This document shows positions 1-64,000 of a stretch of 64,000 nucleotides of DNA, piece by piece. Where the stretch lies: positions 124,001-188,000 of the forward strand of contig NZ_LQGY01000055.1 in NCBI RefSeq assembly GCF_001620055.1, read 5' to 3'. How positions within the stretch are numbered: position 1 is the stretch's first letter; the number at the start of each line of letters is the position of its first letter. Source of the DNA: Agromyces sp. NDB4Y10. GTDB lineage: Bacteria > Actinomycetota > Actinomycetes > Actinomycetales > Microbacteriaceae. The notes beneath the pieces are model-generated. The model saw only the letters and a program-made list of their open reading frames with translations. It had not been told where the DNA came from and did not search any database. Made by a program: the position numbers and the translations under genes.

Positions 1-23
1 GCTGCGAAGATTGAGTCCCCGGG

Positions 24-42
24 AATACCCCCCAGGGGTATT
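24..42. promoter_or_regulatory. CsoR-type copper operator 1
   Basis: The palindrome ATACCCC-CCA-GGGGTAT with flanking A/T lies 43 bases before the MFS start at 85. The same core recurs before the CopZ, DHA2 and both csoR genes in this window, so it is very probably the binding site of the copper repressor CsoR. Binding is inferred from this repeated placement and from known CsoR sites, which are similar G/C-rich TACCCC...GGGGTA palindromes. Confidence 0.8.
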
Positions 43-84
43 GGGTTGTGTTGTGCATCGCACACCACTCAGGGAGTCGTCATC

Positions 85-1470
85 ATGCGCCTGTTCCAGA
101 TCCGTGACTACCGCCACTTGTTCGGCGCCCAGGTCATCGCGCTGTTCGGCACGGGCCTGGCCACCGTGGCGCTCGGCCTGCTCGCCTACGATCTCGCTGG
201 CCCGAGCGCCGGCGCGGTGCTCGCCACCGCCCTGACCATCAAGATGGTGCTGTACGTGGCCATCGCTCCTCTGGCGGCCGCGTACGCGGACCGCCTGCCG
301 CGCCGGCTGTTCCTGACCTTGCTCGACGTCGTGCGAGCCGCGGTGGTGCTCGCGCTGCCCTTCGTCACGGAGGTATGGCACGTCTACGTGCTGATCGGCG
401 TGCTGCAGTCCGCTTCGGCCGCGTTCACCCCCACGTTCCAGGCCGTCATCCCAGACATCGTCACCGACAAGGCCGCATACACGCGGGCGCTGTCGGCGTC
501 GCAGGTGGCGTACACAATGGAGAGCCTGCTCAGTCCAGTGCTCGCGGCCATCGCCCTCGCCTTCATGAGCTTCAACGTGCTGTTCGTCGGCACCTCGGTC
601 GGCTTCGTCATCTCGGCGATCCTCGTGCTCTCGGCACGGGTACCGAATGCCCGCCCGACCGGCCAGCCCCGGGCCTGGGACCGGGTGACCTCGGGCATCC
701 GCACCTTCGCCGCCACTCCCCGGCTGCGCGGGGTCCTCGCGCTGAACCTCGTCGTCGCGTCGGCCGGGTCGATCGTCATTGTCAGCACGGTCAACGTCGT
801 GCGCGACGAACTCGGCGGCGGCCAGTCCGACGTCGCATGGATGCTCGCGGCCTCCGGCAGCGGCACGCTCGTCGTCGCGTTGCTGGTCCCCCGCCTCCTC
901 GACCGGATCGCCGAACGCACCGTCATGACCGCAGGCGCCGGCGTGCTCGTCGCAGGCGTCATCGCGGCCGTCGTCATGAGCGCAACCGGCACGGTCTCGT
1001 GGGCGTTGATGGCGTCGATCTGGACGGCGATCGGCGCAGGAACGGCCATGGTCGTCACCCCGACCGGCCGCGTGATCCGTTCCGCCACGACCCCGGCGGG
1101 GCTGCCTGCGACGTTCGCCGCCCAGTTCTCACTGTCGCACCTCGCATGGCTCCTCACCTACCCCCTCGCGGGGTGGGTCGGCACGGCCGTTGGCGTCACC
1201 ACGGCTTGGTCGATCCTCGGAGTCCTGGCCGCAGCCGGCGCGGTCGCGGCACTGGCGCTCTGGCCCCGGCGCACCATGGCCCGCGGCACCGGCGCCGTCC
1301 CCGTCCCGGCACATGAAGGCCGCGGCGGCGCTCGGCGTGCACTCGACGTGGCGCTCCCGGTCGGTGTGAAATCCGGCTCGGGCGGCGCCGCTCAGTCCGT
1401 ACACCGCCGCAGCACGCGTCGGGCGAGCTCGTCGCCGGCGTACTCCACTCCTGGACGAACGCGACGATGA
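85..1470 (+). CDS. MFS exporter (MFS_3/EntS-like)
   Basis: Predicted 12-segment major facilitator exporter. The start at 85 is chosen because MRLFQIRDYRHLFGAQ matches the usual N-terminus of this family and a GGGAG box lies about 10 bases upstream; an in-frame ATG at 46 falls too close behind the operator. Hydrophobic segments run from about residue 15 to 405, with the cytoplasmic-loop motif ADRLPRR near residue 70. The substrate is unknown; the copper operator just upstream suggests the gene belongs to the copper regulon. The last 45 or so residues, after about residue 415, are rich in Arg, Ser and Ala and look unlike a natural tail, so the 3' end may have been altered by rearrangement. Confidence 0.8.
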   Translation: MRLFQIRDYRHLFGAQVIALFGTGLATVALGLLAYDLAGPSAGAVLATALTIKMVLYVAIAPLAAAYADRLPRRLFLTLLDVVRAAVVLALPFVTEVWHVYVLIGVLQSASAAFTPTFQAVIPDIVTDKAAYTRALSASQVAYTMESLLSPVLAAIALAFMSFNVLFVGTSVGFVISAILVLSARVPNARPTGQPRAWDRVTSGIRTFAATPRLRGVLALNLVVASAGSIVIVSTVNVVRDELGGGQSDVAWMLAASGSGTLVVALLVPRLLDRIAERTVMTAGAGVLVAGVIAAVVMSATGTVSWALMASIWTAIGAGTAMVVTPTGRVIRSATTPAGLPATFAAQFSLSHLAWLLTYPLAGWVGTAVGVTTAWSILGVLAAAGAVAALALWPRRTMARGTGAVPVPAHEGRGGARRALDVALPVGVKSGSGGAAQSVHRRSTRRASSSPAYSTPGRTRR

Positions 1471-1967
1471 GCAGCACCACCGCCCACCTGACGATGGGCC
1501 CGAAAGCCCGCTGCGGAGAGCTTCGCGAAGTAGCCGAGACCGCCGCCTACCGGGTCTGCTCCACGAGTAGGTGACGGTTGAGGTCACTCAGTCACTGCGG
1601 CTGGCGTGTTCATGGCGGCCCTGAAGGCGATCGAGGCGAACCGACCGAGACGGCTCTGCCGACGGCAACCTGGCGGTCGGCCGAGTCCCACGAGATGAGC
1701 CGCCACCGGTGTGCAAGAAGTATCGGACGATGGGCAAGCTGCTGCGCTGGAGGATGCCCATCGTCCCGGAAGGGTGCCCAGATCGGAAGCGAAGCCGCCG
1801 GCCCTACGGCCGACGGTGCCCTCGGCTGACTCCTGTTGGACAATGCACCGATGAGCGAGCTCGTGTCGTTCCTGGACTTCCCGTGCGACATCCGAGGTTG
1901 AGTCGCAAGAGGAGATGCGGCCTCTGCCTTCCTGATGGTGTCGTAGCTCCCGATTACGGCTTGTTCC
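1471..1967. other. Gap without a recognisable gene
   Basis: About 500 bases between the MFS gene and the convergent oxidoreductase. Short open frames exist on both strands but none has a recognisable domain, a good ribosome site and natural composition together. The only structure seen is the inverted repeat at 1725-1766. Confidence 0.5.
1725..1766. repeat. 12-base inverted repeat
   Basis: GGACGATGGGCA (1725-1736) is followed after 18 bases by its exact reverse complement (1755-1766). It could fold as a hairpin between two convergent genes and act as a bidirectional terminator, though no T-run follows. It could also be a remnant of a mobile element end. Confidence 0.5.
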
Positions 1968-3062
1968 TCATGCTGGCGTCCCGTCGGCAACGCCGTGGCG
2001 GTCGTGGCAGATCTCCGCGGCGATACTGAGCACGGTGCTGGCGGCGTCGAGTCCGGCGACCGCCGTCGTGCGGCTCCGGTGGATGCCGACGGCGACGGCC
2101 GCTCCGTCGATCGGATGGGTCCAGCGACCCGTGGGGAAGGCGACACCCGACGCCGTGAGCATCGAGCCGTGGATGCGGCTGGAGTAGCTCGAAGTGAAGC
2201 GGTACTCGCCGGGATCCGGGCCGCCGAGCACGTCATGGATGATCGAGCGGGCAGCGTGCGCGCCCTGCGCGGCCGCATCCTCCCAGTGATCGACCCGCAT
2301 CGAGGCGATGCTTCCCTCGCGAGATCCGGAGAGAAGCGGCCGCCGAGCAACGGTGCCGTGGGCGACGACCGCCACGTGTGCTTCGAGGCGCTCTCCGTCC
2401 TCGAGTCCGATGACCACGGACTCGGATCCCGCGGTGACATGGCTCACCGGATGTCCGAAGCGGGTTCGGATGTGAGCGTCGTGTCGGTGGAGCAAGGCGG
2501 ATGCCACGACCGGGCCGAGTTCGCGACGCAGGGGCACCGGCGAGCGGGACACGAGGGTCACGTCGGCTCCGGCTTCCGCGAGCAGCGACGCTGTCTCGGA
2601 TCCGATCAGGCCGGCGCCGAGGATGACGGCGCGCCCACCGTTCGGCGGCAGCAGGGTGCGGACCCGCTCGGCGTCCTCAATCGAATGAAGGTGCGTCAGG
2701 CGCTCGATGGTGCCGGCGCGATCCCCGCCGGCCTGGGCCGAGTACCGCCGGGGAGCGCTCCCCGAGGCGAGAAGCACGGCCGCCGGCCGCATCCGATCCC
2801 CCGACCGGAATCGCACCGTTCCGTCAGCCTCGATCGCGGACACCTCCTCGCGCACCAGTTCGGTGCCCGCCGGCGCGTCGCGGGCGACCTGCTCGGGCGT
2901 CAACAGTCCGGTCAGTACGCCCTTGTTCACGAGCGTGCGGTTGGGTCGGCCCCTGTGGGTCGGTGATTGTCACCGGCCCCGGCCAACCGGAACGCACCAG
3001 CGTGTCTGCTGCGGACCATCCCGCAGCGCCGGCCCCGACGACGAGGACGTGATGCGACTTCA
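1968..3062 (-). pseudogene. FAD/NAD(P) oxidoreductase with one-base frameshift
   Basis: The gene starts at 3062 with MKSHHVLVVGAGAAG, an N-terminal FAD-binding Rossmann motif, directly across from the copZ promoter. The reading frame changes near 2943-2945: one extra C (three where two would keep the frame) separates ...TDPQGPT from NRTLVNKGVLTGLL, which is the normal continuation. The second part (from about 2940 down to 1968) holds the NAD-binding motif ILGAGLIGSETA and the C-terminal part of a ferredoxin-reductase-like pyridine nucleotide-disulfide oxidoreductase, without the redox CxxxxC pair. If the base is real the protein is lost, unless translation slips; it could also be a sequencing error. 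Its position, divergent from copZ over a shared operator, places it in the copper regulon. Confidence 0.8.
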
Positions 3063-3082
3063 TGAGAGCCTCCTGATCTGGA

Positions 3083-3099
3083 ATACCCCATGGGGGTAT
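3083..3099. promoter_or_regulatory. CsoR-type copper operator 2
   Basis: ATACCCC-ATG-GGGGTAT lies between the divergent oxidoreductase and copZ, so one site could control both. A second, imperfect half-site (ATACCCCACCCCCGTAT) follows at about 3120-3136. Confidence 0.8.
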
Positions 3100-3151
3100 A
3101 TGGTTGGCATCATAACCCAATACCCCACCCCCGTATCGAAAGGATGAGGCG

Positions 3152-3361
3152 ATGAGCGTGTTCGAGTACCAGGTGACCGGAATGACATGCGGGCACTGCG
3201 AACTGTCCGTGCGCGAGGAGGTCTCTGGGCTTCCCGGTGTGAAGACGGTGGACGTGTCGGCGGTGACCGGCCGCCTGGCCATCAGCTCCGATGCGGAGCT
3301 CGACGACCGAGCAGTCCTCGCGGCTGTGGAGGAGGCCGGCTATGTCGCGCAGCGCCGCTGA
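3152..3361 (+). CDS. copZ: CopZ-like copper chaperone
   Basis: A 69-residue single HMA domain. The Cu(I)-binding loop GMTCGHC (Cys at about 12 and 15) is present, and the rest fits the ferredoxin-like fold to its end ([10 protein letters not shown]). Such proteins carry cytosolic Cu(I) to the ATPase CopA and to CsoR. The start ATG follows GAAAGGATGAGGCG. The next gene overlaps its 3' end by 20 bases, and copA follows in the same direction, so the three probably form one operon under operator 2. Confidence 0.93.
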   Translation: MSVFEYQVTGMTCGHCELSVREEVSGLPGVKTVDVSAVTGRLAISSDAELDDRAVLAAVEEAGYVAQRR

Positions 3362-4331
3362 GATGAGCACGCCGCTCCGACTCGGGCTCTACGGAGCAGG
3401 TCTTGCCGCAGCGTTCGGCGTGGCCCTGGCGGTCGGTCCGATATTGGTACCGCCGAGCACCGTCACCGCGTGGGCCGAGCAGAGCGAACACGAAGGAGAG
3501 GAGCACGAAGTGCAGAACGAGAAGTCGGTCCCGGCCGAGGTGCCGGGGCTGTCGATCGAGGCGGACGGGTACCGGTTCGCCGACCTCGCCGCGCCGGCCG
3601 GGACAGATGAACTGGGTGAGCTGCGGTTCCGGATCCTCGGCCCCGCCGGGGAGCCGGTGACCGAGTTCGACGTCACGCACGAGAAGCAGCTGCACCTGAT
3701 CGCGGTGCGCACCGATGGCAGCTCCTTCCGGCATGTGCACCCGGAACTGGACACGGACGGCACCTGGAGCATCCCCTGGACGTGGGAGGCTGCGGGCGCC
3801 CACCGGCTCTTCGCGGACTTCCGTCCCACCGGACACGACCGCACCCTGACGCTCACCAACACCGCGCAGGTGAACGGGCACGTCCACGCCGCGGAGGTCG
3901 CGGCATCCGGCGACCGCGTCGCGGAGGCCGGACCGTTCACGGTCGAGCTTGCGGGAGACCTCGAGGCGGGTATGCAGACGGAAGTCGTGTTCACGGTGCG
4001 CCGTGACGGGCGGCCGGTCATGGATATCGAGCCCTACCTCGGTGCGGCGGGCCACCTCGTCATGCTGCGAGCCGGCGACCTCGGCTACCTGCACGTGCAC
4101 CCGCTCGACGAGGCCGAGACATCGGGTGCAACTCGCCTCGGACCCGACATCCGCTTCGGCGCGACGCCGCCGACCGCCGGCGGGTACTTCCTCTCCCTCG
4201 ACTTCCAGGTCGACGGACGGGTGCACACGGCGTCGTTCGCCATCGACGCCGCCACCGCCGACGCCACCGCGTCTGCTGAGCCCCCGACCGGAACACACTC
4301 CGATACCGGCGCGCACGGCGCCGGGCACTGA
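3342..4331 (+). CDS. Membrane-anchored His-rich copper operon protein
   Basis: About 329 residues. The start at 3342 is preferred because AGGAGG lies 6 bases before it; 3363 is an alternative without a ribosome site. An N-terminal hydrophobic segment (about residues 11-35) anchors the protein, and the bulk is extracytoplasmic. Many His residues occur in short pairs (HVHP, HVHAAEV, LHVHP) and at both ends ([18 protein letters not shown]), which suggests a metal-binding role. It resembles a family found between copZ and copA in actinobacterial copper operons; its biochemical function is not known to me. It overlaps copZ and lies 28 bases before copA. Confidence 0.8.
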
Positions 4332-4359
4332 CATCCGACAACGAAGGAAGGAACGCCCG

Positions 4360-6681
4360 ATGAACGCGAGACCCCCGCAGAATCCACCGCCATCCGGTGT
4401 CATCGAACTCGAGATCGGCGGGATGACCTGTGCCTCCTGCGCGATGCGGATCGAGCGCAAGCTCAACAAGCTGGACGGTGTCAGCGCGACGGTCAACTAC
4501 GCCACTGAGAAGGCCCGCGTCGAGCTGCCGGCCGGCGTGAGCACGGCCGAGGTGATCGCCGAGGTCGAGAAAACCGGCTACACGGCGGAACTGCCCGCAC
4601 CCGCGAACACGTTGCCCTCCCCCGCCGCCGGCCGTGCGGAGGACGGCGAGCTGCGGTCCCTCCGGCAGCGGCTCACCGGCTCGGTCGTGCTGTCGATCCC
4701 GGTCATCCTGATGGCGATGATCCCGGCCCTGCAGTTCCCGTACTGGCAGTGGCTGTCACTCGTTCTCGCCGCCCCGGTGATCGTCTGGGCGGCCTGGCCG
4801 TTCCACCGTGCCGCCTGGGTGAACCTGCGCCACGGGGCCGCAACCATGGACACCCTCGTCTCGGTGGGCACCTCTGCGGCCCTGCTGTGGTCGGTCTACG
4901 CGCTGTTCCTCGGAACCGCCGGGCAACCGGGCACGACCCACCCGTTCGAGCTGACCGTCGCGCCCTCCGACGGCGCCGCCAACATCTACCTGGAGGTCGC
5001 CGCCGGGGTGACCATGTTCGTCCTCGCCGGCCGGTACTTCGAGAAGCGATCCAAGCGCGCGGCCGGAGCGGCACTTCGGGCGCTGCTCGAGCTCGGCGCG
5101 AAGGACGTGGCCGTGCTCATCGACGGGCGCGAGGAGCGGATTCCCATCGATCGGCTCACCGCCGGCGACGAGTTCGTCGTGCGCCCGGGCGAGAAGATCG
5201 CCACCGACGGCGTGATCGTCGAGGGCCGCAGCGCCGTCGACCAGTCCATGCTTACCGGCGAGTCCGTGCCGGTCGAGGTGGCGGTCGGCGACGCGGTCGT
5301 CGGCGCCACCGTCAACGCGGGCGGCCGGCTCGTGGTGCGTGCCACCCGGGTCGGCTCCGACACGCAGCTCGCGCAGATGGCCAGGCTCGTCGAAGACGCC
5401 CAGTCGGGCAAGGCCCAGGTGCAACGGCTCGCCGACCGGATCTCAGGCGTGTTCGTGCCGGTCGTGCTCGCGCTCACCGTCGCCACGCTCGGCGTCTGGA
5501 TCGGCGCCGGGTTCCCGGTCGAAGCCGCATTCACGGCCGCCGTCGCAGTGCTGATCATCGCCTGCCCGTGCGCACTGGGCCTTGCCACGCCGACCGCGCT
5601 CCTGGTCGGAACCGGTCGCGGCGCGCAGCTCGGCATCCTGATCAAGGGCCCCGAGGTGCTGGAGTCCACCCGGAAGGTGGACACCGTGGTGCTCGACAAG
5701 ACCGGCACCGTGACCACCGGTCGGATGACGCTGCTCGCCGTGCACACGGCCGCGGGGGAGTCCGAGACCGACGTGCTCCGCATCGCCGGCGCGCTCGAGG
5801 ACGCCTCGGAGCACCCGATCGCCCGCGCGATCGCCGCCGGCGTCACCGCTCGCGTCGGCGATCTCGCCGCGGTCGAGTCGTTCGAGAACGACGAGGGGCG
5901 AGGCGTGCACGGCATCGTCGAGGGACACCTCGCGGTCGTCGGCAGGGAATCGCTGCTCGACGACTGGGTCATGCCAGTGCCCGAAGACCTGCGCGCCGCC
6001 AAGCTCGCTGCGGAAGCAGCAGGCCAGACCGCGGTGCTCGTCGCGTGGGACGGCGCCGCCCGCGGCGTGCTCGTCGTCGCCGACCAGGTCAAGGACACCA
6101 GCCGTGAGGCGATCGCGGAGCTTCGCCGGCTCGGCCTCACCCCCGTGCTGCTGACCGGAGACAACGCCACCGTCGCCCGGCACGTCGCCGACGAGGTCGG
6201 CATCGACGAGGTCATCGCCGACGTGCTTCCCGCCGAGAAGGTCCGCATCGTGCGCGACCTGCAGGTGTCGGGCAAGGTCGTCGCGATGGTCGGCGACGGC
6301 GTGAACGATGCCGCCGCCCTGGCCCAGGCCGACCTCGGCCTGGCTATGGGCACCGGCACGGATGTCGCGATCGAAGCCGCTGACATCACCCTCGTCCGTG
6401 GCGACCTCCGAGCCGTGGCGGACGCCATCCGTCTGTCACGCCGGACCCTCGGGACCATCAAGGCCAACCTGTTCTGGGCGTTCGCCTACAACGTGGCCGC
6501 GATCCCACTGGCCGCCCTCGGCCTGCTGAACCCCATGCTCGCCGGCGCCGCGATGGTCTTCTCCAGCGTCTTCGTCGTCAGCAACAGCCTCCGCCTGCGC
6601 ACCTTCCGCTCGCGGACCACCGGCGCCACCGGCGCCACCCCCACCGCGACCGCCCCGGCGCGGGAACTCGAACACGCGTGA
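4360..6681 (+). CDS. copA: Cu(I)-exporting P1B-type ATPase CopA
   Basis: A 773-residue ATP-driven Cu(I) exporter of the inner membrane. The ATG at 4360 follows GAAGGAAGGAAC. An N-terminal HMA domain (about residues 14-78) has the CxxC loop MTCASC (Cys 24 and 27). The membrane metal site CPC is at residues 402-404, the phosphorylated Asp of DKTGT at 446, then HP in SEHPIARA and the hinge GDGVNDA. All key residues are present and the length is usual for a one-HMA CopA. It receives copper from CopZ, encoded two genes upstream. Confidence 0.96.
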
Positions 6682-6708
6682 CGCACGCGAACTGAAAGGA
6701 CACCCCAC

Positions 6709-6969
6709 ATGAGTGCACACTGCTGCAGCCCCGGCAACGTAACCGGCAACGCCCACGGCCACGCCGCGAAGCCCGCCGACGCGACCGACCTGCTCCGCGG
6801 ACCCGACGCCCTCGCCGAGTGCCGGGTCATGCCCGGCAGCGTCGTGGTCAAGGCCGACGCCGAGGCGGCCGGTCTCTACCGCGACCACGACGGAGAGCGC
6901 TACTGGTTCTGCTGCGCCGCCTGCGGCCCGCTCTTCGACGCTGCCCCGGAGAAGTACGCGATGGCCTGA
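6709..6969 (+). CDS. YHS-domain metal-binding protein
   Basis: An 86-residue cytosolic protein with a Cys/His-rich start (SAHCCSPGN) and a C-terminal YHS-like domain: DHDGERYWFCCAACGPLF. This type is often the last gene of actinobacterial copA operons and is thought to bind copper or a related metal. An AAAGGA box precedes the ATG, and the gene sits 27 bases after copA, so it is probably co-transcribed. Confidence 0.85.
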   Translation: MSAHCCSPGNVTGNAHGHAAKPADATDLLRGPDALAECRVMPGSVVVKADAEAAGLYRDHDGERYWFCCAACGPLFDAAPEKYAMA

Positions 6970-7088
6970 TCGCTCGCCGCGAAGGGGTCGACGACCATTC
7001 CGTCGGCCCCTTCGACGTGCCTGCCTGCGCCGTTGATTACGGCTGAACCGACGTCGCGCGCACCAGCCCTTTGGAGGACTTGGACGGA

Positions 7089-7127
7089 ATACCCTAGGGG
7101 GGTATATGTTATACCCCAGTGGGGTAT
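7089..7127. promoter_or_regulatory. Tandem CsoR-type copper operators 3a and 3b
   Basis: Two palindromes stand side by side: ATACCCTAGGGGGGTAT (7089-7105) and the perfect ATACCCC-AGT-GGGGTAT (7111-7127), separated by 5 bases. They lie directly before the DHA2 transporter. Two adjacent sites may give tighter repression or cooperative binding. Confidence 0.82.
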
Positions 7128-7149
7128 TGCCCCGGAAGGAGATCGGATC

Positions 7150-8586
7150 ATGTCGCAATCAACCAACGCGCCGGCGAAACGCCGCTGGCTCGGGCTCGCG
7201 CTCATCGCCGCCGCCCAATTCGTCGTCATCATGGACACGTCGATCATCGGCGTGGCCCTCCCGGACATGCAGGCAGAACTCGGCTTCACACCCGAGTCGC
7301 TGTCCTGGGTGTTCAACGCCTACGTCATCGCCTTCGGCGGCCTGCTGCTGCTCGGCGGCCGGCTCTCAGACCTCCTCGGGGCACGGAAGGTGTTCATCGC
7401 GGGATGGATCGTCCTCGCGCTCGGCTCAGTACTTGCGGGCGCCGCCTCGACCGTCGGCGTCGAGATCGCCGGCCGCGCCGTCCAAGGTGCCGGCGCGGCA
7501 TTGATCGCCCCGGCTGCGCTCAGCCTGCTGATGGCACTGTTCGGCGGAACCGCCGACCTCCCCAAGGCGTTCGCCGTCTACGGCGCCGCAGCCCCCATCG
7601 GCGGAACGGCCGGAGTCTTCCTCGGCGGGGTGCTCACCGAGTACGCCAGCTGGCCGTGGGTGTTCTACATCACCGTCCCGATCGCAGTGGCGGTCATCGC
7701 CCTCGCTCCGGGAGCGCTGCCGCGCATCGCGGGCCAGCGCGGCACGGTCGACATCCTCGGTGCCGTGACCGGCACTGCAGGACTTGCGGCGCTCGTCTAC
7801 GGCATCGTCCGGGCGCCGGAGGTCGGCTGGGCATCCGCCGAGACGCTCATCGCCCTCGGCGCCGGCATTGTGCTGCTCGCCCTGTTCTTCGTCGTCCAGG
7901 CGAAGTCGCGCCAGCCACTGCTGCGGCTCGGGATCTTCCGCACGCCCCAGCTCGGCGCGGCGAACCTGGCGCAGCTGTTGCTCGGGGCCGCGTGGGTGCC
8001 GATGTGGTTCTTCCTGAACCTCTACCTCCAGCAGGTCCTCGGCGCAGGCTCGTTCGCCGCGGGTGCCGCGCTCCTGCCGATGACTGCGCTCATCGTGCTC
8101 GCCATGACCACGGTCGCACCGCGCCTGCTGGCCCGGTTCGGCGCGAAGTCCCTCATCGTCGCAGGGTTCGCGTTCCTTGCAGCGGGACTCGTCTGGCTCG
8201 GCTTCGTCCGGCCCGACGGGAACTACGTCGTCGACGTGCTGCCCGCCTCACTGGTCGCCGCGTTCGGCATGGCCCTCGCGTTCGTTCCCTCGCTCGGTAC
8301 CGCGATCGGTGTCGCCCGTGCCGAGGAGACCGGTGTGGCATCCGGACTCGTGAACACCAGCTACCAGATCGGCTCGGCCGTCGGGCTGGCCGCGGTGACG
8401 GCGCTCAGCTCCGTGGTCATCGGAAGCGGCACGGGGGCAGAGTCGCTGACCAGCGGGTACTCGGCGGCGTTCATCGGTGCCGCCGTGGTGGCAGCCGTCG
8501 GCGGACTCATCGCCGTTGTCACGCTCCGCGGTGCACGACCCAGCGCTTCCGTTTCGGAAGCCGAACTGGCGACGGTCGACGCCTGA
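7150..8586 (+). CDS. DHA2-family MFS exporter
   Basis: A 478-residue transporter with 14 predicted membrane segments. The ATG at 7150 is preceded by GGAAGGAG. Family features are visible: VIMDTSIIGVALPDMQ in segment 1, GGRLSDLLGARKVF in the first loop, and a segment-5 motif GGTAGVFLGGVL. Members export drugs or dyes with proton exchange; here the two copper operators upstream suggest copper control and perhaps a role in copper stress, but the substrate cannot be read from the sequence. Confidence 0.88.
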   Translation: MSQSTNAPAKRRWLGLALIAAAQFVVIMDTSIIGVALPDMQAELGFTPESLSWVFNAYVIAFGGLLLLGGRLSDLLGARKVFIAGWIVLALGSVLAGAASTVGVEIAGRAVQGAGAALIAPAALSLLMALFGGTADLPKAFAVYGAAAPIGGTAGVFLGGVLTEYASWPWVFYITVPIAVAVIALAPGALPRIAGQRGTVDILGAVTGTAGLAALVYGIVRAPEVGWASAETLIALGAGIVLLALFFVVQAKSRQPLLRLGIFRTPQLGAANLAQLLLGAAWVPMWFFLNLYLQQVLGAGSFAAGAALLPMTALIVLAMTTVAPRLLARFGAKSLIVAGFAFLAAGLVWLGFVRPDGNYVVDVLPASLVAAFGMALAFVPSLGTAIGVARAEETGVASGLVNTSYQIGSAVGLAAVTALSSVVIGSGTGAESLTSGYSAAFIGAAVVAAVGGLIAVVTLRGARPSASVSEAELATVDA

Positions 8587-8602
8587 GGCTCAGGATGCGA
8601 GG

Positions 8603-8630
8603 GGAGCGCGGGTCGTACGACCCGCGCTCC
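8603..8630. terminator. Perfect 28-base palindrome, likely terminator
   Basis: GGAGCGCGGGTCGT is followed at once by its exact reverse complement, 17 bases after the DHA2 stop. A hairpin with a 12-13 base stem would form, followed by TTCC but no long T-run. It most likely ends the DHA2 transcript before the csoR promoter. Confidence 0.7.
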
Positions 8631-8741
8631 TTCCGCCCACAGTGGGAACCGCACTCGACGCTGCTCAACCTCCGCCTGTCCATCGTCGGGGGCACGGCCG
8701 TCAACCTGCTCCGAGCGCCCCAGATCACCCTTGTAGCTTGC

Positions 8742-8765
8742 TATACTGGTACCCCTATGGGGTAT
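8742..8765 (+). promoter_or_regulatory. csoR promoter with copper operator 4
   Basis: A -10 box TATACT (8742-8747) is followed directly by the palindrome GTACCCC-TAT-GGGGTAT (8749-8765). A repressor on this site would cover the transcription start, so csoR is probably autoregulated. Confidence 0.78.
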
Positions 8766-8776
8766 GGAGGCTTTGC

Positions 8777-9058
8777 ATGAACGGTTACGTCGCGAATAAG
8801 GAAGACCTGCTGAACCGGCTTCGCCGCGCGGAAGGGCAGGTGCGTGGCATCCAGCGGATGGTCGACGAGGACGTCTACTGCATCGATATCCTGACCCAGG
8901 TCTCCGCTGCCACGAAAGCGCTCGAGACCGTCGCCCTCTCCTTGCTCGACGATCACCTCAGCCACTGCGTCGCCGAGGCGAGCGCGGAAGGCGGGCCGGT
9001 CGCCGAGGAGAGGCTGCGCGAGGCGAGCGCGGCGATCGCCCGCCTCGTTCGATCCTGA
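8777..9058 (+). CDS. csoR: Copper-sensing repressor CsoR
   Basis: A 93-residue all-helical DUF156 repressor. The Cu(I)-binding Cys-His-Cys set is visible: Cys in VYCIDIL on helix 2, and His/Cys in DHLSHC. RAEGQVRGIQRMV is the family signature. It represses copper genes and releases DNA when Cu(I) binds. The start at 8777 follows GGAGG and the operator. It is very similar to the second CsoR at 21148, so operator cross-talk is likely. Confidence 0.93.
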   Translation: MNGYVANKEDLLNRLRRAEGQVRGIQRMVDEDVYCIDILTQVSAATKALETVALSLLDDHLSHCVAEASAEGGPVAEERLREASAAIARLVRS

Positions 9059-9104
9059 CCGATTCCGACCGGCCACCCCGGACAACCAGCCAATAGGAGC
9101 AACT

Positions 9105-9446
9105 ATGTGCGGTACCAGCACGACGAACGACCTCGGCCTCACCGACAAGAACAGTGGATGCGCGTGTGGCGGTCACTCCCATGAGCAGTCCGACGTCCAG
9201 GTCCACGACCAGACCGCAGGGCCGGTGATCCGCGAGCACTACCAGGTGAACGGGATGACCTGCGGCCACTGCGTTTCCAGCGTGACCGAAGTACTCTCCG
9301 GCCTCGAGGGAGTTCAGAGCGTCAGCGTTGACCTCAACGCCGGCGGCACCTCGCGGGTCATGGTGGTCAGCTCCAAGCCGATTCCCGCTGAAACGGTCCG
9401 GGCGGCGATTTCCGAAGCCGGGTACGACCTGCTGACCGCAGACTGA
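9105..9446 (+). CDS. HMA-domain copper chaperone with Cys/His-rich N-terminus
   Basis: 113 residues. A CopZ-like HMA domain fills about residues 42-113, with the loop GMTCGHC. In front of it lies an extra 40-residue stretch with Cys and His clusters (MCGTST, GCACGGHSHEQ) that normal CopZ lacks and that could bind more metal. It follows csoR by 46 bases and is probably in the same transcript. Confidence 0.88.
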   Translation: MCGTSTTNDLGLTDKNSGCACGGHSHEQSDVQVHDQTAGPVIREHYQVNGMTCGHCVSSVTEVLSGLEGVQSVSVDLNAGGTSRVMVVSSKPIPAETVRAAISEAGYDLLTAD

Positions 9447-9547
9447 CGATTCCGGCTTCATCCGGTCAGCCCGCCTAGGCAACCCTTGGCGTCTCGCCGC
9501 AGCTCGATGAACGCGAGCAGCGCGGGGTCGGCTCCCCCTGGACGCGG

Positions 9548-9572
9548 AAGAGGGCGGGAAACCCGCCCTCTT
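9548..9572. terminator. Hairpin terminator
   Basis: AAGAGGGCGGG, loop AAA, then its exact reverse complement. It lies between the HMA gene and the convergent LVIVD remnant and can serve both strands. Confidence 0.8.
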
Positions 9573-9593
9573 CTGCTCAATTGGACTTCTCGA

Positions 9594-10127
9594 TCACGGG
9601 TCCACGAAGATCCAGAGGCCGCTGTCGCGATCGCTGGCGAGAACGTAGGTCATCCCATCCTCACCGACGAACGTCTCGACGCCCCAGAAGTCGTTGCCGG
9701 CCTCATCGAGGTAGCCGCCGACTTCCACGAGCTCGCATCCGCTGGTGTCGGTCACGGTCTCAGGGTCGTACGGTTCGCCGTCGCACATGATCTGGATCGC
9801 CCGGAGGCCGCCCGAGTAGTAGGCGAGATAGGCGAGCGACGGATCCTGCGGGTCGACCGCCACCTCGTGCACCGAGAGGTCGCCGTAGCCGAACGCGTAG
9901 TCCGGGTCGTGCGCCTCGTCGATGGCGAAGGTGTCGAGTTCGGTAATGGTCGCGGTGTCGTAGAGGTGCACGTAGCCCCATCCGTCGAAGATCGAACCGA
10001 CCTCGATGCGCTCGCCGACCGTGCCGATCGCGATGTCCTCGGGGTAGCTCCACGGACCTTCGACGGGGTCGAGGCCGAACAGCTTGTGGAACGCCTCGTG
10101 GCGTGTCTCGTGGACGCCTGACGGTCG
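9594..10127 (-). pseudogene. C-terminal remnant of an LVIVD-repeat protein
   Basis: The open frame reads from 10127 (just after an in-frame TGA at 10128-10130) to 9594. Its sequence (FHKLFGLDPVEGPWSYPED, then VHEVAVDPQDPSLAYLAYYS and a final DRDSGLWIFVDP) is the C-terminal part of secreted beta-propeller-like LVIVD-repeat proteins, which normally have about 450-550 residues. Only about 178 codons remain, and no start codon exists in the upstream part; the first ATG is at 9971. The 5' part has been lost. Confidence 0.75.
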
Positions 10128-10286
10128 TCAGACGGGCACAGGATAGACCCGAGGATTGGTCGTGTCCACGGGGCGGACAGCGGCAGCAAGCGCGATGCAT
10201 AAGTAGTGGCGAACACCACTTCTAGCGGGTGTCGCACCGGCCCATCATTGGCCCCGCAGGCGTCAGAAGCGCGTTAGCGTGAGTCA

Positions 10287-10344
10287 CGAAGACCTCCGGT
10301 GGCTGATGCGAGTGCGGTGACCCACATCGTCCCGGAGGTCTTCG
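10287..10344. repeat. 13-base inverted repeat
   Basis: CGAAGACCTCCGG (10287-10299) and its exact reverse complement (10332-10344) flank 32 bases. It stands between the truncated LVIVD gene and the end of an M23 gene. It may be a terminator or the trace of a mobile element that removed the LVIVD 5' part. Confidence 0.5.
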
Positions 10345-10380
10345 CTACATCACACGTTCACAACGTGCCGGGAACTACAG

Positions 10381-11238
10381 CTAGCCGACTCGGGCCGCCA
10401 ACCAGTCGTACCCGTCGAACCGGACCCCGTCGGTGCCGTACATCTCGAGATGCAAGTGGGCGCCGGTGGACTGTCCGGTGGAACCGATCGATCCGATCTG
10501 CTCGCCCGCCGAGACGGTGTCTCCCACTTCGACCAGTCGGGATCCGTAGCTCATGTGCGCGTACAGGCTCGTGACGGTTGAGCCGTCGACCTGGTGTTCG
10601 ATCTCGATCATCACGCCGTAGCCGCCGCCGGCATCCGTGGAACTGATGACGGTGCCGGCCGCGACGGCCATCACCGGCGTGCCGTCACCCGAGTTGAAGT
10701 CGACGCCGTCGTGGTCCGTCGAGCATCCGGCGCATGGTGCCGTCCGAGGGCCGAACGGGCTGCTGATGCGGTCGGGATACAGCACCGGCCACGCCACGAC
10801 TGGACCGTTGAACACGGGCGCCGCCTCGAGCTCGGCTACGGCGATGGGAGCCGGGGGCGGGGGCGGGGGCGGAGCGGATTCAACGACGTACGTACCCGGG
10901 GTGATCGTCGACACCGCCGCGTCTGCGGCCACTTCGAGCGACTGAGGGTCGCCCACGATCGCTGCCGTCTGGGATGTCGCACTGGTGTCGGTGTGGCTGG
11001 TGGTGATCGCAACGGCGGGCACGCTGGTGGCGACCGCCATGCCTCCGGCGAACAGCATCGCGGAGAGCGAAAGGACGGATCGTTTCGGCCGCCGACGCCG
11101 CGGTCTCGCTGGCGGCTCCGCCATCGAGGGTCGCTGGGAGTGTGTTTCGCTCGACGGAGCGGAGGGGCCTCGAGGGCGGAGTCGGAAGGGCGTGCTGGGG
11201 GGGCCGGCCGCACGGCGGCCGCGCTGGGAGGTGCTCAT
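10381..11238 (-). CDS. Secreted M23 (LytM) peptidase 1
   Basis: 285 residues. A charged N-terminus and a hydrophobic segment at about residues 55-78 form a signal or anchor. A proline run (seven consecutive P) separates it from a C-terminal M23 domain with zinc ligands: HDGVDF (His and Asp), and HLHLE near the end. Such zinc peptidases cut peptidoglycan cross-bridges. The window holds three related copies (also 18814-19632 and 41932-42819), each beside metal-related genes. The start at 11238 is the only ATG ahead of the signal with good composition, but a later start is possible. Confidence 0.85.
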   Translation of the reverse strand: MSTSQRGRRAAGPPSTPFRLRPRGPSAPSSETHSQRPSMAEPPARPRRRRPKRSVLSLSAMLFAGGMAVATSVPAVAITTSHTDTSATSQTAAIVGDPQSLEVAADAAVSTITPGTYVVESAPPPPPPPAPIAVAELEAAPVFNGPVVAWPVLYPDRISSPFGPRTAPCAGCSTDHDGVDFNSGDGTPVMAVAAGTVISSTDAGGGYGVMIEIEHQVDGSTVTSLYAHMSYGSRLVEVGDTVSAGEQIGSIGSTGQSTGAHLHLEMYGTDGVRFDGYDWLAARVG

Positions 11239-11431
11239 TCAGTGGGGCTAACTGGGTTGGGGGCTGGGGGATCCCGGCAACCCTAGGCGGCCTCTCTGGG
11301 AGTCTCGTGTTATCGATTTGTTACCTGGGATCGAGATGGTCTGCTTCCCACGAATCGGGGTCGGGGCTGGCTGCGCGCCTCACGGCGGGACTCGTGATGG
11401 TCCCGTGCAGAAGCCGGGGCGGCTGACGGAC

Positions 11432-11878
11432 CTACCGATCAGGCAGGTCTTCGCGTGGGCGCACAACGAGCACCGAACACGCAGCGTGCCGGGCGACCTG
11501 GGCCGAGACCGAGCCGAGCAGCAGACCGCCGAATCCGCCGAGGCCGCGTGAACCGATGACGATGAGCTCGGCGAGTACCGAGGCCTCGACCAGGACGGAT
11601 GCCGGGGATCCCCTGAGCACCTCTGCAGAAACCGGGACGTCGTCGTGCGCGACCTTGCTCAGTGCGACGGACTGGGTCCGCCGGGTCGCGTCCTCGATGT
11701 GCGAGACGTCGAGCACGCCATCCATTCCGGCGATGACGGCGGGATAGTCCCACGCGGTGAGGACTCGGAGCGTTCCCCGACGCAGGCGCGCTTCCCTGAC
11801 CGCCCATGCCAAGGCGTGGATCGATGGCCTGGAGCCGTCCACGCCCACGACCACCCGGAACGCTTCTGCTTCCCTCAT
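11432..11878 (-). CDS. Universal stress protein
   Basis: 148 residues, one UspA domain. The ATG at 11878 follows GGGAGG; the open frame extends further upstream without natural sequence. VVGVDGS near the start and the nucleotide-binding motif GSRGLGGFGGLLLGSVS near the end indicate an ATP-binding type. Expression in low oxygen or stress is known for the family. It lies downstream of the phosphoketolase/GH65 operon on the same strand. Confidence 0.9.
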   Translation of the reverse strand: MREAEAFRVVVGVDGSRPSIHALAWAVREARLRRGTLRVLTAWDYPAVIAGMDGVLDVSHIEDATRRTQSVALSKVAHDDVPVSAEVLRGSPASVLVEASVLAELIVIGSRGLGGFGGLLLGSVSAQVARHAACSVLVVRPREDLPDR

Positions 11879-12289
11879 CAGGACCTCCCGCTTGCCTGGA
11901 TGCCACGCTTCCACTCCGGTCACCGAGAGGACGCGCCCTTGGTCCCGTGGCACTCCGGCGGCGACGGGCTCACGGCGCCGACTGTGGCGGGTGCTCGATG
12001 CATCCGCCCCCGCAAGGCCGGACTTCATGCCGCGTACGCGAGCACCCCGACCATCTGCGTCTCGCCGTGGTAGAGGTTGTGGCAACCTGAGCCAGCGCCC
12101 CGGGCTGTCGGCATCGAATCGGCCGCCAGCTTGCGGCGAGGCCGTACGATGGAGGCATCCTTCCGCGGCCCCCGCCCTCGTGCTGAATGGTGTGCCCGTG
12201 GAGGTGTCACATGTCTGTGTCGTTGACGATCGTGGCAGATGCGGTCTCCGCTTAGCTGCGGGGGGCTTCGATTGGCCTTGCGGTGCCTC
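11879..12289. other. Gap with gene debris only
   Basis: No complete gene is seen. A 14-codon open frame with a good ribosome site (GGAGG) starts at 12211 on the + strand and stops at 12255; it has no recognisable function. The stretch probably results from deletion of the gene whose start remains at 12290-12350. Confidence 0.4.
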
Positions 12290-12350
12290 GAGCGTCCGCC
12301 ACGCGCTTGCCGATGACGCCTTAGCCGTTCACGACGTTGATGGTGTTCAT
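12290..12350 (-). pseudogene. N-terminal remnant resembling type II GAPDH
   Basis: With GGAGGACACC before it, an ATG at 12350 overlaps the GH65 stop (ATGA). The frame reads MNTINVVNG, then TAA, then GVIGKRVADA. Changing the stop to Tyr would give VNGYGVIGKRVADA, the NAD-binding start of archaeal-type (type II) glyceraldehyde-3-phosphate dehydrogenase. After about 20 codons the resemblance ends. I infer a gene that once followed GH65 in the operon, lost by a nonsense change and deletion. The match is short, so the identity is tentative. Confidence 0.5.
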
Positions 12351-15301
12351 GGTGTCCTCCTCTGTCTCGATTCTGGGACGGATCCCGCGGACGCGATGAG
12401 GAACTCATGACGCTCCCCGCCCTTCAGGGCGGCGGTGGCCTCGCCGACTCGGACGCGAAGCGCAGCGGCGCGACTCGGCTGAAGCGAGAGTTCGACGCAT
12501 CCCGGGGTGACCTGGACGTCGACGCGATGGCCTCGATAGGCGAACTGGAAACCGGCCCGCCGCAGACGTGCGGGCAGACGTGGCGAGAAGTGCAATTCCC
12601 CCTCCGTGACCCGGAGCCCGGCGAACGAGCGCATGACGATGTCGATGGTGCCCGCCATGGCACCGAGGTGGATCCCCTCGCGGGTGGTGCCCCATTGCGT
12701 GTCGTCGAGGTCGGCGATCAGCGCCTCGCGGAACAGCTCCCAGCCCCTGTCGGCATCCAATCCCGCAAGCACCGAGGCGTGGACCACCCGACTCAGCGTG
12801 GAACCGTGACTGGTTCGCGACGAGTAGTACTCCACAGTCCGGACCACGTCTTCGTCGGTGAATCGGAATCCGAGGTGCTCGAGCTGTCCTCGCAGCCCGT
12901 CCATGCCGAGGAGGTAGACGAGCATCACGACGTCGGGCTGCTTGGCGGCTTTGTAGCGGTTGGTCGAATCGGCTTCGGCTTCGAGGATGAGATCCAGACG
13001 TCCGATGTTCCCGTAGCGGGCGCGGTAGCGGGCCCAGTCGAGCTCCGCGAGGTTCTCGTATCCGTCGAACTGGCTCAGGATGCCGTCGGCGTGTCTGGAG
13101 ACGGCGAGGCGTGCACCGACATCCGCCCATTTCGCGATCTCGTCGTCGCGGACCCCGAGCCTCTCCTCGAGCTCCCCGCGGAAGTGACCCTCCAGGACGT
13201 CCAGTGCCTCGCACGTTCGAGCGCAGAGCCAGGAGACCATCACGTTGGTGTAGGTGTTGTCGCGCAGCCCGCTTCCCGGGGCGTCCGGGTAGCCGTCGTG
13301 GTACTCATCTGGTCCCATCACCCCGGAGATGTGGTACCGGCCGTCGTCGGCGTCGAACTCGGCGAGCGAGACGAAGTACCGGGTCACCTCGACCATGAGC
13401 TCCGCCCCACGCCGCGTCAGCCATTCGACGTCGCCCGTGACCTGGAAGTGCTGCCAGGCGTTCCAGGCGATCGCGAGGCCGACGTGTCGCTGGCGCCGCG
13501 AATTGTCCGGCATCCAGCGCGTCGAACGGGAGTTGTAGAGCAGCGCGGGCGTCTCCTCGCGTCCGTCGCTGCCGCTCTGCCAGGGAAACAGAGCGCCATC
13601 CCGCCCGGTTCGGCGTGCCGCCCGTCGGGCAGCGGGGAGCCGTCGCCAGCGGTAATCGAGGAGCGCTTCGGCCACCTCCGGCAGCCGCAGTCCGATCACG
13701 GGCAGGACGAACACCTCATCCCAGAAGATGTGTCCTCGGTAGCCCTCGCCGTGGAGGCCTCGGGCCGGAACGCCCGCGTCGGCTTCGGCGGTGTGCGGCG
13801 AGATGGCCTGGAGGAGGTGGAAGATGTGCAGGTTCAGGACAAGCTGGCTCAGAAGGTCGGCCTCGAGCGTCACGGCGAACCGGGCCCACAACAGCCGCCA
13901 CGCAGCGCCATGCCGATCACGGAGCTCGTCGATGCGGGATGCCGCGTCGCGGACCCGGTCGACGGCCTCGTCTCCGGGCGAGGAGATCGCCGTGTCTCGC
14001 GATGTGAAGGTCGCTGCGACCTTCATGAGGGTCACGGGCTTGCCATCGCCCACCGACAGGTCGAACTCGAACTCGTGGCGCCGACCTGACGCGATGACCT
14101 TGCGTGTCGGGATAACGTCGGTCCCGCGGACGGTCATGTGCGCGGCGGTGGCGATTCGGATGCCGCTCTGCCGGGTCTCCACCTCGCACAGGAGCACGGG
14201 GCCCTCGACGCGAAACGTGGGCTCGGCGAGATGCGTCGAATCGCTGCCGACGTAGGAGGAAACGTTCGTATTCCGAACTCCCGCGTCGATGCCCGCGCGG
14301 AACGTCACCCGGCCGCTCCAGCCGATCGGCGTGACGGTCGTCTCCTGCATCGCCAAGTGCGGATCGCCCATCGAGACGACGGCGCGCTGGATCACGGAGA
14401 GCCGGCCGGCATCAGGGCCGTGGAGGATGACCCGCCTGATCGAGACGGCATCATGCAGGTGAAGATGGTGGCGCTCCTCGGATGCGGCCACGGCGCCGCT
14501 CGACCACCATGCGCCGTCCTCCATGCGCAGGTCGAGGGGCAGCCAGTTGGGTGCGTTGACGAGATGCTCCTCGGCCAGCGCACGGCCGTGGATGGTGCTC
14601 TCGAGCCGGTTGTAGATGCCCGCGAGGTAGGTGCCGGGGTAGTGGGTGCCGTCGTCCGAATGCTCCGGACGCGCACCACGCGTGCCCATCCAACCGTTGC
14701 CGAGCGTCGTCAGGGCTTCCCGATGGCCTTCGTGCGCTGGATCGAAGCCACGATAGCCGAGCACCCATGGATCGGTTCTCGAGGCACCGAGGTCGAGCTC
14801 ACTTACGTCATGGACGACAAGGTCCGCGCCTGCAGCCTCGAGCTCGGCCCTCGGCTCGAACCGGTCGATGCCGACGACCAATCCGAAGCCCTCGCGCTTC
14901 GCGTCCTCGACACCGGCGACCGTGGTGTCGATGACCACGGTGCGCTCGGACGTCACACCCATCCGCCGCACCGCCTGCCGCAACGGTGAGGCGTGCGGGC
15001 CGCCGGTGGCGCGGACGTCCTCGATCGTGGTGGCATCGACGATGACGTCGACGAGGTCGGACAGGCTCGCTCGGACGAGGAGCTGATGCGCATCTCGATC
15101 CGGGGCGATCACGCCGGCAGGCAGGCCGGCGTTGCGAATCCGTTGCAGCAGCGCGACGGTTCCCGGCAGGGGCTGCAGCGAGCCATCCGGATAGATCGGA
15201 GCGACGACTGCATCGATGCCCATCAGCACCCCGTGGGTGTCTCCGAACGCCTCGTCGGCTGGGAGGAGGCGAGCCCCGGAAGCGGGTGCTGACTCGGTCA
15301 T
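12347..15301 (-). CDS. HAD-like/GH65 fusion (disaccharide phosphorylase family)
   Basis: 984 residues. Residues 1 to about 190 resemble a beta-phosphoglucomutase-type HAD domain, but the nucleophile motif DxDG reads MGIDAVV, with Gly where the catalytic Asp should be, so this part is probably inactive. From about residue 195 (WVLGYRGFDPAHEGHREAL) on lies a GH65 domain with the typical TLGNGWMGTRGA, the general-acid motif MGPDEYHDG and a phosphate-site region (YSSRTSHGSTLS). GH65 enzymes split trehalose, maltose or kojibiose with phosphate. The start lies one base after the phosphoketolase stop, so the two are translationally coupled and may act together in sugar breakdown. Confidence 0.88.
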   Translation of the reverse strand: MTESAPASGARLLPADEAFGDTHGVLMGIDAVVAPIYPDGSLQPLPGTVALLQRIRNAGLPAGVIAPDRDAHQLLVRASLSDLVDVIVDATTIEDVRATGGPHASPLRQAVRRMGVTSERTVVIDTTVAGVEDAKREGFGLVVGIDRFEPRAELEAAGADLVVHDVSELDLGASRTDPWVLGYRGFDPAHEGHREALTTLGNGWMGTRGARPEHSDDGTHYPGTYLAGIYNRLESTIHGRALAEEHLVNAPNWLPLDLRMEDGAWWSSGAVAASEERHHLHLHDAVSIRRVILHGPDAGRLSVIQRAVVSMGDPHLAMQETTVTPIGWSGRVTFRAGIDAGVRNTNVSSYVGSDSTHLAEPTFRVEGPVLLCEVETRQSGIRIATAAHMTVRGTDVIPTRKVIASGRRHEFEFDLSVGDGKPVTLMKVAATFTSRDTAISSPGDEAVDRVRDAASRIDELRDRHGAAWRLLWARFAVTLEADLLSQLVLNLHIFHLLQAISPHTAEADAGVPARGLHGEGYRGHIFWDEVFVLPVIGLRLPEVAEALLDYRWRRLPAARRAARRTGRDGALFPWQSGSDGREETPALLYNSRSTRWMPDNSRRQRHVGLAIAWNAWQHFQVTGDVEWLTRRGAELMVEVTRYFVSLAEFDADDGRYHISGVMGPDEYHDGYPDAPGSGLRDNTYTNVMVSWLCARTCEALDVLEGHFRGELEERLGVRDDEIAKWADVGARLAVSRHADGILSQFDGYENLAELDWARYRARYGNIGRLDLILEAEADSTNRYKAAKQPDVVMLVYLLGMDGLRGQLEHLGFRFTDEDVVRTVEYYSSRTSHGSTLSRVVHASVLAGLDADRGWELFREALIADLDDTQWGTTREGIHLGAMAGTIDIVMRSFAGLRVTEGELHFSPRLPARLRRAGFQFAYRGHRVDVQVTPGCVELSLQPSRAAALRVRVGEATAALKGGERHEFLIASAGSVPESRQRRTP

Positions 15302-15302
15302 C

Positions 15303-17708
15303 TCAGCCTCGTGCTTCTGCCGGCTCCGTCGACGTGGAATCGCGCCAGACCCAATCCCGGATCTCGGGCAGGTCGTCCCCGTGCTCTCGGATGTACACGG
15401 TGTGCCTGATGAGGCGGTCGCGCAGCTCCTCTCGGACGTGACTGGAGACGTCCCGCAGGCTCGGAACGCGGTCGATCACGTCGAGGGCGAGGTGGAAGCG
15501 GTCGATCTCGTTGAGCACGCACATGTCGAACGGCGTCGTGGTCGTGCCCTCCTCCCGGTAGCCGTGGACGTGGAAGTTCGCGTGGTTCGCCCGGCGATAG
15601 GTGAGGCGGTGGATCAGCGACGGGTACCCGTGGTACGCGAAGACGACAGGGACGTCGGTCGTGAACAGCGCGTCGAAGTCCTCATCCGCCAGTCCATGCG
15701 GATGAGCCTGACGATCCTGCAGCCGCAGGAGGTCGACGACGTTCACCACGCGGATCCGAAGGTTCGGGAAGGCGTCACGAAGGATGGACACCGCGGCGAG
15801 CGTCTCGAGCGTGGGCACGTCACCGGCGCACGCCATGACGACATCCGGCCGCTCCCCTTCGTCATTGCTCGCCCAGTCCCAGATGCCGATCCCCTTGGTG
15901 CAGTGCTCGATCGCGGCTTCCATCGACAGGAATTGCGGCTGGGGCTGTTTGCCGGCGACGATGACGTTGACGTACTGGCGGCTGCGGAGGCAGTGGTCGG
16001 CGACCGAGAGGAGGGTGTTCGCGTCCGGGGGCAGGTAGACGCGGATGACGTCGGACTTCTTGTTGACGACGTGGTCGATGAACCCGGGGTCCTGGTGGGA
16101 GAACCCGTTGTGGTCCTGCCGCCAGACGTGGGAGGTCAGCAGGTAGTTCAGTGAAGCGATCGGGCGCCGCCAGGCGATGTCGTTGGTGGTGGTCAGCCAC
16201 TTGGCGTGCTGGTTGAACATGGAGTCCACGATGTGGATGAATGCCTCGTAGCAGGAGAAGAAGCCGTGGCGTCCGGTCAGCAGGTATCCCTCGAGCCATC
16301 CCTGGCAGGTGTGCTCGGAGAGGATCTCCATGACCCGTCCGTCGGGCGCGAGGTGATCATCGCCGGGGATGATCTCGGCGTTCCACGTGCGCTCGGTGAC
16401 GTCGAGGACGGCATTGAGCCGGTTGGAGTTGTTCTCGTCGGGAGCGAAGACCCGGAAGTTGTCGGCGTTGTCCGACAGCATATCCCGTAGGAACCCGCCG
16501 AGCGCACGAGTCGACTCCGCGTCAGATCCGCCGGGCGCCGATACCGGTATCGCGTATTGCCGGAAGTCCGGCATGCGGAGCTCTCGCAGCAACTGCCCGC
16601 CGTTGGCATGCGGGCTCGAGCTCATCCGGCGGGTCCCCGCAGGATGCAGGTCGGCGATCTCGGCGGCCGGCGCACCGCGCTCGTCGAAGAGTTCGTCCGG
16701 ACGGTAGCTGCGAAGCCACCGCTCGAGGATCTCGCGATGCGCGTCGTTCTCGCGTGCCTCGGCGAACGGCACCTGATGGGACCGCCACGTCCCCTCGACG
16801 GGCTTGCCGTCCACTTCGGCCGGTCCGGTCCAGCCCTTCGGGGAGCGGAGCACGATCATCGGCCAACGGGGCCGTTCGGAGTGGTCCTCCTCGCGGGCGC
16901 GGCGTTTGATCTCCTCGATCTCGTCCAGGCACTCGTCGAGCGCTCGGGCGAAGTCCTGGTGCATCCGCGCCGGGTCGGAGCCCTCGACGTAGCGCGGGCT
17001 GTGCCCGTATCCGCGCAGGAGGTGGTCGAGTTCTTCCGGGGTGATCCGGGCGAGGACGGTTGGACTGGCGATCTTGTAGCCGTTGAGGTGCAGGATGGGC
17101 AGGACGGTGCCGTCGCGTCGCGGGTCGACGAACTTGTTCGAATGCCAGCTCGCTGCGAGCGGGCCGGTCTCGGCTTCGCCGTCACCCACCACCGCGGCGA
17201 CGATGAGGTCGGGGTTGTCGAAGGCCGCACCATACGCGTGGGAGAGTGCGTAGCCCAGTTCGCCGCCCTCGTGGATCGAGCCGGGTGTCTCCGGGGCGAC
17301 GTGGCTGGGCACGCCGCCGGGGAACGAGAACTGCCGGAACAGCTTCCGCATGCCCTCGGCGTCTTGCGTCACGTTGGGGTAGGTCTCGGTGTACGACCCT
17401 TCCAGCCAGGACGCTGCGAGTGGTCCGGGCCCGCCGTGGCCGGGACCCATCACATACATCATGTCGAGGTCGCGTTGGGTGATCGCCCGGTTCAGGTGGG
17501 CGTAGATGAAGTTGAGCCCCGGTGTGGTGCCCCAGTGGCCGAGCAGTCTCGGCTTGATGTGCTCGGGACGAAGCGGCTCCCGCAGGAGTGGGTTGTCGAG
17601 CAGGTAGATCTGTCCGGCCGACAGGTAGTTGGCGGCCCGCCACCACCGGTCGATCAGCTCGAGCCCGAGCTCATCCCGGGTGGTCGCCGTGTGATTCGAA
17701 GGCGACAT
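15303..17708 (-). CDS. xfp: Xylulose/fructose 6-phosphate phosphoketolase
   Basis: 801 residues, the usual length. Thiamine diphosphate enzyme that splits xylulose 5-P or fructose 6-P with phosphate to acetyl-P and an aldose phosphate. The ATG at 17708 follows GAGAGGAGC. Visible motifs: [12 protein letters not shown] and GPGHGGPG near the N-terminus, and the TPP-binding [19 protein letters not shown] at about residue 180. It is the first gene of an operon with GH65; a universal stress gene follows on the same strand. This set suggests a stress or low-oxygen carbon route. Confidence 0.95.
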
Positions 17709-17878
17709 GTGGTGCTCCTCTCCATGAATCCGTGCGGTCATGTCCGGGTGCTTTGCTCTACCTCGCCGCGTCACGCGGACCTCGCCTTCCCCAGAGCAGT
17801 TTCGCCGTTCATCTGCTTGCCTGCAGGGCCTGAGGTCCCGCGCGTACGTCGCCCTGGTCGGCTCAGCGTCGACACCGG

Positions 17879-18817
17879 TCAGCCCGCCATCGGGAGGAGC
17901 GTCGTGACGGTGTCGCCGAAGTCGTCGGTGGCGATGAGCCCGCGCTGGTCCGCGATCAGCAGCCACGGGGCGGCTCCGCCGACATAGGAGAAGGCCTCGG
18001 GAACGCCGTCGGTTCGGCCGTGTGGGGTCCAGGTCGTTCCGTCGTAGCGGTGGATGACGCCATCCGTGTCGATGCCGAGGATCTCGCCATCGTCCGTGAC
18101 GGTGACCAGGTACAGCGGGGGCGCATCGGGCACCGCCGTGAAGGTGGCACCCGCGTCGTCGCTGCGGACGAGTCCTTGGGCGGTGGTGGCATACAACCGG
18201 TCGGGACGTTGAGGGTCGGCGGCGAGGTCGCGGGCTTGGATGGATGCCACGGCGCGCCATGACCCTCCAGTGTCGTCGCTGACTCGGACGGTCGCGTCGG
18301 AGGCATCGTGACCGTAGATCCTCAGCTCACCGTCGGGGAGTTCCGCCGTCTCGAGGTCATGGAAGTCGATCTGACCTCGGAGCGAGACCGGCACCCAGGT
18401 CTCGGCTCCGTCGGTGCTGGCGATCAAACCGAGGTTCGGCGGGGTGAGGTCTGGTTGATCTTCGGGATCGGGGTGTCCGGAGCCGAGCAAGAGGCCCGGG
18501 CGGGCCACGGTGAATCCCATCGTGTCCTGCGCCCTGCCGGCGACCTGGGTCGCGACTGACGGACCCAGCCCGCCGCCTGGGTAGGTTTCGGGGAGCTCGT
18601 CGGTGGGCACCACCCAGACGCCGTTGTGCGCGGACGCGTAGGTGCGTCGGCTCTCCGGGTCGTAGTCCAGCGCATGGATGTGACCGAGAACGGGGTCCTC
18701 GGTCGGGTCAGGGACCGCGGGTGGCGCACTGGTGCAGGCGCTGAGTGCGGCCACGGATGACGCCATGGCGGCCATCGTCAGCAGAGCTCGAGCGCGGGGC
18801 AGGATTCGGCGGGTCAT
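17879..18817 (-). CDS. Lipoprotein with sialidase-like propeller repeats
   Basis: 312 residues. The lipobox is VAALSAC (Cys at about residue 28). The rest contains BNR/Asp-box-like repeats ([24 protein letters not shown]) and so probably a beta-propeller, as in the F510_1955 family annotated as glycosylhydrolase-like. No catalytic function can be assigned. Its start overlaps the stop of the upstream M23 gene by 4 bases (ATGA), which indicates coupling. Confidence 0.82.
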
Positions 18818-19632
18818 GGGATCACCCGTTCACTCAGCCACGCGTACGGGTCGGTGGGGGTAGTGCCGTCGAGGAGGATCTCGAAGTGCAGGTGCGGGCC
18901 GGTGCTCTGGCCGGTGTTGCCGACCATGCCGAGGATGTCGCCGACATCCACGGACTGGCCCTCGCTGACGGTGACCGAGCCCGGCTGCATGTGGGCGTAC
19001 ACACTGGTGACGCGTTGGCCGTCGATATTGTGATCGATCGTCACGTACACGCCGAGGCCCCCGTTGTCGACGCGGGAGAGCTCACCGACGACGCCGGTCG
19101 AGATGGCCTGGATGGGCGAACCGTTCCCCGGGTTCATGTCGATGCCCTTGTGGAAGCTCGAGCAGCCGAAGCAGGGTGGGATGCGCGGGCCGAAGTCGGT
19201 GCTGATCGGAACTCCGGCTCGGAAGGGCCACTGGATGGGGCCGGAGTAGTTGGTGAATGTCGCCGCCATCTGCGCGTAGCTTCCGGAGGTCCGGGCTCTC
19301 GCTGAGACGTAGTCCTCATGCGCGAGCGGGCTGATCGTCACCTCGGCGGGCACGGACACGGTCTGCCCGTCCAGCGCGGGCGCCGCCGCGGCGGCGTGCC
19401 ACGGTTGTCCTGCTGGGGCGATTGCGAGAGCCGGGACGGACAGGCTGAAGGCCATAAGGGAGACCGCGGCGATGGCGGTCGCGGTCGACAGCGATCGGCG
19501 CCGACTGCGTCGAGCTGGGCGGGCGACCGGTGCCGGCACGGGGGACGTCTTCCGCGAGCGGGGCCGGTGCCTGCGCGCGGTCGATTCGGCGAGGCGGAGT
19601 TCGCGTCGAGTGGTCGGGGCGGGCCGGCTCAT
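18814..19632 (-). CDS. Secreted M23 peptidase 2
   Basis: 272 residues. Arg-rich N-terminus, then a hydrophobic segment at about residues 45-70 (signal or anchor). The C-terminal M23 domain has HKGIDMNPGNG and HLHFEI, supplying the zinc ligands. It is clearly paralogous to the proteins at 10381-11238 and 41932-42819. It is coupled with the downstream lipoprotein gene, whose start lies within its stop. Confidence 0.85.
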   Translation of the reverse strand: MSRPAPTTRRELRLAESTARRHRPRSRKTSPVPAPVARPARRSRRRSLSTATAIAAVSLMAFSLSVPALAIAPAGQPWHAAAAAPALDGQTVSVPAEVTISPLAHEDYVSARARTSGSYAQMAATFTNYSGPIQWPFRAGVPISTDFGPRIPPCFGCSSFHKGIDMNPGNGSPIQAISTGVVGELSRVDNGGLGVYVTIDHNIDGQRVTSVYAHMQPGSVTVSEGQSVDVGDILGMVGNTGQSTGPHLHFEILLDGTTPTDPYAWLSERVIP

Positions 19633-19787
19633 GCGTCGCGGCCGATTCGCGCGGGTACGGGCGTGGGACAGGGGGGCATGGTGTCTCCAGGGAAGGCGGG
19701 TGGGGGCCCTGATCGGGACATGATCGGACCCCCACCCTGGTGAGATGCGGCCGGCGGGGGAGCAAGCCGCATCCGTCTCGGGGAGGG

Positions 19788-20390
19788 TCAGAGCGCGGCG
19801 AGGAGGTCCTGCATCTCGGCGATCTCGTTGGTCTGATCCTCGATGATCCGCTCGGCCAGGGCGACGGCGTCGGGGTTCTCGCCGTTCTCGACCTGGACCT
19901 CGGCCATCTCGATGGCGCCTTCGTGGTGCATGATCATCTGCTCGAGGAACAGGGCGGATGCCTCGGCGCCGGTGGCATCGTTAAGGCGGCCCATGTCCTC
20001 CTCGGACATCATTCCGTCACCCATGGCGCCCATGTCGTGACCCATCTCGCCCATGCTCTCGTCCGCCCCCCACTGATCGAGCCAGTCCTTCATCTGGTCG
20101 ATCTCGGGCTGCTGGGCATCCTTGATCTGTCCGGCGAGCTCGCGGACCTGCTCGTCGACACCGTCCTTCTCCAGGAGGCTGTCGCTCATCTCGATCGCCT
20201 GCTCGTGATGCGGGATCATCATCTGCGCGAACGTCACGTCCGCGTCGTTGAAGACCGCTTCCGCCGTCGGCGACGCCGACGCGGCCGGAGCGTTCTCGGT
20301 CTCGTTCTGCTGAGTGGCCGTGCATCCGGCCAGGGTGAGGGCGGCCACAAGTGCGGTCGCCGCGGTCAGGGTGGTGCGTGCGGTGAACAT
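19788..20390 (-). CDS. DUF305 lipoprotein, metal-associated
   Basis: 200 residues. The lipobox LTLAGC puts the lipidated Cys at about residue 23. Two DUF305 (ferritin-like helical) halves each carry the marker Met/His motif: MMIPHHEQAIEM and MIMHHEGAIEM. A Met-rich linker (MGEMGHDMGAMGDGMM) could bind Cu(I) or Ag(I). DUF305 proteins commonly accompany copper genes; the exact role is unknown. It stands alone, followed by an M23 gene 155 bases downstream on the same strand. Confidence 0.9.
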   Translation of the reverse strand: MFTARTTLTAATALVAALTLAGCTATQQNETENAPAASASPTAEAVFNDADVTFAQMMIPHHEQAIEMSDSLLEKDGVDEQVRELAGQIKDAQQPEIDQMKDWLDQWGADESMGEMGHDMGAMGDGMMSEEDMGRLNDATGAEASALFLEQMIMHHEGAIEMAEVQVENGENPDAVALAERIIEDQTNEIAEMQDLLAAL

Positions 20391-20469
20391 GCCGTTCCGT
20401 TCTGTCGATCTCGAAATCTGGTATCAGGAGCGCAGCAGTCCGAAGGGTCGGACGAGCCGCCTGCCTGAA

Positions 20470-20946
20470 TCAGGTTCGACTGATCGAGAGAACGTGCAGG
20501 TCGGGTCGGCGATGACCCGCGAAGATCTCGCGCGCGCCGAGTCGGACGGCGCCGCCAGCGTCGAGGAGGAGTCGGAACATCGCCGGGCGCGATGCGAGGG
20601 CGAGCATGATCCCGAAGGCGATCATCATGGCGCAGGCCAGAGCCGCTGCCGCGCAGCCGAGCAGGTCGGCCGCGCAGTCGCTGCCGCACTCGGCGACGAC
20701 CGCGGTCGCCCCCGCCACCACGGTCGCCATCGTTGCCGCCAGCGGCGTTGCGTCAGTTCCGCCGTGCTCGTCGGCGTGCGTACCGGTGCCGGTCGACACC
20801 GCCGCATGCGCGACGTGCTCGGACCCGCTGTCGTGCATGGCGACCAGTCCCAGCGCGACTGCCGCCATCAGCATCGCGCTGAGCAGTGCGCTGCGAGCAG
20901 TCCGCACACCGGGGAGGACGACACGGCGAATGGCAGTCAGACCCAT
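20470..20946 (-). CDS. DUF6153-like membrane protein
   Basis: 158 residues. The ATG at 20946 follows GGAGG. There are two predicted membrane segments (about residues 17-38 and 100-122), with an exported loop containing His residues (HDSGSEHVAHAA, HADEHGG). It resembles small DUF6153 proteins found near copper genes in actinobacteria. The function is unknown. It is divergent from the second csoR, with a CsoR operator in between. Confidence 0.7.
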   Translation of the reverse strand: MGLTAIRRVVLPGVRTARSALLSAMLMAAVALGLVAMHDSGSEHVAHAAVSTGTGTHADEHGGTDATPLAATMATVVAGATAVVAECGSDCAADLLGCAAAALACAMMIAFGIMLALASRPAMFRLLLDAGGAVRLGAREIFAGHRRPDLHVLSISRT

Positions 20947-21078
20947 GTCACCTCCGATTCGTCGCGTGCGGGCAGCAGCCGGATACCCGCACAGAGTACT
21001 CCACCAGCCGGACCGTCTTGCTGAGATCGCCGCGCCGAGCTCGCCGGACCGGGTTCTGCGCGATCCTCCCGGCGGCCG

Positions 21079-21106
21079 ACCCGATGGGACCTCCGTCCCA
21101 TCGGGT
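21079..21106. repeat. 12-base hairpin before csoR2
   Basis: ACCCGATGGGAC, loop CTCC, then the exact reverse complement. It ends one base before operator 5. It could be a second regulator site, a cruciform, or a terminator protecting csoR2 from reading through. Confidence 0.55.
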
Positions 21107-21107
21107 G

Positions 21108-21124
21108 GTACCCCGGATGGGTAT
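21108..21124. promoter_or_regulatory. CsoR-type copper operator 5
   Basis: GTACCCC-GGA-TGGGTAT, a one-base variant of the copper palindrome, lies 23 bases before the csoR2 start. Confidence 0.72.
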
Positions 21125-21147
21125 TTTTGGTGCTGGAGGTGGGCGTG

Positions 21148-21429
21148 ATGCAGGGGTACACGGGGAATAGGGCCGCGCTGCTGGCCAGACTCGGTCGCGC
21201 CGAAGGGCAGGTGCGTGGCGTGGCTCGAATGGTGGAACAGGACGCGGACTGCATCGACGTGCTGACGCAGATCTCCGCGGCGACGAGTGCGCTGAACTCG
21301 GTCGCGCTCGCTCTGCTCGAGGATCACCTCAACCATTGCGTGACCGAGGCCGCCGAGCACGGCGGTCAGATCGGCGCCGAGAAGCTCACCGAAGCCAGCG
21401 CCGCAATCGCCCGCCTCGTGCGATCCTGA
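21148..21429 (+). CDS. csoR: Second CsoR-family copper repressor
   Basis: 93 residues; the start at 21148 (MQGYTGN) is preferred, with GGAGG 9 bases upstream, over an alternative at 21127. The Cys/His/Cys ligands are present (DADCIDVLTQI; DHLNHC) and RAEGQVRGVARMV matches CsoR1. The protein differs from CsoR1 mainly in the first 15 residues and the loop before the last helix. It begins a transcript with a P1B-ATPase and is probably its repressor, autoregulated through operator 5. Confidence 0.9.
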   Translation: MQGYTGNRAALLARLGRAEGQVRGVARMVEQDADCIDVLTQISAATSALNSVALALLEDHLNHCVTEAAEHGGQIGAEKLTEASAAIARLVRS

Positions 21430-21454
21430 CTCCTGGATGGAAAGGACTCCCCCG

Positions 21455-21499
21455 ATGACCGACCTGCGCACCCGCGATCTGGGGCTCGGATATGAGTGA
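21455..21499 (+). CDS. 14-residue leader peptide ORF
   Basis: ATG at 21455 follows AAAGGA at a good distance; [14 protein letters not shown] then TGA. The stop lies 5 bases inside the next gene, whose ATG (21492) sits within the leader's GGATATGAGTGA. The ATPase gene has no clear ribosome site of its own, so its translation may depend on this short ORF. It could instead be the remnant of a once longer gene. Confidence 0.5.
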
Positions 21500-23960
21500 G
21501 CAGACGGCAACGGTCGTGCTGGAGGTCTCCGGCGTCCAGTGGGCTTCTTCGAAAGCAGTCGCCGAAGCGTATCTTTCACGGCGGCCGGGAGTACTCGCGG
21601 TCGAAGCGAACCCTGTGGCCCAGACCGCGAATGTCAGCTTCGACCCGGGCGTCACGTCCGTCGCCGAGCTGCGTGGATGGGTTCGAGAGTGCGGATACCA
21701 CTGTGCCGGGCAATCCGTCCCCGATCACATTTGCGACCCCACTATGGAGCCTCACGCCGACCACGTTCCGGCGGGAGATCACCACCCGTCGCAGCCGCCT
21801 GACGCTGTGGACGTCACTTCAGAGGCATCCGCTATCGAGGGTCACGGCGGCCACGGCGCGCACGCGCCCGAATCCGCTCAGGCCGCTCGCACCCCCCAGG
21901 ATGTGATGGGGCACGGCGGTCACCACGCCGGCATGACGATGGACGCGATGATCCGGGACATGCGCAACCGGTTCCTGGTCGCACTGATCCTCTCGATCCC
22001 GATCACCCTGTGGTCGCCGATCGGGCGGGAAGTCATCGGCTTCACCGTGCCGGCGCCGTTCGGGCTGCGCGATGACGTGTTCGCGCTGCTGCTGTCGCTG
22101 CCCGTGATCTTCTACTCGGCCTGGATCTTCTTCGACGGCGCATGGCGGGCGCTTCGCGCTCGGACCCTGGACATGATGGTGCTGGTGGCGGTGGGCGTCG
22201 GCGCAGGCTGGCTATACAGCCTGGTGGTCACGCTCACCGGCGGCGGTGAGGTGTTCTACGAGGCTGCGACAGTGCTGGCAACATTCGTGCTGCTCGGGCA
22301 CTGGGTCGAGATGCGCGCCCGCGGCGGCGCGAACGACGCGATCCGCACCCTGCTCGAACTCGCTCCACCCCGCGCGGTGGTGATCCGCGACGGCGAAGAA
22401 CTCGAGATACCGACCTCGGAGGTGCAGCCGGGCGACCTGATGCTGGTCCGCCCCGGCGCGAAGGTGCCCACTGATGGGCAGGTCGAGGACGGCGAATCCG
22501 AGATCGACGAGTCCATGGTCACCGGGGAGAGCCTTCCCGTGGCCAAGCAGCCCGGGTCGGAGGTGATCGGCGCAACGGTCAACACCACCGGAACCCTGCG
22601 CGTGCGGGCGACCAAGGTCGGCGCGGACACCGCGCTGGCGCAGATCGTCGCACTGGTGCAGGAAGCCCAGAACTCGAAGGCCCCCGGTCAGCGGCTGGCC
22701 GACAAGGCGGCGTTCTGGTTGGTCCTCGTCGCCCTGATCGGCGGCACCGCGACGTTCCTGGCCTGGTTGCTGGCCGGGGCCGAGGTATCAACCGCGATCC
22801 TGTTCGCGATCACTGTCGTCGTCATCACTTGCCCCGACGCGCTGGGCCTGGCCACGCCGACGGCGATCATGGTCGGCACGGGCCTCGGCGCGAGACGCGG
22901 CGTGCTGTTCAAGAACGCCACCGGCATCGAGACCGCCGCGCGGATCGACACCGTCGTGCTGGACAAGACCGGCACCCTCACCAAGGGCGAGCCCGAAGTC
23001 ACCGACTTCCAGCCGTTCAACATGGACGCCGCGGAGCTCATCTCCTTGGCCGCCGCAGCGGAGCGCGAGTCCGAACATCCGCTCGCCAAAGCCATCGTCG
23101 CGTACGGCGAGGCCCTCGGCGTGCCCCGCCGCCAGGCGAGCTCGTTCAAGAACGTCACCGGCCAGGGGGCGATGGCCACTGTCGACGGCCGCCGCATCCT
23201 CCTCGGCAACGCTCGCCTGCTCGCCCAGGAGGGAGTCGACACCACTCTGGTGGAGGCGACCCAGCAGACATGGGCTCGCGCGGGCCGCACCGCAATCCTG
23301 ATCGCCGTCGACGGCGAGGCCGCCGGCGTCATCGCCCTCGCGGACGCGCCGCGCGAGACCGCGAAAGCCAGCATCGCCGCCCTGCACGACGCCGGCATCG
23401 AAGTCGTCATGCTCACCGGCGACAACCAGCCCACCGCCGAGCGCATCGCCGCGCTCCTCGGCATCGACACCGTCATCGCCGAAGTCCTCCCCGAGGACAA
23501 GAGCGCCAAGGTCGCCGAGCTCCAACAGGCCGGCAAGAAGGTCGCGATGGTCGGCGACGGCGTCAACGACGCACCGGCGCTGGCACAAGCCGACCTCGGG
23601 ATCGCGATCGGCGCCGGAACCGACGTCGCCATCGAGACCGCCGACGTCGTGCTCATGCGATCGGACCCCATGGACGTGGCCGTCGCCCTCACGATCGGGA
23701 AGGGCACCCTGCGGAAGATGCGGCAGAACCTCGGCTGGGCCATCGGCTACAACGCGATCGCCCTGCCCATCGCCGCCGGCGTGTTCTACCCCGCCTTCGG
23801 GATCATGCTCAGCCCTGAGATCGCGGCGATCAGCATGTCCGGCTCCAGCGTCATCGTCGCCGCCAACGCGCTCCTGCTGAAGCGGCTCCGGCTGCCGGAG
23901 CAAGCGCCGACCGCCCCCGAGGCGCATCTTGTAAAGGCGCCGGTCCCTTCCCCGCGCTGA
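21492..23960 (+). CDS. Heavy-metal P1B-ATPase with CPD motif
   Basis: 822 residues. Residues about 5-75 fold like an HMA domain but lack CxxC (SGVQWASS in its place). A His-rich linker follows ([28 protein letters not shown]), as in CopB-type pumps. The membrane metal motif reads [11 protein letters not shown], Cys447-Pro-Asp449, where CPC or CPH is usual. The phosphorylation site DKTGT (Asp491), SEHPLAKA and GDGVNDAP are intact, so it should be an active pump. Pairing with CsoR2 and operator 5 suggests copper; the altered motif leaves ion or valence open. Confidence 0.92.
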
Positions 23961-23979
23961 TCCGGCAGCAGCCCGACAG

Positions 23980-24246
23980 CTACCGGGCGCGACCCTCTTC
24001 CAAGGTGTTCAGCAGCTCCCGGAACTGCTCGGGGGTGATCTCGCCGCGCGCGAGGCGCTCCTCGAGCAGTCGACGAGCCGGGTCTGTGTATGTGGTGTCG
24101 CTCGGCCCGGTCGATCCACGACCTGCCGATCCCCCCGAGCGCACCAGCAGCACGATCATGACGATGATTCCGGCGACGATCAGCAGGGGAATCAGCACCG
24201 CCGGGATCCACATCCACCATCCGCCGAATCCGTAGTCCCACATCAT
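23980..24246 (-). CDS. SHOCT-domain small membrane protein, copy 1
   Basis: 88 residues. One membrane segment (about residues 12-36) and a C-terminal SHOCT domain (DPARRLLEERLARGEITPEQFRELLNTLE). SHOCT occurs at the ends of many small membrane proteins and is thought to mediate oligomerisation. A second copy lies at 46208-46468. Confidence 0.9.
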   Translation of the reverse strand: MMWDYGFGGWWMWIPAVLIPLLIVAGIIVMIVLLVRSGGSAGRGSTGPSDTTYTDPARRLLEERLARGEITPEQFRELLNTLEEGRAR

Positions 24247-24342
24247 CTCGGGCCTCCCATCGCTCCCAGATGCAAGTCAACTCCGCGTCGACGTCGAATG
24301 TCGGGCCCTTCGACCCGGGGCTATCGGCGATCGATGTCGACT

Positions 24343-24864
24343 TCACAGCCGGGCGAGGACGAACTCGACCCGCTCGTCCGGTGGGAGCACCGGCACTCGT
24401 GCGAGCGGGACCTGCAAGCCCTCGTACACGTCGAGCAGCAGTTCCTGGATGCGGTGCTGGGCTTCGGCGTCCTCGGTTCGGGCGTAGTCCTCGGCGAGCG
24501 GCAGCAGGTCGAGGAGGAAGACCTTCCGGTACTCGACCCGCGTCAGTGCGTCCAACAGGGACGGGTCCGGCGGCAGGTCGAGGAAGCGGTAGTACGCCAG
24601 GGAATCGGGGAGTCCACGATCGAGGAAGACGATTTCGTCAGGATCCAGGGCGGCCTCCTGCTCGAGCTGCATGGCAAGCACGTTGCGCTGGAACTCGAGC
24701 TGACGGGAACGGACGTCCGCGACGGTGCGACCACCCAGACGCTGCAGGTCGATGTAGTGGCGGGCGTGCTCGATCGTGGTGTGGTAGCCCCGCTGCCGGA
24801 GCAAGTCCACCATGGTGGTCTTCCCGGAACTGGGACCACCGGTGATCACGTACCAGTTCGACAC
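24343..24864 (-). CDS. AAA-type NTPase of the COG3911 type
   Basis: 173 residues with a GTG start at 24864. The P-loop ITGGPSSGKTT at about residues 7-17 and a Walker-B-like IVFLDRGLPDS are clear. The family holds small predicted ATPases or kinases; no substrate is known. This gene is missing from the shortened repeat at 46-48 kb, where the sequence jumps from the neighbouring permease to the SHOCT gene. Confidence 0.8.
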   Translation of the reverse strand: MSNWYVITGGPSSGKTTMVDLLRQRGYHTTIEHARHYIDLQRLGGRTVADVRSRQLEFQRNVLAMQLEQEAALDPDEIVFLDRGLPDSLAYYRFLDLPPDPSLLDALTRVEYRKVFLLDLLPLAEDYARTEDAEAQHRIQELLLDVYEGLQVPLARVPVLPPDERVEFVLARL

Positions 24865-24922
24865 GTCGCCCCCTCGCCTAGCCTTCGTGTGGTCGGCGCA
24901 CGCGCATGCGGCGGCGTCGAGG

Positions 24923-26467
24923 TCATCCGGATGCGGCCTCGCGCAGCCGAAGGTGCTTGGCAGCCCGCGCCTGACGGCGAGCGGTGCTGGTGCGACGGAC
25001 GAACATGATCGTGACCACCAGGGTGAGTGCTGCGACCCACCCGAGGCCGATGAGCAGTCCGCCGGTTTCGTCGAACTCCTCGGTGAGCCCGGTGTCGATC
25101 AGCAGCCGATAGGGGCCGTAACCGGGAAGCAGCACGGCCGGTTCGGGAGGCTCGAGCCGAAGCATGGGGCTCTGCGTGATCCCGAGATCGAGGAACGGGA
25201 CGACGAAGGCGATCAGCACGCCGGCAACCCGCCCGAGGAGGAACCCCAGGCACATCCCGAGCAATGCGTAGACCGCTGCGAGCAGAAGCATGCCGCCCAC
25301 GAATCCCGGCCACTGCTTCGCCGGGAACACCATCGCGGTGACCGCCAAGGACGCTGCGGAGGTGATCAGGACCGCCACGGCGACCTCGCCGAATCGGCCG
25401 AGCAGCAGCGCGGACCGATGCATCCCGGACTGGACGAGCCGACGATCACCCTCCCGGTTACCGAGCGCGATGAACAGGCCCGCGACGGTCGCGAGCGAGG
25501 CCACCGCGATCGGAGCCATGGTCCCCGCGTGCGTGTCGGGCAGCCAGAGCCGCACGTCGATCTCCCGGCCGTCGTCGAGCACGCGCATCACCGAGTACTG
25601 CTCTTCGGTGATGAGCTTCGAAACCCAGATGAAGATGAACGGCACCGCGACAAGGAGCGCCCACAGCGCCGGGTTCCGTCCATACTGCCGCACACCCTTG
25701 CCGAAGCTCTCCCCCACTTGGCCGGCCCAACCCGGCCGGCGGGAACCGTGCGGGCGGTAGCCGGCTCGGGTCGCGCGGGCAAGCAGCAGGCCGCTGCCGA
25801 GGAGTGCCGCCCCTACCCAGACCAGCGCGATGCCGAGGTCGCCCAGGTTCCCGCCGTGCCCGGAGGGCAGGTCGACCATCCACAACGTCACGAAGTGCGT
25901 CGGCATCCCGCGGGTGAGCACCACACGGTCGGGCGAGGTGAGCGCGGGGCCGAAGAAGACGTCGACGATCCAGATCAGCAGGATCACCACCGTGCCATTG
26001 ACCTGGTCCTTCACCAGGGCGCCGACGGCAGCACCGATCCCGACGTAGATGAGGGCGAACATCAGCGTGCCCGCTGCCACCCGGAACGGGTCCTCCACCT
26101 CGCTCCGGAGGAACAGGGTCGCGAGCGCTGCCGCCGACACGAGGACCGCGATGAGCACTCCGGTCATCATGCGGGAGACCACCAGCGCCAAGGTTGGGAG
26201 ACCCGCAAGCACGAGTCGCCGGTCCGCGGAGTGCGCTTGGCGGGTCTGGAAGTACATCGCCAGTGCGGCGAGGAACGCGGCGGCCCAGCCGGTCGTCGCC
26301 GTCTCGACGGCATTCCCGGTGCCGCCGAGGAGCTCCGCGGCGTCCGCCATCGGTTCCGCTGCCACGAACACGAAGACCACCGGGATCAGCACCAGGACGA
26401 GCAGGTTGACCGGGTTCCGGATGTATTCGACCAGGAACCGGCGAGTGAGAACGGCGATCGCCCTCAT
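24923..26467 (-). CDS. ABC-2 type permease
   Basis: 514 residues with about 12 predicted membrane segments in two halves (start MRAIAVLTRRFLVEYIRNPVN). It is the membrane part of an exporter with the ATPase encoded just upstream; its ATG overlaps the ATPase stop by 4 bases. The substrate is not evident. A degraded 3' half of a second copy lies at 46573-47095. Confidence 0.85.
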   Translation of the reverse strand: MRAIAVLTRRFLVEYIRNPVNLLVLVLIPVVFVFVAAEPMADAAELLGGTGNAVETATTGWAAAFLAALAMYFQTRQAHSADRRLVLAGLPTLALVVSRMMTGVLIAVLVSAAALATLFLRSEVEDPFRVAAGTLMFALIYVGIGAAVGALVKDQVNGTVVILLIWIVDVFFGPALTSPDRVVLTRGMPTHFVTLWMVDLPSGHGGNLGDLGIALVWVGAALLGSGLLLARATRAGYRPHGSRRPGWAGQVGESFGKGVRQYGRNPALWALLVAVPFIFIWVSKLITEEQYSVMRVLDDGREIDVRLWLPDTHAGTMAPIAVASLATVAGLFIALGNREGDRRLVQSGMHRSALLLGRFGEVAVAVLITSAASLAVTAMVFPAKQWPGFVGGMLLLAAVYALLGMCLGFLLGRVAGVLIAFVVPFLDLGITQSPMLRLEPPEPAVLLPGYGPYRLLIDTGLTEEFDETGGLLIGLGWVAALTLVVTIMFVRRTSTARRQARAAKHLRLREAASG

Positions 26468-27135
26468 CTCGGCGCCGTCTTCCCCTCCCGGAGCTCGATG
26501 ATCCGGTCGAAGCGCTCCTCGTCGGCGATGAAGTGGCTGATCACCAACACGGCCCGCCCAGATTCGCGGCTCCGCCCCACCATGCCCCAGAACCTGAGGT
26601 AGGTATCCCAGTCGAATCCCGCGTACGGCTCGTCGAGCAGCACCATCGGATCGGGCAGCAGGGCCAGGGCCAGGTTGAGCTTCGCGAGCGTTCCACCGGA
26701 AAGCCTGTCGGCGCGCTCATCCGCGTACCGGGCGAAGTCGAGATCCTCGTAGAGCCGCGCCTGCGCAGCGCGGCGCTCCTCCCGGGTCAACCCGTAGGCC
26801 ACCCCGAACAACTCGAAGTGCTCATCGCACGTGAGCCGCTCGAACACCACAGGTCGCTGGGGACAGTAACCCATCGAGCCGTGCAGTTCGACCGACCCTG
26901 CGTCGGCCGAGAGTGCGCCGACGAGGATCTGCATGAGCGTGGACTTACCCGACCCGTTCTCGCCGACCAGCCCGACGATCTCGCCGCGATTCAACGACAG
27001 GCCGGCTCCGTCGAGCACATGGTGTCGGCGGCGGAACGGCCAGACGCCCTGGCGGTACGTCTTTGAGATGCCGCTCGCCGTGAGCACGAGGTCGGCGGGA
27101 GAACTTCCAGCGGGCAGGTTGCCGATCGTATCCAT
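26464..27135 (-). CDS. ABC transporter ATPase
   Basis: 223 residues. Walker A GENGSGKST, Q-loop YCPQRP, signature LSGGTLAKL, Walker B MVLLDEPYAGFD and the switch His in ISHFI are all present. An AAAGGA box precedes the ATG at 27135. It powers the ABC-2 permease encoded in the overlapping next gene. Confidence 0.92.
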   Translation of the reverse strand: MDTIGNLPAGSSPADLVLTASGISKTYRQGVWPFRRRHHVLDGAGLSLNRGEIVGLVGENGSGKSTLMQILVGALSADAGSVELHGSMGYCPQRPVVFERLTCDEHFELFGVAYGLTREERRAAQARLYEDLDFARYADERADRLSGGTLAKLNLALALLPDPMVLLDEPYAGFDWDTYLRFWGMVGRSRESGRAVLVISHFIADEERFDRIIELREGKTAPR

Positions 27136-27242
27136 GGTGCCGGTTCCTTTGGAGCGTTAAGGGAAGCGTCCCACTCGAGGTCCTTGCGCTCCATGACCTT
27201 CGTCCATGCGACATCGGCCAATCGTCCCCGCGGAGCCCGGCC

Positions 27243-27896
27243 TCATTCGGCGGGGCAGGTTCGATCGGCCGGCTCGCTGAAGTCGGGCACGGCGCGCGAC
27301 TCCGCTTCGGCGGCCGTGGTGGCCGGGCCGTTCTCCTCGATGTCGCGGATCAGCCAGTCCATCTCGGTGATCTCGCGCCGCTGCGCCTCGCTGATCGCGA
27401 CGGCGAGCTCGCAGACGCGGATATCCTCGTTCTGGAACCGCTCGGATCGGGTGATCGCGAGCGAGTGGTGGGGGATCATCGCGCGCATGAACGACGTGTC
27501 GTTCACCGTGGCCTGCGTGCGGTCGAGGGCGATGCCGCCGCCGATCAACAGCACGCTCGCGGCGACCACGGCGATGTTGCCCTTCGTGCTCTTGTACATG
27601 CCGAGCATCCAGGCGAGCATGACCAGGCCCATGGTGCCGCCCATGGTGATCGCCATGAAGATGCGGCTCTGGCTGAATCGGATGTGGGTCCACTCCCAGG
27701 AGCCCGCGAACATGACGAAGTACATGACCACCATCGAGGTGAGGATCATCGCCCCGAACTGCAGGTACATCTTCATCGTGTGCTTCGACTGCTGACCGTC
27801 CTGATGGTCGGACTCCGACGAGTGCTCCGCGTGCTCGTCGTGGGTGGCCCGTTGGGCCAGCTGCTGCTCGTCGGCTGCGTTCCGATTCTCGGACAT
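27243..27896 (-). CDS. DUF305 membrane protein
   Basis: 217 residues. A hydrophilic His-rich N-terminus (HDEHAEHSSESDHQDG) is followed by three predicted membrane segments (about 43-63, 72-92, 100-120) and a C-terminal DUF305 region with FMRAMIPHHSLAI. Cys residues occur at VCELAV and at the C-terminus (RTCPAE). This type is common in metal-resistance regions. A weak copper-like palindrome lies about 90 bases upstream (27987-28000). Confidence 0.85.
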   Translation of the reverse strand: MSENRNAADEQQLAQRATHDEHAEHSSESDHQDGQQSKHTMKMYLQFGAMILTSMVVMYFVMFAGSWEWTHIRFSQSRIFMAITMGGTMGLVMLAWMLGMYKSTKGNIAVVAASVLLIGGGIALDRTQATVNDTSFMRAMIPHHSLAITRSERFQNEDIRVCELAVAISEAQRREITEMDWLIRDIEENGPATTAAEAESRAVPDFSEPADRTCPAE

Positions 27897-27986
27897 GCTG
27901 CTCGAACCTCCTCGGTTGTCTCGCCTCTAGGCGATCAGGTGAGCCACGGCGCGGCAAGGGCGTTGCGCTCTCACCGTGCGGTCTGT

Positions 27987-28000
27987 TACCCCGGAGGTAT
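27987..28000. promoter_or_regulatory. Degenerate CsoR-like site
   Basis: TTACCCCGGAGGTAT resembles operator 5 with two mismatches. It lies before the DUF305 gene and next to a deletion scar. Function is uncertain. Confidence 0.35.
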
Positions 28001-28075
28001 TCCAGGGCGCGCTGCAGCGCAGGCCGCCCGCCGGTCGGCCCAATCTCGACGATCCATGAAGTCCCGACCCGCCCA

Positions 28076-28136
28076 ACGCGACGGTCGCCGCCACACCGGC
28101 CCCGACGACGATCAGGTCGTGCCTGTGTTCAGGCAT
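28076..28136 (-). pseudogene. N-terminal stub of an FAD oxidoreductase, copy 1
   Basis: ATG at 28136 overlaps the end of the thioredoxin-like gene. The first 20 codons (MPEHRHDLIVVGAGVAATVA) form an FAD-binding start as in mercuric-reductase-like flavoproteins, then the sequence loses all similarity. A related but different stub follows the second thioredoxin-like copy, so a full flavoprotein was once part of this unit. Confidence 0.65.
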
Positions 28137-28431
28137 CGCCGAGCACCACCTCGCGCAGCTGCGGCGTCGTCGGCGCACCGGCCGGGCCAGCCGGAGTGGC
28201 GTAGACCCGGCACGCGAGACCCACCGGGACGTTCGGGTCGGCGAATGGGTCAACCCCGTCGACCAGGATGCTCGGCGAACCACGGAACCCGATCCGCTCG
28301 GCCTGCTCCGCCGTCGCGACGAGCTCCCTCTTCGATGTCAGGTCGGGTCTGCCGGAGATGAGCTCGGTCAGCCGGCGCTCGACGGTCTGCCAGTTCGGGC
28401 AGCCGTCGAAGTACTGCAGCGTGATCTCCAT
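28129..28431 (-). CDS. Thioredoxin-like protein of MerR unit, copy 1
   Basis: 100 residues; ATG at 28431. EITLQYFDGCPNW has a single active-site-like Cys11 in CPNW (no second Cys), and GFRGSPSILVDG is the cis-proline loop of the thioredoxin fold. A further Cys sits in GLACRVY. Such proteins occur beside MerR regulators and mercuric-reductase-like genes in actinobacteria, so a role in metal or thiol handling is likely. It is divergent from merR over a MerR-type promoter. Confidence 0.8.
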   Translation of the reverse strand: MEITLQYFDGCPNWQTVERRLTELISGRPDLTSKRELVATAEQAERIGFRGSPSILVDGVDPFADPNVPVGLACRVYATPAGPAGAPTTPQLREVVLGDA

Positions 28432-28438
28432 GCCCGTG

Positions 28439-28470
28439 ACGCTAGACCTTCTACCCGACTTCAAGGTCAA
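28439..28470 (-). promoter_or_regulatory. MerR-type promoter/operator, copy 1
   Basis: On the minus strand TTGACC (28470-28465) and TAGCGT (28444-28439) are 20 bases apart, an over-long spacer. The spacer holds the inverted repeat GACCTT-N12-AAGGTC (28445-28468). This is the classical MerR-family arrangement in which the regulator twists the DNA on metal binding. It would drive the thioredoxin-like gene. Confidence 0.8.
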
Positions 28471-28487
28471 GGGCGTAGCATGACGGC

Positions 28488-28907
28488 ATGCGGATCGGAG
28501 AACTCGCCGACGCCGTGGGTGTCAGCACCCAGGCCGTCCGGTACTACGAACGCGAACAGCTGATGCCGGCGCCGACGCGGGGCGGGAATGGCTACCGCGC
28601 GTACGACGACCAGGACGTCGCGCGGGTCGGCTTCATCCGGACGGCGCAATCGGCCGGGCTCACCCTCGTCCAGATCCGCAGCATCCTCGACCTGCGCGAC
28701 CGGGGTGTGATCCCCTGCGACCACGTCTCGGACCTCATCGACGACCGACTCGCCGAGGTCCGCCACCGCATGGCCGAGCTGGCCGCCCTCGAGCAGGAAC
28801 TCGTCCAGCTCCGCGATCGCAGCGAACGCCTGAACCCAGCCGACTGCAGCGACGGCGACATCTGCCACATCATCGCTTCCCAGCCCCAGCCCGCAATATC
28901 CGAGTAG
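28488..28907 (+). CDS. MerR-family metal-responsive regulator, copy 1
   Basis: 139 residues. The N-terminal winged helix starts MRIGELADAVGVSTQAVRYYE. The metal-site Cys residues are at 77 (IPCDHV), 120 and 126 (ADCSDGDICH); the spacing resembles the Hg(II), Cd(II) and Pb(II) sensors more than CueR. It is divergent from the thioredoxin-like gene. A second copy at 47562 differs at four body positions and in a longer Pro/Gln tail. Confidence 0.9.
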   Translation: MRIGELADAVGVSTQAVRYYEREQLMPAPTRGGNGYRAYDDQDVARVGFIRTAQSAGLTLVQIRSILDLRDRGVIPCDHVSDLIDDRLAEVRHRMAELAALEQELVQLRDRSERLNPADCSDGDICHIIASQPQPAISE

Positions 28908-29016
28908 GACCTCGCTCTGAGCGGCCAGCCTGGTGACCGGCCACGGCCCGCTCGCAGCGACTCGAGTCGCCAGGGCGGCCATTCTCGTTCGACACCCCAC
29001 GTGACAGGCTTCGTCC

Positions 29017-29481
29017 ATGGACACTCAGCGGCGCTTCCGAGCCACGGTCGCAGTCGACCAGCGCGGGCGCACCATCGTGCCGATCCCGTTCGACCCGGAC
29101 GAGGCCTGGGGCGCGAAACCGCGCCACCCGGTGCGGGGGTCGGTCGCCGGCTGTTCGATGCGCGGCACCGTTCAGAAGCAGGAAGATGGACCCTTCATCG
29201 CGCTCGGTCCAGCATGGACACAAGTCCCTCTGCGCGACGGGGCCGAGATCGAGGTCGTACTCGAGCCTGAAGGACCACAGCGCGCCGACCTCGCGCCCGA
29301 CATCGCGGGAGCACTCGACGCCGAACCGGACGCCGCAGCATTCTTCGACTCCCTCGCGCAGTTCTACCGCAAGGCGTGGCTGCGATGGATCGAGTCGACG
29401 AAGCGGAACCCGGAACAGCGTCCCGTGCGCATCGCAGAGATGGTCCGCAACCTGAAAGAAGGGCGCAAGGAGCGGCCGTAG
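29017..29481 (+). CDS. DUF1905/YdeI-type protein, copy 1
   Basis: 154 residues. The first half (MDTQRRFRATVAVDQRGRTI...PFDPDEAWGAKPRH) is the DUF1905 barrel; the second half has the YdeI/OmpD-associated helical motif (FFDSLAQFYRKAWLRWIEST). The function is unknown. It follows merR in both copies of the repeated unit. Confidence 0.82.
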   Translation: MDTQRRFRATVAVDQRGRTIVPIPFDPDEAWGAKPRHPVRGSVAGCSMRGTVQKQEDGPFIALGPAWTQVPLRDGAEIEVVLEPEGPQRADLAPDIAGALDAEPDAAAFFDSLAQFYRKAWLRWIESTKRNPEQRPVRIAEMVRNLKEGRKERP

Positions 29482-29673
29482 GCTCAGGGCTGCCCGATGC
29501 GATGCACCGAGAACGTCTCGTAGTTACTCGCCTCACAGCGGTACACCCGAGTTCGCATTCCCCCGTGGTTCCGGCTCGGTCACTCCCCGCCATTGCCTCC
29601 CGCGCCGCGGAGCACCCCAGCCAATCAACCTCTGAAGGTGCGTTCGTACGGTCCTCGTTCTATGGTCGGACCC

Positions 29674-30327
29674 TCAGGCGGTGATCCAGATCACGGCGGC
29701 CGCCTTCCGGGGAATGGATCGGACGGAGCCGGCGACGGCGACGTCGACAGCTTCTGCGTCGGCGGCTTCCACTCGCACCTCGCTGCCCGGGCCGATGCCG
29801 GCTTCGTCGAGCTGGCGAAGCACGGCGGGATCCCGGTCGCTGATGCGGATCACCCGGCCCGCATCGCCGACCGCGGTGGCGTCGAGCCGCACGGCCGGCT
29901 CGGTGACCAGGGTGCCGTCGGTGGTGGGGATGGCGTCGCCGTGCGGGTCGCGGACTGGGCGGCCGAGCCGCGCGTCGATGATCTCGAGCAGCCGGTCGGA
30001 GATCGCGTGCTCCAGGATCTCGGCCTCGTCGTGCACCTCGTCCCAGCCGTAGCCCATGTCCTGCACGAGCCAAGTCTCGATGAGCCGGTGACGCCGCACG
30101 ACCGCGAGCGCGCGGGCCAGGCCGGCGTCGGTGAGCTGCACGGCGCCGTAGGGCACGTGCGAGACGAGGCCCGCGGCGGCCATCTTCTTCACCATCTCGG
30201 TGACCGATGAGGGTGCCACGCCGAGTCGGTCGGCGAGCACCTTGGGCGTGATGGGGTCGGACTGCCACTCGGTGTGGGCGTACACCGTCTTGAGGTAGTC
30301 CTCGATCGCGGGGCTCGTGGCTGGCAT
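29674..30327 (-). CDS. mntR: DtxR/MntR-family metal-dependent repressor
   Basis: 217 residues. Winged helix (ITPKVLADRLGVAPSSVTEMVKKM), dimerisation and metal-binding domain (LIETWLVQDMGYGWDEVHDEAEILEHAIS), and a C-terminal FeoA/SH3-like domain (about 150-217). In this group Mn(II) or Fe(II) acts as co-repressor; the Mn transporter next to it points to manganese. The ATG at 30327 opens 73 bases past the mntH stop, on the same strand. Confidence 0.88.
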   Translation of the reverse strand: MPATSPAIEDYLKTVYAHTEWQSDPITPKVLADRLGVAPSSVTEMVKKMAAAGLVSHVPYGAVQLTDAGLARALAVVRRHRLIETWLVQDMGYGWDEVHDEAEILEHAISDRLLEIIDARLGRPVRDPHGDAIPTTDGTLVTEPAVRLDATAVGDAGRVIRISDRDPAVLRQLDEAGIGPGSEVRVEAADAEAVDVAVAGSVRSIPRKAAAVIWITA

Positions 30328-30400
30328 CGGCCTCAGGATAGCGGCGGACCCCGATCGCCACGGTGCCCGAACGGGTGGCGTCAGAGTCCCCGAGCGCTCG

Positions 30401-31894
30401 TCAGGCGCCGGTGAAGACGAGCCAGAGGAGCACGCCGTTCAGCGTGATCAGAAACACGGATGCCGCGATGCCCGCCCCAGTCGTCGCCCAGTGGTTGCGC
30501 CACTGGCCGAGCACGCCCGCCTTGGCGGTGAGGGCGACGAGCGGCACGAGGGCGAACGGGATGCCGAACGAGAGCACCACTTGGCTGAGCACGAGCGAGA
30601 GCGTGGGGTCGAAGCCGAGCCAGAGGATCGCGAGCGCCGGGACCAGCGTAACGAGCCGGCGCAGGATGAGCGGAACGCGCACGTGCAGCAGGCCGTACAT
30701 GATCTCGGCGCCGGCGTAGGCGCCGACCGAGGTCGAGGCGAGCCCCGAGGCGAGGAGGCCGACCGCGAACAGGGTCGCGATGGCCGGCCCGAGCGCTGCG
30801 CCGAGTGCGGCGTACGCGCCCTCGAGGCTGTCGGTGCCCTCGACCCCTGCGAGGTTCACGGCCGCGAGCAGGAGGATGCAGAGGTTGACCGTTCCGGCGA
30901 TCGCCATGGCGACGGAGACGTCCCACCGGGTGGCCCGGAGGAGCAGGTTCGTCGGCACTGCCGTCGCCGTGCCGGGGAGGAGCTCGGGCTCGGCATCCGT
31001 CCCTCGCCTGATGCCGAATCCGTGCCACGCGCCCCGATCGCCCCCTCCGGCTTGCTCGCCCCGGTGCGTCGCGAACCGGTCGCGGCTGAGCGCCGAGTGC
31101 GCGTAGATCGCGTGCGGCATGATCGTCGCGCCGAGGATCGAGGCGGCGAGGAGCACCGAGTTGGCGTCGGCGAATCGCGGCACGAGACCCGAGAGGAGTC
31201 CTGCGGGATCGGGTGGTGCGACGAAGACGCCGACTGTGAACCCGACCGCGATGATCACGAGCAGTCCCATGATCACGAACTCGAACGTGCGCGGCCCGCG
31301 ACGGGACTGCAGGATGAGCAGCACGATCGAGACCGTGCCGGTGATGAGCCCGCCCCAGATGAGCGGGATGCCGAACAGCAGGTACAGCGCGACCGCTCCG
31401 CCGATGACCTCGGCCAGGTCGGTCGCCATCGCGACGAGTTCGGCCTGCAGCCAGTACGCGCGCCGTCCCCACTTGTTGCGGATGCGTCCGCCGAGCACCT
31501 CGGGAAGGCTCCGCCCGGTCACGATGCCGAGCTTCGCCGACAGGTACTGGATGAGCCAGGCCATCACGTTGCCGAGCACGACGACCCAGACGAGCAGGTA
31601 GCCGTACTGCGCGCCCGCGGTCATGTTGCTGGCGACGTTGCCCGGATCGAGGTAGGCCACACCTGCGACGAGTGCCGGGCCGATCAACAGGGCGAGGCGC
31701 GGCACCGAGGGCGTACGCGCCGTGCCGGGCGCCGTTGCGCCGACCGATGCCCCGGATTCCACCGCGTCGGCATGTGCGCCGTCATCGGCGTTGGCGGGCA
31801 GCGTGACGATCCGAGGCTCGTGGGTCGTGCCGTCGGTCGTGACCTTACGTCGCATTCGGGACCGCGTCGCTGCGGCATCCGCTGGTTTAGGCAT
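30401..31894 (-). CDS. mntH: NRAMP-type manganese transporter
   Basis: 497 residues, 11 or so membrane segments. The metal-site motif YLDPGNVASNM in segment 1 and MPHAIYAHSAL in segment 6 are both intact, which fits proton-coupled uptake of Mn(II). The N-terminal 45 residues are a hydrophilic extension. A palindrome at 31910-31931 lies just before its start and may be the MntR operator. Confidence 0.92.
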   Translation of the reverse strand: MPKPADAAATRSRMRRKVTTDGTTHEPRIVTLPANADDGAHADAVESGASVGATAPGTARTPSVPRLALLIGPALVAGVAYLDPGNVASNMTAGAQYGYLLVWVVVLGNVMAWLIQYLSAKLGIVTGRSLPEVLGGRIRNKWGRRAYWLQAELVAMATDLAEVIGGAVALYLLFGIPLIWGGLITGTVSIVLLILQSRRGPRTFEFVIMGLLVIIAVGFTVGVFVAPPDPAGLLSGLVPRFADANSVLLAASILGATIMPHAIYAHSALSRDRFATHRGEQAGGGDRGAWHGFGIRRGTDAEPELLPGTATAVPTNLLLRATRWDVSVAMAIAGTVNLCILLLAAVNLAGVEGTDSLEGAYAALGAALGPAIATLFAVGLLASGLASTSVGAYAGAEIMYGLLHVRVPLILRRLVTLVPALAILWLGFDPTLSLVLSQVVLSFGIPFALVPLVALTAKAGVLGQWRNHWATTGAGIAASVFLITLNGVLLWLVFTGA

Positions 31895-31909
31895 ACCGAA
31901 AGATTACAT

Positions 31910-31931
31910 CGTTTTCGGCGCACCGAAAACG
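31910..31931. promoter_or_regulatory. Palindrome before mntH, likely MntR operator
   Basis: CGTTTTCGG-CGCA-CCGAAAACG, 9-base perfect arms. A second half-site ACCGAAA lies at 31895-31901, paired with the TTTCGG of the same palindrome. Position 15 bases before the mntH start suits a repressor site. Assignment to MntR is inference. Confidence 0.65.
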
Positions 31932-31932
31932 G

Positions 31933-33213
31933 TCATTCGGGGTGGTTGCCTGTGTCGCCGTTGATGGTGAACGGTGTTGAGACTCCGTCGTACATGACGT
32001 GGGCGATGAGTCCATCGACCGCGTGCGGGAGGTTGTGGCAGTGGTCGCTCCAGATGCCCGGATTGTCGGCGACGAAGGCGACCTCGTACGTCTCGCCGGG
32101 GAACACGTCGAGTGTGTCGGTCCACCACGGGCTTCCGGATGCCGCGACCCCGTCACGCGAGAGTACGACGGCGTGGTGGCCGTGCAGGTGCATGGGATGC
32201 GTCTCGCTCGTGTCGTTCACGATGCGGATCACGACGATGTCGCCTTCGCGTACATGGAACATCGGGATGTCAGGAAACATTCGTCCGTTGATGGTCCAGA
32301 AGTTGCCGGGTCGGCCGTCGATGATTCCGAATCGCCGACCGATCACGTAGTCGAAGGTGCGGTCCGGTGATGACGGGTCGAATCCGAGCGGGGCGGGGTC
32401 GCCGTATGCGAGCAGGTCGAGGGTGTCCGAAGGTTGCGGTGCGGGGGGCTCTGATGCCTCGGGGTCACCGACCAGGATGCTGCGGGCGCCACCCAGGTGC
32501 AGGCGAGTGGCGCCGTCAGGTGGCGCCTGCACCGCGATATCCACTCGTCCTCCGGCAGCGAGGAGCACTCTTCGGTTCTTGACATCGGACGGGGCATTGA
32601 CTTCGGTGCCGTCGATCGCGAGGACGCGGAAGGGTGCCGCTGACCAGAGCGTGGCCGTGCCGTTGTCGGTGTTGACGACCCGGACGCGCACCGTCGCGCC
32701 GGGACGTGCCGCCACGCGCTGGTCTTCCGCACGGCCGTTGAGCGTGTGCTGGCCGTCGTAGATATGCAGCAGCGCGACGACGTCGCTGTCGCTTCCAATG
32801 GATGCTTCGGCGGGTTCGATGACGATCGCGCCGAGCATTCCGCGTCGGACCTGCTCGTGCGACACCTGATGCGAGTGGTACCAGTACGTGCCGGCGTCCG
32901 TCGCTTCGAATCGGTAGACGAACCGACCACCCACGGGCACCGCGTCCTGGGTGATGCCCGCGACACCGTCGGCTGCGTTCGGGACATCGATGCCGTGCCA
33001 GTGCAACGTAGCGCCTGCCGCGACCCACTCGTTGACGAACTCCACCTCGACGAGTTCACCCTGCCGAGCTCGGATCTCGGGTCCCGGCGATTGACCGTTG
33101 AGGGTGTATCCCTCCACCGCTCGACCGCCCGGCACGGCGATCTTCTGCTGGCGGGCTGTGAGCTCCACGCGCACGTCGGCCGGCCGCTCCGGATCCGCCG
33201 TCAGCCAGGTCAC
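31933..33213 (-). CDS. Multicopper oxidase, apparently without export part
   Basis: 426 residues, GTG start at 33213. All four copper-ligand motifs are present: LHWHG, YWYHSHQ, HPMHLHGHH and DHCHN. Such laccase-like enzymes oxidise Cu(I) outside the membrane. No signal peptide or membrane segment is visible. The frame stays open about 20 codons upstream (CGCQQAGSVS) to a TAA, a sequence that in related proteins follows an N-terminal membrane part, so the 5' end may be lost. The divergent gene starts 67 bases away. Confidence 0.82.
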   Translation of the reverse strand: MTWLTADPERPADVRVELTARQQKIAVPGGRAVEGYTLNGQSPGPEIRARQGELVEVEFVNEWVAAGATLHWHGIDVPNAADGVAGITQDAVPVGGRFVYRFEATDAGTYWYHSHQVSHEQVRRGMLGAIVIEPAEASIGSDSDVVALLHIYDGQHTLNGRAEDQRVAARPGATVRVRVVNTDNGTATLWSAAPFRVLAIDGTEVNAPSDVKNRRVLLAAGGRVDIAVQAPPDGATRLHLGGARSILVGDPEASEPPAPQPSDTLDLLAYGDPAPLGFDPSSPDRTFDYVIGRRFGIIDGRPGNFWTINGRMFPDIPMFHVREGDIVVIRIVNDTSETHPMHLHGHHAVVLSRDGVAASGSPWWTDTLDVFPGETYEVAFVADNPGIWSDHCHNLPHAVDGLIAHVMYDGVSTPFTINGDTGNHPE

Positions 33214-33280
33214 ACTGACCGACCCCGCCTGCTGGCAACCACACCGCTGCAGCTCCAGGAGCGGAGGTTAGGCTCATCGG

Positions 33281-33868
33281 GTGATTTCACGGGGTGCGCG
33301 CGCTGCACGTGGAGCGGCGGTGGCCGTGTTCGCGACCTTGGTCGCCTCGGTCGCGCACACGATCGGCGGCGGTGCCCCGCCCGGGCTGGTCGCGCTGCTG
33401 GTGGCTCTCGCGTTCTCGATCCCGCTGGCCGTGGCGCTCACCGGCGCCCGGGCGCAGCTTGCCCGCACCGCGGTGTCGGCGCTCGTCGCGCAGGCCGCCC
33501 TGCATGTCACCTACGGGATGGGCGGAGCCGCACCGCTCGGGCACGCGACGCACCTGGGCCACAGAGACGGGGTGGCTCTCGCCGCTTCGCCCACTTCTGC
33601 TGTCGACCACGGCACCGCTTGGATGCCGATCGCCCACGTCGTGGCCGCAGGACTCACGCTCGCCGCGCTGCTGCTCACGGACCGCGTCGTCCACGCGATC
33701 GGCGGGACAATGGGCATGCTCGTGCGGCGGCTCGCGATGATCCCGGTATCGGTGATCGCGCCGTCGCTGCGCGTCCCGGTCGACGCCGCGCGCCCGCGCT
33801 TCGCCGCGGTACTCCTCGCCACAGGCCTCGGGTCCAGAGGTCCCCCGGTCGAGTCGGCGGCGGCCTGA
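33281..33868 (+). CDS. Hypothetical membrane protein before ycnI
   Basis: 195 residues, GTG start. About four hydrophobic segments (roughly 10-28, 34-53, 59-80, 111-130) and a His-containing loop (HATHLGHRDG). No family is recognised. It precedes the YcnI and CopC genes on the same strand, 75 bases away, and is probably part of their operon. Confidence 0.7.
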   Translation: MISRGARAARGAAVAVFATLVASVAHTIGGGAPPGLVALLVALAFSIPLAVALTGARAQLARTAVSALVAQAALHVTYGMGGAAPLGHATHLGHRDGVALAASPTSAVDHGTAWMPIAHVVAAGLTLAALLLTDRVVHAIGGTMGMLVRRLAMIPVSVIAPSLRVPVDAARPRFAAVLLATGLGSRGPPVESAAA

Positions 33869-33943
33869 TCCGCCGACGACTCCGAATCACTCATCGACGC
33901 CGCCCACGCGCGTCCGACCTCGACCACGAAAGACCCTTTCATC

Positions 33944-34633
33944 ATGCGTCTCGCCCGCCTCTCCGCCACCGGCTTCGCCGGCGGCGTCATCCTCGCGCTC
34001 GCCGCCGTCCCGGTCGCCGCGAGCGCCCACATCGGCCTCACTCCGACGAGTACCGCCGCCGGCAGCTCATCCGTGCTCGCCTTCTCGTTCAACCACGGAT
34101 GCGACGGCTCATCCACCACTTCGCTCACGTTCCAGATTCCCGAGTCGATCACGACGGTGTATCCGGCCATCGACTCGGGCTGGACCGTCGAGAAGATCGC
34201 CGACGGCGACCGCACCGCGGAGGTCGTCTACACGGCGGTCACGCCGGTTCCTGATGGCTACCGCGCGGCCGTCGAATTGGCTGTGCAACTCCCCGAGGAC
34301 GCCGCCGGCGAGACCATCGCGTTCCCGGTGCTCCAGGCCTGCGAGGTCGGCGAGAACAACTGGAACGAGGTCGCCGAGGAAGGCGGTGAGGAGCCGGAGA
34401 ACGCAGCTCCTGTCATGGTCGTCACCGAGGCCACCGGCACCGACGACCATGGCGCCGCGACCGGCTCGGGTTCCGCCGACAGTCATGGCGAGAACGAGGA
34501 AGCGACCGCAGAGAGCAGCGCCGCCGACTCGTCCGACACGGTCGCCCGTGTCCTCGGCATCGGCGGCCTCGTCGTGGGCACGATCGGCATCGTGGTCGCG
34601 CTCGCCACGCGCCGTTCCCGCACGGACTCCTGA
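33944..34633 (+). CDS. YcnI-like copper-binding membrane protein (DUF1775)
   Basis: 229 residues. A signal peptide ends at ASA-HIGLTP, placing a His at the mature N-terminus, the copper ligand known for YcnI. The DUF1775 domain covers about 27-160 (LTFQIPESI...GWTVEKI). A Glu/His-rich linker and one C-terminal membrane segment (about 200-222) follow. It works with CopC and CopD outside the membrane; the next start overlaps its stop by one base (TGATG). Confidence 0.92.
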   Translation: MRLARLSATGFAGGVILALAAVPVAASAHIGLTPTSTAAGSSSVLAFSFNHGCDGSSTTSLTFQIPESITTVYPAIDSGWTVEKIADGDRTAEVVYTAVTPVPDGYRAAVELAVQLPEDAAGETIAFPVLQACEVGENNWNEVAEEGGEEPENAAPVMVVTEATGTDDHGAATGSGSADSHGENEEATAESSAADSSDTVARVLGIGGLVVGTIGIVVALATRRSRTDS

Positions 34634-35256
34634 TGTCGGGCCTGCGACAGACGACGTCGCGGCGGGCGGCGCGGCTCGGCCGCCTGGCCGCGCTCGTCGC
34701 GGCATCCGCCGCGTTGGCCGCCCTACCTGCAATGCCGGCGTCCGCGCACAACTACCTCGTGTCGTCGACACCGGCCGAGGATGCGGTGGTGACCCAGCAG
34801 CCGGGTACGGTCTCGCTCGAGACGAACGAGGCCCTGCTCGACGTCGAGAACGGATCGATCATCCAAGTGGTCGGCCCCGACGGGCGCTACTACGGCGACG
34901 GATGCGCCGTCGTCGACGGTCCTACGGCGACGACGCAGACGCAGCTCGGTGAACCCGGCATGTACACCGTGAACTGGCGGGTCGTCTCGGTCGACGGCCA
35001 CCCGATCTCGGGAACGTGGACCTTCGAATGGCAGCCCGTCGACGGCACCGCCCTCGCCGAAGGCTCGGACGAGCCGGGAGCCTGCGGCGGAACTCCCGCC
35101 GACTCGCCGGGTGGGACTGACGAGTCGGGGCAGCCGGCGGACTCCACCGACGCGACGACCGCTTCTCCACTCGACGCGGTTTGGATCGTGGGCGGCGTCC
35201 TCCTCGCCGCCGTCGCCGCGATCGTCACCTGGCTCATCCTCCGCCGCCGCGCATGA
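34633..35256 (+). CDS. copC: Copper-binding protein CopC
   Basis: 207 residues. The signal peptide ends at ASA-HNYLVSSTP, giving the N-terminal His of the Cu(II) site; the second His lies in VDGHPISGTWTF. Beta-barrel CopC domain about 38-135, low-complexity linker, then a membrane anchor (about 180-202). It passes copper to CopD, encoded next. Confidence 0.93.
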   Translation: MSGLRQTTSRRAARLGRLAALVAASAALAALPAMPASAHNYLVSSTPAEDAVVTQQPGTVSLETNEALLDVENGSIIQVVGPDGRYYGDGCAVVDGPTATTQTQLGEPGMYTVNWRVVSVDGHPISGTWTFEWQPVDGTALAEGSDEPGACGGTPADSPGGTDESGQPADSTDATTASPLDAVWIVGGVLLAAVAAIVTWLILRRRA

Positions 35257-35267
35257 GCTGACGGCGC

Positions 35268-35299
35268 GACCCGGCGGTCGAAAAGACGACCGCCGGGTC
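35268..35299. terminator. 13-base hairpin terminator
   Basis: GACCCGGCGGTCG, loop AAAAGA, then its exact reverse complement, 11 bases after the copC stop. No T-run follows. The copD gene has its own start 94 bases further on. Confidence 0.75.
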
Positions 35300-35392
35300 A
35301 CCCGACGTGCACGGGAGTCCATGGAGAACGGGGAGTGCCGGATGCCGCTGCCCCCGAGGGCCACGCACGGCGACGGCGTCTAGGCTGGTTCG

Positions 35393-37390
35393 GTGCACCG
35401 CTTCGTCCGCGTGCTCGGCCCTGCCGTGCTCGTCGCCGTCGCGCTCCTCGCGACCTTCGCGGGCCTCGCGTACGGCGGCGGCGCTGCGCCGCTCCCCATC
35501 CAGGACCCGGGCCCTGCTGCCCGCTTCGGTCTTCCCGTCGCGAAGCTGGTGGTGAACCTCAGCGCGGCCGGCATGATCGGCGCGCTCGTCCTCGCCGTGT
35601 GGGCGCTCACCCCGAAGCAGCGCGAGTTCGACGTCGCGCTCGACGTGGCCACGGCATCCGCCGCCGTGTTCACCGTCGCGAGTGCGGCGACCGGCATCTT
35701 CACGTTCCTCGCGGTCACGGGTGAGGCCGTCGACTTCGGTGAGGCATTCGGCCAGAAGCTGGGGCAGTTCGTCACCTCGATCGAGCTCGGCCAGGCCTGG
35801 CTCACCACCGCGCTCGTGGGGGCCGCCGTCACCGTGCTGTACTTCGCGGTGCGCAACCACACCGCCCTGGTGTTCGTCATGGTGCTGGCCGTCGCGTCGC
35901 TCGTGCCGATGGCGCAGCAGGGCCACGCGGCGGCCGCCGCCGGGCGTAACTCCGCGATCGCGTCGCTCGGCCTGCACCTGGTGTTCGCGGCCGTGTGGCT
36001 CGGCGGACTCGTCACCATCGTGCTGCTGCGCCGCGTGCTCGAAGGCGAGCGGCTGCCCGTAGTGCTCGCCCGGTACTCGACTGTCGCGCTGATCTGCTTC
36101 ATCGTGGTGGCGGTCTCGGGGTATGCGAACGCCGCACTGCGGATCGGCACCTGGGACGAGCTCGGCACCCGGTACGGGGTGCTCGTGCTCGCGAAGGTCG
36201 CCGTCCTCGTCGCGCTCGGCCTGTTCGGTGCGGCGCAGCGCCGTTTCCTGATCGGGCGGATGCGGCGGCCGACGTTCACGCAGGGCGCACCCGCCGGCGG
36301 ATCCATCACCCGCGACTTCTGGATGCTCGTCGTGGTCGAGCTCGCGTTCATGGGCCTCGCGTCCGGGCTCGCCGCCGCGCTTGCCCGCACGGCGACGCCG
36401 GTGTCGGAGGAGTCGGCGAGCTCCCTCGCGCGCACGCCGGCCGAGATCCTCACGGGCCGGCCGCTGCCGCCGTGGCCCGACTGGGCCCGCTACTTCACCG
36501 AGTGGAGCCCCGACCTCATCTGGCTGTTCGCCTGCGGCTTCGGCATCTTCTTCTACCTCGCCGGGGTGTTCCGGCTGCGGCGGCGCGGCGACCACTGGCC
36601 GGTGTACCGCACGGTGCTCTGGGTTGCGGGCCTGCTACTGCTCGCGTACGTGACGAGCGGCGGGGTGAACGTCTACGAGCAGTACCTGTTCTCGGCGCAC
36701 ATGGGCGCGCACATGATGCTGACGATGGCGGTGCCGGTGCTGCTCGTGCCGGGCGCGCCCGTGACGCTCGCGGCGCGCGCCATCCGCCCCCGCGAGGACG
36801 GCAGTCGCGGCGGACGGGAGTGGATCCTCCTCGCCGTGCACTCCCGCTTCGCCTCGATCATCGCCAACCCGGTCGTCGCGGCCGTGCTGTTGGTCGCGTC
36901 GCTCTGGGTGTTGTACTACACCCCGCTGTTCCGCTGGACGATGACCGATTACATCGGGCACACCTGGATGGTCGCGCACTTCGTCATCGTGGGGTACCTC
37001 TTCGTGCAGTCGCTGATCGGCATCGACCCGGTGCCGTACCGCCCGCCGTATCCGTTCCGGCTCCTGCTGCTGCTCGGCACCATGGCGTTCCACGCGTTCT
37101 TCGGGCTGTCGATCATGTTGGGCGCCGGGCTGCTGATCGCCGACTGGTACGACGCGTTGGGCTGGGGCATCGACACGGTCGCGGATCAGCGGCTCGGCGG
37201 CAGCATCGCCTGGTCGATCGGTCAGATCCCGACGGTGGCGCTCGTCATCACGGTGATGGTGCAGTGGTCGCGCAGCGACGAGAAGGAGTCGCGCCGGCTC
37301 GACCGGCAGGCCGACGCGGTCGGCGACGCCGGACTGGCGGCCCACGACGCGCGGCTCGAGGCGATCGCCGAGCACGATGCCCGGCGGTAG
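35393..37390 (+). CDS. CopD-CtaG fusion membrane protein
   Basis: 665 residues, GTG start at 35393. The N-terminal half (to about residue 330) is a CopD-type membrane domain; the C-terminal part (about 345-625) is a CtaG/caa3-type cytochrome oxidase assembly domain (AHMGAHMMLTMAVPVLL; GIDPVPYRPPYPF; MAFHAFFGLSIM). It would bring copper across the membrane for oxidase assembly or export. Such fusions are usual in actinobacteria. Confidence 0.92.
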   Translation: MHRFVRVLGPAVLVAVALLATFAGLAYGGGAAPLPIQDPGPAARFGLPVAKLVVNLSAAGMIGALVLAVWALTPKQREFDVALDVATASAAVFTVASAATGIFTFLAVTGEAVDFGEAFGQKLGQFVTSIELGQAWLTTALVGAAVTVLYFAVRNHTALVFVMVLAVASLVPMAQQGHAAAAAGRNSAIASLGLHLVFAAVWLGGLVTIVLLRRVLEGERLPVVLARYSTVALICFIVVAVSGYANAALRIGTWDELGTRYGVLVLAKVAVLVALGLFGAAQRRFLIGRMRRPTFTQGAPAGGSITRDFWMLVVVELAFMGLASGLAAALARTATPVSEESASSLARTPAEILTGRPLPPWPDWARYFTEWSPDLIWLFACGFGIFFYLAGVFRLRRRGDHWPVYRTVLWVAGLLLLAYVTSGGVNVYEQYLFSAHMGAHMMLTMAVPVLLVPGAPVTLAARAIRPREDGSRGGREWILLAVHSRFASIIANPVVAAVLLVASLWVLYYTPLFRWTMTDYIGHTWMVAHFVIVGYLFVQSLIGIDPVPYRPPYPFRLLLLLGTMAFHAFFGLSIMLGAGLLIADWYDALGWGIDTVADQRLGGSIAWSIGQIPTVALVITVMVQWSRSDEKESRRLDRQADAVGDAGLAAHDARLEAIAEHDARR

Positions 37391-37453
37391 CTCGTCGACC
37401 GGTTCACCTTGTCGGCACGGGTAGGCTGCATCAGCACCATCGCGATATGTCAG

Positions 37454-37474
37454 TGACTGCTGTATAGTCATCGG
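37454..37474 (+). promoter_or_regulatory. cmtR promoter, probably leaderless
   Basis: A -10 box TATAGT (37462-37467) ends 7 bases before the GTG start, so the transcript probably begins at the start codon. The -10 lies in an inverted repeat TGACT-N7-AGTCA (37454-37470), a candidate CmtR site. Confidence 0.6.
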
Positions 37475-37831
37475 GTGCTGACTATTGCGACCGGTATGGA
37501 CGTGATGAACCGGCTGGGCCGCGCGATGGCCGACCCGACGCGTTCACGAATCCTGATGACCTTGATCGATGGACCGAGCTACCCGGCGGTGCTGTCGCGC
37601 GAACTGGGCTTGACGCGCTCGAACGTGTCGAACCATCTGGCGTGCCTGCGCGACTGCGGCATCGTGGTCGCCGAGCCCGAGGGGCGACAGACCCGGTATG
37701 AGATGGCCGACCCGCACCTTGCCCGTGCGCTGACCTCGCTTCTCGAGGTCACCCTGGCCGTGGACGAGAACGCGCCCTGCATCGATCCGTCGTGTTCCGT
37801 GCCCGGGTGCTGCGGGGAGGCTGCCGGATGA
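37475..37831 (+). CDS. cmtR: CmtR-type Cd/Pb-sensing ArsR repressor
   Basis: 118 residues, GTG start (MLTI, as in known CmtR). Cys57 and Cys61 in the DNA-recognition helix (NHLACLRDCG) and Cys102 match the three Cd(II)/Pb(II) ligands of Mycobacterium tuberculosis CmtR in number and position. Three further Cys lie in the tail (107, 112, 113). It should repress itself and the CDF exporter, whose ATG overlaps its stop by 4 bases. Confidence 0.93.
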   Translation: MLTIATGMDVMNRLGRAMADPTRSRILMTLIDGPSYPAVLSRELGLTRSNVSNHLACLRDCGIVVAEPEGRQTRYEMADPHLARALTSLLEVTLAVDENAPCIDPSCSVPGCCGEAAG

Positions 37832-38487
37832 GCCAGACGATCACGCCCGAGCGCCGCGCCGTCTTGCACCGACGCGTCCGACTGATTGTCGGGTTCACGA
37901 TCACCTACAACGTGCTCGAGGGAATCATCGCCATCTCGGCCGGAGTCGCCGCCTCCTCGGCGGCCCTGATCGGGTTCGGCCTGGACTCGTTCATCGAGGT
38001 CCTCTCAGCCGTGGCCGTGGCCTGGCAGTTCACCAGGAAGAACCCCGAACGCTGGGAGAAGCCGACCGTCCGGGCCATCGGGATAGCGTTCTTCGCCCTC
38101 GCGGCCTATGTGACCGTCGACGCGATCCTCTCCCTGACCGGCGTCGAACCAGTCGAGCACAGCCCACTCGGCATCGGCATCGCCGTCGCGAGCCTGGTCA
38201 TCATGCCCACTCTGGCGTGGTTCCAGTTCCGCACCGGTCGCGAGCTGGGCTCCAAGAGCGTGCAGGCCGACGCGAAGCAGCTGCTGCTCTGCATCTACCT
38301 CTCCGGCACCGTGCTGATCGGCCTGCTGCTGAACTCCCTGTTCGGCTGGACCTGGGCCGACTCGGTCGCCGCTCTCGTCGTCGCGGCTCTCGCCGTGCGG
38401 GAGGGAATCGAAGCCTGGCGCGGCGACGTCGAATCCCCCTTCGAGCTCTTCGAGGAGATGGACGAGGAGCACGAGGAGGTGAAGTGA
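37828..38487 (+). CDS. Short CDF metal exporter
   Basis: 219 residues. Six predicted membrane segments with metal-site residues in FGLDSFIEV (segment 2) and WADSVAALVVA (segment 5). The C-terminal cytosolic metal domain of larger CDF proteins is missing; it ends in an acidic stretch (FEEMDEEHEEVK). It is coupled to cmtR and so probably exports Cd(II), Pb(II) or Zn(II). Confidence 0.88.
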   Translation: MSQTITPERRAVLHRRVRLIVGFTITYNVLEGIIAISAGVAASSAALIGFGLDSFIEVLSAVAVAWQFTRKNPERWEKPTVRAIGIAFFALAAYVTVDAILSLTGVEPVEHSPLGIGIAVASLVIMPTLAWFQFRTGRELGSKSVQADAKQLLLCIYLSGTVLIGLLLNSLFGWTWADSVAALVVAALAVREGIEAWRGDVESPFELFEEMDEEHEEVK

Positions 38488-38546
38488 TGGACTGCTGCGA
38501 CCCCACAAGTTGCCCGCCCGAGCTGTGCGACCAGGACTGCTGCTGA
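38487..38546 (+). CDS. 19-residue Cys-rich peptide
   Basis: MDCCDPTSCPPELCDQDCC, six Cys (3, 4, 9, 14, 18, 19) and five acidic residues in 19. The ATG overlaps the CDF stop by one base (TGATG) and a strong GAGGAGGTG precedes it, so it is very likely translated. As the third gene of the cmtR-CDF unit it could be a tiny metallothionein-like metal binder or an accessory peptide of the exporter. I know no family for it. Confidence 0.7.
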   Translation: MDCCDPTSCPPELCDQDCC

Positions 38547-38631
38547 GACAGCTGGTCGAGAAGGTGTGGAGCCGCTGCTACGTGCCTGCGCCGATCACCC
38601 ACCGATCCCAACCCCGAGAGACGCGGATGCC

Positions 38632-39618
38632 TCACGTGGTGCGGTCTTCGCGCCGCTCGGCGTCGGATCGCCCGAGTCGGTGCAGGTAGGCGTTGTACGC
38701 CTCGAGTTCGGCGTCGCCGACCGCGTCGACCTGTCGATCGCGGGCGGTTGCGCGTCGGGTGTCGTCGGCGAACCAGCGTGTCAGCAGCACAAGTGCGATG
38801 ATCAGCGCCGGGCCTTCGCCGTACGACCAGGCGAGCGCTCCGGCGAGTTGCTGGTCCTGGATGGGGTCGATCCCCCAGTCTGCGGGCGGATCGGCGAAGA
38901 ATGGGACGAGCGGGGTGGCCGCCATCATCACGATCACGCCGAAGAAGGCGTGCAGCGGCATCTCGGCGAACAGGTCGGTGAACCGCCCGAGGTGCGTCTG
39001 GCGGATCGGGAGCGGGTCGGCCGAGATCAGGGGGACGGTGAAGAGGATCCCGGCGGCGAGGAAGGCGAGTTCGAGGCCGAGGTGCCCGGCCCAACTCGCC
39101 AGCAGGTCGGTGGCGAGGTCGCTGAAGTAGAGGCCGTAGAAGGCCAGCAGGAATAGCGGGATCATGAAGCCGGGATGCAGGAGGATTCGTGCGATCCGCG
39201 ACCGCAGCGCGCCGAGCGCCGCCCGGAGGATGAGGCGGCCGGGGCCACGGTGCGGGGTCGCCCGGAGCAGCAGGGTGCCGGGCGAGCCGAGGACGAGCAG
39301 GGCCGGTACGGCCATCATCAGGGTGAGCTGCTGGAACATGAACACCGAGAACAGCCGGTGCCCGTAGCCCTCGATCCCGGCGCCCATGACCACGACGATC
39401 AGGGCGCAGCCGAGCAGGAAGACGATGCCGCGCCAGGCCGGCCAGGGTCGCCCGGTGAGTCGCAGCCGAAGCCATCCCGTCGTGTAGGCCACCGCGAGGA
39501 TGAGACCGATCAGCGGCAGCACCGGGTACGGCTGGAGGTCAGGGGCGAGGAAGCGCTCGATGCTGGGCGGCGCATCCGGCAGCCAGGCGAGCCCGTCGGG
39601 AGTCGACACGACGTTCAC
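38632..39618 (-). CDS. CtaG-type cytochrome oxidase assembly protein
   Basis: 328 residues, about seven to nine membrane segments. CtaG/caa3 family motifs: FQQLTLMMAVPALLVLG, ISADPLP, and EMPLHAFFGVIVM. It probably helps insert copper into cytochrome oxidase. Its ATG overlaps the lnt stop by 4 bases. A second CtaG domain occurs in the fusion at 35393-37390. Confidence 0.9.
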   Translation of the reverse strand: MNVVSTPDGLAWLPDAPPSIERFLAPDLQPYPVLPLIGLILAVAYTTGWLRLRLTGRPWPAWRGIVFLLGCALIVVVMGAGIEGYGHRLFSVFMFQQLTLMMAVPALLVLGSPGTLLLRATPHRGPGRLILRAALGALRSRIARILLHPGFMIPLFLLAFYGLYFSDLATDLLASWAGHLGLELAFLAAGILFTVPLISADPLPIRQTHLGRFTDLFAEMPLHAFFGVIVMMAATPLVPFFADPPADWGIDPIQDQQLAGALAWSYGEGPALIIALVLLTRWFADDTRRATARDRQVDAVGDAELEAYNAYLHRLGRSDAERREDRTT

Positions 39619-41207
39619 CGCTCCTCGCTCCCGCGGCGACGGCCGACTGCACCGAAGACGGAGAGGACGAGTCCGGCCACGCCGAGCATGGCTGCGCCGG
39701 CACCGATGCGTTCCCCGAGCGCCACCGCTGGGGTGATGCCGTCGTGCAGCCGGACGGTGTCGACCAGTGCGCCCGATGTCCAGGTGGGCAGGGAGCCGGT
39801 GACGGTGCCGTCGGCTCGGATGATGGCCGTGGTGCCGACCGTCGAGACGTTCACGACGGTACGTCCGGTCTCGATGGCGCGCATCCGCGCGATGCCCAGC
39901 TGCTGGGCGCTCTGCTCGGTGCGTCCGAAGTCGGCGTTGTTGCTCTGGTACACGATCAGTGCCGCACCGTCGGCCACCATGTCACGAACCAGGCCGTCGT
40001 CCACGACGTCGAAGCAGATGCCGACGCCGATCCGTGTTCCGGCGACGCCGAAGACGTTGTCCTCGACCCCGGGTGCGTAGTCCCGACTGATCAGGTCGAT
40101 CAGGTCGGGTGCGACTTGTCGCCAGAACGCACGATCGGGGACGTACTCGCCGAAGGGCACTAGGCGCACCTTGTCGTACCAGTCGGTCGCCCCGATCCCG
40201 GGCTCCCAGAGCAGCGACGTGTTGACGAGGTCCCCGGCGCGGCCGGTGATGGTGCCGACCAGCAGCGGAGCTTCGCGTGCGACGCGATCGAGCCGGGCAG
40301 TCGCATCCGGCGAGGCGAGCGGGTCGAGGTCGCTCGCGTTCTCGGGCCAGATCATCAGGTCGACCGGTCCGGCGCCCTCGGTTGCGCGCTCATGCGCCTG
40401 CAGGATGTCGCCGGGTTCGGCTTCGCTGAACAGGCTCGCATCCACGCCGCCCTGCACGGCGGCAACGCGTAGCTCGCCCACGTCCGTCGGCTTCCAGGAC
40501 GGCACCGCTGAAACCGCCAGGGCGGCACCGGCGACCAGCGCCGCTGCAGGCACGCGGCCGAGTGCCGGTGCGCAGGCGAGTTCGACGGCGAAGACGGCGA
40601 GCCACACCACGGCGAAGGTGGTGCCGCCCGGTCCGAGCCAGGCGAGGAGCTCGGCGAACGGACCGTCGACCTGGGATGCCGCGACGCGGCCCCACCCGAA
40701 CCCTCCGTACGGCCATGAGCCGGCGACCATTTCGCGTCCGGTCCAGATTCCGGCAGCCGTCAACGGCACGAACGCGATGCGGCCGATCGGCGCCCATGTC
40801 CGATCGGCGGCGCGAAGCAGCGCCGCCGTCGCGGCGCCCGCGACGGCGACGTACAACGTCTGTGCGGTCGCGAGCGCCAACCAGGGCACCGGCCCCAGGT
40901 AGGTGGTCAGCCATGACAGCTGGAGCAGCCAGAATGTCGTGCCCGCCAGGGCTGCCACGCCGAAGCCTCCCCGGGCGCTCCGGCCGCGGAGCGCGAGGTG
41001 CAGTCCGGCGACCCCGAGCGGCGCGGCGAACCACCACGAGCGCTCCGGGAACGCCGCGACGAGCACGGCGCCGGAGCCCACCGCGAGGGCGGCCGCGACG
41101 AGCACCGGCGGGCGCATCCGTCGGGGGCGCCTCGCGAGGCGGTCTCGCGAGGCGCCCGCCCGCTGAGGAGCCGGTCGCGGGTGCTCCCGGAGTTCAGCGA
41201 GGACCAT
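39615..41207 (-). CDS. lnt: Apolipoprotein N-acyltransferase
   Basis: 530 residues. Six or more N-terminal membrane segments, then a nitrilase domain from about 225. The catalytic triad is visible: Glu in WPENAS, Lys in YDKVRLVPFGEY, Cys in GICFDVV. It adds the third acyl chain to lipoproteins. The window encodes several lipoproteins (19788, 17879, 59124). It lies between DsbA and CtaG genes in one operon. Confidence 0.93.
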   Translation of the reverse strand: MVLAELREHPRPAPQRAGASRDRLARRPRRMRPPVLVAAALAVGSGAVLVAAFPERSWWFAAPLGVAGLHLALRGRSARGGFGVAALAGTTFWLLQLSWLTTYLGPVPWLALATAQTLYVAVAGAATAALLRAADRTWAPIGRIAFVPLTAAGIWTGREMVAGSWPYGGFGWGRVAASQVDGPFAELLAWLGPGGTTFAVVWLAVFAVELACAPALGRVPAAALVAGAALAVSAVPSWKPTDVGELRVAAVQGGVDASLFSEAEPGDILQAHERATEGAGPVDLMIWPENASDLDPLASPDATARLDRVAREAPLLVGTITGRAGDLVNTSLLWEPGIGATDWYDKVRLVPFGEYVPDRAFWRQVAPDLIDLISRDYAPGVEDNVFGVAGTRIGVGICFDVVDDGLVRDMVADGAALIVYQSNNADFGRTEQSAQQLGIARMRAIETGRTVVNVSTVGTTAIIRADGTVTGSLPTWTSGALVDTVRLHDGITPAVALGERIGAGAAMLGVAGLVLSVFGAVGRRRGSEER

Positions 41208-41225
41208 GAGCGTGCCCGTCGGTCA

Positions 41226-41927
41226 CTACTCCGCGAGTGCGGCGTCGATGGCCTGCACCAGGTCGTCGGCGCTCTGCAGCTCGAGCTTCTCGCCGTTGAG
41301 GAAGAACGTCGGGGTGCCCTGGACGCCCAGCGCGGTGCCGTCGGCCTGGTCGGCGAGGACCCGCTCGCGGGTGGCCGGGTCGGCGACATCCCGGTCGAAC
41401 TGCTCGAGATCGAGCCCGATCTCCTCCGCGAAGCTGCGGAACAGCGGTGCGTTGGACTGCTGCTGCTCACCCCACTCTGCCTGGGTGTCGAACAGCTTGC
41501 CGTACATCTCCTCGAACCTGCCCTGCTGGGCGGCGGCCTCGGCGGCCAGCGCCGCGTTCAGGGCGTTCTTGTGGCTCGGGATGGGGAAGTACCGGGCGAC
41601 GAAGGTGACCTGCCCGGCGTAGCGCTCGCGGAGCGACTCGATGAAGGGGTAAGCGGCACCGCAGGCCTCGCATTCGAAGTCGAGGAACTCAACGAGGACG
41701 GCATTGCCGCTTCCGGGTTCGCCCAGCACGTGGCTGTCCTCGCGGACCACCTCGGGATTCTCGGACACCGGCGCTTCGGCGCTGTTGGTGCTGGACATCG
41801 CCATGATCGCGATCACCGAGATGAGGATCACCGCGGCGATGGCGACGAGGTTGAGCCACAGGGTCCGGCGGGTCCGGCGCGGCTTGGCAGTGGGCTGGGT
41901 AGCGGGTGTCTCGGTGGAGGTGCTCAT
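41226..41927 (-). CDS. Membrane-anchored DsbA-like thiol oxidoreductase
   Basis: 233 residues. One membrane anchor (about 24-44), thioredoxin fold with active site CEAC (Cys86, Cys89) and cis-proline loop GTPTFFLNG. It forms or exchanges disulfides outside the membrane. It starts 4 bases after the M23 stop and 18 bases before lnt. Confidence 0.92.
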   Translation of the reverse strand: MSTSTETPATQPTAKPRRTRRTLWLNLVAIAAVILISVIAIMAMSSTNSAEAPVSENPEVVREDSHVLGEPGSGNAVLVEFLDFECEACGAAYPFIESLRERYAGQVTFVARYFPIPSHKNALNAALAAEAAAQQGRFEEMYGKLFDTQAEWGEQQQSNAPLFRSFAEEIGLDLEQFDRDVADPATRERVLADQADGTALGVQGTPTFFLNGEKLELQSADDLVQAIDAALAE

Positions 41928-41931
41928 GAGC

Positions 41932-42819
41932 TCAGTTCTCCCGGCCGACCATCGCGGTCAGCCATGCATAGGGGTCGATGGGGGTGGTGCCGTCCTGCCA
42001 GATCTCCAGGTGCAGGTGCGGGCCGGTGCTCTGGCCGGTGTTGCCGACGGCGCCGATCTTCTGCCCGACCTGTACCTGATCGCCTTCGGAGACCGACAGC
42101 GAACCGAACTGCATGTGGGCGTAGACGCTGACATAGGTGCGCCCGTCGATCACATGCCGGATTCGGGCGGAGACGCCGAGGCCGTAGTCGGAGGAGACGG
42201 CTTCGATGACCGTGCCGGCCGCGATCGCGCCGATCGGCGTGCCTTCGCCCGGGGTCATGTCCAGGCCCTTGTGCATCGTCGAGCAGCTCGAGCATGGGGC
42301 CGCTCGCGGGCCGAAGTCGTCGGTGATGGGCACACCGGTCGGGAACGGCCATTGGACGGCGGAGGTCGGGTCGTTCACGAACGTCGAGGCGGTGCGCATT
42401 CGGCTTGCGGCGATGCGAGCCTGCTCGGCCGCGACGCGTGCTTGCTCGGCGGCGCGGATCTCCTCGCCCGTGGTGACGGCGTAGCCCTCGCTGCTCGGGG
42501 CGGCGAGCATCACGTCGTCGGTGACCGTCACGGTCTGCGGAATGCCGGTGACCGAGCTTCCGGGAGCCGCCGAGATCGCCGGGGCGACCGCGACCGGGAA
42601 GACCGTCGCGCCGAACACGGCCGCGACCAGCAGTCGGGACACGGTGCTGAAGGCGACGGGACGACGTGCTTTCGGGGCTTGGCGCGAGGGCCGTTCCCGA
42701 GGACGGGGAGTGGTCGCGGAGGCGGCGGTGCGTGGGGGACGTTGCGCCTCACGCGCCTCGCGCCGGGTGCGGGGGCGTTCGGAGAGTGGGGTGGGTGGTG
42801 TCAGTGGTGGTGTGGACAT
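41932..42819 (-). CDS. Secreted M23 peptidase 3
   Basis: 295 residues. Arg-rich start, hydrophobic segment at about 55-78, a short Ala/Arg coiled-coil (about 120-140), then an M23 domain with HKGLDMTPGEG and HLHLEIWQ. First gene of the operon with dsbA, lnt and ctaG. Paralogue of the proteins at 10381 and 18814. Confidence 0.87.
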   Translation of the reverse strand: MSTPPLTPPTPLSERPRTRREAREAQRPPRTAASATTPRPRERPSRQAPKARRPVAFSTVSRLLVAAVFGATVFPVAVAPAISAAPGSSVTGIPQTVTVTDDVMLAAPSSEGYAVTTGEEIRAAEQARVAAEQARIAASRMRTASTFVNDPTSAVQWPFPTGVPITDDFGPRAAPCSSCSTMHKGLDMTPGEGTPIGAIAAGTVIEAVSSDYGLGVSARIRHVIDGRTYVSVYAHMQFGSLSVSEGDQVQVGQKIGAVGNTGQSTGPHLHLEIWQDGTTPIDPYAWLTAMVGREN

Positions 42820-42927
42820 ACGCCTGCGTCTAGGTCTGGGCGCGCGGGGGCGCGCTGATCCGGGTACGGGGACTACGCGCTTGACGGGCGCACAGCATGC
42901 GCGCGGCGTCGAAACGCGAACCCGGGT

Positions 42928-43347
42928 CTAGATCAGGTAGACGCAGAGAAGACGGCGTTCGAGCGGCCGGGGCCGGAAGATGCGCTCCAAGCCGACCGGC
43001 GGACCGGTGCACGACCTGGCCAAGGCGCGCCACGCCTGCGGAAGGCGGCGCACGCCGAACAAGGCAAGCAGCAGCGCGACGAAGCACGACGCCACCGTCA
43101 GGCAGAGCGCGAGAGCATCCTCGAGCGGAGTGGACTCCGGGGAGCCGGCGGACGCGCTCTCGCCATCCCACCACGCTGCGGATAGCTCAGCGGCGTGGGC
43201 GTGCGTGACCGACGCACTGACCTCGACGGCGTGGTGGGTGTCATCGGTGTGCGCGAGCAGGAGTCCGAGCACCGTTCCGATCACGAGCAGCACCACGAGC
43301 AGCACCCGACGCAGTCGGGAGTTCTGCACAGCAGCACTGGGGTTCAT
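42928..43347 (-). CDS. DUF6153-like small membrane protein 2
   Basis: 139 residues, ATG at 43347. Two membrane segments (about 12-32 and 78-100) flank an exported His-containing loop (HTDDTHHAVEVSASVTHAHAAE). It resembles the protein at 20470-20946 in layout. Function unknown; divergent from an ArsR-CDF unit. Confidence 0.65.
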   Translation of the reverse strand: MNPSAAVQNSRLRRVLLVVLLVIGTVLGLLLAHTDDTHHAVEVSASVTHAHAAELSAAWWDGESASAGSPESTPLEDALALCLTVASCFVALLLALFGVRRLPQAWRALARSCTGPPVGLERIFRPRPLERRLLCVYLI

Positions 43348-43439
43348 GAGTGGTGCACGGGGTCCTGTCGGAATTCGGGGGCACGCCCAAGATAACAAAT
43401 CGGTCAAGCCGACGGGTTCCCAACCGCTATCATCGTCGC

Positions 43440-43822
43440 ATGGCGATGAATCTTGAGGTGGACCGCGTCGGCCTGGCGCCGGCGGCCATGCTGTTCCACG
43501 CGCTCAGCGAACCGAACCGGTTGCTGATCCTGCGACACCTGCTCGCCGGCGAGCACAGCGTCCGCGAGATGACCGAGCATCTCGGGCTGGCGCAGAGCAC
43601 GGTCAGCGCGCATCTCGCGTGCCTCGCCGACTGCGGGCTCGTCGCATCCCGCCCGCAGGGACGGTCCACCCGGTGGTCCACTCGGCACGACCCGACCCTG
43701 ATCGGGCTGCTCGCCGCGACGGAGCGTCTGCTCGAGGCGACCGGGTATGCGGTCGTGCTGTGCCCGACCAGCGGCGCGGCATCCGTCGACACCGCCGGAT
43801 CGCAGGTACGGGAGGTGTCGGT

Positions 43823-43826
<4 letters not shown>
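43440..43826 (+). CDS. CmtR-like ArsR repressor 2
   Basis: 128 residues. Cys61 and Cys65 in the recognition helix (AHLACLADCG) and a distal Cys108 (VVLCPTSG) copy the CmtR ligand pattern, so Cd(II)/Pb(II) sensing is likely. The CDF gene's GTG overlaps its stop by 3 bases. Confidence 0.88.
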
Positions 43827-44733
<907 letters not shown>

Positions 44734-44737
<4 letters not shown>

Positions 44738-44781
44738 CCCGACCTCGCACCCTCCACCGTGCCGGCGGCGTGAGCCGATGA
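44734..44781 (+). CDS. 15-residue micro-ORF
   Basis: MTRPRTLHRAGGVSR. Its ATG overlaps the CDF stop and its stop overlaps the next micro-ORF's ATG (both ATGA). It may serve mainly to carry ribosomes to the next frame. Confidence 0.4.
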
Positions 44782-44864
44782 TCTTCGCAATCGTGGTCAT
44801 GGTGATCGTGATCGGCGTCGGCGTCGCCTTCGTCTGGATGGACGGCCGAGGGCCGAAGTGGTAG
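44778..44864 (+). CDS. 28-residue single-span membrane peptide
   Basis: A 20-residue hydrophobic stretch (IFAIVVMVIVIGVGVAFVW) is followed by MDGRGPKW. It follows CDF 2 through overlapping ATGA junctions and ends 9 bases before the monooxygenase-like gene. It could be a small partner of the CDF exporter. No family is known to me. Confidence 0.55.
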   Translation: MIFAIVVMVIVIGVGVAFVWMDGRGPKW

Positions 44865-44873
44865 CCGCACCGG

Positions 44874-46010
44874 GTGAGCCGCGTCGACAAGCGGTCGGCA
44901 GCCGTGGTGGTTGAGGTCGCGGTGGTAGGCGGCGGCCAGGCCGGCCTCGCCATGAGCCACCAGCTCTCCCGCGCCGGGGTCGACCATGTCGTGCTCGAGG
45001 CGGAATCCGTGACGGGGGCGAGCTGGGCTCGACGCTGGGACTCGCTGCGACTGTTCACGCCCGCCGGGTACTCGGCCCTGCCCGGCATGCCGTTCCCCGG
45101 CGGTGTCGGATCCCACCCCGGCAAGGACGAGGTTGCCCGTTACCTGGGCAGCTACGCCGACGCGTTCCGGTTGCCGATCGAGCGGAACGCGCGAGTCGTC
45201 TTGCTCCGCCGGAAGGACGGACTGTTCCGCCTAGAGACTCCATCCCGGGCGTACGACGCGCGACGCGTGGTCGTCGCGACGGGTGCGTTCGGCTCGCCGT
45301 GGACGCCGCCGGTCGCCACGCGGGTCGCTTCGAACGTCGCGCAACTCCACGCCGACCGATACCGAGGCCCGCGTGACGTCCCGCCCGGTCGGGTGGTGGT
45401 CGTCGGCGCCGGAAACACCGGGTGCCAGCTCGCCTTGGAACTCGCGCGCGCCAGCCGGGAGGTTATCCTCGCGGGCCGCTCCATCCGTGCCCTCCCACAG
45501 CGGCTGCTCGGCCGCGACCTCTTCTGGTGGCTCGATCAGACCGGACTCGTCCGAGTCCCGGCCGACTCCGCCCTCGGCAGGTTGCTGCGCGCGAACGATC
45601 CAGTCATCGGCACCACCTCGCGGATGCTCCGCCGGGCCGGCGTCGCGCGCGCCGGCCGCGTCATCGCCGCCGACGACGACGGGCTCGTCTTCGACGACGG
45701 CGCACGCGTTGCCGCTGACGCCGTCATCTGGGCCACCGGCTACCGCCATGACGACCGCTGGATCCACGTTCCGGGCGCCCTCGACGAGACCGGTGCGCTC
45801 CTCCTCGACGGGCTCGACACCCCGGTGCCTGGCCTGCACGCGGTCGGCCGACCTTGGCAGCGGACGCGCGGGTCCGCGCTGATCGGATTCGTCGGGGTCG
45901 ACGCCAGTGAGCTCACGGCACGGATCGTTCGGACCCACCCGGTTGGGGCGAGCAGCGAGTCAACTTCCGGTACTCAGGTGGTCGGCGATGAAGTCGCCCG
46001 CGAGCGCTGA
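44874..46010 (+). CDS. Flavin-dependent monooxygenase-like oxidoreductase
   Basis: 378 residues, GTG start. FAD motif VVGGGQAGLAMS near residue 18 and NADPH motif VVGAGNTGCQLA near 175, with the typical ATGxRHD (ATGYRHD) near 290. This CzcO/YumC-like group is often found beside metal-efflux genes. Substrate unknown; it appears to be the last gene of the ArsR-CDF transcript. Confidence 0.87.
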   Translation: MSRVDKRSAAVVVEVAVVGGGQAGLAMSHQLSRAGVDHVVLEAESVTGASWARRWDSLRLFTPAGYSALPGMPFPGGVGSHPGKDEVARYLGSYADAFRLPIERNARVVLLRRKDGLFRLETPSRAYDARRVVVATGAFGSPWTPPVATRVASNVAQLHADRYRGPRDVPPGRVVVVGAGNTGCQLALELARASREVILAGRSIRALPQRLLGRDLFWWLDQTGLVRVPADSALGRLLRANDPVIGTTSRMLRRAGVARAGRVIAADDDGLVFDDGARVAADAVIWATGYRHDDRWIHVPGALDETGALLLDGLDTPVPGLHAVGRPWQRTRGSALIGFVGVDASELTARIVRTHPVGASSESTSGTQVVGDEVARER

Positions 46011-46121
46011 ACTGCGGGGATGAGCCTCTCAAGGGCGTCGCACGGGCGGTCGTCGGTAGAGCGTGTCGCTCGTGTCGCCGAAAGAATGGTTCGCTGCAGA
46101 GCCCTCGGCTACATCAAGAGA

Positions 46122-46206
46122 CCTGTCCATCGCGGCCGGCGTCTTTTCCCGCGCTGTCGGGATCATGCTCAGCCTTGAGATACCAGCGATCAGCATGTCC
46201 GGCTCG
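46122..46206 (+). pseudogene. 3' scrap of the CPD-type P1B-ATPase
   Basis: IAAGVFSRAVGIMLSLEIPAISMSGS matches residues near the end of the ATPase at 21492-23960 in the same relation to the following SHOCT gene. Only about 28 codons remain. It marks the left end of the repeated segment. Confidence 0.8.
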
Positions 46207-46207
46207 G

Positions 46208-46468
46208 CTAACGCCGGCGTCCCTCTTCCAGAGTGTCCAGCAGCTCGCGGTACTGCTCAGGGGTGATCTCGCCGCGCGCCAGGCGCTCCTCGAGCAGTCG
46301 ACGAGCAGGGTCGGTCGTGTCGCTCGGCCCGGTCGGTCCACGACCCGGCGATCCCCCCGAACGCACCAGCAGCACGATCATGACGATGATTCCGGCGATG
46401 ACCAGCAGGGGAATCAACACCGCGGGGATCCACATCCACCATCCGCCGAATCCGTAGTCCCACATCAT
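46208..46468 (-). CDS. SHOCT-domain small membrane protein, copy 2
   Basis: 86 residues, nearly identical to the copy at 23980-24246 (for example GGSPGRGPTGPSDTT against GGSAGRGSTGPSDTTYT), with the same single membrane span and SHOCT domain. It appears intact. Confidence 0.88.
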   Translation of the reverse strand: MMWDYGFGGWWMWIPAVLIPLLVIAGIIVMIVLLVRSGGSPGRGPTGPSDTTDPARRLLEERLARGEITPEQYRELLDTLEEGRRR

Positions 46469-46572
46469 CTCGGGTCTCCCATCGTTGCCCTGCAATTCAA
46501 CGCCGCGTCGACGCCGAACGTCGGGCCCTTCGACCCGGAAATCCGGGCGGGCACGAACCGGACACCGCGGCA

Positions 46573-47095
46573 CGAGGTCATCCGGATGCGGCCTCGCACA
46601 GCCGAAGGGTGCTTGGCAGCCCGCGCCCGCCGGCGAGCGGTGCTGGTGCGATCGACGAACATGATCGTGACTACCACGGTGAGTGCTGCTACCCACCCGA
46701 GGCCGATGAGCAGTCCGCCGGTTTCGTCGAGCTCCTCGGTGAGCCCGGTGTCGATCAGTAGCCGATAGGGGCCGTAACCGGGAAGCAGCACGGCGGGTTC
46801 GGGAGGCTCCAGCCGAAGCATGGGGCTCTGCGTGATCCCGAGACCGAGGAACGGAACGACGAACGCGATCAGCACACCGGCGACCCGCCCGAGGAGGAAC
46901 CCCAGGCGCATCCCGAGCAATGCGTAGACCGCTGCGAGCAGGAGCATGCCGCCCGTGAATCCCGGCCGCTGCTCCGCCGGGAACGCCATCGCGGTGAGCG
47001 CCAATGACGCCGCGGAGGTGATCAGGACCGCCACGGCGACCTCGCCGAATCGGGCCCAGCAGCAGCGCGGACCGATGCATCCCGGACTGGACGAG
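46573..47095 (-). pseudogene. Degraded 3' third of an ABC-2 permease
   Basis: Matches the last third of the permease at 24923-26467 (QSGMHRSALLLG to AAKH), but broken by a frameshift near 47055 and another near 46600 (one extra G). The 5' part, the ATPase and the DUF305 gene are absent, and the AAA gene that follows in copy 1 is deleted. Confidence 0.82.
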
Positions 47096-47104
47096 CACCT
47101 CGCG

Positions 47105-47213
47105 CCCCGCACCGGATCGCGACGTTCCAGCCGCTCGCGGCCGCCTTGGCCGCCGGCGGCGATCGCCGCCATGCCGGCCCGACGACGACCGGGTCGTGTT
47201 CTCGTTCAGACAT
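47105..47213 (-). pseudogene. N-terminal stub of an FAD oxidoreductase, copy 2
   Basis: ATG at 47213 overlaps the thioredoxin-like stop. MSEREHDPVVVG continues, with frame changes, into GMAAIAA and AAKAAASGWNVAI, the start of a mercuric-reductase-like flavoprotein, then runs into the permease scrap. More of the gene remains here than in copy 1. Confidence 0.7.
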
Positions 47214-47505
47214 CGCCGAGCACCTCCCGCAGCTGCGCCTTCGTCGGCGCACCGGCCGGGCCCGCCGGGGTGGCGTAGATCCGGCACGCGAGACCCACCG
47301 GGGCGTTCGGGTAGGCGAACGGGTCGATCCCGTCGACCAGGATGCTCGGCGAACCACGGAACCCGATCCGCTCGGCCTGCTCCGCCGTCGCGACGAGCTC
47401 CCGCCTCAATGTCAGATCGGGCCTGCCGGAGATGAGCTCGGTCAGCTGGCGCTCGACGGTCGTCCAGTTCGGGCAGCCGTCGAAGTACTGCAGCGTGATC
47501 TCCAT
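47206..47505 (-). CDS. Thioredoxin-like protein of MerR unit, copy 2
   Basis: 99 residues. About a dozen changes from copy 1 at 28129-28431, with CPNW and GSPSILVDG kept. Intact and with its own MerR-type promoter. Confidence 0.8.
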   Translation of the reverse strand: MEITLQYFDGCPNWTTVERQLTELISGRPDLTLRRELVATAEQAERIGFRGSPSILVDGIDPFAYPNAPVGLACRIYATPAGPAGAPTKAQLREVLGDV

Positions 47506-47512
47506 ACCCGCG

Positions 47513-47544
47513 ACGCTAGACCTTGAACCCGACTTCAAGGTCAA
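47513..47544 (-). promoter_or_regulatory. MerR-type promoter/operator, copy 2
   Basis: As in copy 1, but with longer perfect arms: GACCTTGAA (47519-47527), CCCGAC, TTCAAGGTC (47534-47542). The -35 TTGACC and -10 TAGCGT are again 20 bases apart. Confidence 0.82.
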
Positions 47545-47561
47545 GGACGTAGCATGACGGC

Positions 47562-47993
47562 ATGCGGATCGGAGAACTCGCCGACGCCGTGGGTGTCAGC
47601 ACCCAGGCCGTCCGGTACTACGAACGCGAACGGCTGATGCCGGCGCCGACGCGGGGCGGCAATGGCTACCGCGCGTACGACGACCAGGCCGTCGCGAGGG
47701 TCGGCTTCATCCGGACGGCGCAATCGGCCGGGCTCACCCTCGTCCAGATCCGCAGCATCCTCGACCTGCGCGACCGGGGCGTGATCCCCTGCGACCACGT
47801 CTCGGACCTCATCGACGACCGACTCGCCGAGGTCCGCCGTCGCATGGCCGAGCTGGCAGCCCTCGAGGAGGAACTCGTCCAGCTCCGCGATCGCAGCGAA
47901 CGCCTGAACCCAGCCGACTGCAGCGACGGCGACATCTGCCACATCATCACTGCCCAGCCCCAGCCCCAGCCCCAGCCCGCAGTATCCGAATAG
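47562..47993 (+). CDS. MerR-family metal-responsive regulator, copy 2
   Basis: 143 residues. The same three Cys as copy 1 (77, 120, 126). The tail is longer because of a repeated Pro-Gln stretch (QPQPQPQPAVSE), probably from slippage. Confidence 0.9.
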   Translation: MRIGELADAVGVSTQAVRYYERERLMPAPTRGGNGYRAYDDQAVARVGFIRTAQSAGLTLVQIRSILDLRDRGVIPCDHVSDLIDDRLAEVRRRMAELAALEEELVQLRDRSERLNPADCSDGDICHIITAQPQPQPQPAVSE

Positions 47994-48103
47994 GACCTCG
48001 CTCTGAAGCGGCCAGCCTGGTGACCGGCCGCGGCCCGCTTGCGGCGACTCGAGTCGTCAGCGCGGCCATTCTCGTTCGACCCCCCACGTGACAGGCTTCG
48101 TCC

Positions 48104-48568
48104 ATGGACACTCAGCGGCGCTTCCGAACCACGGTCTCAGTCGACCAGCGCGGGCGCACCATCGTGCCCATCCCGTTCGACCCGGACGAGGCCTGGGGCG
48201 CGAAACCGCGCCACCCGGTGCGGGGGTCGGTCGCCGGCTGTTCAATGCGCGGCACCGTCGAGAAGCAGGAAGACGGGCCACTGGTCACCCTCGGACCAGC
48301 ATGGACACAAGTCCCTCTGCGCGACGGGGCCGAGGTCGAAGTCGTGCTCGAGCCTGAAGGACCACAGCGGGCCGACCTCGCGCCCGACATCGCGGCAGCA
48401 CTCGACTCCGAACCGGACGCCGCAACGTTCTTCGACTCCCTCGCGCAGTTCTACCGCAAGGCGTGGCTGCGGTGGATCGACTCCACCAAGCGGAACCCCG
48501 AACAGCGTCCAGTGCCCATCGCGGAGATGGTCAGGCACCTGCAAGAAGGACGCAAGGAGCGGCCATAG
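48104..48568 (+). CDS. DUF1905/YdeI-type protein, copy 2
   Basis: 154 residues, same length and domains as the copy at 29017-29481, with scattered substitutions. It marks the right end of the repeated segment. Confidence 0.82.
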   Translation: MDTQRRFRTTVSVDQRGRTIVPIPFDPDEAWGAKPRHPVRGSVAGCSMRGTVEKQEDGPLVTLGPAWTQVPLRDGAEVEVVLEPEGPQRADLAPDIAAALDSEPDAATFFDSLAQFYRKAWLRWIDSTKRNPEQRPVPIAEMVRHLQEGRKERP

Positions 48569-48802
48569 GCGCCAGGGTGCCCTTCTCACGCATCCGGCGA
48601 CCCCTTGGTCACAGAAGGTCGTCGCCTCCTCTCCTGAGATCACGGAGCACCTTGTCCGCCGAATGCCGAGATCCGGCTGACTCGGCCGTTCCGGCCCTCT
48701 TTGCGATCGCGCCGCGAGACCGCGGGCGGCTTTGAGTCGCCGACGGCGGCGCAGCGGAACAGGCGCCGAACGAACGCCGGCGCATCCGATACAACGTCCA
48801 GA

Positions 48803-49219
48803 TCAGCCAGTCGCGAGCTTCGGGCAGGCCTTGAAGGCCGGGAAGTTGGGGTCGGGTTCGATCAGTTCGAGGTAGACCGGGACGCTGGGGTCGATGACGA
48901 CGAATACACCGGTTCCGACTACCTTCACGTTCGGAAGGTCGTAGTTGAACTCGACGAGCAAGCCGGGCCCTGCGCTTCCTGTGATCGGGACGAGGTCTCC
49001 TGTGACGAAGCCGGATGCGATGAGCGGCTTCGCGAAGTTGTCAGCCCGGCTGCCGCCCGAGATCCCGGGTGGGGCGAGCTCTCCCTGACCGGAGCACCAT
49101 TGGCCTACGATCTCGTGCACGGTGGCCGATGCTGGTGCGGCCTGAGCGAACACGATGCCGACAGCCGCGGTGGCGGCGATCAGGGCACGTGTAGCGAAGC
49201 GTTTCGTGTGATGGGGCAT
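48803..49219 (-). CDS. Secreted hypothetical protein
   Basis: 138 residues. Signal peptide (about 1-32, ending ASA). The mature part has Cys in QWCSGQGEL and FKACPKL, perhaps a disulfide. Family unknown. Start at 49219 chosen for the signal peptide and the GGAGG upstream. It is the last gene before the probable island end. Confidence 0.75.
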   Translation of the reverse strand: MPHHTKRFATRALIAATAAVGIVFAQAAPASATVHEIVGQWCSGQGELAPPGISGGSRADNFAKPLIASGFVTGDLVPITGSAGPGLLVEFNYDLPNVKVVGTGVFVVIDPSVPVYLELIEPDPNFPAFKACPKLATG

Positions 49220-49704
49220 CTTGGCCTCCGGAGTTCTGAGTTGCGTCCGACCAGGGCGGCCGAACGTCCTCTGCGGGCGGCGAGGCGGCATCGGGTTACC
49301 GTCGCCAGCACTTCCGGCGACATGGGTAAGGTCGTCCCGGACGTGCGCCGCCCCCGCAGGGGTCTCTCACGCCACTCCGCACGTTACACCCGGGCATGCG
49401 GTGCCGGGAATCGTTCTTGAGGGAACCTCATATCCCCAGAACGGGGCATGCGCCGCACCGATCGCCAGGCCCGCCGTTCGACAGATGCGAGCGCTCGATG
49501 TCGCTTGTGTCGGGGTCCGGTTAAGGCATGGCGCCGCACGCAGAGCCCGCCACGCGACGAACGGCGTGCAGATGCCGTTCCGGCTCAGCAACCCGGTGCG
49601 GGCGCTCAATTGCTACCCTGCACCGAGGCCGGGTCGTGTAGGCCGACCGCCAGCAGGAAGGGGCCCTCGTAGTCACTTAATAGTCACAAATTCGAGGTCA
49701 CGTT
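49220..49704. other. Gap before the island end
   Basis: No gene with natural composition is seen. The stretch ends at the inverted repeat and tRNA fragment. Confidence 0.5.
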
Positions 49705-49771
49705 GATTCACTCGAGTTCACACTTCCCCGTGATTCCGGGGCTCGTGAGCCCAGGTGAAGTCGAGTGAATC
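49705..49771. repeat. 17-base inverted repeat near att site
   Basis: GATTCACTCGAGTTCAC (49705-49721) and the reverse complement with one mismatch (49755-49771). It lies 10 bases before the tRNA fragment and could be an integrase arm or core-type site. Confidence 0.6.
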
Positions 49772-49781
49772 ACTACTGGAT

Positions 49782-49832
49782 AACTTCTGCTTCCCAAGCA
49801 GACAGCGCGGGTTCGATTCCCGTCATCGGCTC
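49782..49832 (+). other. 3' part of tRNA-Gly(CCC), candidate att site
   Basis: Anticodon arm TCTGC-TTCCCAA-GCAGA (anticodon CCC), variable loop, T arm around GGTTCGATTCC, and the acceptor 3' strand CATCGGC are present. The 5' acceptor strand (GCCGATG expected) and D arm are missing, so it is not a working tRNA. Duplicated 3' tRNA ends are the usual attachment sites of integrated islands. Confidence 0.82.
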
Positions 49833-50014
49833 TTCGCGAATTCCCTTGGTCAGACCTCGTTTCTGCGGCAGTCCGGCACGGCCGCCAACGACCTCAGGGG
49901 CGATCTCCTCGAGGTGGGCCGCCGGTGCGGTAGCCGCTCCCTCCACGCGCCGCGGGCCACGGCGGTCGTCTCAGCGGGTCGACGACGGGCCGGTGGCAGG
50001 GGGAAGAGCCCGCC
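49833..50014. other. Gap after the tRNA fragment
   Basis: No recognisable gene or structure. Confidence 0.4.
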
Positions 50015-51262
50015 TCAGCGATCGACCCGCGCCGCCAGCAGGCGCCGCTCGGCGTCGTTGGCCGTGAGTTCCAGGGCGCGCAGATCCTCGGCCATCGCCT
50101 CATCCCGACGGCCGAGGTGCCGGAGCATCCGCGCGCGCACGGCGTGCCAGAGGTGGTACCCCGTGAGGGCGCGTCCGAGCGCATCCACCTCGTCGAGTGC
50201 CGCCTGTGGTCCGTCGACCTCGGCGAGCGCCACCGCGCGGTTCAGCCGTACGACCGGCGAGCGGTCGTACGCCAGCAGCATGTCGTAGAGCGTGAGCACC
50301 TGGAGCCAGTCGGTGTCGCCGCCGTCGCGCGTATCGGAGTGGCATGCGGCGATCGCCGCGTGCAACTGCCATCGCCCCGGGCGGCGGAGCTTCGCCGCCT
50401 TCTCGAGCACGGCCTGTGCCTCGGCGATCAGCCGGCGATCCCACCGCGCGCGGTCCTGATCGGCGAGCAGGATGAGCTCTCCATCGACGGCGCGTGCCCC
50501 TTCGCGTGCTCGATGGAACAGCAGCAGTGCGAGCAGTCCCTGCGCCTCCGCCTCGCGCGGCAGTTCGTGCGCGACGACGCGCGCGAGCCACACGGCGTCG
50601 TCGGCGAGGTCGCGGTCCGCAGCCGCGTCTCCGCCCGCGACCAGGTGGGCCTCGCTGTACATCACGGAGACGACGGTCAGGACGATGTCCAGGCGCGCGG
50701 CCCGCTCGGATCCCTCGGGGATCCGTAGTGGGATGCCGGTCGCACCGATCTTCCGCTTGGCCCGCACGATCCGCTGCGCGACCGTCGATTCCGGGGCCAG
50801 GGTGGCTCGCGCGATCTGCGCGGTCGTGAGGCCGCAGATCGCCCGGAGGGTGAGGGCGAGCTGCGCGTCCGGGGAGATGGCGGGGTGACAGCAGCCGAAC
50901 AGGAGCGGCAGTCGCTCGTCGGGCTCGCCGGTGAGCGGGGCGGCATCGGCGGGATCGGCGAGCAAGGCCAGCTTCTCGCGGTACCGCTTCTCGCGCCGCA
51001 GGCGGTCGATGGCGTTGTGGCGGGCCGCCTGCGTCAGCCATCCCCCGGGATTGGGGGGCACCCCGCGCGTCCGCCACTGGCGCACGGCCTCCTCGATCGC
51101 CTCGGCGACCGCCTCCTCGGCGAGGTCGAGGCTCCCGAGCCACCCCGTGAGCGCCGCGACGATGCGCGCGGACTCCTCGCGGATCACCCTCGCGAGGAGT
51201 CGATCGGATGCCGCGGCGTGCCCCCGGCCCGACTCCGCGGCCGCGCCATCCGTTTCGTTCAC
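50015..51262 (-). CDS. ECF42-type RNA polymerase sigma factor
   Basis: 415 residues. Sigma-2 (about 25-95), sigma-4 (about 115-175, GLTTAQIARAT) and a long C-terminal TPR-like extension typical of group ECF42. The group motif FGCCHPAIS is present. ECF42 factors are encoded beside DGPF/YciI genes, as here, and are not tied to an anti-sigma factor. Confidence 0.93.
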   Translation of the reverse strand: MNETDGAAAESGRGHAAASDRLLARVIREESARIVAALTGWLGSLDLAEEAVAEAIEEAVRQWRTRGVPPNPGGWLTQAARHNAIDRLRREKRYREKLALLADPADAAPLTGEPDERLPLLFGCCHPAISPDAQLALTLRAICGLTTAQIARATLAPESTVAQRIVRAKRKIGATGIPLRIPEGSERAARLDIVLTVVSVMYSEAHLVAGGDAAADRDLADDAVWLARVVAHELPREAEAQGLLALLLFHRAREGARAVDGELILLADQDRARWDRRLIAEAQAVLEKAAKLRRPGRWQLHAAIAACHSDTRDGGDTDWLQVLTLYDMLLAYDRSPVVRLNRAVALAEVDGPQAALDEVDALGRALTGYHLWHAVRARMLRHLGRRDEAMAEDLRALELTANDAERRLLAARVDR

Positions 51263-51275
51263 GGTCGACGTGGCT

Positions 51276-51626
51276 TCAGTAGACGACGATCGGGCGGATC
51301 TCGACCGCGACGCCGGGCAGCTCGAGCAGCGGCCACGTCTTCACGATGGCGATCGCCGCATCGAGGTCGGGCACGTCGATCACCTGGAATCCGCCGATGA
51401 CCTCCCTCGCCTCCGAGAACGGCCCGTCGGCCACGACCGGCTCGTCGCCGCCGTGGCTGACCGTGGTCGCGGTGGTGACCGGCTGCAGCTGGGCGCCGGA
51501 CTCGGTCATCACCTCGCGGTGCGTGCCGAACCAGTCGTAGGTGCGGCGATAGGCCTGCTCGACCTGCTCGGGCGAGGCCGCTGCCTCGAGTTCGGGCGTG
51601 GTGGTGAACATGATGACGTACTTCAC
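51276..51626 (-). CDS. YciI/DGPF-domain protein 1
   Basis: 116 residues. The DGPF motif appears as ADGPFSEAREVIGGF. Small ferredoxin-like fold, function unknown, target and partner of ECF42 in other actinobacteria. It lies 13 bases before the sigma gene on the same strand. Confidence 0.9.
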   Translation of the reverse strand: MKYVIMFTTTPELEAAASPEQVEQAYRRTYDWFGTHREVMTESGAQLQPVTTATTVSHGGDEPVVADGPFSEAREVIGGFQVIDVPDLDAAIAIVKTWPLLELPGVAVEIRPIVVY

Positions 51627-51824
51627 GGTCGTGTCCTTCCGTCATGGGAACCGTTTCATCCCTACAGCGAACGGGCAAGCACGAATTCGACACGAGCCGC
51701 TCGGAAATCCACTTCTTCGCCTGGGTACTCCGCGCCGGCATCGAACCCGAGGGCACCAGACGCGGCACGGCAGCGACCGCGTCCGCCTGCACGGCGGACG
51801 CGGTCGGCTCGCGGGTGTAAGCGA

Positions 51825-52181
51825 TCAGAACGGGTTGGTCGCCGTGTCCACGAGCGGGCGGACTTCGACGCCGCCGCCGGAGGCGGGACACAGCTTGGCG
51901 AGCTCGACGGCATGCTCGAGGTCGCGCGCCTCGACCACGTAGTAGCCGAGGAGGGCCTCCCTGCTGCGGACGAACGGGCCGTCCGTCACCGTGCCGCCAC
52001 CCGTGATCGTGGTCGCCGTCGTCACGGGCGCGAGCGCCCCGCCGCCCGTCAGGGACCCACCCAGCTCGGAGACGCGCTCGGTGAACGTGTGGTGCGCGTC
52101 GACCACCGTGGCCCACCCCTCGGGCGGCATGGTCTCGTAGAACGACGGGTCTTCGTAGATGAGGATCGCGAACTGGGACAT
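51825..52181 (-). CDS. YciI/DGPF-domain protein 2
   Basis: 118 residues. TDGPFVRSREALLGYY is the DGPF motif. Start at 52181 after AGGAGGCTG. Part of the same group as DGPF protein 1. Confidence 0.9.
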   Translation of the reverse strand: MSQFAILIYEDPSFYETMPPEGWATVVDAHHTFTERVSELGGSLTGGGALAPVTTATTITGGGTVTDGPFVRSREALLGYYVVEARDLEHAVELAKLCPASGGGVEVRPLVDTATNPF

Positions 52182-52301
52182 GGAACAGCCTCCTGCACTG
52201 GGTCGCGGACCGGCCTGTCCGGCTCCGTCACAGAGACAGCGAACGTCCGCCCGCGAAATCGACAACCACCGGGAAGAGACTCCGGACGACTCGCGCTTCG
52301 C

Positions 52302-52745
52302 TCACCGGGCGTCGCGCTTCAGTTCCTGAGCGAGCATCACGATGATGCCGCTGGGGCCGCGGACGTACGTGAGCTTGTAGAGGTCCTCGTACTCCGCCAC
52401 GCCACGGAGGGGATGGCAGCCGTGCCGTGCGGCGATCGCGAGGGCCTCGTCGATGTCGTCGACCGAGAAGGCGACGCGGTGCATGCCGATCTCATTGGGG
52501 AGCGTCGGCTGCGTCTCGATGGCCAGGCCGTCGAGGTACTCGAACAGCTCGAGCCGACCGGAGCCGTCCGGCGTCTGCAGCATCGCGATGCGGGCGTGGT
52601 TGCCATCCAGGCCGACGGCGGTGTCCGTCCATTCGCCGCTCACCTCGTCGCGCCCGACGAGCTCAAGGCCGAGGTCGGTGAAGAAGGCGATCGTCGCGTC
52701 GAGATCCCGGACGGCGATCCCCACGTTCTCGAGTCGTATGGCCAT
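52302..52745 (-). CDS. VOC-family protein
   Basis: 147 residues, glyoxalase/bleomycin-resistance fold (LENVGIAVRDLDATIAFF; MHRVAFSVDDIDEAL). Metal-site His and Glu residues look present (EIGMHRV; LELFEY). Substrate unknown. Confidence 0.88.
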   Translation of the reverse strand: MAIRLENVGIAVRDLDATIAFFTDLGLELVGRDEVSGEWTDTAVGLDGNHARIAMLQTPDGSGRLELFEYLDGLAIETQPTLPNEIGMHRVAFSVDDIDEALAIAARHGCHPLRGVAEYEDLYKLTYVRGPSGIIVMLAQELKRDAR

Positions 52746-52808
52746 GCGCCGCATGGTATCGAGCAGGGTCCGCCTTCCGACACCGCGTGGCGCCCAGCAG
52801 CATCCGTC

Positions 52809-54419
52809 TCAGAGTCGGAACCGCGTGCGACCGGCGACGATCGTCTCCACGACCTGCGCCTCCAGAAGCGAGTGCGGTCCGCACTCGAACGGGTCGGTGT
52901 CGAGCACTACGACGTCGGCCGCGTAGCCCGGCGCGATCCGGCCGCGCCAGTCGCCGTCGCCGACGGATGCCGCGGCGTCCCGGGTCGCATGGCCGAGCGC
53001 TCGGTCGAGGGGCAGCGCGTACTGCGGATGGACTGCCGGTACCGACGGGTCGAGCGCCGAGGCGCGCGTCGAGGCGACGTACATGTTCGCCAGGGCGGCA
53101 TGCGGCGCGGTCGGCGCGTCGGTCGAGAAGGCGAGCAGGGCTCCCGCGTCCTCGTATTCGGACCACGGGAATGCGCGCTCGACCCGATGGTCGCCGAGCA
53201 TCTCGGCCCAGTTGGCGAAGATCGCGGGGTCGGCGTGCACCGGCTGCATCGAGGCGGTGACGCCGAGTCGCGCCATCCGCTCGGCCGTACCGGGGGCGGC
53301 GTACTCGAGGTGCTCGATGCGGTGGTGACGGTTCCGTTCGCCGTTCACGGCGAGCGCGCGTTCGATCGCGTCGAGCGCGATCTCGCTCGCATAATCGCCG
53401 ATCGCATGCAGGGCGACCTGCAGGCCGGCCGCATCGGCGGCAGCGACGACGGGCTCGAGGTGTTCGAGCGGCCAGATCGGTCTCGCGTTCGATCCGTCGG
53501 CGTACGGATGGCGCAGGGCGGCGGTGCAGGCGTCGATGGTGCCGTCGAGGATGAGCTTGATCCCCACGACCCGCAACCAGGGCGACGGCGGGTCGGCGGC
53601 CAGCTCGGCGGCGCGTGCGACCTGGGCGAGGTTCGCGGCCTCGTCACCGGTGTTGTCGATGATCCAGTGCGCGGCGACGCGGAGCGGCAGCTCCCCGCCG
53701 TGACGCGCGCGGGCGCGCTCGAACGCCGCGAGGCCGAACTCGTCGAACGCCATGTCGACCACGCCGGTGACCCCGCTCGCCAGGTAGGCGTCGATGGCGC
53801 GCTGCGCGTCCTCGTCGCGGTCCTCGTCGGTCGCTGCCGCGTCCCGCTGCGCCCACGCGTACTGCATCGCCGCGGTCTCGTAGAGCAGTCCGGTCGGTTC
53901 GCCTCCCGCATCCCGGGCGATCTCGCCGCCGAGCGGGTCGGCCGTGTCGCGCGTGATGCCCATCTCGGCGAGCGCCGCGGAGTTCACCCAGCATGAGTGG
54001 TAGTCGTTCGCGTCGAGGTAGACGGGGATATCGGCGACGACCGCGTCGATCATCGCGGCGGTGGGCGCGCCGCCCGGCACCGAATCGAAGAGCCACCCCC
54101 GGCCCCGCAGCACGGTCGCCTCGGGATCCTCCTCGCGCGCCCGGCGCAGGCGGGCCTGGATCTCGTCGAGCGATCGGGCATCGGTCAGGTGCACCTGGGC
54201 GAGGGCGGCCCCCATCATGAGCAGGTGCGTGTGGGCGTCCGTGAATCCCGGGAGCACGAGCCGGCCGCGCAGGTCGACCGTGAGGTCGGCGGGCGGCGCA
54301 TCGTCGTCGGCGCCGACGAACACGATGGTGTCGTCGCGGATGGCGAAGGCCTCGGCCCACGCGCGTTCCGGGGCGGGGTCGGCGGTGAAGACGCGCCCGT
54401 TGACATAGCGGGTGATCAC
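52809..54419 (-). CDS. Amidohydrolase family protein (YtcJ-like)
   Basis: 536 residues, GTG start at 54419. Metal ligands: HTH in FTDAHTHLLM, His in HAIGDYA, HRIEHLEY, and Asp in FSTDAPTA. Hydrolyses amide or related bonds in an unknown substrate. Its start overlaps the permease stop (GTGA), so the pair is coupled and probably imports and hydrolyses one compound. Confidence 0.92.
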   Translation of the reverse strand: MITRYVNGRVFTADPAPERAWAEAFAIRDDTIVFVGADDDAPPADLTVDLRGRLVLPGFTDAHTHLLMMGAALAQVHLTDARSLDEIQARLRRAREEDPEATVLRGRGWLFDSVPGGAPTAAMIDAVVADIPVYLDANDYHSCWVNSAALAEMGITRDTADPLGGEIARDAGGEPTGLLYETAAMQYAWAQRDAAATDEDRDEDAQRAIDAYLASGVTGVVDMAFDEFGLAAFERARARHGGELPLRVAAHWIIDNTGDEAANLAQVARAAELAADPPSPWLRVVGIKLILDGTIDACTAALRHPYADGSNARPIWPLEHLEPVVAAADAAGLQVALHAIGDYASEIALDAIERALAVNGERNRHHRIEHLEYAAPGTAERMARLGVTASMQPVHADPAIFANWAEMLGDHRVERAFPWSEYEDAGALLAFSTDAPTAPHAALANMYVASTRASALDPSVPAVHPQYALPLDRALGHATRDAAASVGDGDWRGRIAPGYAADVVVLDTDPFECGPHSLLEAQVVETIVAGRTRFRL

Positions 54420-55864
54420 GGGCGGCCCCTTCCTCCGAGCGGCGTGCGCAGCAGGCCCGCGTAGAGCGCGCCGGCGACGAGCATGCCGACGGGCACCGAG
54501 AGGTCGATGAACTGCGTGGCTTCCGCGACGGGGCCCGCCCAGACGCTCGTGGCCAGGCAGAGCGCCGTCGCCAGCCCACCGAGGAGCAGGGCGGCCACGC
54601 CCGGGACGCTCCATCCCCTCGTGTACCAGAACCGGCCCCCCGGGTGGTCGTCGAACAGCTCGGCACCGTCGTACGCGTAGCGGCGCAGCAGCACGTCGAC
54701 GACGAAGATCGCCATTGCGGGTCCCGACACGATGACCAGGAACTGCAGCATGAGGTTCGCCGCCTCCAGCAGGCTCGACGACAGCACGAGGTAGATCGTC
54801 AGGGCGGTTCCCACCACGCCCACGATGATCGCGGCCGGGATGCGGCGGAGCCGGAACCCGATGGCCTGCAACGCCATGCTCGACGTGTACGTGGTCATGG
54901 CGTTGAGCGCGATGGTGTTGATCACGACGCCCACCACGAGGACGGGACCGAGCCACGCGGGCAGGAGGTCGAGCAGGGCGGCGTCGAGTCCGCCGTCGAA
55001 GGCGGCCGCGCTCATCCCGGTCGCGAGCAGCACGCCGACGCTCGTGAAGGCGATGAAGGGGACGGCGCCGCCGAGCCCCGTCGCGAGGGCGATGCGCGAG
55101 GGCTTCGTCGAACGCGGAAGGTACCGCGCGATGTCGGGACTGTTGATGAACGACAGCGGTGTCGAGGCGAGGATGGTGAACCCGATCGTGAGCGACGACC
55201 ACAGCGCGGCCCCGGTCAGAGGTTCGGGAGCGGTGTACTGCCAGTCGACGGTCGGCAGGATGAAGCCCGCGACCACGAGGAAGATCACGAACAGCGCCGC
55301 GGCCATGTAGGAGTAGGCACGGACGATGAGCCCGTGGCCGAAGATGGCGACGACGATCGTGATCGTCGCGACGACGACCGTCACGCCGATCGGCACCCAC
55401 ACGGGGTCGTCCATGCCGAGCCGTCGGAGGAGGTCGGCTCCCATGAAGGATGACGCGAGCCAGGTCAGCGACAGGAAGACGGCGCCGATGAACCATCCGA
55501 CGAACGCCACGAACAGCCGGTTGCCGAGGATGCCGTACATGGCTCGGGTCACGACGGACCCGGACGTGCCGGCCGCGGGTCCGCTTCCGGCGATGAGCCC
55601 GGGGAAGACCCACAGGAGTGACGCCGCGACGATGACGGCGAGCGCCTGCCAGACCTCCAGTCCGAGCAGGATGAGCGTGGCTCCGATGGTGAGGTTCAGG
55701 ATGCTGACATTCGGTGCCGCCCAGACGAAGAACAGGTCGCGGGCGCGACCGTGTCGTTCCGAATCGCTGACGAGCTCGATGCCGCGCGTCTCCGGGCGGG
55801 ATGGCGCGTCGACGAACGCGTCGGGGTGGGGCGGCGCGTGCAGCGCGGGCGGGGTCTGGGTCAT
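54416..55864 (-). CDS. NCS1-family permease (cytosine/purine type)
   Basis: 482 residues, start at 55864 after GAAAGG. About 12 membrane segments; the sequence around FVWAAPNVSILNLTIGAT and GSGPAAGTSGSVVTRAMYG is typical. Imports nucleobases or similar rings. Coupled to the amidohydrolase; divergent from a TetR gene. Confidence 0.9.
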   Translation of the reverse strand: MTQTPPALHAPPHPDAFVDAPSRPETRGIELVSDSERHGRARDLFFVWAAPNVSILNLTIGATLILLGLEVWQALAVIVAASLLWVFPGLIAGSGPAAGTSGSVVTRAMYGILGNRLFVAFVGWFIGAVFLSLTWLASSFMGADLLRRLGMDDPVWVPIGVTVVVATITIVVAIFGHGLIVRAYSYMAAALFVIFLVVAGFILPTVDWQYTAPEPLTGAALWSSLTIGFTILASTPLSFINSPDIARYLPRSTKPSRIALATGLGGAVPFIAFTSVGVLLATGMSAAAFDGGLDAALLDLLPAWLGPVLVVGVVINTIALNAMTTYTSSMALQAIGFRLRRIPAAIIVGVVGTALTIYLVLSSSLLEAANLMLQFLVIVSGPAMAIFVVDVLLRRYAYDGAELFDDHPGGRFWYTRGWSVPGVAALLLGGLATALCLATSVWAGPVAEATQFIDLSVPVGMLVAGALYAGLLRTPLGGRGRP

Positions 55865-55893
55865 GGGGGCGCCTTTCACGGGAAGCATCGTTG

Positions 55894-55939
55894 CTATTGG
55901 TCACGTGCCCAATGGACTATTGGTCAGTCATTCAATAGG
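55894..55939. promoter_or_regulatory. TetR operator region
   Basis: CTATTGGTCA occurs twice as a direct repeat (55894-55903 and 55917-55926), and CCAAT-GGACT-ATTGG forms an inverted repeat (55909-55923). It lies between the divergent permease and TetR genes. Confidence 0.65.
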
Positions 55940-55948
55940 CTGGCCGAC

Positions 55949-56596
55949 GTGACGTCAAGTCCTGCAGCGACTCGAATCCGGAAGCCCCCGGCGGAACGGC
56001 GGGAGGAGATCCTGACCCACGCCGCCGCGATCGCGCTCGAGGGCGGGCTCGAACGGATCACGCTGCGAGCCGTCGCCGAGCGGCTCGGCGTCCGGCCCGG
56101 CCTGATCACCCACTACTTCCCCGCCGCGGAGGACCTCGTCATCGAGGCGTTCGTTCGGGCGGCGGTGCACGAACGGGAGCAGTTCTTCCCGACATCCGGC
56201 GAACCGCTGGACCGGATGGCGCACTTCATCGCCCATGTCGAGAGCGGCGCGTCGACGCCGCTCGCCCGGTTGTGGCTGAACGCGCGGCACCTGTCCCGAT
56301 TCAGTCCCGCGCTCGAGGCGGCACTTCAGGAGCAGGATGCCCTCGATCGCGAGCGCCTCACGGAGATCATCGAGGATGGCATGCGGACCGGCCGCTTCCC
56401 CGTCGCGGACGCGGAGGCGGCCTGCATCCGCATCCTCATCGCCGTGGACGGCAGCGGGTCGTACGTCAACAGCGCTTCGGAGACCGTGCATCCGGCGCAG
56501 GATCACGTCGTGGCCGACATGGCGGAGTGGGCGCTCGGCCTGGACCCCGGCACGCTCCGCGCGGCCGTCGGGGCTCTGCGCCATCCGATCGGGTGA
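55949..56596 (+). CDS. TetR-family regulator
   Basis: 215 residues, GTG start. N-terminal helix-turn-helix (LRAVAERLGVRPGLITHYF). C-terminal domain resembles BetI/TetR_C_6 types. Probably controls the divergent permease-amidohydrolase operon through the repeats between them. Confidence 0.88.
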   Translation: MTSSPAATRIRKPPAERREEILTHAAAIALEGGLERITLRAVAERLGVRPGLITHYFPAAEDLVIEAFVRAAVHEREQFFPTSGEPLDRMAHFIAHVESGASTPLARLWLNARHLSRFSPALEAALQEQDALDRERLTEIIEDGMRTGRFPVADAEAACIRILIAVDGSGSYVNSASETVHPAQDHVVADMAEWALGLDPGTLRAAVGALRHPIG

Positions 56597-56652
56597 GCCC
56601 CGTGGCGCCGCACACGCTCAGACTTTTCCGGGCTTCGCGCAGCGCAGCCGTT

Positions 56653-56770
56653 TAGACTGGGCCATCCGAGGGGAGTACTCCGGCACGGTCGCTCGTCATT
56701 ACGGATGCACGTCGCATCCCGGGCCATCGGTTCCTGATCGCAGGGATGGAGGAGACCTTGGCGTCGATCC
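56653..56770 (+). promoter_or_regulatory. yybP-ykoY manganese riboswitch
   Basis: A -10 box TAGACT (56653-56658) precedes the element. The conserved GGGGAGTA (56670-56677) and GGAGGAGACC (56748-56757) frame hairpins, and CCGAGG (56666-56671) can pair with CCTTGG (56756-56761) as the closing helix. These fit the Mn(II)-sensing yybP-ykoY class, which commonly precedes TerC/Alx genes. Confidence 0.85.
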
Positions 56771-56794
56771 GTCACGCCAGGTTTGGAGTCCCTC

Positions 56795-57832
56795 TTGAAT
56801 GTCACCCCGCTCGTCTGGGCCATCACGATCGCGGTCACGATCGTCTTCTTCGTCTACGAGTTCTTCGCCCACGTGCGGAAGCCCCACGAGCCGACGATCG
56901 GGGAGTCGGCCCGATGGTCGGCGTTCTACATCGCGCTCGCGCTGCTGTTCGGCGTCGGCATCGGCGTGGTCTCCGGCTGGACGTTCGGGGGCGAGTACTT
57001 CGCGGGCTACCTGACGGAGAAGGCGTTGTCGATCGACAACCTGTTCGTCTTCCTCATCGTGATGGCGAGCTTCGCCGTGCCGAAGATCTACCAGCAGAAG
57101 GTGCTGATGATCGGCATCGTGATCGCGCTGGTGCTGCGCGGCATCTTCATAGCCGTCGGCGCCGCCCTGATCGAGAACTTCACCTGGGTCTTCTACCTCT
57201 TCGGCGCCCTGCTGCTGTACCTCGCCTGGCACCAGGCGTTCGCGCACGACAGCTCGAACCCGGCCGACGGCAGGTTCATGCGCTTCATCCGCCGGCGCCT
57301 CCCGGTCACCAACGAGTACCACGGCGACAGGCTCACGGTGCGGATGGATGGCCGGCGATGGGTGACGCCGATGCTGCTGACCATCATCGCCATCGGCTTC
57401 GTCGACCTCATCTTCGCCGTCGACTCGATCCCGGCGATCTACGGGCTGACCGAAGAGGCGTACATCGTGTTCACGGCGAACGTGTTCGCGCTGATGGGGC
57501 TGCGACAGCTGTTCTTCCTCATCGGCGGCCTGCTCGAGCGACTGGTGTACCTCGCCCAGGGGCTGGCCGTCATCCTGGCGTTCATCGGCGTGAAGCTGCT
57601 CATCCACGCCCTGCACAAGAACGAGCTGCCGTTCATCAACGGCGGCGAGCCGATCACGGTGATCCCCGAGGTCCCCATCTGGCTGTCACTGCTGTTCATC
57701 GCGGTGACGATCGCCGTGGCCACCGTCGCGAGCATCGTCAAGACGCGCGGTGCCCGCCGCATCCCGGCGGCCGATCGGGTGGCGGCCGGGGTCACCGAGA
57801 CGGACGCCCGTGAGGACCGCGCAGTGCGCTGA
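56795..57832 (+). CDS. TerC-family membrane protein (Mn exporter type)
   Basis: 345 residues; TTG start at 56795 (MNVTPLVWAI) is preferred because GGAG lies 6 bases before it, over TTG 56783. About nine membrane segments; the metal motifs LSIDNLFVFL and FAVDSIPAI are intact. Members export Mn(II), often for loading of secreted enzymes. Controlled by the riboswitch upstream. Confidence 0.92.
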   Translation: MNVTPLVWAITIAVTIVFFVYEFFAHVRKPHEPTIGESARWSAFYIALALLFGVGIGVVSGWTFGGEYFAGYLTEKALSIDNLFVFLIVMASFAVPKIYQQKVLMIGIVIALVLRGIFIAVGAALIENFTWVFYLFGALLLYLAWHQAFAHDSSNPADGRFMRFIRRRLPVTNEYHGDRLTVRMDGRRWVTPMLLTIIAIGFVDLIFAVDSIPAIYGLTEEAYIVFTANVFALMGLRQLFFLIGGLLERLVYLAQGLAVILAFIGVKLLIHALHKNELPFINGGEPITVIPEVPIWLSLLFIAVTIAVATVASIVKTRGARRIPAADRVAAGVTETDAREDRAVR

Positions 57833-57860
57833 CCCCGCGTGATCCGGTCCGCTGTCGGCT

Positions 57861-58334
57861 TCAGCGACGCAGGTCCTTGCGGAACAGGACGAGGTCGTCT
57901 CCGTCGCTCCAGTAGTCGCGGACCCGCGCGACCTCCTCGTAGCCGAGGCCCGAGTAGAACCCGCGGGTCGCGGTGAACGCGTCGGTGCCGGAGGTCTCGA
58001 CCAGGAGCAGGCGCTCGCCCTGCTCCCGGAGCTCGGCCTCGACGTGCCGCATCAGCTCGGAGCCGTGACCGCGCCCGTGCGCCGCCTTCGGGACGGCGAT
58101 CATCGTGAGGTCCCACACGCCCGCGGCCGCCGGCTTCGGCTGGTAGTACACGACCCCGTGGATGCGTCCGTCGATCTCGACGACGCGCATGCGCCGCCCC
58201 TCGGGGGCCCCGGTCGCCAGGTAGCCGTCCACGATCTCCTGCACGAAGGGTCGGTCCTCGGGGGCGAACAGTGTGGAGGCGACCGCGACATCGATGATCT
58301 CCGTGGCATCCGTCGCGCGGACTTCGCGGATCAT
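57861..58334 (-). CDS. GNAT acetyltransferase
   Basis: 157 residues. Acetyl-CoA motif AHGRGHGSELMRHV. Substrate unknown. Divergent from a TetR gene across the palindrome at 58354-58369. Confidence 0.9.
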   Translation of the reverse strand: MIREVRATDATEIIDVAVASTLFAPEDRPFVQEIVDGYLATGAPEGRRMRVVEIDGRIHGVVYYQPKPAAAGVWDLTMIAVPKAAHGRGHGSELMRHVEAELREQGERLLLVETSGTDAFTATRGFYSGLGYEEVARVRDYWSDGDDLVLFRKDLRR

Positions 58335-58353
58335 ACGGCTCCCTTCGATAGAA

Positions 58354-58369
58354 TGTACCGATCGGTACA
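58354..58369. promoter_or_regulatory. TetR operator, perfect palindrome
   Basis: TGTACCGA-TCGGTACA, 16 bases, between the GNAT and TetR genes. It resembles known TetR-family operators and probably controls both. Confidence 0.8.
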
Positions 58370-58411
58370 ATACGTCGGAACGAACGACGGCGCAACGAGG
58401 AGGATGGTCGG

Positions 58412-59020
58412 ATGAGCACCGGGCCGACGACCGAGAAGGGTCGACGCACGCGGGCGCGGATCGTGGATGCCGCAGCCGAGCTCTTCTACGAGCGCGGCGT
58501 CTCGGCGACGGGCCTCGGCGACGTGATCGCCGCCTCCGGCGCCGGCAAGGGCCAGCTCTACCACTTCTTCACCGACAAGGGCGACCTCGTCAGCGCGGTC
58601 ATCCGGCATCAGGTGGAGGGCACCCTCGCGCCGCAGCGTGAACTGGGGGTGCACCGGCTCGACGATCTTCAGGAGTGGGCCCGCCAAGCCGTGCTGCAGC
58701 ACGAGCAGTCCCCCGTGATGCGGTGCCCGCTCGGATCCCTCGTCGTCGAACTGTCCGATCGCGACGCCGACGCCGCCTCGGCACTCGAGGCCGGCTTCGC
58801 GCAGTGGCGAGAGCTCATGAGCGGATGGATCGCGGAGCTGCAGCGCCGTGGCGAGGCCAGAACCGACCTTCCGGCCGACGACCTCACCGACTCCCTCCTC
58901 GCCGCCTACCAGGGCGGGCTCGTCCTCGCCCGATCCCGCGGCGACCTCCGCCCGCTCGAGACCGCACTCGCCTTGGCGATCGAGGGGATCGGCAGCTCCA
59001 GGTTCGCCGGCGAGCGGTGA
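58412..59020 (+). CDS. TetR-family regulator (LmrA/YxaF type)
   Basis: 202 residues. Helix-turn-helix (GLGDVIAASGAGKGQLYHFF) and a YxaF-like C-terminal domain. Such regulators sense drugs or flavonoids; the ligand is not evident here. Confidence 0.9.
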   Translation: MSTGPTTEKGRRTRARIVDAAAELFYERGVSATGLGDVIAASGAGKGQLYHFFTDKGDLVSAVIRHQVEGTLAPQRELGVHRLDDLQEWARQAVLQHEQSPVMRCPLGSLVVELSDRDADAASALEAGFAQWRELMSGWIAELQRRGEARTDLPADDLTDSLLAAYQGGLVLARSRGDLRPLETALALAIEGIGSSRFAGER

Positions 59021-59123
59021 CACGACGCCACGTGATCCTGCCGGTGTCCGCACCTCGTCTGGCAGGATGGGGGCTCGGTCGGGACCGGGGCCTGCGAAGG
59101 GCCGGGAGACGAGGGGCGCACGG

Positions 59124-60062
59124 ATGACTCGAAGCGCCGTTCGCGGCACCAGGGCGCTCGGCGCGCTGTGGGTGGCGGCCTCCCTCGCCCTGATAGCGTC
59201 GGCATGCACTCCCGCCGCATCCGGCGGTTCGCCGACCTCGTCTGCGAGCGAGACCGCCGCAGCGACCCCGGATGCCGCGCAGGAGCTCGACGCGAGCGAC
59301 GAGCTCAGCGCACTGGAGCAGGAGTACGGCGCCCGTGTCGGCGTCTACGCGATCGACACCGGCTCAGGCGACGTCGTCGCCTACCGCGGCGACGAGCGCT
59401 TCGCCTACGCCTCGACGATCAAGGCGTTGCTCGCGGCGGCGATCCTGCAGCAGGTGGACGACCTGGACCGAGTGGTCCCCTACTCCGCGGACGTGCTCGG
59501 GAGCCACTCCCCCGTCACCTCCGGGGCCGTCGGCGGCGGACTGAGCGTCCGCGACCTCGCCGAGGCAGCCGTGCGCGTGAGCGACAACACCGCGGCGAAC
59601 CTGCTGCTCGATCAGCTCGGTGGCCCGGAGGGGTTCGCCGCCGTGCTCGCCGAGGCCGGCGACGCAACGACCAACCCCGTGCGGGTGGAGACCGAGCTGA
59701 ACACCGCCGTCCCGGGCGACACGCGCGATACGAGCACGCCTCGAGCGCTGGTCGAGTCCCTCCGAGGATTCGCGCTCGGCGGCCTGCTCACCGACGCCCG
59801 GTCCGACACCCTGATCGAGTGGATGAGCGGCAATGCCACGGGCGACACCCTCATCCGGGCCGGAGCGCCCGACGCGGCGATCGTCGCCGACAAGTCCGGC
59901 ACCGGAGGCCACGGCACGCGCAACGACCTCGGGATCGTCTGGCCCGTCGACGGCGAGCCGATCGTCATCGCAGTGCTCACCACCCGTGGCGTCCCGGACG
60001 CCCCCAGCGACGACGCACTGGTCGCGGACGCCGCCGCCGCGGTCCTCAGCGCGTTCGGCTGA
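59124..60062 (+). CDS. Class A beta-lactamase lipoprotein
   Basis: 312 residues. Lipobox ALIASAC (Cys28), Ser/Thr-rich linker, then all class A motifs: STIK (Ser97, Lys100), SDN (153-155), ETELN (Glu189, Asn193) and KSG (257-259). It should hydrolyse beta-lactams at the cell surface. GAGGGG precedes the ATG at 59124. No adjacent regulator of the BlaI or AmpR kind is seen. Confidence 0.92.
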   Translation: MTRSAVRGTRALGALWVAASLALIASACTPAASGGSPTSSASETAAATPDAAQELDASDELSALEQEYGARVGVYAIDTGSGDVVAYRGDERFAYASTIKALLAAAILQQVDDLDRVVPYSADVLGSHSPVTSGAVGGGLSVRDLAEAAVRVSDNTAANLLLDQLGGPEGFAAVLAEAGDATTNPVRVETELNTAVPGDTRDTSTPRALVESLRGFALGGLLTDARSDTLIEWMSGNATGDTLIRAGAPDAAIVADKSGTGGHGTRNDLGIVWPVDGEPIVIAVLTTRGVPDAPSDDALVADAAAAVLSAFG

Positions 60063-60131
60063 GCCGGATGCGCGGAAACCCGCCCACGTCAACTGGTTGC
60101 CGCGCCGCAGCCGATCTGCTGCGATGAGGCG

Positions 60132-60467
60132 ATGAAGCAACTCACCTACGCGGGCGGTGACGTCCTCACCGGCACCGCGATCGCGGAAGCCGTGATGGAC
60201 TTCGCCGAAGCGCTCGCCCGGCACGACGACGCGTCGCAGGTCACGTTCCCCGCGCTCGGCGAGGACGGCTCGATCCTGCAGACCACGCTGCTGATCGGCC
60301 CGGCCAGCCAGATCGTCGCGCGGGACGTCGAGGTCGAGCACGACGAGCTCGTGGACGACGCGGCGGTCCGCGAGCTGCGCGCCCGGATCCGCGCACTCCG
60401 CGCCGGGCCGTCCTCGGGCGACCACGGCGATCACGACGTCGACCACCCGTCGATCGACGAGTTCTAG
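60132..60467 (+). CDS. Hypothetical cytosolic protein
   Basis: 111 residues, soluble. C-terminal part is His/Asp-rich (SGDHGDHDVDHPSIDEF). No family recognised. Confidence 0.65.
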   Translation: MKQLTYAGGDVLTGTAIAEAVMDFAEALARHDDASQVTFPALGEDGSILQTTLLIGPASQIVARDVEVEHDELVDDAAVRELRARIRALRAGPSSGDHGDHDVDHPSIDEF

Positions 60468-60487
60468 GCGCCCGGCCGCGGCACCAG

Positions 60488-61159
60488 TCAGAAGCTGCCG
60501 ATCCCCTTTCCGATCATCACGACGCCGATCACGAGCAGCAGCACCGCCATCACCGCGGCGTTGTGGTCGACGAGCCACCGACGGAGCGACTCCAGCGGAG
60601 CCGACATCCGCTCGGACGCGAGCAGGTAGGCGACCACCGGGATCGCCACCGAGCTCGCCGCGAGCACGGTGAAGACCGCGATCGCGATGGTCGACCCGCC
60701 GACGCCCTCGCCCGCGCTGCCGATGAGGACCCCGGCGCCGGCCGCCATGATGAGGTTCTTCGGGTTGATCGCCGCGAGCGCGAACGCCAGCAGGAAGGCG
60801 CGTGCGGCGGTCATCTCGCCGATGGCCTCCATCCACTTCGGCAGGGCCGCCGTCTCGCCCGGCTTCGGGCGCCCCTGCCATTGCCGCAGCGCGAGGAACA
60901 GCAGCAGGAGGCCCAGCAGGATCTTGATGGTGCCGGCGACGGGCGTCGACGCCTCCGGATCCTGTTCGGGGATCACCGACGCGAGCAGCGTGAACACCGT
61001 CACCGCGACGGCGATCCCGACCACCCAGCCCGCCAGGAACCCGAGGCTCGTGCCCCGCGCGCGCGGCGAGAGCAGCATCAGGATCGCCGCGATGATCGGG
61101 ATGGGGCTGATGGCCACGCCGAGCGCGAGCGGCAGGATGTCGCCGATGACCTGGTTCAC
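60488..61159 (-). CDS. GAP-family membrane protein
   Basis: 223 residues, GTG start overlapping the SulP stop (GTGA). Six membrane segments (PLALGVAISPIPIIAAILML; FALAAINPKNLIMAAGAG) as in the Sap/GAP family, which is linked to lipid or sulfolipid export. Last gene of the operon with SulP and the alkylsulfatase. Confidence 0.9.
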   Translation of the reverse strand: MNQVIGDILPLALGVAISPIPIIAAILMLLSPRARGTSLGFLAGWVVGIAVAVTVFTLLASVIPEQDPEASTPVAGTIKILLGLLLLFLALRQWQGRPKPGETAALPKWMEAIGEMTAARAFLLAFALAAINPKNLIMAAGAGVLIGSAGEGVGGSTIAIAVFTVLAASSVAIPVVAYLLASERMSAPLESLRRWLVDHNAAVMAVLLLVIGVVMIGKGIGSF

Positions 61160-62829
61160 GTTCCGTCCTCCGTGCGGGTCGATGCGAGCGCGGCGATCGC
61201 CGCGCGATTGGTCTCGTAGACGTCCGGCGGGCCGGGCACACCGAGCGCGGCGAGACGCTGGCGGATGCCGGGGCGGACGCGGCTGAGCGCGACGCCGATC
61301 TCGCGGCGCTCGAGCCATTCGAGGAGCGCTTGGAAGCTCTCGGCGCCGGTCACGTCCACGTCGGTCACCGCTTCGAGGTCGATCACGACATGCCGTACCG
61401 GGCCGTTCCCGGTCGCGTCGGCCGCGTCGACCGCGCGCTTCACCGCGTCGGCGAAGACGCCGCCGTTCGCGAAGAAGAGCGGCGCCGCGAGGCGGACGAC
61501 GATGACGCCGGGCGCGGTCACCGCACCGCGGGGTGCCGCGTCGAGCAGCGAGTCGGTCGGTTCGCCGCCCGACTCGAGCACGTCGATGGCGGGGTTCGCC
61601 GCGCGCTTGGCGAGGTTGACGAGCGCGAGCACCACCGCCACGAGGATCCCGGCGATCGGGCCGACGAGCAGGGTCACGAGGAAGCACGCCGCCCCGATGA
61701 CGAACTCGAAGCGGTCGCGCCGCCAGAGGTCGCGGAACTCGCCGATGCCGAGCAGCGGGAGGATCGCGACGGCCACGACGGCCCCGATCGCCGGCGACGG
61801 GATGTCGGCGAGCAAGGCCGTGCCGAACAGCAGGAGCAGCAGCGTGCCGACCGCGACGACGACGGACGGCAGCTGCGTCCGAGCGCCGGCCTGGTCGACG
61901 GCGGCCGTGCGGGAGGTCGACGCGCCGATGGCGAAGCTGCCCTGCGCGCCCGCTGCCACGTTGGCCACACCGAACGCCAGCAGGTCGCGGTTCGCGCGGA
62001 ACGGGTAGCGCCGCTTCTCGGCGTACGACCGCGACACGAGCAGCCCCTCCGCCGTCGTCACGAGCGTGAGCGCGATCGCCGAGGGCACCAGCGCGAGCCA
62101 CGTCGCCCAGTCGAGGATCGGCCACGTGAGCGCCGGCGGCCCGGCCGGCACCTCGCCGAGCACCGCCACGCCGCGCTCCTCGAGGCCTCCGACGACGACC
62201 GCGACGGTCGCGGCGACGAGCACGATGAGCGCCCACGGCACCGCACGCGCGAGGCGCCGCCCGACGAGCAGCACCGCGACGGCGACGGCCGAGATGAGCA
62301 CCGACCATCCGTTCGTCGTGCCGAGCTGCGTCACCAGCTGCACGAGCTTCTCAGGGAACTCGGCCCCCGAGTCGATGCCGACCCCGAGCATCTTCGCCAC
62401 CTGGCTGAGCAGGATGTCGAGCGCGAGTCCGCCCACGAACCCCACGAGGATCGGCTTCGACAGGAAGTTGGCGAGGAATCCGAGCTTGAACACGGCCAGC
62501 AGCACGAACAGGATGCCGCTGATGATCGCCTGCGCCATGGCGAGCGCGGCGTAGTCGGCCGATCCGGCGACCGCGAGCCCGCCGATCGACGAGGCGACCA
62601 GGGCGGCGGCCGCGGCATCCGGCGACGCCACGACCTGACGCGACGACACCACGAGCGCGTAGAGGATCGTCGGCACGATCAACGCGTACAGCCCCGCGGT
62701 CGGCGGCAGGCCCGCGATCTGCGCGTAGCCGATGTTCAGCGGCACCGCGATGGCGAGCAGGGTCACCCCCGCCACCAGCTCGGTGCCGAGGTTTCGTCGC
62801 GTCAGGCCGGCGAACGGCCGCTGCCTCAC
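61156..62829 (-). CDS. SulP-family anion transporter with STAS domain
   Basis: 557 residues, GTG start at 62829 overlapping the alkylsulfatase stop. N-terminal SulP membrane domain (about 1-410; GLPPTAGLYALIVPTILYALV) and C-terminal STAS domain (about 435-550; VIDLEAVTDVDVTGAESF). Transports sulfate or bicarbonate. Coupling to an alkylsulfatase suggests it moves the sulfate released. Confidence 0.93.
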   Translation of the reverse strand: MRQRPFAGLTRRNLGTELVAGVTLLAIAVPLNIGYAQIAGLPPTAGLYALIVPTILYALVVSSRQVVASPDAAAAALVASSIGGLAVAGSADYAALAMAQAIISGILFVLLAVFKLGFLANFLSKPILVGFVGGLALDILLSQVAKMLGVGIDSGAEFPEKLVQLVTQLGTTNGWSVLISAVAVAVLLVGRRLARAVPWALIVLVAATVAVVVGGLEERGVAVLGEVPAGPPALTWPILDWATWLALVPSAIALTLVTTAEGLLVSRSYAEKRRYPFRANRDLLAFGVANVAAGAQGSFAIGASTSRTAAVDQAGARTQLPSVVVAVGTLLLLLFGTALLADIPSPAIGAVVAVAILPLLGIGEFRDLWRRDRFEFVIGAACFLVTLLVGPIAGILVAVVLALVNLAKRAANPAIDVLESGGEPTDSLLDAAPRGAVTAPGVIVVRLAAPLFFANGGVFADAVKRAVDAADATGNGPVRHVVIDLEAVTDVDVTGAESFQALLEWLERREIGVALSRVRPGIRQRLAALGVPGPPDVYETNRAAIAALASTRTEDGT

Positions 62830-64000
62830 GGCCGGATGATCTCGAACCACAGCGGGAAGTCGTCGAGCAGGCCGAAGATCCGCGCCACCAGGTCGGCGTC
62901 GCCCTCGATGGCGATGTCGGATGCCGCGACGAGCTCGTCGAGCGGCCGACCGCCGAAGAGCGCCTCGGCGAGCGCGCCCTTCGACGACTTCGCCGTGGCA
63001 TCCGGTTCGGGATGCCGCGCACCGGCCGTGTAGACGAGCACGCCGTTGCGCACCTCGAGCAGGTAGTCCACCGGCCCGTCGGCGGTGTCCTCGACGGTCC
63101 ACACGACGGTGGCGGTGAGGTCGCCGGTCCGCTCGGCGTTCAGCTTGATGCCCGCGAAGTCGAGGATCATCTCGGTCGTCATCGCAGCGAACACGTCGGG
63201 TGTGGCGAGCTGGATGCTTCCGAGGTCGCGCACGCCGTTCCGGAGCTCGACCGCGGCCATCAGGTACTCGTTGCGCCACGTCGCGTTCTCGGCCTGGTAG
63301 CCGAGCTGCTCGAGCGCGTCGGCCTGGAGCTCGGCGGCCGCCCGGTTCCCCGGGTCGGCGAACACGACGTGCGTGAGCACCTCGGCGACCCAGCGGTAGT
63401 CGCCCTCGTCGAACGACGCCCGGGCCCGCTCGACGACGGCGTCCGCCCCGCCCATGAACTCGACGTAGCGTCGGCCGGATTCGGTCGGCGGCAGGACGTG
63501 CAGGTGCGCGGGATGCGAGTCGTACCATCCGAGGTACCGCTGGTACACGGCCTTGGCGTTGTGGTTCAGCGACCCGTAGTAGCCGTGGCTGTACCACTGG
63601 CGGTCGAGGCTCGCGGGCAGCCGAAGCTGCTCGGCGATCTCGGTCATGGTGCCGCCGAGGTTCGCGAGCCGCAGGGTCTCGTCATGGATGAACTTGTACA
63701 GGTCCCGCTGGTCGCGGAGGTACTCCCGGACGTCGCCGGTGCCCCACCGCGGCCAGCCGTGCTGCGCCACGATCACGTCGGTGTCGTCGCCGAACAGCCG
63801 GATGGTCTCGTTCAGCGTCTTCCACCACGTCGCCGCGTCGCGCACCTGCGCCCCGCGCAGCGTGTACAGGTTGTGCATCAGGTGGTTCACGTCCTCCGCG
63901 GCGCACAGCAGACGCCGCTGCGGGAAGTGGACCAGGAACTCGGCGGGCGCCTCCGTGCCCGGCGCCATCTGGAAGACCATCTCGACGCCGTCGACGGTGC
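62826..64000 (-). CDS. Alkyl/aryl sulfatase (SdsA-like), partial
   Basis: At least 391 residues; the 5' end lies beyond the window. The visible part is the end of the metallo-beta-lactamase domain (CAAEDVNHLMHNLYTLRGAQ, AQHGWPRWG), the helical dimerisation domain (GYYGSLNHNAKAVYQRYLGWYD) and the C-terminal SCP-like domain. Hydrolyses alkyl sulfates such as SDS. Its stop overlaps the SulP start. Confidence 0.93.
   Translation of the reverse strand, partial: TVDGVEMVFQMAPGTEAPAEFLVHFPQRRLLCAAEDVNHLMHNLYTLRGAQVRDAATWWKTLNETIRLFGDDTDVIVAQHGWPRWGTGDVREYLRDQRDLYKFIHDETLRLANLGGTMTEIAEQLRLPASLDRQWYSHGYYGSLNHNAKAVYQRYLGWYDSHPAHLHVLPPTESGRRYVEFMGGADAVVERARASFDEGDYRWVAEVLTHVVFADPGNRAAAELQADALEQLGYQAENATWRNEYLMAAVELRNGVRDLGSIQLATPDVFAAMTTEMILDFAGIKLNAERTGDLTATVVWTVEDTADGPVDYLLEVRNGVLVYTAGARHPEPDATAKSSKGALAEALFGGRPLDELVAASDIAIEGDADLVARIFGLLDDFPLWFEIIRP

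Follow-up and report, generated by a model that had tools for sequence, protein, structure and literature searches.

A 19-residue, six-cysteine peptide gene ends a cmtR-CDF operon in Agromyces and encodes a putative metal-binding helper of the exporter

The cmtR-CDF operon of Agromyces sp. NDB4Y10 ends in a third gene encoding a peptide of 19 residues with six cysteines, and sequence comparison lends good support to this ORF as a genuine, selected gene. We estimate a probability of about two in three that the peptide is a miniature metallothionein or a detached thiol tail serving the CDF exporter. The operon lies in a 64-kb stretch of DNA, which was analysed as a whole and is called the window here, and its features are as follows.

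37463..37468, + strand: TATAGT, probable -10 element of a putative promoter, 6 bases upstream of the cmtR GTG
37475..37831, + strand: cmtR, GTG start, Cd(II)/Pb(II)-type ArsR/SmtB repressor (NCBIfam NF047906, PDB 2jsc)
37828..38487, + strand: short CDF cation exporter, 219 aa, whose ATG overlaps the cmtR stop (ATGA)
38473..38482, + strand: ribosome site of the peptide, GAGGAGGTGA, within the 3' end of the CDF gene
38487..38546, + strand: 19-residue six-Cys peptide MDCCDPTSCPPELCDQDCC, ATG to TGA, last gene of the operon

The original prediction described a cmtR-CDF unit ending in such a peptide, and the ORF coordinates and family models bear this out; its start of the unit, 37454, is slightly upstream of cmtR, while the remainder is accurate. 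The predicted ribosome site and one-base overlap with the exporter are also present: AGGAGG occupies 38474-38479, 7 bases upstream of the peptide ATG, which shares base 38487 with the CDF stop (TGATG overlap). The next genes downstream (CtaG and Lnt) are on the opposite strand and convergent. CmtR passes the NCBIfam CmtR equivalog NF047906 (173.8 bits, cut-off 150) and matches the solved structure of M. tuberculosis Rv1994c (PDB 2jsc) at E 8.7e-37. The CDF passes Pfam PF01545 (Cation_efflux; 54.4 bits, cut-off 26.6), scores 64.1 against TIGR01297, under the cut-off of 82.35 for that model, and has an acidic C-terminal tail without Cys.

Several lines of evidence show that the peptide ORF is unusual and conserved. 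The 64-kb window has 273 ATG starts that open ORFs of 12-30 residues, and no other of these ORFs reaches six Cys; nor does any in 60 simulated 64-kb sequences from a first-order Markov model, each with about 289 such ORFs (loci fetched by the peptide motif, described below, give no independent background for such a count). The peptide also follows the CDF gene in three Agromyces genomes (L003, L004, and L005) and in an Actinomycetes MAG (L121). The relatives share the start overlap and the Cys pattern, the non-Cys residues D, P, T, and E are conserved among the CDF-linked peptides, and the alignment breaks down past the peptide stop. The 10-base ribosome site is invariant in the four genus loci, while the codons before the CDF stop vary (last CDF residues K, T, N, and T); the ORF of L121 begins 26 bases past the CDF stop, behind an AGGAGG of its own. 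In all ten pairs of the five sequences dN is lower than dS, each pair differing synonymously at 1-4 codons and non-synonymously at 2-6. Because the overlap, the ribosome site, and the Cys pattern are kept, dN is lower than dS, and conservation ends at the stop, we regard the ORF as a real gene under selection.

We scanned the GTDB r220 genomes for a fixed degenerate pattern (CCDPxxCP[PA] and the start, G-R, of the following codon) and obtained 92 matches, 16 of which were classed as ORF-like. All 16 have CmtR/CDF (3) or ArsC (13, four of them archaeal) no more than 900 bases away, while none of the other 76 has CmtR, CDF, ArsC, or ArsR within that distance; with a single query for each of the four genes and a limit of E<=1e-5, this neighbour test would overlook metal genes of other kinds around the 76. 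Twelve actinobacterial matches look like free-standing ORFs (a near ATG, a near stop, and a CC ending). They come from Actinomycetes/Microbacteriaceae and kin; three follow cmtR-CDF, and the other nine lie close to arsC, with arsR divergent. Four of these loci were already known: L107 (Agromyces bauzanensis) is L004, L144 (Agromyces lapidis) is L003, L078 is L033, and L124 is L040. The four archaeal loci (L113, L074, L097, and L066), all from Thermoplasmata, were chosen by eye as Cys-rich ahead of the neighbour check, and their frames and starts were confirmed afterwards. In each of them the Cys-rich peptide precedes an ArsC-like gene, followed by an aquaporin/MIP gene in L113 and L097 or an SBF-family permease gene in L074. 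The SBF family includes ACR3. The L113 neighbours, assigned with Pfam, are an LMW phosphatase fold, an aquaporin (MIP), and a divergent HxlR regulator. The ArsC proteins of L037 and L113 have the LMW phosphatase fold yet score below the NCBIfam arsC cut-offs, and we therefore term them ArsC-like. An HMM of the peptide matches 18 of the 398 genomes of the family sample at E<=0.1: the window, the exact ORFs of L033, L037, and L040, and 14 others that look like fragments of other reading frames and were rejected. The samples at order and phylum level, of 396 genomes each, yield beyond the window only weak partial matches, in 1 and 2 genomes, respectively (E<=0.02), and a plasmid search with the L033 peptide gave two poor matches (E 6 and 8).

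Most of the relatives found adjoin arsC, not cmtR, and we examined the arsC loci of the family, where 323 of 369 genomes have an ArsC match at E<=1e-30. Ninety loci were read, 30 and the next 60 places in the list, with G268 and the second places of G256, G412, and G087 skipped. A Cys-rich ORF of 9-22 residues with a ribosome site lies beside arsC on its strand at nine of the 90, six after arsC (for example MDECCEGCC and MNDEECCGGIGCC) and three before it; such an ORF is thus present in a minority of the loci. L145, the peptide-bearing locus that supplied the ArsC query, was first found via its peptide and is itself one of the nine, and L263 and L265 are near-identical, which leaves seven distinct new cases. 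The tiny-ORF starts with a ribosome site beside arsC are Cys-rich in 11 of 18 cases, and the same shape occurs at 2 of 144 starts beside arsC without a ribosome site and at none of the 1172 starts in the remaining parts of the loci. No Cys tail is fused to ArsC in the nine peptide-bearing loci. Cys-rich ORFs near arsC in L246 and L257 were set aside, as they end in Arg and not CC, and that of L246 is without a ribosome site.

Because the ORF-like relatives sit near CmtR/CDF or ArsC genes, we assign the peptide a putative metal-binding role: most likely it is a Cd/Pb-binding helper of the CDF, and the arsC-linked forms would bind As(III). In the mechanism that we propose, Cd(II) or Pb(II) would lift CmtR repression, the operon would be transcribed, and translation of the peptide would be coupled to that of the CDF through re-initiation at the TGATG overlap. 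Its thiols, arranged as CC...C...C...CC, would bind the soft metal, hold it in the cytosol, and hand it over to the CDF pump, which lacks Cys in its tail. The peptide would belong to a set of Cys-rich peptides encoded in arsenic and cadmium-type operons, with lengths of 9-27 residues or, in two archaea, 34-35; the members need not all share a common descent. The tiny peptides beside CDF and arsC suggest a class of miniature metal-binding helper peptides. A bolder version, to which we give clearly less than even odds, is a cross-domain class of 9-35 residues that sits beside LMW-PTP-type arsC in Microbacteriaceae and Thermoplasmata and was adopted by the Agromyces cmtR-CDF operon, its members being detachable thiol tails that would deliver As(III), Cd(II), or Pb(II) to exporters. 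A Pfam and NCBIfam scan of nine peptides matched no metallothionein or ArsD model, and its sole matches were to a keratin model below cut-off; the window peptide was scanned as the 20 residues read from GTG, 20 being the minimum of the scan.

We compared the occurrence of the peptide with the tails of the CDF proteins. Within the genus, 41 of the 60 genomes searched have CDF relatives, at 49 places in total; all of these were read, and the peptide is present at four (the window, L003, L004, and L005). With 27 family loci these 49 places form a CDF-selected set of 76, from which L121, found by the motif scan, is separate, and two family CDF places (both G144) are outside the set. Cys-rich ORFs after the CDF, for which the original prediction proposed a search, are conserved in relatives (L003, L004, L005, and L121) but are rare, at 4 of the 76 CDF-selected loci. 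A second, paralogous cmtR-CDF copy of the same genome has no peptide ORF. In a CDF tree of 77 rows, all 40 members of one clade have tail Cys and none has the ORF; the other clade (n=37) contains 31 CDFs with neither, five with the ORF, and one (L214) with a fused Cys tail. The ORF is thus found only where the CDF tail has no Cys, a pattern that fits the detached-tail reading and does not prove it. The 31 CDFs with neither indicate that thiols are not essential to this pump, and as the ORF label requires 3 changes on the tree, both gain and loss of the ORF are possible. The fused tail of L214, LCCAPNLGRDGDVDEDDCCDS, carries CC and DCC in a clade otherwise without tail Cys. In L005 and L212 the regulator ahead of the CDF is closest to the ArsR of ars loci, not CmtR, and because of the L005 regulator the cognate metal is not certain.

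The tiny ORF could instead be a Cys-codon leader or a metal-sensing regulatory ORF, whose translation matters and whose product does not. We consider this improbable overall, very unlikely for the window copy, and possible for some ars copies, which precede the genes they might regulate. Hairpins follow the stop where the ORF precedes arsC (z -1.6 to -5.8 in 10 of 11 folded, -0.4 in the eleventh), and metal-sensing leader ORFs such as CruR (PMC9426467) exist, as reportedly do mycobacterial poly-Cys attenuators (Canestrari 2020, as cited in PMC13236596). However, hairpins are also found behind terminal copies (L005, L121, L145, L147, and L232), and those of L005, L121, and L145 resemble terminators; six ars copies are positioned after arsC, and the CDF-linked copies keep their non-Cys residues D, P, T, and E. 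The window copy precedes no gene that it could regulate, being last in the operon before convergent genes on the other strand, and no stable hairpin forms within 60 bases past its stop (z 0.0). As a separate observation, strong hairpins (z -2.5 or lower) lie directly behind the peptide stop and ahead of arsC in L065, L085, L143, L078, L115, L076, L124, and L090, and these could attenuate or set the peptide:ArsC ratio.

A thiol peptide with a redox role, for example in protecting or re-reducing proteins, has a similarly low probability. LMW-PTP-fold reductase-like enzymes need a thiol donor, genes of this type adjoin the arsC-linked forms, and the vicinal CC pairs would suit such a role, but the cmtR-CDF operon contains no redox enzyme and the window-type peptide has no CxxC spacing. 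Even less probable is that frameshifting fuses the peptide to the CDF as a part of the pump: the peptide frame opens at the CDF end and related CDFs have fused Cys tails, but we saw no conserved slippery site, the ribosome site is invariant where the last CDF residues differ, and the ORF of L121 starts 26 bases beyond the CDF stop with a ribosome site of its own. A chance, untranslated ORF would account for the rarity of the peptide among the CDF-selected loci and is strongly disfavoured by its conservation, dN<dS, and operon linkage.

The peptides can be compared with several known systems. The bacterial metallothioneins SmtA/BmtA and MymT have about 50 residues or more; like them, the peptides are small and Cys-rich, with metal-responsive expression and thiolate metal binding presumed, but they are far shorter, tied to arsC/CDF, and match no metallothionein model. 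The arsenic metallochaperone ArsD, which also belongs to arsenic operons, binds As(III) with vicinal Cys and serves ArsA as a folded protein of some 120 residues; the peptides share the arsenic-operon location and vicinal Cys, but they are bare (19 residues in the window) and have no full-length ArsD domain. Mycobacterial poly-cysteine leaders are likewise tiny Cys-codon-rich ORFs of Actinobacteria, but they are reportedly attenuators of operon expression, whereas the window copy is a last gene. To our knowledge, few gene-encoded proteins of metal detoxification would be as small as these peptides, if they bind metal. They would also have gone unnoticed in arsenic and cadmium-type operons, and they allow a direct test of a pump served by a free thiol peptide against one with a built-in tail, and offer short, simple candidate As/Cd/Pb-binding sequences. 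The copper-responsive upstream ORF CruR, as described in PMC9426467, is also small, contains Cys, and is associated with metal genes, but it is larger than the peptides, combines a CXXC with a RAPP arrest motif, and is mostly the first gene of its operon. Such peptides are not described among the matches listed in a literature search of titles and abstract openings, with most subscription journals outside its coverage.

CmtR has Cys 57, 61, and 102, which we take to be its metal ligands. The original prediction pointed to extra Cys in its tail, and these exist (Cys 107, 112, and 113): the tail, CIDPSCSVPGCC, resembles CCDPTSCPPELC..CC of the peptide, but it belongs to the repressor itself. The GCC of the tail is kept in 33 of 34 CmtR loci (judged by eye), and because it is present with or without the peptide, the tail cysteines have no special link to the peptide.

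In the TM5 region of the CDF, the motif ADAKQLLLC or a close variant ending in C occurs in 33 of the 77 CDF rows; one row ends in H, and 43 do not match the search string. Other CDFs carry HxxxD at this position, and its replacement by ADAKQLLLC suggests a soft-metal site. A sigma-70 scan for the cmtR promoter found no site, and TAYAGT lies 4-8 bases ahead of the start codon in 23 of 34 CmtR loci; the spacing of TATAGT to the cmtR GTG suggests a leaderless mRNA. Copper-related genes are located immediately upstream of the operon, at 31933-37390: a multicopper oxidase on the - strand, DUF1775, CopC, and a CopD-Caa3_CtaG fusion of 665 aa.
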